Shown here in pieces: positions 1 to 48,033 of a stretch of DNA of 48,033 bases. The translations under genes and the position numbers were made by a program. Within the stretch, counting starts at the first letter, position 1. The number at the start of each line of letters is the position of its first letter. This DNA is from Actinomycetes bacterium. GTDB taxonomy: Bacteria; Actinomycetota; Acidimicrobiia; Acidimicrobiales; JAJZXF01. The stretch covers positions 1-48,033 of the forward strand of contig JAJYWA010000006.1 in NCBI GenBank assembly GCA_021791755.1. Direction: 5' to 3'. A model generated the notes under the pieces. It was not told where the DNA came from and ran no database searches. It saw only the letters and a list, made by a program, of their open reading frames with translations.

Positions 1-183
1 CGCGTTGTCAACACGGGAGAGATGGGCAGGGCGACCTTGTGCTTGGCACAAGAGCATGCCCACGACCAAGGTACGCACGCACAGCTGACGTGGTCGTGCT
101 CCGATGGGCAGCTTGGCTTCGATCATCGGGGCGATACCCGAGGTGTCGACTATGGCCTCTGCCCGGGCCAGCTCGACGCTCAC
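1..183 (-). CDS. Transposase, N-terminal part, truncated by the window edge
   Basis: Minus-strand frame from GTG at 183 is open to base 1: MSVELARAEAIVDTSGIAPMIEAKLPIGARPRQLCVRTLVVGMLLCQAQGRPAHLSRVDNA. 'PIGARPRQLxVRTLxxGMLL' resembles the N-terminus of actinobacterial DDE transposases. GTG overlaps the stop of the upstream recombinase ORF. Confidence 0.5.
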   Translation of the reverse strand, partial: MSVELARAEAIVDTSGIAPMIEAKLPIGARPRQLCVRTLVVGMLLCQAQGRPAHLSRVDNA

Positions 184-1080
184 CGGCTACCGCCGAGCAA
201 CGCCACCGCCTTGTCCTCTGGCGCTGCGGGCAGCGAGGCGACCAGGTCCCCCAAGCGCTGGGAGCAGTAGATGCCGGCTGCGTCCATGAAGGCCTTGAGC
301 CCGATAACGTCTGCGCACGAGCGAAGCCAGGTTGCTCTCAGGCGCCGGGTGTCGAGTCGTGGAAGGTCTTTGCCACCCGTAAGGGCCGAGACGAGCGGAG
401 TCGTGACGTTCTTGCGTCTCGGCTCGGCGCCGCCGATCAGGTAGTCGTCTCCGGCATACGCGGCCGCTGCCAGCAGCCGATCGTGGAATCGCTCAAGCAC
501 GGGCACCGCGCGCGCCTTGGGCCCTGCGACGTCGACGAGCACCCCGCCAGAGCGTGTGATCACGTCGCTGCCCCGCACGGCTCTGAGATCGGCTCCCATG
601 AGACCTGCTCCCGCCCCGAGGCAGATGAGCCCTATGGCTCGCATTCGCCTGGACTCGGTGGGCTGGGCGTCTACGAGGGCGAGGTAGCTTTCGATCTCTG
701 CGACTGTGTAGGGCGCTTTGGCCTTCTCGCGCGACACCAACACCCGCGGAAGCGCACACGTGTGCGCCCGAGCGATCGCCCGCAGGTTGGAACGCACGGT
801 GCGGCGGGTGGCGTGCGAAACACCCTTGAGCCCTATTGGCACAGAACCGCTCGATGACCGAGTCGCGCAACAGGACCTCTGCGCAGAGCTCGAGGCCCAC
901 GGACTCTGCGAACGCCGCCAGGCGTGACGCGGCGAACAAAAACGCCGTGGCCCGGTTGGAGCTCTCCGGCTCAGCCAGGGCGGTCACCTCCTTTGCGAAG
1001 CGCCCAGCGGCCACCGAGACAGTGCGCGGGTTGTAGCCCTCGATCGATCGGGCCACCATCTCGGGCAGGTCGTAGGCCAC
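180..1080 (-). pseudogene. Tyrosine-recombinase/integrase-like protein interrupted by a frameshift
   Basis: ORF 493..1080 supplies the N-terminal part (...LLRDSVIERFC) and ORF 180..842 the C-terminal part (GVSHATRRTVRSNLRAIARAH...LPRLDTRRLRATWL...). They join in different frames near 838-846. Confidence 0.55.
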
Positions 1081-1113
1081 CGCACCGTAATAATACGGTG
1101 CGACAAGGGCAAT

Positions 1114-1494
1114 GTGATGGATTACCCTGTGCCAAGCTTGAGTGTCGTGCTCACCCCCGACCAGAAGCTAGAAGCCCGCAAGATTGCCGAAGAGATTGCC
1201 GCTATCGCTAGAGAGGGCCACGTCCTGTCAGGCAGCATCACCTTCCGGCTCACGCGTTGCAGGCAGCCCGGTTGCAAGTGCATGGCTGACCCGGCTCAAC
1301 CTCACGGCCCCTACTGGCAGTGGACACGCAAGGTTGCCGGAAAGACCGTAAGCCGCTGGCTCTCTGCTGACCAGGTAGCCGACTACCAGCCATGGATCAC
1401 CAACCACCGACGCCTACGGGAGCTCACTGCCCGCCTGGATGCAATCGGCATCTCCGCCGTCTACGCCGATCCACGTACCCCCCACCGACGCTGA
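1114..1494 (+). CDS. DUF6788-like small protein
   Basis: GSITFRLTRCRQPGCKCMADPAQPHGPYWQWTRKVAGKTVSRWLSADQV...: the C-x3-C-x-C and HGPYW motif pattern recalled for this family; divergent from the recombinase. Confidence 0.65.
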   Translation: MMDYPVPSLSVVLTPDQKLEARKIAEEIAAIAREGHVLSGSITFRLTRCRQPGCKCMADPAQPHGPYWQWTRKVAGKTVSRWLSADQVADYQPWITNHRRLRELTARLDAIGISAVYADPRTPHRR

Positions 1495-1639
1495 GGCTTG
1501 CCACCCCGGGGGCGCTTGGCCTGTGGACAACGCGTGGGCGAGAAGGCCTTATCCTGTGGGCGCGGGTGCGATCACGGCCCAAAGGACCTGCTTCTGGGTA
1601 GCGGGATCAAACAGCTACGTGAAGGATGGGCTGCGTTCG

Positions 1640-2202
1640 CTATGGATCGTGCCCTCGGCGCCAAGGTAGGCACGGAAGAAGAGCTGCTGATTTGCAGTCC
1701 TTCAGGTACGGTCCGAAGCTCAGGTTCGGTCCGAGGCATAGCCGAAGAACGCCTGGGGGTACCCGACCAACGCCATGCGCTCGTGTACTCGCGTAAGAGG
1801 GTCCAGACCTTGTCGTAGGTGGTATCCATACCATTGACACATCAGGGTCGTTGCCGCTGTCGTGTTCTCCCTGGCCAACCTCACGATTAGGGCGACAGTG
1901 TCGGAGCCGACCGAGGGCGCCCGACCGGCGGTACGGGAAGGTCCAGCGTCGCCAGCGTCGCCAGCGTCGGCGCACTCGGTTTCGATGCCGAGCGCCGCCA
2001 CGGGTATCGGGCTGGATGAAGAATCCTCCTTGTCACTGGCGGGGAGGAGTCGGGTCAGCCCGGCAAGTAGCGCCCGGTGAGCCGGTTGAAGCACCGTCGG
2101 TCGATCTACGCCCAGGCAGCGCCACATCGTGGCGCTGCCTACCAACGTCGATAGCCAGGCCCGCATTGCTTTGACAGGAGAACCAGGCAAGCTGAGCGAC
2201 AC
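1640..2202 (-). pseudogene. Decayed transposase relic (IS481/rve-like)
   Basis: ORF 1720..2202 contains 'RALLAGLTRLLP' and 'SDTVALIVRLAREN', characteristic phrases of rve-type transposases, separated by low-complexity sequence; the catalytic domain is missing. Confidence 0.45.
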
Positions 2203-2353
2203 GACAAGACGCCCGATACACGAACGGAACGGTCATTGACCACGCTCCCTCACCACATCTAGCGCGTTCACGTGCGACGTCGCTGATACCCGGGGGAATA
2301 CACTGGACCGGTCCATGTCGCAATTCGCAAGCGTAATGCTGTCATAGTGCGAC

Positions 2354-2575
2354 ATGAGGACGATCTACCTTCGCAATGTGCCCGACGCGCTCGTCGAGCG
2401 CCTGGAGCGGTTAGCCGCTCGAGAAAGGATGTCGGTGTCCGCGGTGGCCGTGAGGGAGCTCCAGGAGGTTTCGCGCCGGGTGGACAATCCGGTCTTGCTT
2501 GGCGCCCTCCCCGACCTGGACATCGATCCCGTCGCGATCCTCGCCGACATGGACACGGGGCGCACCGACAGGTGA
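2354..2575 (+). CDS. vapB: VapB-like ribbon-helix-helix antitoxin
   Basis: [45 protein letters not shown] fold pattern; directly upstream of and overlapping a PIN-domain reading frame. Confidence 0.7.
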
Positions 2576-2954
2576 TCGTCGTCGACGCGTCGGCGGCGAT
2601 CACTGCCCTGCTCAACGCCGGCCCTGCGCGCCAGGTCCTGGCAGAGGAGCAGGTGCACGTCCCCATCTCATCGACCCCGAGATCGCCAACGCTCTTCGCC
2701 GCGGAGTCGCTACCTCGCGGATCGAGTCTCACGATGCGTGGACCGCGCTGGACCGGTGGCGCCGACTTGGCTTATCCCGCTACGGCGTCTTCCATCTCTT
2801 GGAGCGTGTTTGGGAGCTCAGGGAGAACCTCTCGGCCCATGACGCCTCGTACATCGCTTTGGCCGAATCGCTGGACTGTGCACTGCTCACTGCGAATGTC
2901 CGGCTTAGCCGAGCCCCCGGACTCCGCTGTCCGGTAACCGTGGTACCTCGGTAG
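2572..2954 (+). pseudogene. vapC: VapC-like PIN toxin with a single frameshift
   Basis: GTG at 2572 overlaps the vapB stop. Frame 1 reads [31 protein letters not shown]; after CCCC (2661-2664) the PIN domain continues in another frame: HLIDPEIANALRRG...LSAHDASYIALAESLDCALLTANVRLSR. Confidence 0.7.
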
Positions 2955-3030
2955 CAAGAGGCGACGGTCCACCATTGCCGGACCTGCCTGGCGATTGTCG
3001 GTGGAAGCGTCATCGTGATAACCAAGATTG

Positions 3031-3116
3031 CCCCGACCTCCACCCACGATTGCTCGGCCCCGACCTCCACCCACGATTGCCCCGACCCAGACCCAGACCC
3101 AGACCCAGACCCAGAC
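3031..3116. repeat. Two copies of a 23-nt sequence followed by a hexanucleotide tract (CCAGAC)n
   Basis: ccccgacctccacccacgattgc at 3031-3053 and 3058-3080 (27-nt offset), then gac(ccagac)5 at 3084-3116. Confidence 0.9.
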
Positions 3117-3677
3117 GAACACTATGCCGCAGCGATATACAAGTTCGGCTACAAGGGGGCTCGCTGGACCAGAATCACCGATGTACGACTCCTGACGAAG
3201 TCACCTCAACTCGACAGGAGGCGACCTCAAGAGATCAGGCTCTGATGACAGGGAGCTTGTCAAGCTCGACGTGGCCCTCACCCCCGGCGCCGTCGGCAAT
3301 ATCGAGCGCCATGACTGTCACAACTGTCGAGGAGTTGGCTGTTTACTTACTTTCGGCTTCCCGCACGAACACGTGCAGCACTGGCTATGCGTCGGTGATT
3401 TAGCGGACGCCAACCGCTTACTGATGCTTCGACACAGGCCCTGGGTCGTCATAGGCCACGCTGGTGACCAGGAGGCGCCGGATATCACAAGTGCAGTGAG
3501 ATAGGCGCCGACAACCAGCGTGGCCCTTCCTTGATCAAGCTGGGTAGGAAGTCGGCGCAAAGGAACGTGTTCATGAGTATCTCTATGCGCACTTGTCGCT
3601 AGGCCATTGCCTGAGCCAGTACGAACAACTGGGCGACTCATAGCGTTGGCAATTCCAAGCACACGAGCCTGGGAGAC

Positions 3678-3688
3678 GGTATTATACC
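3678..3688. promoter_or_regulatory. Palindrome GGTAT-T-ATACC just upstream of the fused TA ORF, candidate operator
   Basis: Perfect 5-bp arms around one central base, ending 4 nt before ATG at 3693. Confidence 0.4.
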
Positions 3689-3692
3689 CACG

Positions 3693-4325
3693 ATGGAACC
3701 ACTGGACATAGCGCAGGCCCAAGCGCGGCTTCCTGAAATTGTGCAGTGGGTAGCAAGCACATGGGGAAAGGTCCCAATCGCGGACCCGAGCCACGCGGTC
3801 GTTCTCGTGGTTCCAAGCGGGCTCTGGTACACGTACGAGGACACGCTCGATCTTCTCGGAGACGCCGAGGCCATGCGACGCATTCAGGTCGGAGACGATG
3901 CTATCCAGAACGGCGACTTCGTCACTCAACGCGAGGTCGTCTCAATGACGCCTGCCGCGGCGCAATCGCACCATGCAACAGCACCAACGGCGCCAAGACC
4001 CAGTGGTGCACACGCGCCAGGAACCCAACCTACATCGCAGCTTACGAGCACACCCTACGAACGGTGGCATCTCGTCCTCTCTGGTCCGGCTATGCGCGAT
4101 CTTCGGGTAGTAGAAGAACCCGCCCGTTCGCAGCTCCTATCTGTGATACTTGGCGAGCTACTAGACGACCCACGGCGCGCAGGAGTAGAGCTACGCGCCA
4201 GCCTCGCCAGACGACTGGCTCTCCGAGTCGCTGGGTACCGGGTCATCTATCGCCTCGACGCCGTCAAGCACGCGGTGCGCGTGATCGATATCGCCCGTGT
4301 CACACCGGCAGCCTCACCAGTCTGA
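3693..4325 (+). CDS. Single-ORF fusion of Phd/YefM-type antitoxin and RelE/ParE-type toxin
   Basis: N-term: MEPLDIAQAQARLPEIVQWV...AVVLVVPSGLWYTYEDTLDLLGDAEAMRRIQVGDDAIQNGDFVTQREVV (Phd/YefM-like). C-term: YERWHLVLSGPAMRDLRVVEEPARSQLLSVILGELLDDPRRAGVELRASLARRLALRVAGYRVIYRLDAVKHAVRVIDIARVT (RelE/ParE-like). A Pro/Ala/Thr-rich linker joins them. Confidence 0.7.
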   Translation: MEPLDIAQAQARLPEIVQWVASTWGKVPIADPSHAVVLVVPSGLWYTYEDTLDLLGDAEAMRRIQVGDDAIQNGDFVTQREVVSMTPAAAQSHHATAPTAPRPSGAHAPGTQPTSQLTSTPYERWHLVLSGPAMRDLRVVEEPARSQLLSVILGELLDDPRRAGVELRASLARRLALRVAGYRVIYRLDAVKHAVRVIDIARVTPAASPV

Positions 4326-4564
4326 ACGGACCCGCAACTCCCGGATCATGCGGTGAACGTCACACGCCCAGCCAGGACGCCACGGTACGGACTCTGTGCG
4401 TCACTGGCGCATCCCCACGTCACAGGCACGATGGCCGGCTTGCGACATTTCCAAGAAAGAAGTGCACGAGTTGGTTTGACAGCACCTGGGCCATGTAGAA
4501 CAATGGGCTTAGGACCGCAAGGAAACTGAATCACCCCTTCCGTTGCCTTGTCCGGTCTGTCTGC

Positions 4565-4601
4565 GCAAAGGGGCTGGTCTCCCCCCTACCAGCCCCTTTG
4601 C
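4565..4601. terminator. Strong hairpin with perfect 14-bp stem (terminator-like, no clear U tract)
   Basis: GCAAAGGGGCTGGT (4565-4578), 9-nt loop, ACCAGCCCCTTTGC (4588-4601). Confidence 0.6.
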
Positions 4602-5002
4602 CATCATCTAAGTCGCGCGGTCCACGCCACGCAGAGCGCTTCCGGGTTATGTGTCACTGTGCTCAGGTGAGTGCTGCCTCTCTCGACCCGTCGATCACGA
4701 ACTGGTTAGGTTCTCCGCCCTCGTGACCAGTCCCGATGCGGGGCCCGCGCCTGCAGCTTTGCCGCGAGCAGGGTGGGCATCTGACCAGCCTGGAGCTTCC
4801 CGTGGAGCGACGGCCGCGGCACGAAGCAGTATGGTTCTTGGGCAAGCCGACTGAACTTCGTGCTCCCGGCGAGGCCGCGGTAACCGTGCCTGACCGGAGA
4901 ACCCCGACCAGATAGGCGGGTGTTGTCGACACCACCTGATCGGCTCTGGAAAACCGGTTCAGAGATGAGCCCCGGAGCCGGCTCGGGGAGGTAGGGCGTG
5001 CG

Positions 5003-5556
5003 ATGAGACCACAAACCATGATGAGCGAGGAAGAGCAAAACAAGTTCCTGGCAGCCCTTGAGGCCAACACGGAGCTCCGCGCAGCGGTTCAACGCGCATT
5101 GAAACTGAATGAATTGTTCACCCTGCCTGGCGAGATGGGCGATCTGGTCAAGTCCGTACAGCTGATGAACGCTGGCGTGAACGGCCTGATCAACCACGAA
5201 GCGGAGAGCCAACGAAGCCTCCACGCATTCACCGAGCAGGTGAGCAAGCTCGCCCAACAGGTCAGCAAGCTCACCGAGCAGCAAGGCATGACGGCAGGCG
5301 ATGTCGGTGCTCTGGCGCGACCACTAGGGAGTTGCTTGGGATCACGCAGAGTGGCTTCGAGGGGGTGCGATTCAGCTTCGAGGGGGTGCGAGTCGGCTTC
5401 GAGGGGTGCGGGCAGATGCCCGTGCTCTGGTCGCCAAGGTCACCGACCTTGGCCCGGGATATGACTGCTGGCTTTGGGAAGGCCAGAGCTGACATTGACC
5501 AGGTCAAGGACGACGTAACTGTCATCAAGGAGCATCTCGCCGGGTCAGCAAACTGA
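5003..5556 (+). pseudogene. Coiled-coil protein, decayed, with more than one apparent frameshift
   Basis: ORF 5003..5464 (EQVSKLAQQVSKLTEQQGMTAGDVGALAR) appears to continue in other frames as TTRELLGITQSGFEGV... and ARDMTAGFGKARADIDQVKDDVTVIKEHLAGSAN. Confidence 0.5.
5353..5413 (+). repeat. 21-bp tandem repeat, about 3 copies
   Basis: ggcttcgagggggtgcgattc / agcttcgagggggtgcgagtc / ggcttcgaggggtgcggg; the third copy has one G fewer. Confidence 0.9.
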
Positions 5557-5636
5557 TCCCGCCGAGGAGATCGGCTCTCCGCTCACCTCCTCGGCTCTGT
5601 CTCTCGTAGCCGCTTGGAGTTGCCCTGGACTCCACG

Positions 5637-5963
5637 TTGGTCAAGCGACCGGGCAGCAAGCCCCCACCTTCCCCAATGCCCAATCCAACGAGTCGCAAGA
5701 ACAGGTTCTGGATGGTGAACCCGGTCAACTCGAGCAGGGAGTGCGCTGTTTGCGGGTACACCAACGCCGCCAACAGGCACAAGAACAAGTTCCACTGCAA
5801 GCGCTGTCAGCACGATAGCCATGCGGACGTGAACGCCTCGGAGGTGATCTCGGCTCGTTGTGAGGACGTTGACGCCCTATGGGCTCAAGCAGGAGGGCAG
5901 GCGAACCTCCGGTCCAAGCCGAGGATGGGAAGGCGCGTGCAAGAGCGAGGCCATCGGACATAA
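5637..5963 (+). pseudogene. tnpB: TnpB (IS200/IS605- or IS607-type OrfB) C-terminal relic with zinc ribbon
   Basis: SRECAVCGYTNAANRHKNKFHCKRCQHDSHADVNASEVI matches the TnpB CxxC...CxxC ribbon followed by the D-x-NAS motif; no N-terminal body upstream. Confidence 0.7.
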
Positions 5964-6174
5964 AGAGCCGGAAGCACATCCAAGAGCGAAGGAGCTGGAG
6001 CAGGACAGGGCCGGGCCGGCCCCTTACGCGAGGTCGTCGCGTAGGCTTCGGGCGCGCGGCTCGTTCTGTGACGGGCCCTTGTTGAAGAGCCCACGATTGG
6101 TAAACGGTTCACAGCGCTGTGTCGATGGCGCCCTCGATGGCTGCCGTCAGCCGCCGGCAAGACCCAAGGTCGAC

Positions 6175-7371
6175 CTAGGTCGCCTCGGGCTCTGATATGA
6201 AAGGACCGCCAAGACCGAGATCCAGGTTCAGCTGCTCGTCGCTGCCCCCATCGGTCCTGCCTGCAACGATCCGGATCTCCTCTGTGCCCGGCTCCTCGAG
6301 CCCCAGATGGTTCCAGGCCATCTGCGCAGCCATCCTCCCCCTGGGCGTGCGAATCACAAGGCCCTGCTGAACGAGGAACGGCTCGTAGACATACTCAACT
6401 GTGTCAGGCTCTTCGCCAACACACTGAGCTAGCGTGACGAGGCCCACCGGAAGGCCGGCAAACTTTCTGCAGAGCACGTCGAGCAACGCTCTGTCGACCT
6501 TGTCCAGGCCAAGCGAGTCCACACCGAAGACATCCAAGGCTCGCATAGCCGTCAAGCGATCAATCCTGCCGTCTCCACGGACCTCAGCAAAGTCCCTCAC
6601 CCGTCTGAGCAAACGATTGGCCACCCGCGGCGTACCCCGGGAGCGCCGCGAGATCTCTCTTGCCCCGCCGGGGCCAATCGTCACCGACAAGATCGCAGCC
6701 GCACGTTTCACGATGGCCTCCAGCTCGTCCACGGTGTAATAGCCAAGGCGTGCTACGAAACCGAAGCGCTCACGCAGCGGACCGGTGACAAGGCCCGTCC
6801 TCGTCGTCGCTCCGACAAGGGTGAAATGCGGCACGTCCAGGCGGATAGATCGAGCAGTTGGACCCTTGCCTATCACGATGTCGATCTCGAAGTCTTCCAT
6901 CGCAGGATAAAGGATCTCTTCAACTGCCCGTGGGAGGCGGTGGATCTCGTCGATGAAGAGAACGTCTCCTTGCTGGAGATCTGTGAGGATCGCCGCCAAG
7001 TCGCCTCCCCTTACCAGCGCTGGACCAGAGGTGACCCGAAGGCCTGCTCCCATCTCTGCGGCAATGATCGAGGCCAGCGACGTCTTGCCCAATCCTGGCG
7101 GACCGGCAAACAACATATGGTCTACGGGTTGAGAACGCCTCCGGGCTGCTTCGAGAACTATCTCCAGATGCTCGGTGAGATCGCTCTGGCCAACGAAGTC
7201 CGCGAGCCTCCGGGGACGCAGGCTGATATCGTTCGCATCCTCGAGAGAGCCGGCGATCGGATCCACCACACGTTCGGGAACACCCGGGCCTCGCTCTGGG
7301 ACATCCACGCCAGCCTCTACGGGGTCCGCAGAGGCGCCGCTTCGCAGCACCTCGTGGCGCGCGCCGGTCAA
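6175..7371 (-). CDS. ruvB: Holliday junction branch migration ATPase RuvB
   Basis: [46 protein letters not shown]. Confidence 0.97.
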
Positions 7372-7970
7372 CGCGACCTCGCCAGCTCGCCGAGTGCAGC
7401 CCTCAGGAGCTCCTCGACCGAGCCTTCCCTCGGGAGCGATCGCGACACCGATCGCACCTCATCTGGCGAGTAGCCCAGACCAGCCAGCGCCTCTCTCACC
7501 TCGGCGAGGACCGAACTCGACGCCCGAAGAGGGTCGCCGCCAGAGAGCCCGCCAACAACATCCGGCAGATCGAACTTCGACTTCAGGTCAATGAGCAGCT
7601 TTGCGGCGGTCTTACGACCGACGCCTGGCACGAGAGTCAACGCGTCGATATCGTCTTCGAAGACCGCAAGCCTCAATGCGTCGGGATCATGCACCGACAG
7701 CATCGCGAGCGCGAGCGATGGACCCACGCCATGCGCTGCTAGCAGCGCCTCGAAGCAAGCACGCTCGTCGGGCTCCGCGAACCCGTACAGGACGATGGCG
7801 TCTTCGCGCACGTACGTCGAGACATGAATGACCATCTCCTCTCCTGATGCGCTGCAGCGGCGCAACAGCGCAGGGCCGGCTTGGACACGGTAGCCAACCC
7901 CTCCGACATCGATCGTGATCTCACCACTTGGCAGGGCGGACACGATGGCCCCTCGAAGCATGCCAATCAA
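7368..7970 (-). CDS. ruvA: Holliday junction protein RuvA
   Basis: [11 protein letters not shown]...GVGYRV...[22 protein letters not shown]...[12 protein letters not shown]. Confidence 0.97.
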
Positions 7971-8479
7971 GTTCCCGACCCCTTTTCGGCTCGACGGAGC
8001 GAGTCACGGAACGGCTGCGAGCTGAGATAGCAGAATGCAAGAGCGAGCGCGTCAGCGACATCGGGGGGCCTCGGCTCCTCGTCCATTGCGAGCAGCCTCA
8101 TAACCATCTGCTGCACCTGAGCCTTCGTAGCGCTCCCATACCCGACCACTGCCTGCTTCACCTCGTTAGCGCTGTACTGCGCCACACTACACCCGGCCTC
8201 GACCGCCGCCACCATTGCCACGCCACTTGCCTGACCAACCGACATTGCGGTCCGCGCGTTCGTCTGGAAGAGAACTCGCTCGACCACGACTATTCCTGGA
8301 GAAAGTTCCTTCACGAGACGTGACAGCTCGTGGAAGAGCGTGACAAGCCTCACCTCCAGCGGGTCGGAGGGTGAAGTCATGATCACACCTGCCGCCTCGG
8401 CACGGATACGACTCCCAACCTTGCGAACACAGCCGTAGCCGCACCGCGACAGGCCTGGGTCGATACCTAGGACGAACAC
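7967..8479 (-). CDS. ruvC: Crossover junction endodeoxyribonuclease RuvC
   Basis: MFVLGIDPGLSRCGYG...VVVERVLFQTNARTAMSVGQASGV...DVADALALAFC. Confidence 0.97.
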   Translation of the reverse strand: MFVLGIDPGLSRCGYGCVRKVGSRIRAEAAGVIMTSPSDPLEVRLVTLFHELSRLVKELSPGIVVVERVLFQTNARTAMSVGQASGVAMVAAVEAGCSVAQYSANEVKQAVVGYGSATKAQVQQMVMRLLAMDEEPRPPDVADALALAFCYLSSQPFRDSLRRAEKGSGT

Positions 8480-8552
8480 TAGTTCGAGTATATACCACGG
8501 CCACCCGCGTATTCGAGTGCAGTGGCCGGGGAACAGACGAACCTACAGCCTC

Positions 8553-8582
8553 GGGTGGACAAGATGCGGGTGGACGAGATGC
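8553..8582. repeat. 15-bp tandem repeat, 2 copies, in the SMC-ruvC gap
   Basis: gggtggacaagatgc / gggtggacgagatgc. Confidence 0.8.
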
Positions 8583-8626
8583 GGGAAGTACGTAGAGCGG
8601 CACAGCCCGCATCCCTGCCTGGCTCC

Positions 8627-11254
8627 TCAGAGCGTAAATAGCTCATGTAGCGCATCGGCCGGCTCGCGAAGGCTGCGCTGTGCCCAGCTCGTAACCTGCT
8701 CCTCCTGGGTGAACACCACGACTTGTCGCTCCGCCGAGAGCTCGTGAAGCCACTCGAGGATCTCAACTGTACGGCGTGAATCTGCATGGACGGTCACATC
8801 ATCGAGCAGGAGCGGACATGACTCACTCTTCGAAACGAGGCAGTCTGACAGCGCCACACGAAGCAGCAGGTAAACCTGCTCGGTGGCGCCGTGCGAGAGT
8901 TGATCGGCGCTACGCCAGCGACTGCGGCGATCGTACACGCTCACCTTTAGTGTCTTGGGATCGACCGTGGCGTCTAGGTAGCGCTCGGCGGTGACCCTTG
9001 GAAGCCATCGCTTCAGAGTCAAAGCGACCTTGGGCGCTATGTCCCTTTGCACCTCTGCCTGAGCGCCGACCAGGAGCTCAGTCGTCAGCTCGAGCTCCTG
9101 GTCGAGATCTCTGAGACGCTTCAGCTCCTCATCGGCCAGCTCCACCGCCTCTTCGGCATCCGCTACAGCTGGAAGCCGCTCTCTCTGGCTCTCCAATGCC
9201 CCGCCAGCCCTGTCTGCCTCTCCCCTGGCTTCGCGAGCCGTCTCGTTCGAATCCCTCCACGACACGGCAAGCTCCACCATCGCCCGGCTCCTCGCCAATC
9301 GGTAAACATCGTCGGGCTCTAGGCATAGCTCCCGCGCGCGGTCCGCTACTTCCCTCTCGCCGCTTGCCAACTCGTCGGCCAGCACATCGATGCTCTTGTC
9401 ATCCAGGATCATCTTGAGCTCTTCCCACTCGCGTCGACGCCTATCCAAGTCATCACGCTCTATTTCGCACCGCTCCTTCCAGGCAGCAAGCGCACAGAGA
9501 GCCTCCTCGGGCGATCCCGCCGGAACGCCGCACACCTCCGCTGCGTCGAGAAGCCGCGACAGCGCATCTGCGCGCGCCGCCGCCATCTCCTCACACATCT
9601 TCTCGAACCTCCTTCGCTCGACGATCTGCGCTTCGAGCACGTCCCGCCTCCTGGCCTGCTCGGCCACGGAGCTCGAACGGTCAGCACAGGCCTTACGGTG
9701 CTCATCGAAGGCGATCATGACGTCCTCGCCAACTGCAGCGCCGGCTGCGACAAGCGCCTGCTGCAGGTCGAGCTGTGCTCTGGCGCGAGCCGACAGCAAC
9801 TCTGCTTGCCTCTGTTGCCACAGGCGGCGCCGCTCCTGATCGGCCGCGTGGAGCGCCTCCAGCTTGCTCAGCTCGGCCCGAGTGGAGCCAAGAGGGCGCC
9901 TGCTGCGAATGAATCGTCCAACACCACCAGCCGCGATCAAGACTGCGCCGGCAACGGCGAGCAGGGCTCCAGGGATCCTCGAGCCGGAGGCGCCTATGCC
10001 TGCAATTAGGCCCGAAACGACCAGAAACGCTCCCACTACGGCGACCGAGGCCGCACGACGGCCTGCGACCTTCCCGCCCTGTGCAGCTGTCGGGATCTCA
10101 GGCGCCTGGGCCTGCTGCCCCGCTGGCTGCAGCCTGCCTCGCGTACCTGGACGCGAGTCGGGACGCGGGTCGGAGCAGTTCGCGTCGTGGTAAGCAAGCT
10201 CCTGGTCGCACCGGCAAAGCCGTTCGTACGAGTCCTCGATATCGCGGCCCAGCGAAACTGGACCGTCCGGCATCGGCGGCAGCATCGCGATCTGCGTCTC
10301 GAGCTCGGCTGCTGGGAGACCATCAGACGCCGGTGGCTCGCGGCACTGCTTCCAAGCCTCCAACGCCTCCGCGACCTGGGTCGAGAGCAAGCTCACCTCC
10401 GCAGATGACGCCGGCGCCACGCCGCCCGAATCCTCGTACAGCTGCGCCGCGCGAATGCACCTGCCCCGAAGATCCTCTACACGCTTGGCCGCGACGGCAA
10501 CGTCGAGCAAGTCCCGGCGATGCTCGGCCGCAGCTGCCTCCTCACGAAGCCGCTCGACCTCCTCGCAAGCCTCGAGGTAGCCGGCATGGGCATCTCTCGC
10601 CATCTGCAGCCTCTCGCGCGCCTCGTCCAAGGCCCTTGTCGCCCGGCGAACCGGACCGTTGCTCCGCGCGTCGTCCCGGCCGACGTGGTCATGGCGAAAC
10701 TTCTTCAGGCGCTCGAGCGCCTCGGTCGCGGTGGAGTCTGCACCAGCCGTCGCTGCAGCCCTCTCGAGATGGCTCTGGAGCGTCTCGGCCCCTTCGAGCA
10801 CACCGAGCAGCTGGGCTTGGCGCACGCACGCCGTGGCCACAAAGGAACGCCGGTCGAGCCCCAGCCACTTGGACGCGTCAGGTGCGCCATCGTTCATGAT
10901 CTCGCCAGAGACATCCCGCGCACCGAGGAGAAGATCCCGCGCGCTGCATCCCGAGCGGCCGTCAAGATCTTGGTCGAGCTCGATCCGCCGGCCGTCGTCC
11001 AGCAACACCACTGCTGAGACCCGCCAGTGCCCGCCGTCCCATGGACGATGCAGTTCGGCGAAGCGCCTCTCGTCGCTTCTCGCAGCGCCCTTACCCCTTC
11101 GCCTTCCACACAGCCCAGCGTAGATCGCCGCGTGCCAGCTGGACTTCGCAGACTCGTTGCCTCCGGCAATCACCGTCATCTGCGGAGCGAGCTTCAACGT
11201 CTGGCCCAGGATCGGTCCAAACGCATGCGCCGTAACTGACTCCACCCGCATCAA
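8627..11254 (-). CDS. SbcC/YhaN-like SMC-type AAA ATPase with central hydrophobic segment
   Basis: N-term MRVESVTAHAFGPI...VIAGGNESAKSSWHAAIYAGL (Walker A region), long coiled coils, central TM-like AASVAVVGAFLVVSGLIAGIGASGSRIPGALLAVAGAVLIAAGGV, C-term LSHGATEQVYLLLRVALSD...PLLLDDVTVHAD (signature and Walker B regions). Confidence 0.85.
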   Translation of the reverse strand: MMRVESVTAHAFGPILGQTLKLAPQMTVIAGGNESAKSSWHAAIYAGLCGRRRGKGAARSDERRFAELHRPWDGGHWRVSAVVLLDDGRRIELDQDLDGRSGCSARDLLLGARDVSGEIMNDGAPDASKWLGLDRRSFVATACVRQAQLLGVLEGAETLQSHLERAAATAGADSTATEALERLKKFRHDHVGRDDARSNGPVRRATRALDEARERLQMARDAHAGYLEACEEVERLREEAAAAEHRRDLLDVAVAAKRVEDLRGRCIRAAQLYEDSGGVAPASSAEVSLLSTQVAEALEAWKQCREPPASDGLPAAELETQIAMLPPMPDGPVSLGRDIEDSYERLCRCDQELAYHDANCSDPRPDSRPGTRGRLQPAGQQAQAPEIPTAAQGGKVAGRRAASVAVVGAFLVVSGLIAGIGASGSRIPGALLAVAGAVLIAAGGVGRFIRSRRPLGSTRAELSKLEALHAADQERRRLWQQRQAELLSARARAQLDLQQALVAAGAAVGEDVMIAFDEHRKACADRSSSVAEQARRRDVLEAQIVERRRFEKMCEEMAAARADALSRLLDAAEVCGVPAGSPEEALCALAAWKERCEIERDDLDRRRREWEELKMILDDKSIDVLADELASGEREVADRARELCLEPDDVYRLARSRAMVELAVSWRDSNETAREARGEADRAGGALESQRERLPAVADAEEAVELADEELKRLRDLDQELELTTELLVGAQAEVQRDIAPKVALTLKRWLPRVTAERYLDATVDPKTLKVSVYDRRSRWRSADQLSHGATEQVYLLLRVALSDCLVSKSESCPLLLDDVTVHADSRRTVEILEWLHELSAERQVVVFTQEEQVTSWAQRSLREPADALHELFTL

Positions 11255-12354
11255 CGCACCTCGAGATCTTCTCTCCCGTCGAGCGCCCGGAGCCCCATGA
11301 CCAGTACCCGACGCCGCCGATCCTCTTCGAGATCAGCCGCGAGCGCCTTGCGAACGAAGAGCCCGCGAACGGTCCCTTCTCTGGCAAGAGCATCGACGTC
11401 GTAGGCCAACCGGATGTCACCGATGCGTACGACGACCCCGTCGAGGTGCTCGGCGACGCTTTCACGTGTCATATCCTCCGTACGCAGGTCGACACCGGGG
11501 TCCATCTCTCCTGTAAGCGTCACTCGCACGAAGCCCTCACACGAGCAGAGCGCCTCCCGGACACGATCCATTACCTGGTCCATGTACCTCGCGCCGTCGA
11601 CACGCACCGTCACGTCGCTCACGAGCGACGAGGACACCCGGTGACGCTCACGGCTGACGCTCCCGTCGGCAGAGACGGTCACCAGCACTGCTCCTCGGTC
11701 GCCGTGCTCGCCGAACTCGAGCGGATCGGGATTCCCCGGGTAAGTGTGCCACTCCCCGTCGAACGGCGCGTGGAAGTGGCCAACAAGCGCGTGATGGAGG
11801 CCGGTCTCTGGGATCTCCTCCGCCCGGAACGGCGCATGGGAGATCTTGCCCCGCTCTTCTATCGCGAAGCCCCCGAGCTCGGAACCGTGGAACAACGCCA
11901 GATGGACCCCCTCGCGGTCAGGGTGAAAACCCTCAAGAAAGTTGCGCGTGGTCGCCGGCGCGCGATGGGCGGCGCCCCAGAGCGTCAGACCTTCCGCTAG
12001 CGATACCGGCGCCAGCCGGTCTTCGCTGAACACCTTGACATTCGGCGACCAGGCAACCTGGCGGTACAGGCTAGACGGCCCATACCAGTCGTGGTTTCCC
12101 GGTGAGATGACGACCGCCAAAGGGTAGAGGTCCTCGAACGTCGCCCGCAACAGCTCGCCGGTGTCCGACGAGAAGCGGTCATGCTCGTAGAGGTCTCCGC
12201 CACAGCACAGCGCGCCAACATCCAGATCGGCGGCGAGGTCGGCGACACGACGTAAGGTCTCACGGAGCTTCCGGCGCCGGTCACGGGCAGCTCCAGCTGG
12301 AGCCCAGCGAAAAGGGGCGTCCAAGTGGAGGTCCGAAAAGAGCAGCAAGCGCAT
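11251..12354 (-). CDS. SbcD/YhaO-like metallophosphoesterase
   Basis: MRLLLFSDLHLDAPF...GGDLYEHDRF...SPGNHDWYG...ALVGHFHAPF; overlaps the SMC-like gene start. Confidence 0.88.
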   Translation of the reverse strand: MRLLLFSDLHLDAPFRWAPAGAARDRRRKLRETLRRVADLAADLDVGALCCGGDLYEHDRFSSDTGELLRATFEDLYPLAVVISPGNHDWYGPSSLYRQVAWSPNVKVFSEDRLAPVSLAEGLTLWGAAHRAPATTRNFLEGFHPDREGVHLALFHGSELGGFAIEERGKISHAPFRAEEIPETGLHHALVGHFHAPFDGEWHTYPGNPDPLEFGEHGDRGAVLVTVSADGSVSRERHRVSSSLVSDVTVRVDGARYMDQVMDRVREALCSCEGFVRVTLTGEMDPGVDLRTEDMTRESVAEHLDGVVVRIGDIRLAYDVDALAREGTVRGLFVRKALAADLEEDRRRRVLVMGLRALDGREDLEVR

Positions 12355-13486
12355 GATCTCGATGATATCGGGCGGGTGTATCATGATCGCGATGCAGCGC
12401 CCCTGGGCCCCTCCGCCTGGCGAGAGATCGCGCCCGCGCGGGATCGACGAAGGAAGAGAAAGAAGGATCACGGCTCGCCTAGCCGGCGCTGCGCTTGCTG
12501 TTCCCCTCGACTCCGTGCTCAAGGAGGCGCCCGGCCACGTGCACCCGGTGCGGTTGTTCGGCAGGGCCATGGAGCACCTCGAAGGACTGCTCTGGCACGA
12601 TGGCGTATCGCGCGGCGCCGCGTACGCAGCATCTGGAACGATGATCGGCGTTCTCAGCGGGCAGGCGCTTGGCCACCTCGGGGAGGCCCTAGGGCGACGC
12701 CTTCGATGCCCTCGGTCGGTCGCGGTTACGGCCTCGGTCGCGGCCGCGACCTACCTCGCTGTCGGCGGCCAATCTCTGCACGCCTCCGCCAGCAGTGTTG
12801 CTGCGGCTCTTGATACCGGGGACGTGGGATCAGCGCGGCTCGGCCTGCGATCGCTGGTGAGCCGGGACACGAACGACCTTGACACGACCGAGATCGCACG
12901 TGCCGCCGTCGAATCGGTAGCAGAGAACACCGTCGACGCCATCGTGGCGCCACTCGTCTGGGCCGCGGCGCTAGGCGCTGCCGGCACGCTTCAGTACCGC
13001 GCCGTGAACACGCTCGACGCGATGGTCGGCTACCGGAGCCCTCGCTACGAAAAGTTCGGCCGCGCCAGTGCTCGCTTGGACGACGCCGAGGGTTGGCTGC
13101 CCGCCAGGATCACGGCCGTGCTCGTGATGCTGGTTCGCCCGAGGAGCGCCCCCGAGGTGCTACGGTGCGTGCTGCGAGACGCCCCCGCCCATCCATCGCC
13201 CAACGCGGGCGTCTCCGAGGCAGCCTTTGCCGCAGCTCTCGGAGTGAGACTGGGTGGCATGAACAGGTACGAAGGGGTTTCGGAGCACCGGGGCAAGATC
13301 GGGGAGGGACGGGAATGTGAACCGGAGGACATTGGCCGGAGTGTGCGGCTGTCTCGGGACGTGGCAACTGCAGCAGCCCTCATCGCAGGGGCCGCTTCGC
13401 TCCTGTCGTTGGGCCGCAGGGCCAGCCGGGGCAGCCAGGCATCGTTGCAGGACACGTGCAGCCTGCAAGACACGTGCAGCCTGTGA
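12353..13486 (+). CDS. cbiB: Cobalamin biosynthesis protein CbiB/CobD (adenosylcobinamide-phosphate synthase)
   Basis: AVPLDSVLKEAPGHVHPVRLFGRAMEHLEGLLW...ESVAENTVDAIVAPLVWAAALGAAGTLQYRAVNTLDAMVGYRSPRYEKFGRASARLDD. Confidence 0.9.
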   Translation: MISMISGGCIMIAMQRPWAPPPGERSRPRGIDEGRERRITARLAGAALAVPLDSVLKEAPGHVHPVRLFGRAMEHLEGLLWHDGVSRGAAYAASGTMIGVLSGQALGHLGEALGRRLRCPRSVAVTASVAAATYLAVGGQSLHASASSVAAALDTGDVGSARLGLRSLVSRDTNDLDTTEIARAAVESVAENTVDAIVAPLVWAAALGAAGTLQYRAVNTLDAMVGYRSPRYEKFGRASARLDDAEGWLPARITAVLVMLVRPRSAPEVLRCVLRDAPAHPSPNAGVSEAAFAAALGVRLGGMNRYEGVSEHRGKIGEGRECEPEDIGRSVRLSRDVATAAALIAGAASLLSLGRRASRGSQASLQDTCSLQDTCSL

Positions 13487-14541
13487 CACCCTTGCCGCCC
13501 GGGAGACCAGCGCCGCCTGCGTCGGCATGCCTCGCACTCGCGCCGGCACTGCCCGGTCCCGGCAACCATGGGGGCGATGGCGCCGCTCTCGCCCGTGCTC
13601 TGGGCATGGACCCGTGTAGCGTCCTCGACCTGTCAATGAGCCTCAATCCGCTTGCCCCAGACGTGGTGGAGATCGTCCGGCCGCATCTGAGCTCTCTCAG
13701 CCGTTACCCCGATGCTCGCGACGCGACGCGCCTGTTCGCTGAGGCTGTCGGAGTGGATCCCACGCGGGTGGTGCTCACCAACGGCGGCTCAGAGGCGATC
13801 GCTCTCGTCGCAGCCAAGGTGAGGCGAGCGTCGGTCGACGAGCCCGAGTTCAGTCTCTACCGGAGACATCTCGATTCGGTTGACCCTCGAGCGCCCGGGT
13901 TCAGATCCAATCCGAACAACCCTACAGGCCGCCTGGCCGGCCCCGAAGAGACCGCCCTGGTATGGGATGAGGCGTTCTACCCTCTCGCAACCGGTTCCTG
14001 GACCCGGGGCGACGCTGATAGAGGATCGGTCGTCGTGGGCTCGATGACCAAGCTGCTGGCGTGCCCGGGTCTCAGGATCGGCTACGTCATCGCCCCCGAG
14101 GACGCCTTCGCCGCGAACCTTGCGGAACGCCAGCCAGAGTGGTCTGTGGGCTCACTTGCGCTCGCCGCGATGGCGGACCTTCTCTCGGCAGTTGACCTTA
14201 CCCGCTGGTCAAATGGGCTTTCCCGCCTGCGCAAGGAGCTCGGCGACCTCCTCGAGCGCCATGGCTTCACGCCAGAGCCCTCCGCAGCCAACTACGTCCT
14301 CGTCAAAAAGGCGGAAGGGCTCCGCCATCGCCTCGCGTCTCGGGGAGTGGCCGTGCGGGAGTGCGCCAGCTTCGGTCTCGAAGGCTGCGTGCGAATCGCC
14401 GTGCCCGGGCCAGACGGCCTCGCGAGGCTCGAGAAGGCGCTGGAGGAGTCGGCGGACATGAATCCGGGGCCCGTCGTCACAGGATCCGCGGGAGCGCATC
14501 ACATGACGACGGGCAGGATGAGAGGCGGGATCACAGGGTGA
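13456..14541 (+). CDS. cobC: CobC/CobD-type PLP aminotransferase (threonine-phosphate decarboxylase-like)
   Basis: NHGGDGAALARALG...LDLSMSLNPLAPDV...RSNPNNPTGRLAG...GSMTKLLACPGLRIGY. Confidence 0.85.
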   Translation: MQPARHVQPVTPLPPGRPAPPASACLALAPALPGPGNHGGDGAALARALGMDPCSVLDLSMSLNPLAPDVVEIVRPHLSSLSRYPDARDATRLFAEAVGVDPTRVVLTNGGSEAIALVAAKVRRASVDEPEFSLYRRHLDSVDPRAPGFRSNPNNPTGRLAGPEETALVWDEAFYPLATGSWTRGDADRGSVVVGSMTKLLACPGLRIGYVIAPEDAFAANLAERQPEWSVGSLALAAMADLLSAVDLTRWSNGLSRLRKELGDLLERHGFTPEPSAANYVLVKKAEGLRHRLASRGVAVRECASFGLEGCVRIAVPGPDGLARLEKALEESADMNPGPVVTGSAGAHHMTTGRMRGGITG

Positions 14542-16199
14542 GAGGAGGGATAATGGTCTGCGGGACGTCGAGCGATGTCGGCAAGAGCCATGTCGTGGCC
14601 GGGCTCTGCCGGCTCCTCGCCCGCAAGGGCGTCAGCGTCGCTCCCTTCAAAGCCCAGAACATGGCTCTCAACTCCTTCGTCACGATCTCTGGTCACGAGA
14701 TCGGCAGAGCCCAAGGGGCACAGGCGATGGCGGCCTGCACAACACCAGAGGTGGCGATGAACCCGGTTCTCCTCAAGCCCACGTCAGACTCGAGCAGCCA
14801 GGTAGTGCTCATGGGCAAGCCAATCGGCCAGATGAACGCATCCACATACCATGCGGCCAAGCCGGAGCTACTGGCTGCCGTGCTGGACGCGCTGGCGGAT
14901 CTGCGGTCACGCTTCGAAGTCGTCATCTGTGAAGGAGCTGGGAGCCCAGCAGAGATCAACCTGCTGGAGAACGACATAGTCAACCTGCGCATCGCCTACG
15001 AGAGCGCTCTTTGCGCCATCGTCGTCGCGGACATCGACCGCGGCGGGGCACTGGCTGCACTCCACGGAACCGTGTCCCTGCTCCCCGATCAGTACCGCTC
15101 GCTCGTGCGCGGATTCATCGTGAACAAGTTCCGCGGTGATCCGGCGCTGCTCGGCGCCGGCTTGGTCGAGCTGGAGCGCAGGTGCGGAGTCGCGACCATC
15201 GGAGTCCTCCCATTCGTCGACAGCGCCTCCCTCGACGCCGAGGACTCACTTGAGATCGCTCGTTCGAGATCGGCCACATTGGAGAGCTCGGAGAGCTCGG
15301 GCACATTGGCCGGATCTGCGGACATGAAGGGCGCGCACGAGCATGCCGCCTGCGAAGTACACGATGCCACGGGCCCGGCCACAGGGGACGCCGGCGTCCT
15401 CCAGGTGGCGGTCGTCCGCTTCCCACGGATTTCCAACTTCACCGACCTGGACCCCCTACTCCTCGAGCCATCTGTCGATCTTCGCTATGTCGAGAAACCG
15501 TCCGCGCTCGCCGGCGCCGACCTCATCATCCTACCCGGCTCCAAGTCGACGATCTCCGACCTTGGCTGGATGCGAACCAGAGGCATCGACCGGGCAATCA
15601 TGGACGCCACGAGACCCGACAGGTCCAACCCTGCAGTCGTCCTCGGCATCTGTGGCGGCTACCAGATGCTCGGGCACCGTATAGTCGACGCCATCGAGTC
15701 TCGCGCCGGCACGGTAGAGGCACTGGGCTACCTCGACATCGAGACGTCGTTTGCGCAGAGCAAGATCACACGCCAGCGCTCTGGGAGCGCCCTCGGCCAC
15801 GACCTGCACGGGTATGAGATCCACCATGGACGGGTGCTCCTCGGGCCCGAGGCCCGTCCTTGGATCCACCTCCAGGACCGCTACGGCAACGAGCCCGAAG
15901 GCGCCGGCAACGTAGGCCGGCTGGGTGGCCGTCGGGTTGATCGGCTGGGTGGCCGTCGGGTTGATCGGCTGGGTGGCAACCACGTGCTCGGCACCAGCCT
16001 GCACGGCATCTTCGAGGATGACGGCTTCCGCCATGCGTTTCTCGAGACGGTGGCCACCGTTCGAGGCAAGCAGGTCGCCCACGCGACGTTCTCATTCGCT
16101 CGAGCGCGACAAGCCCAGTTCGATCTCTGGGCAGACTTGATCGAAGAGCACGTGGACATCGTGGCCTTGGAGAAGCTGATCGAGGAGCCGGCCCGATGA
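14538..16199 (+). CDS. cobQ: Cobyric acid synthase CobQ/CbiP
   Basis: IMVCGTSSDVGKSHVVAGLCRLLARKGVSVAPFKAQNMALNSFVT...GICGGYQMLG; GTG start overlaps the cobC stop. Confidence 0.95.
   Translation: MRGGIMVCGTSSDVGKSHVVAGLCRLLARKGVSVAPFKAQNMALNSFVTISGHEIGRAQGAQAMAACTTPEVAMNPVLLKPTSDSSSQVVLMGKPIGQMNASTYHAAKPELLAAVLDALADLRSRFEVVICEGAGSPAEINLLENDIVNLRIAYESALCAIVVADIDRGGALAALHGTVSLLPDQYRSLVRGFIVNKFRGDPALLGAGLVELERRCGVATIGVLPFVDSASLDAEDSLEIARSRSATLESSESSGTLAGSADMKGAHEHAACEVHDATGPATGDAGVLQVAVVRFPRISNFTDLDPLLLEPSVDLRYVEKPSALAGADLIILPGSKSTISDLGWMRTRGIDRAIMDATRPDRSNPAVVLGICGGYQMLGHRIVDAIESRAGTVEALGYLDIETSFAQSKITRQRSGSALGHDLHGYEIHHGRVLLGPEARPWIHLQDRYGNEPEGAGNVGRLGGRRVDRLGGRRVDRLGGNHVLGTSLHGIFEDDGFRHAFLETVATVRGKQVAHATFSFARARQAQFDLWADLIEEHVDIVALEKLIEEPAR
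15918..15977 (+). repeat. 24-bp tandem repeat, 2.5 copies, inside cobQ
   Basis: cggctgggtggccgtcgggttgat at 15918-15941 and 15942-15965, partial third copy; encodes RLGGRRVDRLGGRRVDRLGG. Confidence 0.95.
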
Positions 16200-19100
16200 T
16201 CATTTTCCTCACCAATGCAGACACCGAGATCCTCGCCCTGCGGGTCGCAGCCGAGGAGCTGCCCGCCGGCTTCCCGCCAATCAGGGTCGCTAACCCCACC
16301 ACATCCCCGGAGCCCCCCGAGCTGGACGGCGCTCGAGCTGTTCTGGTCCGCCTCCTCGGGGGGCGCAGCTCCTGGGATGCGCCGTTCGACACGCTTCGGG
16401 CAGGATGCGCAGCAACAGGAACGCCGCTCCTCGGCTTTGGCGGGGAGGGGGTTCCCGACGCCGAGATGGCGTCAGCGTCCACCGTGGACCAAAGCATCGT
16501 GGCGAGAGCCTTTGAGTACCTGGCGGCCGGAGGGCCGCAGAACATGGCACAGCTACTGCGGTTCGTGTCGGACACGATCCTCGGCACCAGCTTCGGGTAC
16601 CAGCAGCCACAAGAGATAGCCCCTTTCGGCCTACTCGGCGAGCCGGCTCTCGACCCCGCAAGACCCACCGTCGGCGTCGTCTTCTATCGGGCGCACCTTG
16701 TCTCGGGTAACACGCGCTTCGTCGAGGTCCTCTGCGAGGCGCTCGAGAGCGCCGGGGCCAACGCTGTCCCAGTGTTCTGCTACTCGCTAAGGCCGTCGCC
16801 ACCAGCAATGGAAACAGCAGCAATCCTGGCAGTCGATACGCCGGCGATTCCGGAGACGCATGCGACTTCGGCAGTTGGCACTCTGGCGACGCCAGAGACG
16901 CAGGCGACTCCCGGGCCAGACGCTGAGCCCTGCGGTGGCCACGCTGAGCCCTGCGGTGGCCACGCTGAGCCCGGTGGTGGCGCACGCACGACGCCCGCGC
17001 TGGATCTGCTCGCCGACTACGGCGTCGACGCGATCATCACCACCGTGCTCGCCTCCGGGTCGGCACGCGAAGAAGGCAACGGCTGGGAGGCAGCGGAGCT
17101 CGCGTCTATGGACGTTCCCGTGGTGCAGGCGATCACCTCCACATCATCCACCGCGTCATGGTTGGCCAGCCCAGCTGCGCTCACGCCAATCGACGTTGCC
17201 ATGTCGGTGGCTGTTCCTGAGCTCGACGGGCGCATCATCGCTCCCGCGTTCTCCTTCAAGGAGGTGGTAGACGACGGCGACGACATAGGCTCGCAGGTGC
17301 TCGCCTACCGTGCGCACCCCGAACGCACCCGCCGGGTCGCCGAGATCGCCAGCCGGCATGCCCGCCTCAAGAGGACACCGGTGAGCACGCGCAAGATCGC
17401 CATCGTGGTGTCCGCGTACCCCACCAAGCACAGCCGCCTGGGCAATGCCGTCGGCCTTGACACGCCTGCCTCGCTGCTCACGCTACTCGACGCGCTCCGC
17501 GCGGCCGGCTATCGGGTTGCCGCTGCTCCGGAAAGCTCCGACGAGCTCATGCGCGAGCTGGCTGCCTCGCTCACTGCCGCCGAGGCAAGATGCTCAGACG
17601 CTCGTGCTCTCTGCGGACGGATGCCGGATAACCACTACACGAGGTGGTTTGACACACTGCCATCCGAGGTCCGCTCAGCTGTCATCGAGGCTTGGGGAGA
17701 TCCTCCTGGCGACGTCTTCACCTCCCCTTCGGCTGAGCGCCCAGGCAAGCTGGACATCGTCTTCCCCGGCATCGATCTCGGCGGCGTGCTCGTGGCGATC
17801 CAACCACCGAGGGGGTTCGGCGAGAACCCTGTTGCCATCTATCACTCACCAGTCCTAGCGCCCACACATCACTACCTCGCCTTTTATCACTGGCTGGACG
17901 CCGGCTGGGGAGCCGACGCCATGATCCACCTCGGCAAGCACGGGACATTGGAGTGGCTCCCCGGCAAGGGCGTGGGCCTATCCGCTTCCTGCTTTCCCGA
18001 TGTCGCACTGGCAGGCATACCCCTCATCTACCCATTCGTGGTCAATGATCCCGGTGAGGGGGCACAAGCAAAGCGACGGTCCCACGCTGTGATCGTGGAC
18101 CACCTCATCCCTCCGCTGACCAGAGCAGACACCTACGATGACCTGGCGGCGCTGGAAGGACTGCTCGACACCCATGCTCAGATGCTTCACCTCGACCCGG
18201 CGAAGCTGCCCGAGATCCGGCGACAGATATGGGAGCTGATGGTTGCAAGTGAGATGCACACCGACCTCGGCCTCGACCCCGAAGGAGACCCGAACCAGGG
18301 TCGTGCTTTCGACAACCCAACCTTCGACGACATGCTGGTCGACCTGGACGGGTATCTGTGCGAGCTGAAGGACGCGCAGATCCGCGGCGGGCTGCACGTG
18401 CTCGGACAAGCGCCTAGCGACGAAGCCGAGCTGGACATGGTGCTCGCCATCACGCGCCTACCTCAGGGATCGGTTCCATCTCTTCGCGAAACCGTCGCAA
18501 TGGAGCTTGGCCTGAACATCTCGGAAGGCAAGCAACAGCTAGCTGCGGTCGACCGACTCGAGGCAGCATGCCGGGAGAAGCTTTCCGTCCTTCAAGCAGC
18601 AGGCTGGTCCTACAGCGGCGAAAATCCCACGCTCGACTGGGTGGCCAGGCATCTCGTGCCGGCATTGCACGCCACGTCATCGGAGATCACATCCACACTC
18701 CATGCGCTGGACGGGGGACACGTGCTCTCGGGCCCCGCCGGCGCCCCGTCCCGGGGAATGGCGCACGTCCTGCCAACGGGCAGGAATTTCTATTCACTGG
18801 ACCCCAGAGCGGTACCATCGCCACTCGCCTGGCAAGTGGGCTGCAACCTTGCAGATCGCCTTCTCGAACGTCACGTCCAAGAGGAAGGCCTATACCCACA
18901 CACGGTTGGCTTGGTCATGTGGGGCACGTCTGCAATGAGGACGGCAGGTGACGACGTCGCGGAAGCTCTGTACCTCATGGGCGTCAAGCCGGTATGGGCT
19001 GAGGAGTCGGGCCGAGTGGAGGGGCTCGAGGTGATCCCGCTCGAGCAGCTGGGCAGGCCGAGGATCGACGTGGTGGTGCGCATATCGGGCTTCTTCCGCG

Positions 19101-19927
19101 ACGCTTTCATCAACGTCGTCGAGATGATCGACGAGGCTGCACGGATCGTACGGCAGCTCGATGAGGTCGAAGACGAGAACTTCGTCAAAGCTGGTGGCGA
19201 GGAACCGCGCATCTTCGGTCCGAGACCGGGAGCGTACGGCTCGGGGATCCTTCCCCTCATAGAGAGCGGCGCATGGACGGACGACGCGGATCTCGCTTCC
19301 GTCTACCTCGCCTGGGGAGGATGCTCCTACAGCCGCTCACGGATGGGAAGGCCTGCGCCGGATGCCGCTCGCAGGCGCCTGGCAGGTATCGAGGTGGCAG
19401 TGAAGAACCAGGACAACAGGGAGCACGACATCTTCGACTCCGATGACTACTTTCAGGAGCATGGAGGGATGGTCGCTGCGATCCGCTTCCTCTCGGGTCG
19501 CCAGCCCAAGGCATGGTTCGGGGACTCGTCCGACCCAGGACGGCCCAAGGTGCGAAGCCTTGAAGACGAGGCTCGGCGGGTGGTGCGCACCAGGGTCATC
19601 AATCCCAAGTGGATCGAGGCCATGCGCAAGCACGGCTACAAGGGGGCCTTCGAGATGGCAGCGACGGTAGACTACCTTTTTGGCTATGACGTCACTGCCC
19701 GTGTGGTTGCAGATTGGATGTACGAGCGCGTGACGCAGGCATACGTAGCTGACCCCGCGATACGCAAGTTCTTCGAGGAGTCCAATCCTTGGGCGCTCAA
19801 GTCGATCGCCGAACGGCTTCTCGAAGCGCACGAGCGGGGCCTGTGGAACGCTTCCGAAGAGTCTCTCCTGGCGCTCAGAGCGGCGTTGCTCGAGAGTGAG
19901 GGGTGGGAGGAGGAGCTGCAAACATGA
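16196..19927 (+). CDS. cobN: Cobaltochelatase subunit CobN
   Basis: [20 protein letters not shown]...[43 protein letters not shown]...[13 protein letters not shown]...; ATGA overlap with cobQ. Confidence 0.96.
   Translation: [1243 protein letters not shown]
16922..16984 (+). repeat. 21-bp tandem repeat, about 2.7 copies, inside cobN
   Basis: gctgagccctgcggtggccac twice exactly (16922-16942, 16943-16963), third copy diverged; encodes [20 protein letters not shown]. Confidence 0.93.
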
Positions 19928-22137
19928 GCTCGGACCGCCTCGACCACCTGGGTTCAGACGTTTCCCGTCGCCTCGGCCACCTGGAGAAGGAACCGCAGCC
20001 TGATGCCGGCCCCGCTGGCCTGAGAGACATTCGGCCACCGTTTCCGTTCAGCGCCGTCATGGGCAACAAGGACCTCAAGCTGGCCCTACTCCTGAACGCT
20101 GTAGACCCGCTGATCGGAGGCGTGCTCCTTCGCGGCGCAAAAGGTAGCGCTAAGAGCACGATCGCTCGCGGATTCGCGGCCCTGTTGAGCGGTAGAGCCC
20201 CGTTCGTCGAGCTCCCGCTCGGAGCAACCGAGGACAGGGTGGTGGGAACGCTTGATCTGGCAGCGCTTGTTGCGCGTGGCGAGAGGAAGTTCCACCCAGG
20301 CCTTCTTCACTCGGCAAACGGTGGCGTCCTCTATGTTGACGAGGTGAACTTGCTCCCAGACCACCTGGTGGACGTCCTGCTCGACGTCGCCGCAAGCGGC
20401 ATCAACACGGTGGAGCGGGATGGCGTGTCAATCTCCCACCCCTGCAGGATTGTTCTGGTGGGATCGATGAACCCCGAAGAAGGGGACCTGAGACCACAGC
20501 TGCTCGACAGGTTCGGTCTTTCCGTGGATGTAGCAGCGCTCGATGATCCGATCCAACGCGCTCGGGCCGTGCGCAGAAGGCTTGCCTACGATGTCGATCC
20601 ATACGAGCTCGCAGCAACCTGGAAACCCGAAGAAGACAGGCTCCGTCACCGAATTGCCACCACGGCGTCCGCACAGCTGACTCCGGAGCTCATAGCCAGC
20701 ACTTCCGCCCTCTGCGCATCTGTCGGAGCAGAGGGTCTGCGTGCAGATCTGGTGATATGCCGCGCCGCAGCCGCTCTCGCCGGCTGGGAAGGATGCAAGG
20801 TGGCTGACGGCGCCCATGTCCGCCGGGTTGCTCGCATGGCCCTTGCGCACCGACACAGGCGCTCCCCGCTCGACCACTCTGGGATCTCAACCGAAGTGCT
20901 CGAGGACGCGATCGACGAGGCGTTCGGGGGAAACCACGAACGATCTGAGCGGCCAGCGAGCCGGCATCCTGGCACGTTTGCCATTCGAGAGCCAGGAGAA
21001 GAGCCAGGAGAAGAGCCAGGAGAAGAGCCAGGAGAAGGCGAGCCATCCACGAACATCTACTCGGCCGGCCGGGACAACGCAACAGATTTGCCGAGCAAAG
21101 CTAGGGGTAGGCCATCTCACCCATATCAAGGCTTCGCCGGCCCCACTAACGAGGCTGACCACAGCATCGATGAAGGACGCCAGCTGCCTGGCGATTCATC
21201 GCCTGACAATCCACACGGCCAGGAATCCCACGATCGCGGCTATCAGACGACACGCACCGCGCCATCAAGGGTGATGCCGCTTGCGACCAATATGGCATCT
21301 TCGACAAGATCGCGATCCGAGATGGCTGGTGGAGGACGGGGGACAACTGTTGAATCAAGCCGGGGACGGCTTGTGGGGCATCGCATCTCAGACGGCGATC
21401 CATCGTCGTTGGCAGTCCTTGCAACGGTCCGAAGCGCAGCCGAGCGGGCAGCCAGTGAGCGAGCTGACGACAACCGATCTGAGCTCACCGCGCTGACGAC
21501 TACGGCGGTGGACTCAAGAAAGCAGCTGTTGGACCTCCAGCCCTGCGACATCCGCGAGGGTATCTACAAGCAGCGATCCGCTAACCTTGTCATAATTGCG
21601 GTGGACACCTCAGGATCGATGGGCGCCAGGAGACGCCTCGAGGTAACGAAATCTGCGATCTTCGGCTTCCTGCTCGATGCCTACCGGTCTAGGGACAGGG
21701 TTGCCCTGGTGGCCTTCAGGGATGAGTCGGCCACGGTGGTGCTGCAACCCACCGGCAGTATAGAGGTGGCGCGAGCACGGCTCGAAAGCTTGGACATTGG
21801 AGGACGAACACCCTTGGCGGCAGGGATATCGACCGCCCTGGGTCTTGCAGTTACAGCCAAGACCAGCAGGTACAGGCCGCTCGTAGCCCTTGTCTCCGAC
21901 GGACGAGCCACGTGTGGACCAGCAGGACTCGATCCGATGCAGGCGGCACTCGAGGCGGCCAGCCAAGTCAACAGCATGGGTATCAGCTCTGTCATGGTCG
22001 ATGCCGAAGAAGGCCGTTCTCGCCTCGGGCTTGGCATCGCGGTGGCAGAAGCAATGGGTGCGCGCTACATGCAGCTGTCTGATCTTTCCGCGCTGGCGCT
22101 CAGCGCACAGCTCGACACCGAGATTGTGAAAGGCTAA
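19924..22137 (+). CDS. Fused Mg-chelatase-type ChlI-ChlD AAA+/VWA protein (putative cobaltochelatase partner of CobN)
   Basis: PFSAVMGNKDLKLALLLNAVDPLIGGVLLRGAKGSAKSTIARG...LYVDEVNLLPDHLVDVLLDVAASG...VDTSGSMGARRRLEVTKSAIFGFLLDAY; ATGA overlap with cobN. Confidence 0.93.
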   Translation: MSSDRLDHLGSDVSRRLGHLEKEPQPDAGPAGLRDIRPPFPFSAVMGNKDLKLALLLNAVDPLIGGVLLRGAKGSAKSTIARGFAALLSGRAPFVELPLGATEDRVVGTLDLAALVARGERKFHPGLLHSANGGVLYVDEVNLLPDHLVDVLLDVAASGINTVERDGVSISHPCRIVLVGSMNPEEGDLRPQLLDRFGLSVDVAALDDPIQRARAVRRRLAYDVDPYELAATWKPEEDRLRHRIATTASAQLTPELIASTSALCASVGAEGLRADLVICRAAAALAGWEGCKVADGAHVRRVARMALAHRHRRSPLDHSGISTEVLEDAIDEAFGGNHERSERPASRHPGTFAIREPGEEPGEEPGEEPGEGEPSTNIYSAGRDNATDLPSKARGRPSHPYQGFAGPTNEADHSIDEGRQLPGDSSPDNPHGQESHDRGYQTTRTAPSRVMPLATNMASSTRSRSEMAGGGRGTTVESSRGRLVGHRISDGDPSSLAVLATVRSAAERAASERADDNRSELTALTTTAVDSRKQLLDLQPCDIREGIYKQRSANLVIIAVDTSGSMGARRRLEVTKSAIFGFLLDAYRSRDRVALVAFRDESATVVLQPTGSIEVARARLESLDIGGRTPLAAGISTALGLAVTAKTSRYRPLVALVSDGRATCGPAGLDPMQAALEAASQVNSMGISSVMVDAEEGRSRLGLGIAVAEAMGARYMQLSDLSALALSAQLDTEIVKG
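20989..21036 (+). repeat. 12-bp tandem repeat, 4 exact copies, in the AAA-VWA linker
   Basis: gagccaggagaa x4; encodes EPGE repeats. Confidence 0.97.
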
Positions 22138-22142
22138 GAGAA

Positions 22143-22817
22143 ATGCACGTTGGAATAATCGCAGGAACAGGACCCGCGGGCCGGGGTCTCGCTGGTCGCC
22201 TTGCGGCAGCTGGCGCTCAAGTCACAATTGGCTCGCGATCACGAGAGCGTGCGGAGCACTCTGCGGCCGAGCTACGCCTGGCGCTCGATGCCCATGGCGC
22301 CGGCTCGCGGGGTCGTATCGTCGGCGATGAGAACGCCACGTGCGCGAGCGCAGACGTGGTGGTGGCCGCCACCCCATGGGAAGCAGCAGAAGCCACGCTC
22401 TCTGGTCTCGCAGAGCAGCTGCGAGGAAAGGTCGTAGTGTCGATGGCCAATGCACTTGCCAGGATGGGGCGCCAGATGGTGGCTGTAGTGCCTCCTCGAG
22501 GTTCGATGGCGGAGACGGTCCAGGCCATCCTGCCCAGCTCCTTCGTGTCCGGAGCTTTCCATCACCTCCCCGCTGGGCACCTCATGGAGTTAGAGCGAGC
22601 TCTGGACTCCGACGTGCTGGTGACCTCAGACCACGAGCAGGCAATCCAGGTAACCTGCGATCTGATCGAGATGATTCCCAGACTCCGTCCGCTCATCGTG
22701 GGAAGCCTCGCCCATGCTGCGGCAGTCGAGTCCTTCACGGCCGTTCTCGTGGGCGTGAACAAGCGTTACTCGTGCTCAGCATCCATACGACTGAGCGGCA
22801 TCGACGAGGACGGGTGA
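22143..22817 (+). CDS. npdG: F420H2:NADP oxidoreductase-like protein (NpdG family)
   Basis: MHVGIIAGTGPAGRGLAGRLAAAGAQVTIGSRSRERA...GAFHHLPAGHL; N-terminal NADP-binding GxGxxG-like motif. Confidence 0.8.
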   Translation: MHVGIIAGTGPAGRGLAGRLAAAGAQVTIGSRSRERAEHSAAELRLALDAHGAGSRGRIVGDENATCASADVVVAATPWEAAEATLSGLAEQLRGKVVVSMANALARMGRQMVAVVPPRGSMAETVQAILPSSFVSGAFHHLPAGHLMELERALDSDVLVTSDHEQAIQVTCDLIEMIPRLRPLIVGSLAHAAAVESFTAVLVGVNKRYSCSASIRLSGIDEDG

Positions 22818-22920
22818 TGTCCAGCGGGAAACCCCACCGGTGCGATACGCGACCGTTGCTCATGACGCTGCTCCCCGTGATCCCGACACTTGCGTCTGCA
22901 AGAAAGTGCGGCACTTACCA

Positions 22921-24033
22921 GTGAGACTGTTCGATACCATGAGGCGACAGGCTCTCCCCCTCGATGCCGGACCGGAGGTGACGATCTACACCTGCGGGAT
23001 CACGCCTTACGATGCGACGCACATAGGTCACGCAGCGGTGTTCGTGACCTTCGACGTGCTGCAGCGCAGGCTGCGAGATCTCGGCCACCGTACGAAGTGC
23101 GTTCGCAACATCACCGACGTCGACGACGACATACTGCGTAAGGCCAGAAGCCTAGGTGTGCATTACCTGGATCTCGCAGCAGAGGAGATAGCGCGTTTCG
23201 ACTCGGACATGCGGGACCTCGGCTTGCTGCCAGCCTTCTCAGAGCCCCGCGCCACCTCCGCGATCCCAGACATCCTCCGCTTCATCGATGCCGTTCTCAC
23301 CTCTGGTCACGCCTACATCTCTGGCGGCTCTGTTTACTTCAGGGCCTCATCCTTCCCACGCTTTGGCATGCTCAGCGGCCTGAGTCGCGACGAGATGCTG
23401 GAGTTGGCGCGGGAACGAGGGGGCAAGCCCGAGGATCCGAACAAGGCAGACCCTCTTGACTTCGTTCTATGGCAGCCGTCCGCACCGGACGAGCCATCGT
23501 GGCAGTCTCGCTGGGGCAGGGGGCGCCCCGGATGGCACGCTGAGTGCTCCGCTCTTGCGATGCGCGAGCTTGGTCCGACCGTCGACATTCACGGCGGTGG
23601 CGAGGACTTGATCTTTCCCCACCACGAGTGCGAGATAGCACAATCGGAGGCAGCAACAGGCCAGCGCTTCGTTCGCCACTGGGTGCACGTGGGCATGGTC
23701 CGCTTGGACGGCGAGAAGATGTCGAAGTCGCTTGGGAACCTCGTGTTCGTCAGCGATCTGCTCAAGGAGTGGGATCCTCAGGTCATCAGGTTGGCCATCC
23801 TCGCCAACCATTATCGCAGTAGCTGGGATTGGTCACCGGAGTTGCTGCCCGAGGCCAGAGATCGCCTCGAGCGGTGGAAGGCTGGAGCGGGAGATGGCGA
23901 AACCGGGCTCGTCGAGGTGCGCGAAGCGCTCGATGACGACCTGAACACGCCATCTGCGCTGCGCCATCTCGACGCGTTGTCAGACCTGGGAGGCATCTCG
24001 AGAGCGTCGGCCCTCCTCGGTATCAGCCTGTGA
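22921..24033 (+). CDS. mshC: MshC-like cysteine ligase (mycothiol biosynthesis) or a short cysteinyl-tRNA synthetase
   Basis: [37 protein letters not shown]...[18 protein letters not shown]...[31 protein letters not shown] and a short C-terminus favour MshC. Start approximate. Confidence 0.7.
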
Positions 24034-24355
24034 GCCACTGTGCAACACCAGAGAGCGCTTAGTGGGAACGGTTGCGAACGGTGAGCGCGGGACGCAACGG
24101 GAAACAAGTGGGAAACAATTGCAAGAAATGGCCCCGGAGCAAGCGACACTCTCCAGGTGGGGATAGAGGAGCGCCTGTGAGCCCCGGAGCCACTCCAAGA
24201 CTAACGTCTCTACCGTTCCAATGGACGTCGCGCCGGCGGCAATTCAGCCACGTTCCCGTCGGCTCGTGCCGCCTTGCCACCAGCGATCCCGCGAGGAGGT
24301 CCGCAACGTTCCATCATGGTCGTCAGGTCCACCAAGTTCATCGAGCGAGCGCCGA

Positions 24356-24901
24356 ATGACAGGGCTGGAGCAAATCTGGGCTGGTTGGCGCCGAGAGTAC
24401 GTGTCATCAGTTCCTAACGCTGCCACATCTCGCGATGCCGGCGCCGATACGGGCGCCGCTGGCTGTGTCTTCTGCTCCATCGCTACAGGCGCCGGCTCCG
24501 ACGAGGAGCTCGGGGTTCTCTGGCGTAGCCACCACAGCATTGCCATCCTGAACGCCTTCCCCTACGCGAGCGGCCACCTCATGGTCATGCCAAGACGCCA
24601 CGTCCCAGACTTGGAGAACCTTACGCCCGAGGAGTCCGCAGAGCTCTGGCAAGGCCTCCTCGACGCACTTCACGCGTTGAGGGCCGCCTACAAGCCAGAT
24701 GGGGTTAACATCGGCGCCAACTTGGGCAGGGCAGCTGGGGCTGGGCTCCCGGAGCACGTGCACGTCCATGCCCTACCGCGCTGGGCAGGCGACACCAACT
24801 TCATGACGACCGTCGCAGGGGTACGTGTTATGCCAGAAGCCCTGTGCGATACATGGAGCCGTCTGCGAGCGGCATGGCCCGACCACGCGGCGGACCGCTA
24901 A
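24356..24901 (+). CDS. HIT family protein
   Basis: CVFCSIATGAGSDEE...LNAFPYASGHLMVMPRRHVPDLENLTPEES...HVHVHALPRWAGDTNFMTTVAGVRVMPEAL. Confidence 0.9.
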   Translation: MTGLEQIWAGWRREYVSSVPNAATSRDAGADTGAAGCVFCSIATGAGSDEELGVLWRSHHSIAILNAFPYASGHLMVMPRRHVPDLENLTPEESAELWQGLLDALHALRAAYKPDGVNIGANLGRAAGAGLPEHVHVHALPRWAGDTNFMTTVAGVRVMPEALCDTWSRLRAAWPDHAADR

Positions 24902-24924
24902 GCGAGACCAACCCGCCGGCTTCG

Positions 24925-25665
24925 CTAGCCGGCAGCCATTCCGACTATCGGCTTGTTGAGCGGCTTACCGCCCATCGAACCGAAGAATTTCCCATCGCCA
25001 TAGCTGAAGATGCCACCGTCAGATGCCACGAACCAGTACCCCATTCCGTCCGGCGTCGCGGTCATCCCGACTATCGGAGCGTTCAAGCGCCTGCCGCCCA
25101 TCGAGCCGAAGAACGGCGCGTCGAAGGCGAAAACGCCTCCGTCGCCAGCCACCATCCAGTAGCCTCCCGTCGCGGGATCGTTAGCCATCCCGACTATCGG
25201 CTGATTGAGATGCCTGCCGCCCATCGACCCGTGGAACTGGGCGTTTCCGAAGCTGAAGATGCCACCGTCTGAGGCCACGAACCAGTACCCCTTGCCGTCC
25301 GGAGTTGCGGTCATCCCGACTATCGGGGCGTTGAGATGCTTTCCGCCCATCGAGCCGAAGAAGGGAGCACCGAAAGCGAAGATGCCGCCGTCTGATGCCA
25401 CTTCCCAGTACCCGCCGGTCGCCGGGTCGGCGGCCATTCCAACTATCGGGGCGTTGAGATGCTTTCCGCCCATCGAGCCGTGGAACGTGGCGTCGCCGAA
25501 GCTGAAGATGCCACCGTCAGATGCGACGAACCAGTACCCCTTGCCGTCCGACGTCGCGGTCATGCCAACGATCGGCTTGTTGAGCGGCTTACCGCCCATC
25601 GAGCCGTAGAACGGCACACCGAAGCTGAAGATACCGCCGTCGGATGCGACTAGCCAGTAGCCGAC
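24925..25665 (-). repeat. Six tandem ~125-bp protein-coding repeats alternating in two types (period about 249 bp)
   Basis: Alternating TATPDGKGYWFVASDGGIFSFGDA.FHGSMGG and ADPATGGYWxVASDGGIFAFGAPFFGSMGG units. Confidence 0.9.
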
Positions 25666-28050
25666 CGGGGTAGTGGGCTTCACAGGCAGGAGAGCTGACT
25701 GGTCGGAGGCTATGAGCACATTCGCCGAGGAGTAGCCCAGGAGGTAGCACTCGGTACTGCCCGCAACGCATGTGACAGCGCTTATATTGGCAATCGTGGA
25801 GGGCATCGACTCAGACGCTCCCCAGCTCAAGCCACTATTGGTCGTAACGAACGCCGCAGGGCCTGACGCTCCCGATTGGCTGGCAAGCTGCCCGACCACA
25901 ATGCAGTCGCTCTTCGAGATCGAGTTAGCGACACATGAGATCCCGCTCACCATTTCAAGATTGGACGGAACAGGAACACTGGTCCAACTGCTCCCCCCAT
26001 CCATGGTCTGGATAAGCACGACATTCGCGCTGCTCGCACCCGGAGCAGGGAAGCCTTCCGCCATGCAGTACTCGGCAGTGGAGCACGAGACGCCCTGGAT
26101 CATCTCGATTCCGCTGGGCAGCGTAGGCGCTGTCCAGCTGGATCCCCCGTCAGTGCTGACAAGAAGAGATGGCTCGAGTGGGAAGCTGAGGGTCTTGAAA
26201 CCAATTGCCACACAGACACTCGAAGCAGAACCCGACGTCACGCCACATGAGACTTGCTGCACCAGCGCGGCGGATCCCGAGGGAATCGAGCTAGATGACC
26301 AGCTGCTTCCGCCATTGGTCGTAGGCGAGATCCATGGACTTATCACTGGTTTGTTGTTGACAATGGTGGTTAGCGCCCCTACCACGATGCAGTCTTGCTG
26401 AGTGATGCACGCGACTCCAGAGAGCGACACGCCCTGCGACTGGTTATTGGGGAACGAACCGATTCCAGAGCTCGACCAGGAAACACCGCCGTTTGTCGTG
26501 ACCACGACAGGCGCCGACCCGCCGGTGACCACCGCCATGCAGTCGTTGGCATTGGCGCACGAGGTCGCAGAGAAGCTCTGACTGGACGCAGAGCCACCGA
26601 CTTGCCATGTCGTGCCAGCATCAACTGTACGCAGCGAGTAATCAGCTCCAGTCGAGCTGTACCCGCCAGCGATGCACTCGCTCGCGGAAGGACATGACAA
26701 TGTGTTTAGACCCCACCCCTGCGGCGCCGGCTGGTTCGTCCACGTCGATCCCCCGTTAGACGATCCGTCCAGGGTGAGCGAGACAGATGTGAGGCCTGCC
26801 AGACCACATAACACAGCGCCCGTGGCGCATGACACTGCAGCCGTTGCCTGCATCGCGGCTGGCGACGTCGCGTGCGACCAAGCGCCGGTGCTGGCATTCG
26901 TGTTGTAGATCACGTACACACCCTGAAACCCAGCGCCCGACAACGGAGTGCCTGTCTGGCCAATCCCCACGCAGTCGAACGCTCCCGGAGAAGACACAGA
27001 GCTCACGCAGGAGTCCTGTGTGAGGGAGATCCCACCCGTGGGCGGCGCCTGCGTCTGCCACGTGCCCGTCAAGCTGCCCCCGCTGTAGATGATCAGCGGG
27101 GTGCTGGGGCTCGCATTCGTCGATCCAACAATCCAACAGTCAGTTGCGCTCGCGCATGACACGTCGGAGAGGACCCCGACCCCCGAGGGCAGCGCAACAG
27201 TTGACCAGGTGACGCCAGCAACGCCAAAGAGGCTCGCCGAGGAGGCATAAAGAGCCTGGGTCGGAGAGGCTCCGACGGATGTGCCGCCAAGCGCTACGCA
27301 AGTTCCCGCGCCAGTGCACGAGATGGCTCCGAGAGCTTTGTCGGCACTCGGCGCCGTGTCCGTGGCCCACGTGAACCCGAGATCCGATGTCGTTCCTATA
27401 TACGGAGACTCTCCACCGCTGTTGATCGCAAGGCCGGTCACTGCGCAACCGAGGACGCTGGCACATGAGACCGAGTTGAGGATCGCAACGTTGCCAGGAA
27501 GGTTCTTGTTGCTCGTCCAAGTCGCTCCGCCGTTCGTCGTCTGCGCGAGCACCTCGGGAACTGAGGTAGAGGAGGAGCCCGTAGCCATGCAGATGGTCGC
27601 ACTGGCACACGATACGTCGGTCAGAGAGACCATCCCAGCTGGGGGCGTTCCTCGCTGCCAGGAAGCCCCGCCATTAGTCGTGTAGATGACGACAGGTATG
27701 TTGGCCGCGTAGTTCGCCCCCACCGCAACGCAGTTCGTAGCGCTCCCACACGACATGGACGCCACCCCCGGAATCGCAGCCGCCTTCTGTACGTCCACGC
27801 TCCATGCCGAGCTAGAGCCTGATGCGCGCGCAGTCGTGCCCCGCGCGTTGGCGGGCGGCCTCGACACTGCGTAGGCCGGTGACACTGCGGCGACGCCAGC
27901 CATGCTTGCGACGACACCCAGCAGCAACGCCATCGCCGGCAGCACCGTACGTCGCCGGCGAATCCGGCCAGCCCGCCGCCCGGCGACCCTCCTCGCCGTT
28001 GCCTCGGAGTGGCGCCCCTTGCTACCTGCCGAAATGAGATCCATGGCCAT
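24925..28050 (-). CDS. Large secreted beta-propeller-like protein: 14 Cys-pair BNR-like repeats plus 6 GYW/GSMGG repeats
   Basis: RRRRTVLPAMALLLGVVASMAGVAAVSPAYA signal peptide-like N-terminus; repeated VSCASATxCxxxG...TTNGGxxW; C-terminal GYWxVASDGGIFSFGxxxFxGSMGGxxLNxPIVGM repeats. Start approximate (ORF extends to 28167). Confidence 0.85.
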   Translation of the reverse strand: MAMDLISAGSKGRHSEATARRVAGRRAGRIRRRRTVLPAMALLLGVVASMAGVAAVSPAYAVSRPPANARGTTARASGSSSAWSVDVQKAAAIPGVASMSCGSATNCVAVGANYAANIPVVIYTTNGGASWQRGTPPAGMVSLTDVSCASATICMATGSSSTSVPEVLAQTTNGGATWTSNKNLPGNVAILNSVSCASVLGCAVTGLAINSGGESPYIGTTSDLGFTWATDTAPSADKALGAISCTGAGTCVALGGTSVGASPTQALYASSASLFGVAGVTWSTVALPSGVGVLSDVSCASATDCWIVGSTNASPSTPLIIYSGGSLTGTWQTQAPPTGGISLTQDSCVSSVSSPGAFDCVGIGQTGTPLSGAGFQGVYVIYNTNASTGAWSHATSPAAMQATAAVSCATGAVLCGLAGLTSVSLTLDGSSNGGSTWTNQPAPQGWGLNTLSCPSASECIAGGYSSTGADYSLRTVDAGTTWQVGGSASSQSFSATSCANANDCMAVVTGGSAPVVVTTNGGVSWSSSGIGSFPNNQSQGVSLSGVACITQQDCIVVGALTTIVNNKPVISPWISPTTNGGSSWSSSSIPSGSAALVQQVSCGVTSGSASSVCVAIGFKTLSFPLEPSLLVSTDGGSSWTAPTLPSGIEMIQGVSCSTAEYCMAEGFPAPGASSANVVLIQTMDGGSSWTSVPVPSNLEMVSGISCVANSISKSDCIVVGQLASQSGASGPAAFVTTNSGLSWGASESMPSTIANISAVTCVAGSTECYLLGYSSANVLIASDQSALLPVKPTTPVGYWLVASDGGIFSFGVPFYGSMGGKPLNKPIVGMTATSDGKGYWFVASDGGIFSFGDATFHGSMGGKHLNAPIVGMAADPATGGYWEVASDGGIFAFGAPFFGSMGGKHLNAPIVGMTATPDGKGYWFVASDGGIFSFGNAQFHGSMGGRHLNQPIVGMANDPATGGYWMVAGDGGVFAFDAPFFGSMGGRRLNAPIVGMTATPDGMGYWFVASDGGIFSYGDGKFFGSMGGKPLNKPIVGMAAG

Positions 28051-28295
28051 CTGCCCCGTCCCCTTTCCGTTTCTGCCCAATAGTCCTAGATTGCTTACCT
28101 TACGCTCGCTCATGCCCGCACGTCTTGCAGGCAGGCCGGTGCGCTCGATCCCCGACACCGGCCACAAAACAGACCTGCCCTGTCAACGTCCGCGCTGTGA
28201 GCATGATATCAGCCGCCGTTGCGAGCGCAAGTGCAGGGCCGCCGAACGCCGAGGAACGCCGAGCAAGAATGGGCGGCGCTGTCAAGAGAGCCGCG

Positions 28296-30221
28296 TCAGC
28301 GAGGACTTCCGACCTCGACGTCGGTGAGAAGGTCGGCAAATGCAACATCCGTGGTGCGATGGCGCTCCTGGATGGCGCCTCGCAGGCGGGCTATCGCGTC
28401 GCCGCGGTCCGCGCCGCGCACTTCGCCACCTTCGCGGAGGCGAACCGCGAGGGTCCCCCCGGCGACCTCGCGGTCGCCGAGCACGAGCATGTACGGAACA
28501 CGTTGAAGGCGGGCTTCGCGAACCCGCGCTCCGAGAGATCCAGCTGAAGCATCGACGACCCGCGCGAGTATCGACGCTTCACCCAACTCCTCCATGATGT
28601 CGCGAGCCAAGGGCTCGTGCTCTGCTCTGACCGGCAGGAGCGCGACCTGGCACGGCGAAAGCCACGGGGGCAGGGCGCCTGCAGTGTGCTCCAGAAGCAC
28701 TGCCATGAAACGCTCCAACGAGCCATAGATCGCTCGGTGCACCACGACCGGGGTCTCTCGCGTCCCGTCAGCTTTCACGTACGTACAGCCAAAGCGCCGG
28801 GGAAGCTGGAAATCGAGCTGAACAGTTCCCATCTGCCATTCCCTGTCCAGCGCGTCGCGCATGATGATGTCGATCTTCGGCCCGTAGAAGGCTCCGTCAC
28901 CTTCTGCGATCGTGTAGCGATCCGGCCCGATGCTCCCATCGAGGATCTCACGTAGGGCGCCTTCCGCATGATCCCACGTCGCGACATCTCCAAGGAACGA
29001 CGTAGGCCGCGTGCCCATTCGCAGTCGATGCTCCATGCCAAACGTGCCGTAGAAAAGGTTGACTATCTCGAATATCCGGCCCAGCTCGGGGCCGATCTCA
29101 TCCTCTGCGACGAAGATGTGGGCATCGTCCTGACGGAAGCTCTGGACTCGCAAGAGGCCCTGAAGGGTCCCCGAGCGCTCGTGGCGGTGCAGCACGTCCA
29201 GATCCGAGAGCCGCAACGGCAGATCCCGGTAGCTCCACGTACGCCTGTTGAACACGATCATCGCGTTGGGGCAGTTCATAGGCTTGACCCCGTAGGTACG
29301 ATGCTCATCGATCGGGATCTGGAACATGTTGTCGACGTAGTGCTCCCAGTGACCAGAGGTCTCCCAGAGTGACTTCTCGTTCACTAGCGGGGTTGATATC
29401 TCCCGGTAGCCCCTCTTCGCGTGCTCGGTGCGCGAGAACTCGAGCAGGCGGCTCAGGACGTGCCAGCCGTCGGGCAACCAGTAGGGCATCCCAGGAGCGC
29501 TCTGATCGAACATGAACAGATCCAGCTCCCGGCCCAGCTTGCGGTGGTCACGGCGCTCGGCCTCGGAGCGCTGCCATAGGAAATGATCCAGCTGCTCACG
29601 GCTCTCCCATGCGGTGCCGTAAATCCTCTGGAGCATCGGCCGCTTCTCGTCTCCTCGCCAGTAGGCGCCGGCCGCGCTCAACACCTTCACCGCGTCCGGG
29701 GAGATGTCTCCGGTATTGTCCACATGCGGCCCCGCGCACAGGTCCACGAAACCGTTGTGGGTATAGGTGCTGAGCACCGGGGCGTCCCCTTCGAGAAGAG
29801 CTCCGTTGTCATCAAGGTGACCGGACAGGATGCCGTCGAGCACCTCCTGCTTGAAGGGCTCGTCTGCAAATATCTCCCGCGCCGTGGCTGCATCGACCTC
29901 GGCGCGCACGAGTTGATGGCCCTCGGCGATGATCTGCTTGACTCGCTCCTCGATCCATTCGAGGTCCTCTGGCACGACCGACCGCGGAAGCTCGAAGTCG
30001 TAGTAGAAGCCGGTCTCGGTCGGGGGTCCGGTCGCAATGTGCACCGGACCGTCCGACCCGAAGCGTTCCCTCGTCGCTTGAGCCATAACGTGCGCACAAC
30101 TGTGGCGGATCCGCCTCAGCCTGAGCTCCCGGTCCTCTGGAAGATCATCCCTGGAATGCCCCGGCGCGGAATGCCCCGGCGCGGAATGCCCTTGCGAACC
30201 CGCTGACGACGAGCTCGTCAT
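28296..30221 (-). CDS. thrS: Threonyl-tRNA synthetase, apparently lacking the N-terminal TGS domain
   Basis: RHSCAHVMAQATRERFG...DLFMFDQSAPGMPYWLPDGWHVLSRLLEFSRTEHAKRGY...NCPNAMIVFNRRTWSYRDLPLRLSD; ATGA overlap with the upstream acyl-CoA ligase. Confidence 0.95.
   Translation of the reverse strand: MTSSSSAGSQGHSAPGHSAPGHSRDDLPEDRELRLRRIRHSCAHVMAQATRERFGSDGPVHIATGPPTETGFYYDFELPRSVVPEDLEWIEERVKQIIAEGHQLVRAEVDAATAREIFADEPFKQEVLDGILSGHLDDNGALLEGDAPVLSTYTHNGFVDLCAGPHVDNTGDISPDAVKVLSAAGAYWRGDEKRPMLQRIYGTAWESREQLDHFLWQRSEAERRDHRKLGRELDLFMFDQSAPGMPYWLPDGWHVLSRLLEFSRTEHAKRGYREISTPLVNEKSLWETSGHWEHYVDNMFQIPIDEHRTYGVKPMNCPNAMIVFNRRTWSYRDLPLRLSDLDVLHRHERSGTLQGLLRVQSFRQDDAHIFVAEDEIGPELGRIFEIVNLFYGTFGMEHRLRMGTRPTSFLGDVATWDHAEGALREILDGSIGPDRYTIAEGDGAFYGPKIDIIMRDALDREWQMGTVQLDFQLPRRFGCTYVKADGTRETPVVVHRAIYGSLERFMAVLLEHTAGALPPWLSPCQVALLPVRAEHEPLARDIMEELGEASILARVVDASAGSLGARVREARLQRVPYMLVLGDREVAGGTLAVRLREGGEVRGADRGDAIARLRGAIQERHRTTDVAFADLLTDVEVGSPR
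30153..30191 (-). repeat. 15-bp tandem repeat, 2.6 copies, at the thrS N-terminus
   Basis: ggaatgccccggcgc at 30153-30167 and 30168-30182, partial third; encodes SAPGH repeats. Confidence 0.95.
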
Positions 30222-31942
30222 CCCGAGCTCCGAAGCTGGTCACGCAGCACGAACTTCTTCACCTTTCCTGAGGGCGTCCGCGGGAGATCTTCGACCAGGC
30301 GGATCTCCTCCGGCCACTTCTGGCGTGCGAGACCAGCGCTTGCAAGGTGATCGCGCATGGTCTCCATGTTCACCGGCCGAGCGCCCTGCTTCATGCGGAC
30401 GAACGCGCAACCATGCTCGCCAAGACGCTCGTCTGGCGCTGCGACCACCGCGACCTCTGCAACGCCGTCCATGTGCGAAAGCAGCCCCTCTACCTCGGCA
30501 GCGCTCACGTTCTCTCCACCCCGAATGATGATGTCCTTCTTCCTGTCGGTGATGATCAGATATCCGTCACGGTCCAGCATGCCAATGTCCCCCGTCGCGT
30601 ACCAGCCGTCGCTGTCGATTGCGTCGTCGCTGAGCCGCGGGTCCGTGTATCCGAGGAAGCGATCAGGGCCGCGGCTCGAGATCTCGCCCTCGTCTCCTGG
30701 TGGCACATCCTCGCCGCCAGCTCCGATGATACGCATCTCTATGCCCTCGAGGGGCTTGCCATCGGTGTAGAGGCGCTTCGACGCCAGCTCGTCGTGGGCG
30801 CAACCAGTCGTGGAAGGATGCTCGGTAGATCCATAGGAGCGGACTATGGAGATCCCGAGGCGCTCGGCGCGTTCGGTTACCGAGGTCGGAACCGTGGAGC
30901 CGCCCAGGCCGATCTTCGCCATGAGCCTCAGGTGCTCCGGCTTGAGATCCGGCGAGTCGAGCAGGCTGGTGAGAAAATAAGTCGAGCCGGCGCCAGCCGC
31001 GATATCGGCATCGAGCATTGCCGACAGCACCGCCCGCGGCTCCCAGACATCTATCAGGTGGATCGGATGTCCGCGATAAACCGGTATTAGAAGTCCCGAC
31101 AGCATACCGATCCCATGCCCCACCGGCGCTCCGGTTATATGAGGGCGATCACGTGCCGCTTGAAGCCCGGCAAGCTGGCGCACCTCGAAACCTAGGCTCC
31201 TGTGAGTGTGGATTACCCCTTTGGGATCGCTCGTCGTACCGGAGGTATATGCCACGAGAGCCGGCGAGCTCGGATCCACACCTGCGGGCGCCTCGATCTC
31301 CTCGCCATCCAAGAGGTCGGCGAACCCGACCGCGCTGGCGGGCCATCCATCATCGTGACCCCGCATGCTCGGCGCCGAAACAGGCGAGTCCCCGGCGGTG
31401 AGCGATCGCCCGCCGGATCGCTCGGCCACGACCACCAGGGTCTCGAGATCGTCCAGCGAGTCGAGAAGCGGAATCAAGTCGGCAAGCAGCTCATGGCGGC
31501 CGAAGCGCTCCGCGGTGACGAAGAGCCGCGCCTTGCTCTGGCGCAGTATGAAGCCGACCTCCTTGGGCCCGTAGAAGTGCACTATGGGCACTAGAACCAC
31601 ACCCAGCATGCTCAAGCCATAGAACGTGATGGCAGCCTCGACCCAGTTGGGAAGCTGGAAGGCAACCACGTCGCCCGGGCCGATACCCATTCGCTCCAGG
31701 CTCCTCGCAAGCCTGCGGGCCATCGATCGGACATCGCCCACCGTTGCATGGAACGGCCTCGTCTTGGACCATATCCGAAAGTCGTTCCCTGCATGGGAGC
31801 GGAGCTGGCCGTCCAGCAACGCTCCCAGGGACTGATCGTTCCACCAACCCATCTCGACGTAGCGCCTGCCGAGGTCGCCGGGCGCCGGTCGCATCCCCCA
31901 GCCACGCGGCGGGCTGATATCCAAAGCAGAGGCGCCAGTCAC
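30218..31942 (-). CDS. AMP-binding acyl-CoA synthetase (cyclohexanecarboxylate/long-chain acid-CoA ligase-like)
   Basis: LVAYTSGTTSDPKGVIHTHRSL...YGSTEHPSTTG...GWYATGDIGMLDRDGYLIITDRKKDIIIRGGENVSAAEVE...PRTPSGKVKKFVLRD. Confidence 0.92.
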   Translation of the reverse strand: MTGASALDISPPRGWGMRPAPGDLGRRYVEMGWWNDQSLGALLDGQLRSHAGNDFRIWSKTRPFHATVGDVRSMARRLARSLERMGIGPGDVVAFQLPNWVEAAITFYGLSMLGVVLVPIVHFYGPKEVGFILRQSKARLFVTAERFGRHELLADLIPLLDSLDDLETLVVVAERSGGRSLTAGDSPVSAPSMRGHDDGWPASAVGFADLLDGEEIEAPAGVDPSSPALVAYTSGTTSDPKGVIHTHRSLGFEVRQLAGLQAARDRPHITGAPVGHGIGMLSGLLIPVYRGHPIHLIDVWEPRAVLSAMLDADIAAGAGSTYFLTSLLDSPDLKPEHLRLMAKIGLGGSTVPTSVTERAERLGISIVRSYGSTEHPSTTGCAHDELASKRLYTDGKPLEGIEMRIIGAGGEDVPPGDEGEISSRGPDRFLGYTDPRLSDDAIDSDGWYATGDIGMLDRDGYLIITDRKKDIIIRGGENVSAAEVEGLLSHMDGVAEVAVVAAPDERLGEHGCAFVRMKQGARPVNMETMRDHLASAGLARQKWPEEIRLVEDLPRTPSGKVKKFVLRDQLRSSG

Positions 31943-33033
31943 TCGGGGTCGATTATCATGCTGGCCAGCCTCTTGCGCAGATGGCTCTGGCCGCCAAGCA
32001 GCAGATCGTCCTGCTTAGCCCGCTTGTACAAGAAGTGCGCATCGCAGTTCCAGGTAAAGCCCACACCGCCATGCACCTGGATAGCGTCACCGGTGACCTT
32101 GACCGCTGCAGAGCCGGCATAGCTCTTGCACATCGCAGCAGCCCGACTACGGTCTGGGTGCCCGGCGTCAGCCGCCCACGCACCGTAGTGCATCGCGACC
32201 CTTGCCATCTCGATCGCGTGCAGCATGTCCACAGTCTTGTGCTTGATCGCCTGGAAGGTAGCGATCGGGCGACCGAACTGTACCCGCATCTTCGCGTACT
32301 CCACCGCCAGGTCGAACGCCTGCTCGCTTGCTCCGACGAGCTCAGCGCCTATCGCGACCGCAATGTCGTCGCAGATCAGCCGCCATAGAGCAGTCTGGTC
32401 GCCCTGCGGCCCGATCGGAACTACCGGCTCATCTACGAGCTCGATACGGGTCGCCCTGCGAGTGGGATCCATGGTAGGGACCGGATCCCCCACCGGGCCA
32501 TCGAGAAGAAAAGACCTGGCGCCCTCCTCGGTCCTCGCGACGATGATCACCCAGTCGGCTGCTCGACCGCCCAGTACGAGCGGCTTCAACCCATTTGCAA
32601 CCCATCCTGACCCCTTGCGCCGGGCACGCGTCCTGAAGGTGTCCACCGGGTGACCGTAGCCGTTCTCCTCCAGGGCGATGGCGCCCTTGGCCGAACCGCT
32701 GGCGAGAGATCGCAGCAGATCAGCCTGTCCTAGATGTTTCGCGGCAAGGGTCGCCATCACTGCTGACGACAGGTACGGCCCAGGCAGCGGCAGGCGCCCC
32801 ATCTCCTCTAAGACGACGCATGCCTCGATGATGCCCAAGCCGAGCCCACCGAGCTCCGCGGGCGCCAGCACACCCGTCCAGCCCAGCCGTACCATCTCGT
32901 CCCAGAGCTCAGGGGTGTAGCCGGCATCGTCGTCTGCCATAGCTCGCACGTAGTCGCCGTTGACGCGATCAGCGAGAAAGCCCTTGACGGCTTCCCGCAG
33001 CGCATCCTGCTCAGCAGTGAACGTGAAGTCCAT
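31939..33033 (-). CDS. Acyl-CoA dehydrogenase (FadE-like)
   Basis: MDFTFTAEQDALREAVKGFL...WDEMVRLGWTGVLAPAELGGLGLG...YAKMRVQFGRPIATFQAIKHKTVDM...IQVHGGVGFTWNCDAHFLYKRA. Confidence 0.93.
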   Translation of the reverse strand: MDFTFTAEQDALREAVKGFLADRVNGDYVRAMADDDAGYTPELWDEMVRLGWTGVLAPAELGGLGLGIIEACVVLEEMGRLPLPGPYLSSAVMATLAAKHLGQADLLRSLASGSAKGAIALEENGYGHPVDTFRTRARRKGSGWVANGLKPLVLGGRAADWVIIVARTEEGARSFLLDGPVGDPVPTMDPTRRATRIELVDEPVVPIGPQGDQTALWRLICDDIAVAIGAELVGASEQAFDLAVEYAKMRVQFGRPIATFQAIKHKTVDMLHAIEMARVAMHYGAWAADAGHPDRSRAAAMCKSYAGSAAVKVTGDAIQVHGGVGFTWNCDAHFLYKRAKQDDLLLGGQSHLRKRLASMIIDPE

Positions 33034-33133
33034 TGCCGGCTATTGTCCCCCGTTTGACGCCGCCGCGCCAGTAGCAACCCTGCCAGGCTGCTAGCGGCTC
33101 GCATCCGCAACCTGCCGGCACTAGGTTACGGTC

Positions 33134-34339
33134 GTGGACTTTTCATTGGCTCCTGAAGACGAGGCGTTCCGTAGCGAGCTCAGGGACTGGCTCGACAGCG
33201 CGCTCCCAAAGTTCTTCGAGCAAGCAGGTGAGGACGAAGACCTGCGCATGGCTGCCGGTAGGTCGCAGGAGCGCAGGCGTCTCTGGCAGCGCATCCTCAA
33301 CTCCGGAGGCTGGGCAGCGATCCACTGGCCAAAGGAGTGGGGTGGTCGTGACGCTACCCCTACACAGCGCCTCATCTACTCCGAAGAGATGGCGCGCAGG
33401 AGAACGCCGGGCATGTTCAACGCGAACGGGATCTGGCAGATCGGACCGATGATCATCCGATGGGGAACGGACGAGCAGAAGCAGCGCTGGCTCCCGGGGA
33501 TCATCAACGCGGACGACCACTGGTGCCAGGGGTTCTCGGAGCCCGACGCTGGAAATGACCTGGCAAACCTGCGCACTACAGCGATACGCGACGGCGACCA
33601 CTACGTAGTCAACGGACAGAAGATCTGGATCTCGACGGCACACCTCGCCAAGTGGGGACTTTTCCTGCTGCGTACCGATCCGACGGCGATTGAGCGCGGA
33701 GCCAAGCACGAGGGCATCACCACCTTCATCGTGGACCTGGAGTCCGAAGGCATCGAGTGCCGGCCGATCCGAGACATCGCCGATGAGGCCATGTTCAACG
33801 AGGTCTTCTTCACCGATGTGCACGTACCCGTCGCGAACCGGCTCGGGGAGGAGGGCGGTGGTTGGATCGTAGCCATGGGCACGCTCGGCCACGAGCGGGT
33901 GGGCATGGCCGGGCAGGCGGTCATCCTCGCTGAGGCTCTAAGAGCGATGAGCGCGATGGCGAAGTCAGTGAACCCGGGCGCGCTCGAGGATCCAGAGATC
34001 CAGGAGCGCATCGCCCGAGCCTGGACCGAGATCGAGCTGACCAAGCTCCTCAGCTACAGAGCCTTCAGCAAGGTGCTCAAAGGTGAGAAGAACTGGCCGG
34101 AGGTGCCATTTGCAAAGCTCCAGTGGTCATATCTCTCGCAGTCCCTCGCGGAGCTCGCGGTCGACATGCTCGGGGTTCACGGAGCGCTAGCCCGGGGCGG
34201 TCCCGACTCCGTCGATCGCGGCAAGTGGGTACGTCTCTACTCCTTCCAGCGCTACTCGACGATCGCAGGCGGCTCCACCGAGGTGCAGAAGAACATCATC
34301 GCCGACCGGGCAATCCAGCTGCCCGGCAAGGTATCCTGA
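33134..34339 (+). CDS. Acyl-CoA dehydrogenase
   Basis: MDFSLAPEDEAFRSELRDWLDSALP...WCQGFSEPDAGNDLANLRTTAIRDGDHYVVNGQKIWIS...LYSFQRYSTIAGGSTEVQKNIIADRA. Confidence 0.94.
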   Translation: MDFSLAPEDEAFRSELRDWLDSALPKFFEQAGEDEDLRMAAGRSQERRRLWQRILNSGGWAAIHWPKEWGGRDATPTQRLIYSEEMARRRTPGMFNANGIWQIGPMIIRWGTDEQKQRWLPGIINADDHWCQGFSEPDAGNDLANLRTTAIRDGDHYVVNGQKIWISTAHLAKWGLFLLRTDPTAIERGAKHEGITTFIVDLESEGIECRPIRDIADEAMFNEVFFTDVHVPVANRLGEEGGGWIVAMGTLGHERVGMAGQAVILAEALRAMSAMAKSVNPGALEDPEIQERIARAWTEIELTKLLSYRAFSKVLKGEKNWPEVPFAKLQWSYLSQSLAELAVDMLGVHGALARGGPDSVDRGKWVRLYSFQRYSTIAGGSTEVQKNIIADRAIQLPGKVS

Positions 34340-34365
34340 GTTCTCGGCCAGGCCGCGCCTCAGCA

Positions 34366-35961
34366 GTGGATCCCCGCACCCCGTGCCTCATCGGCCAAGC
34401 CAGGAGGACTTGGCGTCCCGATGAGGTCGGCGCCGATGACGCGGCGCCGGAGCCCCTGGAGATGTGGAGCGAGGTCGCGCGCGGCGCAGCCTCGGATGCC
34501 GGATCGCCTGGAGCGCTGAGAGACCTCGACAGCGTCCAGGTCGTCTACTGCCAGGCATGGCAGTACGACGATCCTCCTCGCCGGCTCGCGGAACGCCTCG
34601 GAGCCAACCCGCGCCATCGCCTGTACTCGGGCATCGGCGGGACCACCCCTCAAGTCCTACTCGGAGAGACCGCACAGCGGATGCTCGCCGGGGAGATGGA
34701 CCTCGCTCTCGTGGTCGGAGGCGAGGCGCTTGCCACCAGGAGACGTCTCAAGAAGCGCGGCGAGAGACCGACTTGGAGCTTCCCGCCACCCGAGAGGCGC
34801 CCGTTCCCCTGGGAGGCGCCGTTCCATCCCGCCGAGATAGCTCACGGCGTATTCGATGCTTGGTTGACCTTCGCGATCTTCGACAGCGCGCTGCGCTCCA
34901 GGCGAGGAACACCGGTCGTAGAGAGACCCGAAGCGGTCGGCAAGCTGCTGTCGCCGTTGACGGAGGTAGCGGCGGCCAATCCAGATGCTTGGTTCCGCAC
35001 CAGACGATCACCGGCAGACATCGCGACGCCTTCGGCCGAGAACCGCATGATCGCATTCCCCTACACGAAGTACGCCACAGCGATCATGGACGTAGACATG
35101 GCCGCTGGCCTGCTCATGGCCACCACGGAGAAGGCCGACGCCCTCGGCGTTCCGAAGGACCGGCGCGTTTACCTACGGGGATGGTGTTACGCAGAGGACC
35201 CCTGGTATGTCGCAGAGAGGCCCGACATGTCACGCTCTGCAGCCATGCAACAAGCCTCGGCCGAAGCCCTGCGCGCGTCAGGCGTCTCGCTTGATGACAT
35301 CTCCTATCTGGACATCTACTCCTGCTTCGCAAGCGCGGTGGAGCTCTCGGTGGAGGCGCTCGGTATCGACTGTGACAACCTTGACGGCGCGGGGCCTGGA
35401 GAGCGCAGGAGCATCACGCTTACCGGCGGGCTTGCGTACCACGGAGGTCCTGGGCACAACTACGTGAGCCACGCGATTGGAGCGCTCGCCGATGCGCTGA
35501 GAGAGGATCCTGGATCGTACGGGCTCGTGAGCGGAGTCGGCATGCACATGACCAAGCATGCCTTCGGTGTCTGGTCCTCGGTCCCCGGCTCGCCGCCGAG
35601 ACCGGACCTCGAGGCCGTCCAGGCCCGGGCGAGCGCGGCCGGCACGGTTCCAATCCTCGACAACTACTCCGGAAAGGCGCGGGTCGTCGCCTACACGATC
35701 GCTCACTCCCATGACCAGGGGCCGTCGTGGGGCGTCCTCGTCTGCGACGCTCCAGCGCATGCCTCAGGGTCGGGACTGGGACATCCTCATGACCGGCGGC
35801 GCATCTACGCCCGCGTAGAGGACCCCGGCGAGCTGGCTCATGCCGAGTCGGTGGATCTCGTCGGGACCGAGGTGCTCATCACCCCCGGCAACACAGCGCC
35901 CGTCAGCACATCCCTGGCCGATGCCGCCACAGCCTCGGCAAATATAGCCCACCTCACATAA
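34366..35961 (+). CDS. Thiolase-family acetyl-CoA acetyltransferase-like protein
   Basis: IGQARRTWRPDEVG...LYSGIGGTTPQVLLGETAQRMLAGEMDLALVVGGEALATRRRL...ISYLDIYSCFASAVELSVEALGI...LTGGLAYHGGPGHNYVSHAIGAL. Confidence 0.85.
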   Translation: MDPRTPCLIGQARRTWRPDEVGADDAAPEPLEMWSEVARGAASDAGSPGALRDLDSVQVVYCQAWQYDDPPRRLAERLGANPRHRLYSGIGGTTPQVLLGETAQRMLAGEMDLALVVGGEALATRRRLKKRGERPTWSFPPPERRPFPWEAPFHPAEIAHGVFDAWLTFAIFDSALRSRRGTPVVERPEAVGKLLSPLTEVAAANPDAWFRTRRSPADIATPSAENRMIAFPYTKYATAIMDVDMAAGLLMATTEKADALGVPKDRRVYLRGWCYAEDPWYVAERPDMSRSAAMQQASAEALRASGVSLDDISYLDIYSCFASAVELSVEALGIDCDNLDGAGPGERRSITLTGGLAYHGGPGHNYVSHAIGALADALREDPGSYGLVSGVGMHMTKHAFGVWSSVPGSPPRPDLEAVQARASAAGTVPILDNYSGKARVVAYTIAHSHDQGPSWGVLVCDAPAHASGSGLGHPHDRRRIYARVEDPGELAHAESVDLVGTEVLITPGNTAPVSTSLADAATASANIAHLT

Positions 35962-36037
35962 AGCGCGCCCACAGCCCCAGCGCGCCGGCACGAGCTGCTG
36001 GCGACACGGGCCAGGCCAACGGGCTCCGGCGCGGGGC

Positions 36038-36787
36038 TCAGGAGCTCAGCTTGGCCAGGATCTCATCTGGGATCTCGAAGTTCGCGTAGACGCTCTGGAC
36101 ATCGTCGTGATCATCCAGCGCGTCAACCAGCCGCAGGACCGTTCGCGCATGGCCTTCGGAGTCGAGGGGGACCGTCGTGGTCGGCACGAACGCGATCTCG
36201 GCTGACCTCACCTGCAGTCCAGCTGCCTCCAGCGACGCGCGCACCGCTTGCAGCTCCGGCGGCTCGCAGGTGACCTCCCACTGATCGCCATCGTCACTTA
36301 GATCCTCGGCCCCAGCTTCGAGCGCCATCTCCATCACCTCGTCCTCTTCTCGCTCCTTTGTCAGGGTGACAACTCCCTTGCGCTCGAACTGCCAGGAGAC
36401 CGCGCCCGGCTCGGCTATCGAGCCGCCGTTCCGCGTGAACAGGCTCCGCACCTCGGCGCCGGTCCTGTTCCGGTTGTCCGTCAGACACTCGACCAGCACC
36501 GCCACGCCCTGAGGGGCGTACCCTTCGTAGGAGACAGGCTCGTAGCGCACTCCCTCCAGCTCACCGGTGCCACGCTTGATGGCGCGCTCTATCGTGTCCA
36601 TCGGAACCGAGGCCTCTCGCGCCTTGGTGAACATCGCTCTCAACGCAGCGTTGGAGGTGAGGTCGCGACCGCCCTCACGGGCAGCCACCTCGACCTGGCG
36701 TACCAGCTTTGCGAACAGCTTCGAGCGCGCCGAGTCCTGAGCCCCCTTGCGATACTTGGTCGTGGCCCACTTCGAGTGCCCTGACAC
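36038..36787 (-). CDS. yebC: YebC/PmpR family regulator/translation factor
   Basis: MSGHSKWATTKYRKGAQDSARSKLFAKLVRQVEVAAREGG...YEGYAPQGVAVLVECLTDNRNRT. Confidence 0.97.
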   Translation of the reverse strand: MSGHSKWATTKYRKGAQDSARSKLFAKLVRQVEVAAREGGRDLTSNAALRAMFTKAREASVPMDTIERAIKRGTGELEGVRYEPVSYEGYAPQGVAVLVECLTDNRNRTGAEVRSLFTRNGGSIAEPGAVSWQFERKGVVTLTKEREEDEVMEMALEAGAEDLSDDGDQWEVTCEPPELQAVRASLEAAGLQVRSAEIAFVPTTTVPLDSEGHARTVLRLVDALDDHDDVQSVYANFEIPDEILAKLSS

Positions 36788-37537
36788 CTAGTCCAGCCTC
36801 TCGCAGTCCAGCCTCTCACGACCACAGAGCTCCGAGAGGAACATGTCGTGAAGGCGAAGATCACCCGCCAGCTCCGGGTGGAATGCGGAGACCATCACAG
36901 GGCCTTGGCGACAGAGCACCGGGCGACAGAGCACCGGGCGCCGGAGCAGGTCCTCACCTCGATCCCCGCCGGATGGCCCCGGCAAGCCCTGAGCTTCACG
37001 ATCGGGTGGCCCTGCGCCCTGGGCTCCACCATCAGCCTTCATCTCCACCTCCGCCATAACCTCGACCCCCTCTCCGACCTGTACAACCACGGGCGCCCGT
37101 ATGAACACCGCCCGGAACGGGTCGGCTCCAAGTTTCTCGACCCGAAGGTCACGCTCGAACGACTCCACCTGCCTACCAAAGGCATTACGCCGCACCACGA
37201 TGTCAATAGCGCCAAAGCACACCTGGTCGGGCCGCCCGCCGATAACTTCGCGGGCCAAGAGGATCATGCCCGCACACGTGCCAAAGGCGGGCATGCCCTC
37301 GGCGAGAAGAGCAGACAGCGCCCCGGCAAGTCCCGATGTTCCGAGCAGCATCGAGATCGTCGTCGACTCCCCACCGGGAAGGACCAAACCGTCCAAGCCA
37401 GCGAGATCCTCGATGGAGGTGACCAAGACCGCTGAAGCGCCAAGCTCCTCCAGCACACGAGCATGCTCCGCGACGTCGCCCTGAAGAGCAAGGATCCCCA
37501 CCTTCACGCGAGGGCCGCCACACGTCCCGCCTACCAC
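36788..37537 (-). CDS. pdxT: Pyridoxal 5'-phosphate synthase glutaminase subunit PdxT, with repeat-bearing insertion
   Basis: [21 protein letters not shown]...[17 protein letters not shown]...[11 protein letters not shown]...[18 protein letters not shown]; insertion [15 protein letters not shown]...[13 protein letters not shown]. Confidence 0.95.
36791..36820 (-). repeat. 15-bp duplication at the PdxT C-terminus
   Basis: gtccagcctctcgca / gtccagcctctcacg; encodes the [10 protein letters not shown] tail. Confidence 0.9.
36908..36937 (-). repeat. 15-bp tandem duplication inside pdxT
   Basis: gcgacagagcaccgg x2 exact; encodes [10 protein letters not shown]. Confidence 0.95.
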
Positions 37538-38619
37538 CCGCGTTCGGCGAGCTTCACATCCAGGTTGGCGATCTCGGTACCTCGCATCGCCTCGCCGAGC
37601 CCCTTGCTCACCTTCGCCAGGATGGCCGGCTCGTCGGGGTGGGCCGTAGCCTCGACTATCGCCCGGGCACGACGCCCAGGGTCAGAGCTCTTGAAGATCC
37701 CCGACCCCACGAAGACCGCCTCCGCCCCCAGCTGCATCACGAGGGCCGCGTCAGCGGGGGTGGCGAGCCCACCAGCGCAGAACAGCGGCACCGGGAGACG
37801 CCCCGCTTCTGCAACCTCGGAGACCAGCTCCTCCGGGACCCTGAACTTCTCAGCGGCGCCCTTGTACAGTGCCGGCTCGGCACGCGCCAGGGCATCCAGC
37901 TCTGACAGGATCGCCCGCAGGTGCCTTACCGCCTCCACCACGTTGCCCGTCCCGGCCTCGCCCTTCGAACGAATCAGCGCAGCCCCTTCCGATATGCGCC
38001 GTAGGGCTTCCCCCAGGTTCGTGGCCCCACAGACGAACGGCGCCGTGAAGGACCACTTCTCAATGTGGAACTGGTCGTCTGCGGGAGTCAGGACCTCGCT
38101 CTCGTCAATGTAGTCGACCCCGAGCGCCTCGAGCACCTGGGCTTCGACGAAGTGACCGATGCGCGCCTTGGCCATCACCGGAATGGTCACCGCCTCCTGT
38201 ATCGCTTCGATGAGTGCCGGATCGCTCATGCGCGCCACCCCGCCGTCGCGGCGGATGTCCGCCGGAACCCTTTCCAACGCCATGACGGCCACAGCCCCTG
38301 CGTCCTCTGCGATCTTCGCCTGCTCGGCATCGACCACATCCATGATCACGCCGCCACGCAGCATCTCGGCCAGACCTCGCTTCACCCTTGCAGTGCCCGT
38401 CAAGCCACGCGCGGAGGCGCCTGAGAGCCTCTCCCCGGAGCTGCCGCCCTCGCTGCCACCTGCGCTGCCACGGGATGCCTTGGTGCTCGCCAGCACGGTC
38501 ACGTGCCGTCCGGCTGTCAGTGGTCCGGGCGAGCCCGTGTCGCCTACCCGCCCTTGAGCGGGGGAAGCATCCACGGACCTCTTGGTACCGGAACCTGCTT
38601 TCTCGAGATCGCTTTCCAC
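37531..38619 (-). CDS. pdxS: Pyridoxal 5'-phosphate synthase PdxS with a long Ser/Gly-rich N-terminal extension
   Basis: [61 protein letters not shown]; more than 70 residues precede the canonical start region. Confidence 0.97.
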
Positions 38620-38676
38620 GACACCGATCCTACACTCGCCACAGACCGTCGGCCGCCCGGGTGACCGCCCGGCGGC

Positions 38677-39648
38677 TCAAATCTCCGCAAGCATCTCGAT
38701 GCGGATCCGAGCGTTCCTAGCCAGCGCTCCTTCCCGCCCAGAGCGCTCCGGGAACCGGGTCCCTGCCGTGGGCGGAGGCATGGGGGGAGAGGGGCATATT
38801 GGCCGGATCATCCACAAGAAGTTGGTCGCCCGCCATCCAAAGGGCACACGCCGAGATGCTGGAGCGGCTTGGCCATTCTCCTCGGGCTGGCCATTCAGTT
38901 CGGGCTGGCCACCGACCTTCGAGGAGGTCGAGCGCTCGCCATCGTCGCAGGCTGCAACCGACATCTTCATGATCGCGTCCTGGAGGGCTGGCGGGTACCT
39001 CGTGACCGACACCGCTTCGATGTCGGCCAGAGCTTCCCGTTCCTCGCCGCCGTAGCAACTGCCCAATGCACGGAGACCAGCCGCGCCAACAATCCCAGCC
39101 AGCAGCCCGACGGCGAGGGCCACGAGCGTACGGCCGGCCACGCCGCCCCGCTTCAGCTGCACAAGCTCTCGCGCCAAGGCCCCTTCCAGCTCCACAATGC
39201 TGAGCATGTCCACGAGCCCCCTGGTAACGACTATGGAAGTGCTTCGCGATGAGGCGCCAATGCTGCAGACGTTCGGCGTCTCGACATCGATCAGCAGCAC
39301 CCTAGGCTTCTGCACCCCCACGGAGAGGCAGAGCGAATCGAGGAGATTGTGCACACGGGGCTCGTCACTCGGCTCAACTTGGTGGGCGCCCAGCAGATGA
39401 GCCAGCAACCCCGGACCCGCCCACCAGGCGAGCGCGACCGCCGCCCCAGCCGCGAGCGCCGCGACTCCGAACGCCACCAGCACAGGTAAGAACGCCGAGC
39501 AGACGGCCAGCACGACGACCAGAGCTGCCAGGAAGAGGCAGGCCAGCACGACGACGGGTCTCTCCGATGGCTCGACTCGCCCAGCTCTTTCGGCTCTTTC
39601 GGCTGGCCCAGTACGCCCGGTGCTCACAGCTCTTCCAGCTCGCGACAT
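38677..39648 (-). CDS. M48-like membrane protein with degenerate HExxH (pseudo-peptidase)
   Basis: Two N-terminal TM-like segments, then RVLLIDVETPNVCSIGASSRSTSIVVTRGLVDMLSIVELEGALARELVQLKRGGV: aligns with M48 'ELEGVLAHELSHIKHRDV' but lacks both His. Confidence 0.65.
   Translation of the reverse strand: MSRAGRAVSTGRTGPAERAERAGRVEPSERPVVVLACLFLAALVVVLAVCSAFLPVLVAFGVAALAAGAAVALAWWAGPGLLAHLLGAHQVEPSDEPRVHNLLDSLCLSVGVQKPRVLLIDVETPNVCSIGASSRSTSIVVTRGLVDMLSIVELEGALARELVQLKRGGVAGRTLVALAVGLLAGIVGAAGLRALGSCYGGEEREALADIEAVSVTRYPPALQDAIMKMSVAACDDGERSTSSKVGGQPELNGQPEENGQAAPASRRVPFGWRATNFLWMIRPICPSPPMPPPTAGTRFPERSGREGALARNARIRIEMLAEI
38871..38906 (-). repeat. 18-bp tandem repeat, 2 copies, inside the M48-like gene
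   Basis: ggccattctcctcgggct / ggccattcagttcgggct; encodes GQPELNGQPEENGQ. Confidence 0.9.
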
Positions 39649-40263
39649 ACACCCAGCATAAGAGCGTGCAATCTCCGTCGCATGTCAGAAAAACGCTTGT
39701 CATTCTTAGCACGCGATGCTTGCAGCGACACCTGCGACGGACGCTTGCCACCAAGGAGTACGCCACGGCGGTTGATGAACTGGCAATTCTCGGTCCCAAC
39801 CGAGCGCCCAACCCTTCCACTCATGCGGCGCCGATTACGACGCAGCGTAAGTCGCCGCACACGTCGCTGCGAACGTCCGCGCTCTCCGTAGCCGCAACGT
39901 CCAGCTCGAGATGAGATCACAACACGACAGAACGCTACAGGAGTATTCACCACCTGGGCCGCTGCAGCGGTGATCTTCCCACTTCGATCACAGGACCACC
40001 ACACGCGCGAGGAACCAGATCCAGCGCGCGACCCACCAGCACAGTGATGGTTCCGAAGTCATGCTGGTAGCCGAACGTGGATGCCCTCATGCTCGAATCT
40101 GCTCACGCGCCCAGCGCACTCCACCAGATACGCGACGAAGGCGCACGTCGAGATGATCCCAGGTGACAGTTGGTGAGGCATCGAGGACGGGCCAGCAGGA
40201 CGAGAGATACCGGTCTGGGGGCGCCAGCAAGAGCGTTCAATCGAAGCTCCCGCGCGCTGCCCA

Positions 40264-40281
40264 GTGTAAAACACCTATACT
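40264..40281 (+). promoter_or_regulatory. GTGTAAAACAC palindrome overlapping promoter region and TATACT -10-like box of padR-like gene
   Basis: GTGT-AAA-ACAC at 40264-40274; TATACT 40276-40281; candidate starts GTG 40285 or ATG 40291 imply a leaderless or near-leaderless mRNA. Confidence 0.5.
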
Positions 40282-40284
40282 ATT

Positions 40285-40716
40285 GTGACGATGAGAGTTG
40301 ATCACCAGCCACGGTGCCGTTGTCGGGTCGGTCCGAGCCACTTCGAGGTCCGGGCACGCATCGAGCGCTTCGCCGAGCCGGCCGTGCTGCTATTGCTCGC
40401 CGAGGGCGAAAACCACGGCTACCAGCTCGCCGACCACCTCGAAGAGCTTCTAGACGAAGGCCGGGTCGACTTCGGCAACCTCTACCGGTTGCTGCGCGCA
40501 CTCGAAGAGGAGGGGCTCGTCGCTTCGAGGTGGAGCGAGGAGGCTCCCGGACCACAGAAACGTGTCTACGAGCTCACCAGCGAGGGTGCGGCCCTGCTTG
40601 CCGCCTGGGCGATGTCGCTTCGAGCTCGAAGCAAGAGGATCGCAGCGCTGCTCGCCCGCTTCGAGGCCCTCGATTCGCCGGTTCCCCGAGAGACCCAAGA
40701 CCGACGAGACCTATGA
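40285..40716 (+). CDS. PadR-family transcriptional regulator with N-terminal CxC
   Basis: AEPAVLLLLAEGENHGYQLADHLEELLDEGRVDFGNLYRLLRALEEEGLVASRWSEEAPGPQKRVYELTSEGAALLAAW; N-term PRCRCRV. Confidence 0.92.
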   Translation: MTMRVDHQPRCRCRVGPSHFEVRARIERFAEPAVLLLLAEGENHGYQLADHLEELLDEGRVDFGNLYRLLRALEEEGLVASRWSEEAPGPQKRVYELTSEGAALLAAWAMSLRARSKRIAALLARFEALDSPVPRETQDRRDL

Positions 40717-40758
40717 GGCAAGCGACCCAAGTGCAGGTAACGGACAAGGAGAAGAACC

Positions 40759-41001
40759 ATGATGCACACTATGCAACGCGATGACATCGAGCGCGGCCCA
40801 CGGGGCCACGGTCGGGACCATGATGGAGGCTGCTGCGGCGGCTCGGGTTGCTGCGGCGGCCACGGCCGAGGTGCGCGCTTCGAGCGTGAGGAAGACACGG
40901 CGAGCCGGCGCCGCGTGCTCGAGGAGCGACGGCGGGACCTGGAGGAGGCGCTCGCCGAGGTGACGAGTGAGCTTTCCGACCTCGCCACCGAGCCTCACTG
41001 A
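40759..41001 (+). CDS. Small CCGG-rich protein with C-terminal coiled coil (putative metal/thiol-binding)
   Basis: GCCGGSGCCGGHG followed by EEDTASRRRVLEERRRDLEEALAEVTSELSDL; packed between PadR and methyltransferase genes. Confidence 0.65.
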   Translation: MMHTMQRDDIERGPRGHGRDHDGGCCGGSGCCGGHGRGARFEREEDTASRRRVLEERRRDLEEALAEVTSELSDLATEPH

Positions 41002-41687
41002 CGCCAAGCACCGCTGAGGAGGGAGGCCGGACGGGAGAACAGCGGCCCGGAACCAACGTCTTCGAGGAGCTCACCGCCCGCTACGACACCTGGTACGCCA
41101 GCGCGCCCGGGCGGTTGCTCTTCGCCCTCGAGCTCGCCTGCCTGCTCCCACTCGTGCCCCTCGGGCCCGGTGCTCGCATCGAGGTCGGCGCCGGCTCAGG
41201 ACGCTTTGCCGCCGCGCTCGGCCTTGATGTCGGCCTCGATCCTGCTCGGGCGCCGTTGCGTCTTGCCGCCAGGCGCGCCGTGGCGGTCGTCCAGGGCGTC
41301 GGTGAGCGCCTGCCCTTCGGTGACCGCACCTTCGCCGCGGTGGTGCTCGTCTTCACGCTCTGCTTCGCCGACGACCCAACCGCGCTCCTCGACGAGGCGC
41401 GGCGGGTACTAGCTCCCTCGGGGCGCCTCGTCTGCGGCGTGGTCCCGCTCGACAGCGCCTGGGGTCGCCGCTACGAGACGCAGGGACGCGCTCGCCATCC
41501 CTTCTACCAAGGCGCCCAGTTCTTCACCCTCGCCGAGCACCTCCGCATGCTCACAAGTGCCGGATTCGTGCTCACCGGCGCTTTCTCCACCCTCACCCAG
41601 GCCCCAAGCGACGACCCGGTCGAAGAAGTCGTACAAAACGGTCTCGTGCCCGGCGCCGGGTTCGTCGCTCTCCAGGCGAGACCGTAG
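40998..41687 (+). CDS. Class I SAM-dependent methyltransferase
   Basis: NVFEELTARYDTWYASAPGRLLFALELACLL...ARIEVGAGSGRFAAALG...GVGERLPFGDRTFAAVVLVFTLCFADDPTALLDEARRVLAPSGRLV. Start uncertain (CTG 40998 or internal). Confidence 0.85.
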   Translation: MTPSTAEEGGRTGEQRPGTNVFEELTARYDTWYASAPGRLLFALELACLLPLVPLGPGARIEVGAGSGRFAAALGLDVGLDPARAPLRLAARRAVAVVQGVGERLPFGDRTFAAVVLVFTLCFADDPTALLDEARRVLAPSGRLVCGVVPLDSAWGRRYETQGRARHPFYQGAQFFTLAEHLRMLTSAGFVLTGAFSTLTQAPSDDPVEEVVQNGLVPGAGFVALQARP

Positions 41688-41759
41688 CCACCGTCTCGAG
41701 AGCCAGGGCCCCGCCCCTACAGATGGATCGTCTCTGTACCGGCATACGCGGGAAGGAAT

Positions 41760-41775
41760 ATCTAGACATCTAGAT
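41760..41775. promoter_or_regulatory. Tandem near-palindromes ATCTAGAC ATCTAGAT, putative ArsR operator
   Basis: Two adjacent 8-mers differing at the last base, immediately upstream of the ArsR start region. Confidence 0.5.
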
Positions 41776-42141
41776 GTGTTGAACAAGTTGATGACGACGG
41801 TCCCGATCGACACACGAGATCCCGACCTGGTGGCGTTGGGCGCGGCACTCGGCGAGGAGGAGGCCCACGCGCTGGCCGAGCTGCTCCAGGCGCTCGGTGA
41901 CCCGACGAGGCTGCAGATCCTCTCGGTGATCGGCACGTCCTGTGTCCCGGTCAGGACGATCGTGGCGACAACCGGGTTGCGCCAGCCGGCGGTCTCCCAC
42001 CACCTGCGGGTTCTGCGAGACCGCGGCATCGTACGCGCCGAGCGGCGTGGGACCTATGTCTACTACTGCGCGGCGAGCGAGGCGCTACGTCCTGCGATCG
42101 ACGCAGCGCGCACGCTGCTGGCTGCCCGGAGACGGCGATGA
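41776..42141 (+). CDS. ArsR/SmtB-family transcriptional regulator
   Basis: LAELLQALGDPTRLQILSVIGTSCVPVRTIVATTGLRQPAVSHHLRVLRDRGIVRAERRGTYVYYCAASEAL. Confidence 0.93.
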   Translation: MLNKLMTTVPIDTRDPDLVALGAALGEEEAHALAELLQALGDPTRLQILSVIGTSCVPVRTIVATTGLRQPAVSHHLRVLRDRGIVRAERRGTYVYYCAASEALRPAIDAARTLLAARRRR

Positions 42142-42838
42142 CGGGCAACCGGCAAGCCCAGCTCTACTGCCAGGGCGCGTGCGCGGCCTGTTGCACCCTC
42201 TCCCGCTTGCTTGGCGCTGCCGGAGTTGCCATCGAGGCGCGCGCGACGTGACCGTCGATCCTGCCGCCTACGACGATGTGGTGGCGCTCGGACTCTGCAG
42301 CCGCACCTCGCCGCCTGATGCCGCCCCACTACTCCATCCCGACTTAGCGGTGCTCGCGCCGCTGCTCGGCGAGTGGAGCGGCGCTGGTCACGGCAGCTAC
42401 CCGACGATCGAGGGCTTCGACTACGTCGAGACGCTGCACTTCACCCACTCGGGCAAGCCGTTCGTGTCCTACGTCCAGAGCTCCTGCCACGCCGGAGATA
42501 CCAGGGCTCTACACACAGAGACTGGGTACCTGCGACCCGTCGGTTCCAGCAGGGTCGAGCTGGTGGTAGCCCAGCCGACCGGGATCGTCGAGGTCGACGA
42601 GGGCGCCCTCGAGCCTCGCGGCGACGGGTCCCTCGGGATCCGGATGCGCTCGCGGGTGGTGGGGCTCACCTCGAGCGCCAAAGAGGTGACCGAGGTCGAG
42701 CGCTGCTACCACGTCGAAGACGATGTACTGCGCACGAGCCTATCGATGGCTGCAGTCGGCCAGCCCCTCACCCACCACTTGGCGTCCGAGCTTCACCGCC
42801 GGATGCCGAGACCCACGGCCACGGAGGTTATGTCATGA
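42138..42838 (+). pseudogene. Glutaredoxin-like N-terminus joined across a frameshift to a nitrobindin-like (THAP4/DUF1794) heme-binding domain; the nitrobindin part may be expressed from GTG 42248
   Basis: Frame 0: MTGNRQAQLYCQGACAACCTLSRLLGAAGVAIEAR; then at (GC)n 42237-42245 the frame changes to RDVTVDPAAYDDVVALGLCSRTSP...HPDLAVLAPLLGEWSGAGHGSYPTIEGFDYVETLHFTHSGKPFVSYVQ. Confidence 0.6.
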
Positions 42839-43179
42839 TGCGCGCGGGATGGGGGTCCTTCCCCTGGCCGGTGCTGTTCGTCATCCCCATGATCGCGATG
42901 GCCGGGTTCATGATGCTCCGCACCGCTCACGGACACCGTGGTGTCAGGCCTGGATGCGGGAACACCGGCCGGTCGAGGCCCACTCGCCAGTCAGTGCCTT
43001 CAGCCCCCGAGTCGGTCGACGATCCGATCGTCATTCTGAGGGAGCGCTTCGCGCGCGGCAAGATCGACCTCGACGAGCTCGAAGCCCGCCTCGACGGGCT
43101 ACTGCGCTCCGATCCGAGCGAATCGATACCGCGGCACAACGACCCGGCGCGGCCCGAGCCACCGAGGAGCACCCGATGA
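42835..43179 (+). CDS. SHOCT-domain small membrane protein
   Basis: One TM segment (WPVLFVIPMIAMAGFMML) and DPIVILRERFARGKIDLDELEARLDGLL. Confidence 0.85.
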   Translation: MMRAGWGSFPWPVLFVIPMIAMAGFMMLRTAHGHRGVRPGCGNTGRSRPTRQSVPSAPESVDDPIVILRERFARGKIDLDELEARLDGLLRSDPSESIPRHNDPARPEPPRSTR

Positions 43180-43853
43180 GCACCACCTCCGACGACTCCA
43201 CTATCGGGGCTCTGATCGCCGCCCAGCGCGCCCACTGGGAATCGACCCTCGCCGCCAATCCAACGATGTACGGAGCCGAGCCGAGCGAACCAGGCCGCTA
43301 CGCAACCAACCGCTTTTGCGCTGAGGGACTGTCCGAAGTGCTCGAGCTCGGCGCAGGCCAGGGCCGTGACACGCTCGCGATGCTCGAGGCCGGTCTCGAG
43401 GTCACCGCCCTCGACTACGCCGTGGCGCCGCTCGCCGACATCGCAGACGCCGCTCTCAGCAGGGGAATGAAAGAGCGGCTCATGACGGTCGTCCACGACG
43501 TGCGCGAGCCGCTCCCGTTTCCCGACGCGGGCTTCGACGCCTGCTACTCCCACATGCTCTTCACCATGGCTCTCTCCAGTGAAGAGCTGGCTGCGCTCGC
43601 CAACGAGGTTCGCCGGGTGCTTCGACCTGGCGGCTTGTGCGTCTACACCGTCCGCCACACCGCAGACGCGCACTTCGGCGTGGGTCGCTCGCTCGGAGAC
43701 AACTTGTACGAGAACGGTGGGTTCGTCGTGCACTTCTTCGACCACGGCCTTGTCGATCGCCTTGCCGATGGTTTCGATCTCGACGGCGTCGCTGCCTTCG
43801 AAGAAGGCGCCCTACCCCGGCGGTTGTGGCGGGTCACCATGCGACGGCGATGA
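43176..43853 (+). CDS. Class I SAM-dependent methyltransferase (second)
   Basis: HWESTLAANPTMYGAEPSEPGRYATNRF...VLELGAGQGRDTLAMLEAGLEVTALDYA...EVRRVLRPGGLCVYTVRHT. Confidence 0.9.
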   Translation: MSTTSDDSTIGALIAAQRAHWESTLAANPTMYGAEPSEPGRYATNRFCAEGLSEVLELGAGQGRDTLAMLEAGLEVTALDYAVAPLADIADAALSRGMKERLMTVVHDVREPLPFPDAGFDACYSHMLFTMALSSEELAALANEVRRVLRPGGLCVYTVRHTADAHFGVGRSLGDNLYENGGFVVHFFDHGLVDRLADGFDLDGVAAFEEGALPRRLWRVTMRRR

Positions 43854-43944
43854 CCAGTCCGCTTGGCATCGGCTGGATGCTGACCCGCTCGGCAGCCGCT
43901 GGCCTGAGCGAGGTGACCACCGCCGCGCTCGGCCCCCGGCACGC

Positions 43945-44142
43945 GTGTGCGCCGGACTCGCCGCCAGCTGCTGCCTGGTAGCGCTGCCCGTCTGCCTCGA
44001 CACGCTGTTCGCCGACCTGAGCCCCGAGCAGCGCGAACATCTGGCCGCTGTAATAACCACCGACCTTACCGCCGCCGCCGAACACCACAGCACCCCCGGC
44101 GCACCCGAACCACGAACAATGAACCAAGGAGAGCTCCGATGA
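43945..44142 (+). CDS. Small Cys-containing protein at the end of the island
   Basis: GTG start: MCAGLAASCCLVALPVCLDTLFADLSPEQREHLAAVITTDLTAAAEHHS...; stop overlaps the next ATG at 44139. Confidence 0.4.
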   Translation: MCAGLAASCCLVALPVCLDTLFADLSPEQREHLAAVITTDLTAAAEHHSTPGAPEPRTMNQGELR

Positions 44143-44622
44143 TCGGCAACACGAGCACCGACACCACACCAGACGTGAGCGAACCGAAAGCGGTCGCCAC
44201 GAGCACGGGTGGCGGCGTGATGCTGGCGCCGGCCCGCATCTGCGACACCGGCGCCGGTGATCTTTCTCCAACGCGCGCGGACATCGCGCCACATGACAGG
44301 TTGCGCGAACCTCTTACCCCAAATCGGACAATGTGCACCCTGCTGTTCAATGTTGTTCGATCGATGTCCATCGCGTTCTTGCATACGCGCGAAGCGGGCT
44401 GCAACAGCCGCCAGCCTGGTGCGGCGATGTCTCTGCGAGACAAACACGTGGACGTCGATCCGCCGTGAGATGCGAGTAGCACCGGGCGCCAGGGCTTCGT
44501 GATTGGACGGCAGCCAGACGCCCACGCTCAGCGGTAGGGAGCCTCACCCGCGGCTCCACCTTGGGTCTCCTACGATCTCCGGAGACCCGAAACAGCGTAT
44601 TGGCGCGGACGTCCACTCGAGC

Positions 44623-45786
44623 TCACGTCCCGAAGATCGGATCCGAGATATCAGCGTAGATTTCCACGTACCGCTCAGCGAGCGCTCGAAACGAGTGCCT
44701 TCCGGCATAGGCCGCTGCGGCATCCAGGCGGCGCAGAGCAGCCTTCCCTCTCTTCTCGCGAACATCCGATATAACTCGAGCGAGCGCCGCAGTGAGAGCT
44801 TCGACATCGCCAGCAGGGAAGAGGACTCCACGATCTGCGACTACGTCGCGATATCCCTCGATATCGCTTGCCACCACTACGGCACGCGCTGCCATCGCCT
44901 CGAGCAACACCACGCCGAAGGACTCGCCGAAGAGCGATGGCGCGCACAGAACATCCGCGCCCGCAAGCCTGGAAGCCAACTCCGCGCGTCCCACCTTCCC
45001 CAACCACCTGACGTTCGCAAGGGAGCTCCATCGTCGTCTGAGGCCGGCGGTAGCCGGCCCTTCCCCCATTATCCAGAGATCTGGCGAGGGCACGCTCGTG
45101 GTCTCCACGGCATCCTTGCCATATAGCTCGAGCAGCTTTGCGAACGCCCCCAAGAGAACCGCCAATCCCTTCCTCGCCTCGTGACGGCCGACGAAGCAGA
45201 TCACCGGGCGGTCGGAGACAACCGGCTCGGCTGCGACAAGGCTCTCGACATCGACGCCGTTGAAGAGGACCTCGTACGAACCACCAACCGCCCACTCCGC
45301 AGTCAGCCGCGCAGCACTCGACACAGCGCAGCGCCGCACGCCAGGCGGCATGAGATGCCGGATGGCTCTTGCATAGAGCAAATAGCCGGCGCCCCGGCCG
45401 GATCGGTGGAAGGTCCAGACCAAAGGAGTGCGACGTCTGAGCAGAGTCGCGAGCCCAGGACCCGGAGCAAGCGGCTCATGAACATGGACCACGTCGTACT
45501 TGCCGACCGAAAGCGCCTTCAAGGCTCTAAGCGGCGCAGCCGGGCTCAGCGCCAGCGGCGCGACAGATCCGTTGGCCGGAACCGGCAGCGACCCTCCCAC
45601 TGATACCAGCCGCTCGGACACATCCGGGGGGAGCAGTGCACTTGGTTCACATACTGCGCCGTCACTCGGGGCAATGATGCTGACGTCGTGGCCCAGGGAA
45701 ACAAGCGCTTCGCACAGCCCGATCACCTGACCCTGGACCCCGCCAGGACGTGTAAGGCTGTAGGGACAGACCTGCGCTACTCGCAA
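44623..45786 (-). CDS. pimA: GT4 glycosyltransferase, PimA-like phosphatidylinositol mannosyltransferase
   Basis: MRVAQVCPYSLTRPGGVQGQVIGLCEALVSLGHDVSIIAPSDG...VHVHEPLAPG...VICFVGRHEARKGLAVLLGAF...APSLFGESFGVVLLEAMAARAVVVASDIEGYRDVV. Confidence 0.9.
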   Translation of the reverse strand: MRVAQVCPYSLTRPGGVQGQVIGLCEALVSLGHDVSIIAPSDGAVCEPSALLPPDVSERLVSVGGSLPVPANGSVAPLALSPAAPLRALKALSVGKYDVVHVHEPLAPGPGLATLLRRRTPLVWTFHRSGRGAGYLLYARAIRHLMPPGVRRCAVSSAARLTAEWAVGGSYEVLFNGVDVESLVAAEPVVSDRPVICFVGRHEARKGLAVLLGAFAKLLELYGKDAVETTSVPSPDLWIMGEGPATAGLRRRWSSLANVRWLGKVGRAELASRLAGADVLCAPSLFGESFGVVLLEAMAARAVVVASDIEGYRDVVADRGVLFPAGDVEALTAALARVISDVREKRGKAALRRLDAAAAYAGRHSFRALAERYVEIYADISDPIFGT

Positions 45787-46766
45787 GCTGCCCCACTGGT
45801 GGCGCCTGCAACATGCATTCCAGCAGCTCCAGGGGCCAGGTCCTGGCCCCCACTGACGCCCGAAGCCAGCTCAGCAGGCCAGGCTCGTTGAAACATGTGC
45901 CACTGGTCAGGCGCTCTCCGGATGAGACCCTCGAGCCTCGCCGCCAAGTCCTGCGTCACCCTCTGGACGTCCTCGCGGAAGCGGCCTCTGCGACCAGTGT
46001 CGATGGGAGGAAGTATCACGCCTCGATGGCCCCCACGACTTTCCATGTACACCGCGGCCGGCAAGAGCACCGCACCGCTCCTCATCGCAAGCGCTGCGGG
46101 GCCGGCAGGGAACGTGGTGTGATGTCCGAAAAACACAACCGGCACACCGTGACCGCTAATGTCACGATCACTGACAAGCCCCACCAACCCACCCCTCACC
46201 AGAACATCGAGCACCGCCGAGCTTGACTCCGATCCAGCTGGATAGATATCCAATCCGATGCTCCTGCGCTGGGCCACAAACCACTCGAACAGCTCGGGCG
46301 GCTCCAAGCGTTCCGCCACAGAGGTCATCGGATACCCAACCGCGGCCAACCAGGCGCCACCGAAGTCAAAGTTCCCGAGATGCGGCAGCGCCATGATCAC
46401 TCCCCGGCCGCGAGCCATTCCATCCGCCAAGTGCTCCCATCCCTCGCTGCAGACCATGCGGCTGTCCAGCTCGAGCCGTGCTGCACACTTGAGGCGCGCC
46501 GCCTCCACCCAGTACCGGGCATACGAGGCAAAGCCGCGACGCACCCAAGAGCGCAGCTGCGCATGCTCCAAGCCGCGACCGAGAACACCTTCGACGTTCT
46601 CTTCCAGCGCCTGCCTGTCGCGTGGTCTCAACGTATAGGCCAGGTTTCCGGCAGCTACCGCGATCAGTTGCTCGGTCCCCGACGGCATCAGCTGAAGAGC
46701 GCCGGACAGCAGACGGTAAACGTAGTAGCTCGCCCTCGAATTCGCTCCCATGCGATCAATCATCAC
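45777..46766 (-). CDS. PatA-like phosphatidylinositol mannoside acyltransferase (LpxL/HtrB superfamily)
   Basis: RGVIMALPHLGNFDFGGAWLAAVGYPMTSVAERLEPPELFEWFVAQRRSIGLDIYPAG...; overlaps the pimA-like gene. Confidence 0.88.
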   Translation of the reverse strand: MMIDRMGANSRASYYVYRLLSGALQLMPSGTEQLIAVAAGNLAYTLRPRDRQALEENVEGVLGRGLEHAQLRSWVRRGFASYARYWVEAARLKCAARLELDSRMVCSEGWEHLADGMARGRGVIMALPHLGNFDFGGAWLAAVGYPMTSVAERLEPPELFEWFVAQRRSIGLDIYPAGSESSSAVLDVLVRGGLVGLVSDRDISGHGVPVVFFGHHTTFPAGPAALAMRSGAVLLPAAVYMESRGGHRGVILPPIDTGRRGRFREDVQRVTQDLAARLEGLIRRAPDQWHMFQRAWPAELASGVSGGQDLAPGAAGMHVAGATSGAACE

Positions 46767-46813
46767 AAGCTCCGAACCTCGTTCTGCGAAGACCGCAGAT
46801 GCTCAGCGAAGCC

Positions 46814-47689
46814 TCAATGTGATCCGTGCGGCTGACGCCACCTGCCTCCAGTGCGAACACGGCTTCGCTCACCTGGCCGCGCAGTACGCCCGGAGCCGAG
46901 CCACGTTCCTCGCCTCCTAGCACGCCATCGGCTTGCCACCGCACCTGCCTTGCGCGGCCGCTCCGGCCTCGTCACGGCCGCCTCCCTCCAGGCGCGCCAG
47001 CGAGACTCCACACGACCAACTCGCCAACGTCGATCCGGTGATCTCGTGCCGGCTTTGCCTGCGAGACGAGCGCGCTCGAGGCTCGGGCACTGGCGCCACA
47101 CTACGGCAAAGCGAAACACCGCCGTCGCTGTTGTGAGAGAAGCCATTACCCATAGGACAGGAACGAGAAACGAGGCACTCAGCAAACCGACTCCAAGGAG
47201 GACCATGCGCTCTGCGCGCTCCATCAACCCGCCTTTTGCCTTGAGCCCGAGCGACTCTGCCTTCGCTCGCTCATACGAGATGAGGAAGGTTGACCCGAGC
47301 ACCGCAAAAGCGAGCATCGCAGCCCTGGGGTCTCCGTGACCGAACAGGTACCAAGCGACTCCACCCATGAGAAGAGAGTCGCTGACCCGGTCGGAGACCG
47401 AGTCCAAGAAGGCGCCCCGCACTGAAGCGGTCCCTGAGGCCTTCGCTACCGGGCCATCGAACAGGTCCGGAAGCCCGCACGGGAAAAGAAGAAAAAGGCC
47501 TACGAGAAGATGCCCGCTGCCAATTGCAAACGCGTCTGCAACAGCGAAGACGAGCCCAGTCAGAGTAAGCGAATTGGCAGTGACGCCAACCTTCGCCAGA
47601 GCCGCACCCACGGGGGTTGTCCGCTTGTCGACCCCCTTGCGGTAGTGCCCGTCTAACACTTCAGCCCGTGCCTTTCCATTTGACCTCAT
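46814..47689 (-). CDS. pgsA: CDP-alcohol phosphatidyltransferase (PgsA/phosphatidylinositol phosphate synthase-like)
   Basis: DLFDGPVAKASGTASVRGAFLDSVSDRVSD matches the D-x2-D-G...G-x3-D-x3-D signature; ATG at 47689 gives MRSNGKARAEVLDGHYRKGVDKRTTPVGAALAK. Confidence 0.88.
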   Translation of the reverse strand: MRSNGKARAEVLDGHYRKGVDKRTTPVGAALAKVGVTANSLTLTGLVFAVADAFAIGSGHLLVGLFLLFPCGLPDLFDGPVAKASGTASVRGAFLDSVSDRVSDSLLMGGVAWYLFGHGDPRAAMLAFAVLGSTFLISYERAKAESLGLKAKGGLMERAERMVLLGVGLLSASFLVPVLWVMASLTTATAVFRFAVVWRQCPSLERARLAGKAGTRSPDRRWRVGRVESRWRAWREAAVTRPERPRKAGAVASRWRARRRGTWLGSGRTARPGERSRVRTGGRWRQPHGSH

Positions 47690-47824
47690 CCTACCACCAA
47701 GGATCCGCAGAGCATCAAACGGCCACAAGCCATGACCACGATGCCAGCCAGGTGGGCCCGGTCTCACCAGATCGAGCTTAAGGCCGCATCTGACAGTGCC
47801 CGCCGCGAGAAGGCTTCAGCTCTC

Positions 47825-48033
47825 CTACGTAGAGGCTATGCCTACCATTGGGGCGTCGAGGCGCTTTCCTCCCATGGATCCGTAGAAGCGGGCATCCCCG
47901 TAGCTGAACACGCCGCCGTCTGTGGCCACGGTCCAGTACCCATGAGCATCCGGTGTAGATGCTATGGCCACCATCGGGGCGTTGAGATGCCTTCCGCCCT
48001 GGGATCCGTAGTAGGTCGCATCACCGAAGACGA
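47825..48033 (-). CDS. C-terminus of a second GYW-repeat protein, truncated by the window edge
   Basis: Minus-strand translation VFGDATYYGSQGGRHLNAPMVAIASTPDAHGYWTVATDGGVFSYGDARFYGSMGGKRLDAPMVGIAST*; same repeat as in 24925-25665. Not in the supplied ORF track because no start lies in the window. Confidence 0.9.
   Translation of the reverse strand, partial: VFGDATYYGSQGGRHLNAPMVAIASTPDAHGYWTVATDGGVFSYGDARFYGSMGGKRLDAPMVGIAST

Follow-up and report, generated by a model that had tools for sequence, protein, structure and literature searches.

A conserved RelB-RelE antitoxin-toxin fusion that appears to lack both its catalytic and its operator-binding residues

Architecture and predicted structure of the fused gene

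The window, that is, the whole analysed stretch of 48,033 nt, carries an ORF on the forward strand at 3693-4325 that encodes 210 aa in 210 codons with no internal stop. Residues 1-85 (3693-3947, +) constitute an antitoxin half of the RelB/YefM/Phd fold, assigned from profile and fold matches. They are followed by a flexible, Pro/Ala/Thr-rich linker of ~38 residues (approximately residues 86-123; 3948-4061, +), recognised by its poor conservation and low model confidence, and then by a RelE half (residues 124-210 plus stop; 4062-4325, +), assigned from sequence matches, Foldseek and a comparison of individual residues. This architecture agrees with the earlier note, which had read the ORF as a Phd/YefM-like antitoxin joined through such a linker to a RelE/ParE-like toxin.

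With single sequences, the Pfam evidence was weak: the toxin half gave a sub-threshold match to ParE_toxin (0.005), and the antitoxin half gave no Pfam match. In a phmmer search against the PDB, residues 124-204 matched Mycobacterium tuberculosis RelE1 (9G12 chain A, 1.2e-8), and residues 5-82 weakly matched its RelB partner (9G12 chain C, 0.47). With a profile of six fused relatives, however, both halves reached significance, the toxin half with RelE1 (2e-13) and Rv2866 (4e-9), and the antitoxin half with Rv2865 (9e-11), RelB1 (1e-10) and YefM (2e-4), with Phd also matched. Thus, the profile check proposed in the earlier note bears out its assignment, the nearest proteins being M. tuberculosis RelB1/RelB2 for the antitoxin half and RelE1 for the toxin half. 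The profile search retrieved no PDB chain that covers both halves.

The AlphaFold2 model of the window protein has a pLDDT of 88 and a pTM of 0.77, with low confidence (pLDDT ~60) only around the linker, and the model of the relative in G122, which has a short linker, has a pTM of 0.84. Foldseek with the model retrieved the RelE chains 3g5o_B and 9g12_B at 1e-6, as well as RelB and YefM chains. Because a high pTM is obtained for two halves of equal size, the models suggest that the halves are held in a fixed relative arrangement. The structure prediction called for in the earlier note therefore yields two confident halves, while the intramolecular docking that it was meant to address is indicated indirectly, through the pTM.

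Residues lost and kept in the two halves

The toxicity of RelE1 requires Arg60, Arg65, Arg85 and Tyr89, Arg85 being the proposed general acid, and it is abolished by R85A and by Y89A (PMC12620021). In the window protein, this set of type II RelBE catalytic residues is incomplete. Arg178 and Arg183 correspond to Arg60 and Arg65, but Val203 occupies the general-acid position, and the C-terminal helix bearing Tyr89 is gone. Among the fusions, an equivalent of Arg85 is present in 0/9, compared with 58 of the 60 free RelE proteins of related genomes (Fisher 1e-9, a value in which shared ancestry overstates independence). The position is instead occupied by V, V, V, W, W, T, I, M and N, and seven fused lineages kept diverging without the arginine. 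The C-terminal tyrosine is present in 1/9 fusions and 56/60 free RelE (Fisher 5e-7, with independence overstated in the same way), although the C-terminal residues of the fusions are hard to align and G122 has an HRY nearby. Arg60 is kept in 9/10 fusions and Arg65 in 6/10, so that binding to RNA or the ribosome may be possible.

A proposal for RelBE1 is that the C-terminal helix of RelE is pushed aside by the helix of the antitoxin (PMC12620021). This displaced helix is the one absent from the fusions, which look as if RelE had been fixed in its inhibited state.

For the antitoxin half, Arg10 and Arg31 of YefM are essential for DNA binding (PMC4803016), and their columns were mapped by aligning a free antitoxin with YefM in HMMER. 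The Arg10 column is basic in none of six fusions (Q, Q, Q, G, Q, D) compared with 92% of free antitoxins, and the Arg31 column in one of six (D, D, V, V, V, R) compared with 97%; the window protein has Gln10 and Asp31. The toxin-binding helix is kept, and the residues that the fusions have in common with the free proteins are either structural or lie within this helix. New conserved residues specific to the fusions are Arg63, Gln72, Phe76, Glu166, Arg173 and Arg174. A less basic net charge of the N-terminal half was also considered as a sign of lost DNA binding, but free antitoxins are equally acidic and the measure is uninformative.

The earlier note offered three ways in which a fusion might work, namely linker cleavage, an internal start or a permanently neutralised toxin. 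The internal start, placed at the Met of VSMTPAAAQ, is not supported, as the two nearest relatives lack this Met. Cleavage of the linker may occur, but would release a RelE half without Arg85 and Tyr89. Judged by the missing catalytic residues, a permanently neutralised toxin is the best supported of the three.

The upstream palindrome and the start site

Directly upstream of the gene lies the palindrome GGTATTATACC (3678-3688), with 5-nt arms and a 1-nt spacer, which the earlier note had compared to an autoregulatory operator. The palindrome is indeed there, but its operator role is not upheld. There are 79 repeats of this 5-1-5 type in the window, its symmetry score of 6/8 is equalled or exceeded at 73 of 580 background ATGs, and in G001 its right arm is broken (GGTATTATAGCC). 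Together with the loss of the operator-contacting Arg10 and Arg31 equivalents, a near-chance, unconserved palindrome leaves the fusion without the operator-binding residues and operator that accompany autorepression in type II RelBE modules.

Inside the palindrome, 7 nt ahead of the ATG, lies TATTAT (3680-3685, +), a probable -10 box of a leaderless promoter. All ten fused genes have a TANNNT element that ends 6-8 nt ahead of the start codon, compared with 0.65% of ATGs in the window. Actinobacterial leaderless promoters are arranged in this way, with TANNNT just before the start. Based on this layout, the palindrome is better read as the -10 box of such a promoter than as an operator.

Free relB genes of the order (e.g., L073, L077, L086 and L049) often have an operator-like palindrome resembling GACTATAATTATGGTC directly before the ATG, overlapping the -10 box; in many of them, the -10 element is the same as in the fused genes but is embedded in a palindrome of greater length. 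The fused genes have no palindrome of this type, which further speaks against GGTATTATACC as an operator.

Distribution, origin and selection

A genome scan revealed the fusion in an actinobacterial MAG (L003, 33% identity), and a genome search revealed it in a relative of the same genus (56%). Across ~670 distinct genomes, covering the order and the relatives of fused genomes, ten in-frame fusions were found (G000, G001, G043, G048, G060, G122, G240, G663, G664 and G665) belonging to six families within this order; the G060 sequence is identical to that of L003, and the sequence of G664 passes into unknown bases at its 3' end. The order is rich in free relB-relE pairs. The earlier note had named separate genes in relatives, with this ORF produced by a sequencing error, as grounds for rejecting a fusion; ten intact fusions in different genomes rule out both a sequencing error and a chimera.

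Nine of the fused toxin halves form one clade with support of 100/99. The toxin half of G048 sits on a very long branch, and the AU test does not exclude it from the clade (p 0.50). In the antitoxin-half tree, a single origin received support of 30/0, which speaks neither for nor against it. Carriage on mobile elements was also considered: no relative was matched among plasmids and phages, and the sole match among viral contigs was one relative of the toxin half. Vertical inheritance is the simplest reading of this distribution.

Selection was assessed by comparing the window with G001 (NG86). The antitoxin half has a dN of 0.21 and a dS of 2.2, the toxin half has a dN of 0.26 with saturated dS, and the linker has a dN of 0.97. 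Between sister genomes, identity is 18% in the linker and 64% in each half. By this codon-level comparison, the antitoxin and RelE halves are under purifying selection, with dN/dS near 0.1, and the linker drifts.

Relation to known systems

M. tuberculosis RelBE1 (Rv1247c-Rv1246c, PDB 9G12) and RelBE2 (Rv2865-Rv2866, 3G5O) are the best sequence and structure matches to both halves and have the same folds in the same order. The fusion shares with such type II modules an antitoxin of the RelB/YefM/Phd fold and a toxin domain of the RelE (BECR-fold) type. In contrast, RelBE1 and RelBE2 are each encoded by two separate genes, as is usual for type II operons, while the fusion is one chain and a single open frame in ten genomes. 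Moreover, RelE1 is an active RNase with Arg85 and Tyr89, whereas the fusion lacks both of these residues as well as the DNA-binding arginines.

Fusions of antitoxin and toxin as such are already known. Passages of Gerdes 2025 (PMC11980606) describe 195 tabulated antitoxin-toxin fusions of the BECR fold, including YefM-YoeB, which like the present fusion have antitoxin-toxin order in a single gene. The mono-gene module recognised there, an antitoxin and a BECR-fold domain in one ORF, also describes the window gene. However, the table of that paper contains no antitoxin-toxin fusion of the RelB-RelE type, and the passages of its main text do not describe fusions that have lost their catalytic residues together with those for operator binding. 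In Ralstonia eutropha YP_293189 (yb_293189 in PMC4826407), a Phd/YefM-type antitoxin is likewise fused to RelE; according to passages of that paper, truncations are thought to abolish toxin activity, and inhibition by the antitoxin is also thought to be lost. Compared by this description, YP_293189 is one reported case, whereas the fusion here is a conserved, selected family that keeps the toxin-binding helix. EzeT and CapRel also combine antitoxin and toxin in one chain with inhibition in cis, as proposed for this fusion, but their toxin folds are unrelated to RelE and are still catalytically active. A conserved, selected RelB-RelE family lacking both sets of functional residues was not found in the literature searched.

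Proposed role and alternatives

We consider it somewhat probable that the gene is a RelB-RelE fusion of single origin, vertically inherited and doubly disarmed, that is locked in cis and serves as a non-nuclease scaffold. A RelBE-type operon would have undergone a single fusion, either in the common ancestor of several families or earlier, and would have been inherited since as a chromosomal gene. By its sequence, the fusion has kept the RelE fold and the toxin-binding helix and has lost the general acid, the C-terminal tyrosine helix and the operator-binding arginines. The antitoxin half may dock onto the RelE half of its own chain, occupying the groove that the absent C-terminal helix leaves free. 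Produced constitutively from a leaderless promoter, such a protein would neither cut RNA nor repress its own gene. It would instead be a scaffold or adaptor that works by contacting other proteins, perhaps exchanging partners with free RelBE pairs in the same cell, and would represent a domesticated toxin-antitoxin module rather than an addiction system.

A more specific version, plausible but short of probable, is that domestication turned the module into a housekeeping protein, conserved and passed on vertically, that lost RNase activity and operator binding after fusion and kept a remodelled interface (Arg63, Gln72, Glu166 and Arg173-Arg174). Its role would be independent of toxicity and perhaps tied to the LysR/GNAT/MurT-GatD neighbourhood.

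An unlikely alternative is an anti-addiction decoy, in which the fusion would tune the resident RelBE pairs by partner exchange, neutralising free RelE or titrating free RelB. Free RelB/RelE genes with mostly intact sites do coexist with the fusion in G001, G043, G240 and G000, and the toxin-binding helix residues are kept. However, any such exchange would first have to dislodge the partner bound in cis, and the fusion-specific residues Arg63, Gln72, Glu166, Arg173 and Arg174 suggest a private interface.

Two further possibilities seem improbable to a similar degree. One is a latent toxin, freed as an active RNA-cutting enzyme when a protease cuts the linker or degrades the antitoxin half, or when a ligand is sensed, as in CapRel or EzeT. 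EzeT and CapRel show that fusions of this kind can be functional, the linker is flexible and probably accessible, and Arg60 and Arg65 are mostly retained; nevertheless, Arg85 is lost in 9/9 and Tyr89 in 8/9 fusions, each essential in RelE1, and no common cleavage motif was seen in the unconserved linker. The other is a change of target, with the toxin half inhibiting, for example, gyrase, as do ParE toxins of the same fold. ParE toxins are toxic without catalytic residues, according to passages of PMC11980606, and the Pfam match is to ParE_toxin, but the closest proteins by both sequence and fold are RelE RNases.

Finally, a decaying remnant, suggested by the loss of catalytic and DNA-binding residues and by the truncated Ralstonia eutropha Phd-RelE fusion, which passages of PMC4826407 consider a possible dead end, is largely refuted and very improbable given the open frames in ten genomes, the purifying selection on both halves and the conserved neighbourhood.

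The domesticated scaffold favoured here bears on a wider debate, in which chromosomal toxin-antitoxin genes are held in the long run to be selfish, defensive or domesticated. This lineage combines a traceable fusion, the apparent loss of both activities and continued selection on the toxin fold, and thus makes domestication directly testable on one small gene, with free RelBE relatives as controls.

Gene neighbourhood

Orthologous LysR and MurT genes lie near the fusion in G060, G043 and G122, and MurT alone does so in G001, so that the MurT neighbourhood is conserved at 4/10 fusions. A GNAT gene adjoins the fusion in G043 and G122. The window genome has lost this neighbourhood, and its MurT sits on another contig.

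A search with Rfam found no functional RNAs in the window. The fused gene is flanked on both sides by short tandem repeats (3022-3116 and 5354-5410) with units of 27, 6 and 21 bp. Directly upstream of it lies a probable VapBC/FitAB pair (2354-2954, +), consisting of a FitA-like ribbon-helix-helix antitoxin (2354-2575, E 1e-4) and then a PIN-domain ORF within 2499-2951 (E 6e-4). A DUF6788 protein is encoded at 1114-1491 (+, E 4e-27). An ORF at 5637-5963 (+) has a Cys4 zinc-ribbon segment (ECAVCGYTN...CKRCQHDSHADVNAS) and may be a C-terminal remnant of a TnpB/OrfB transposase, which it resembles. In G060, MurT is apparently fused to GatD in an 851-aa ORF (L101:6510-9062, -), and in G000 and G001 there are two ORFs.
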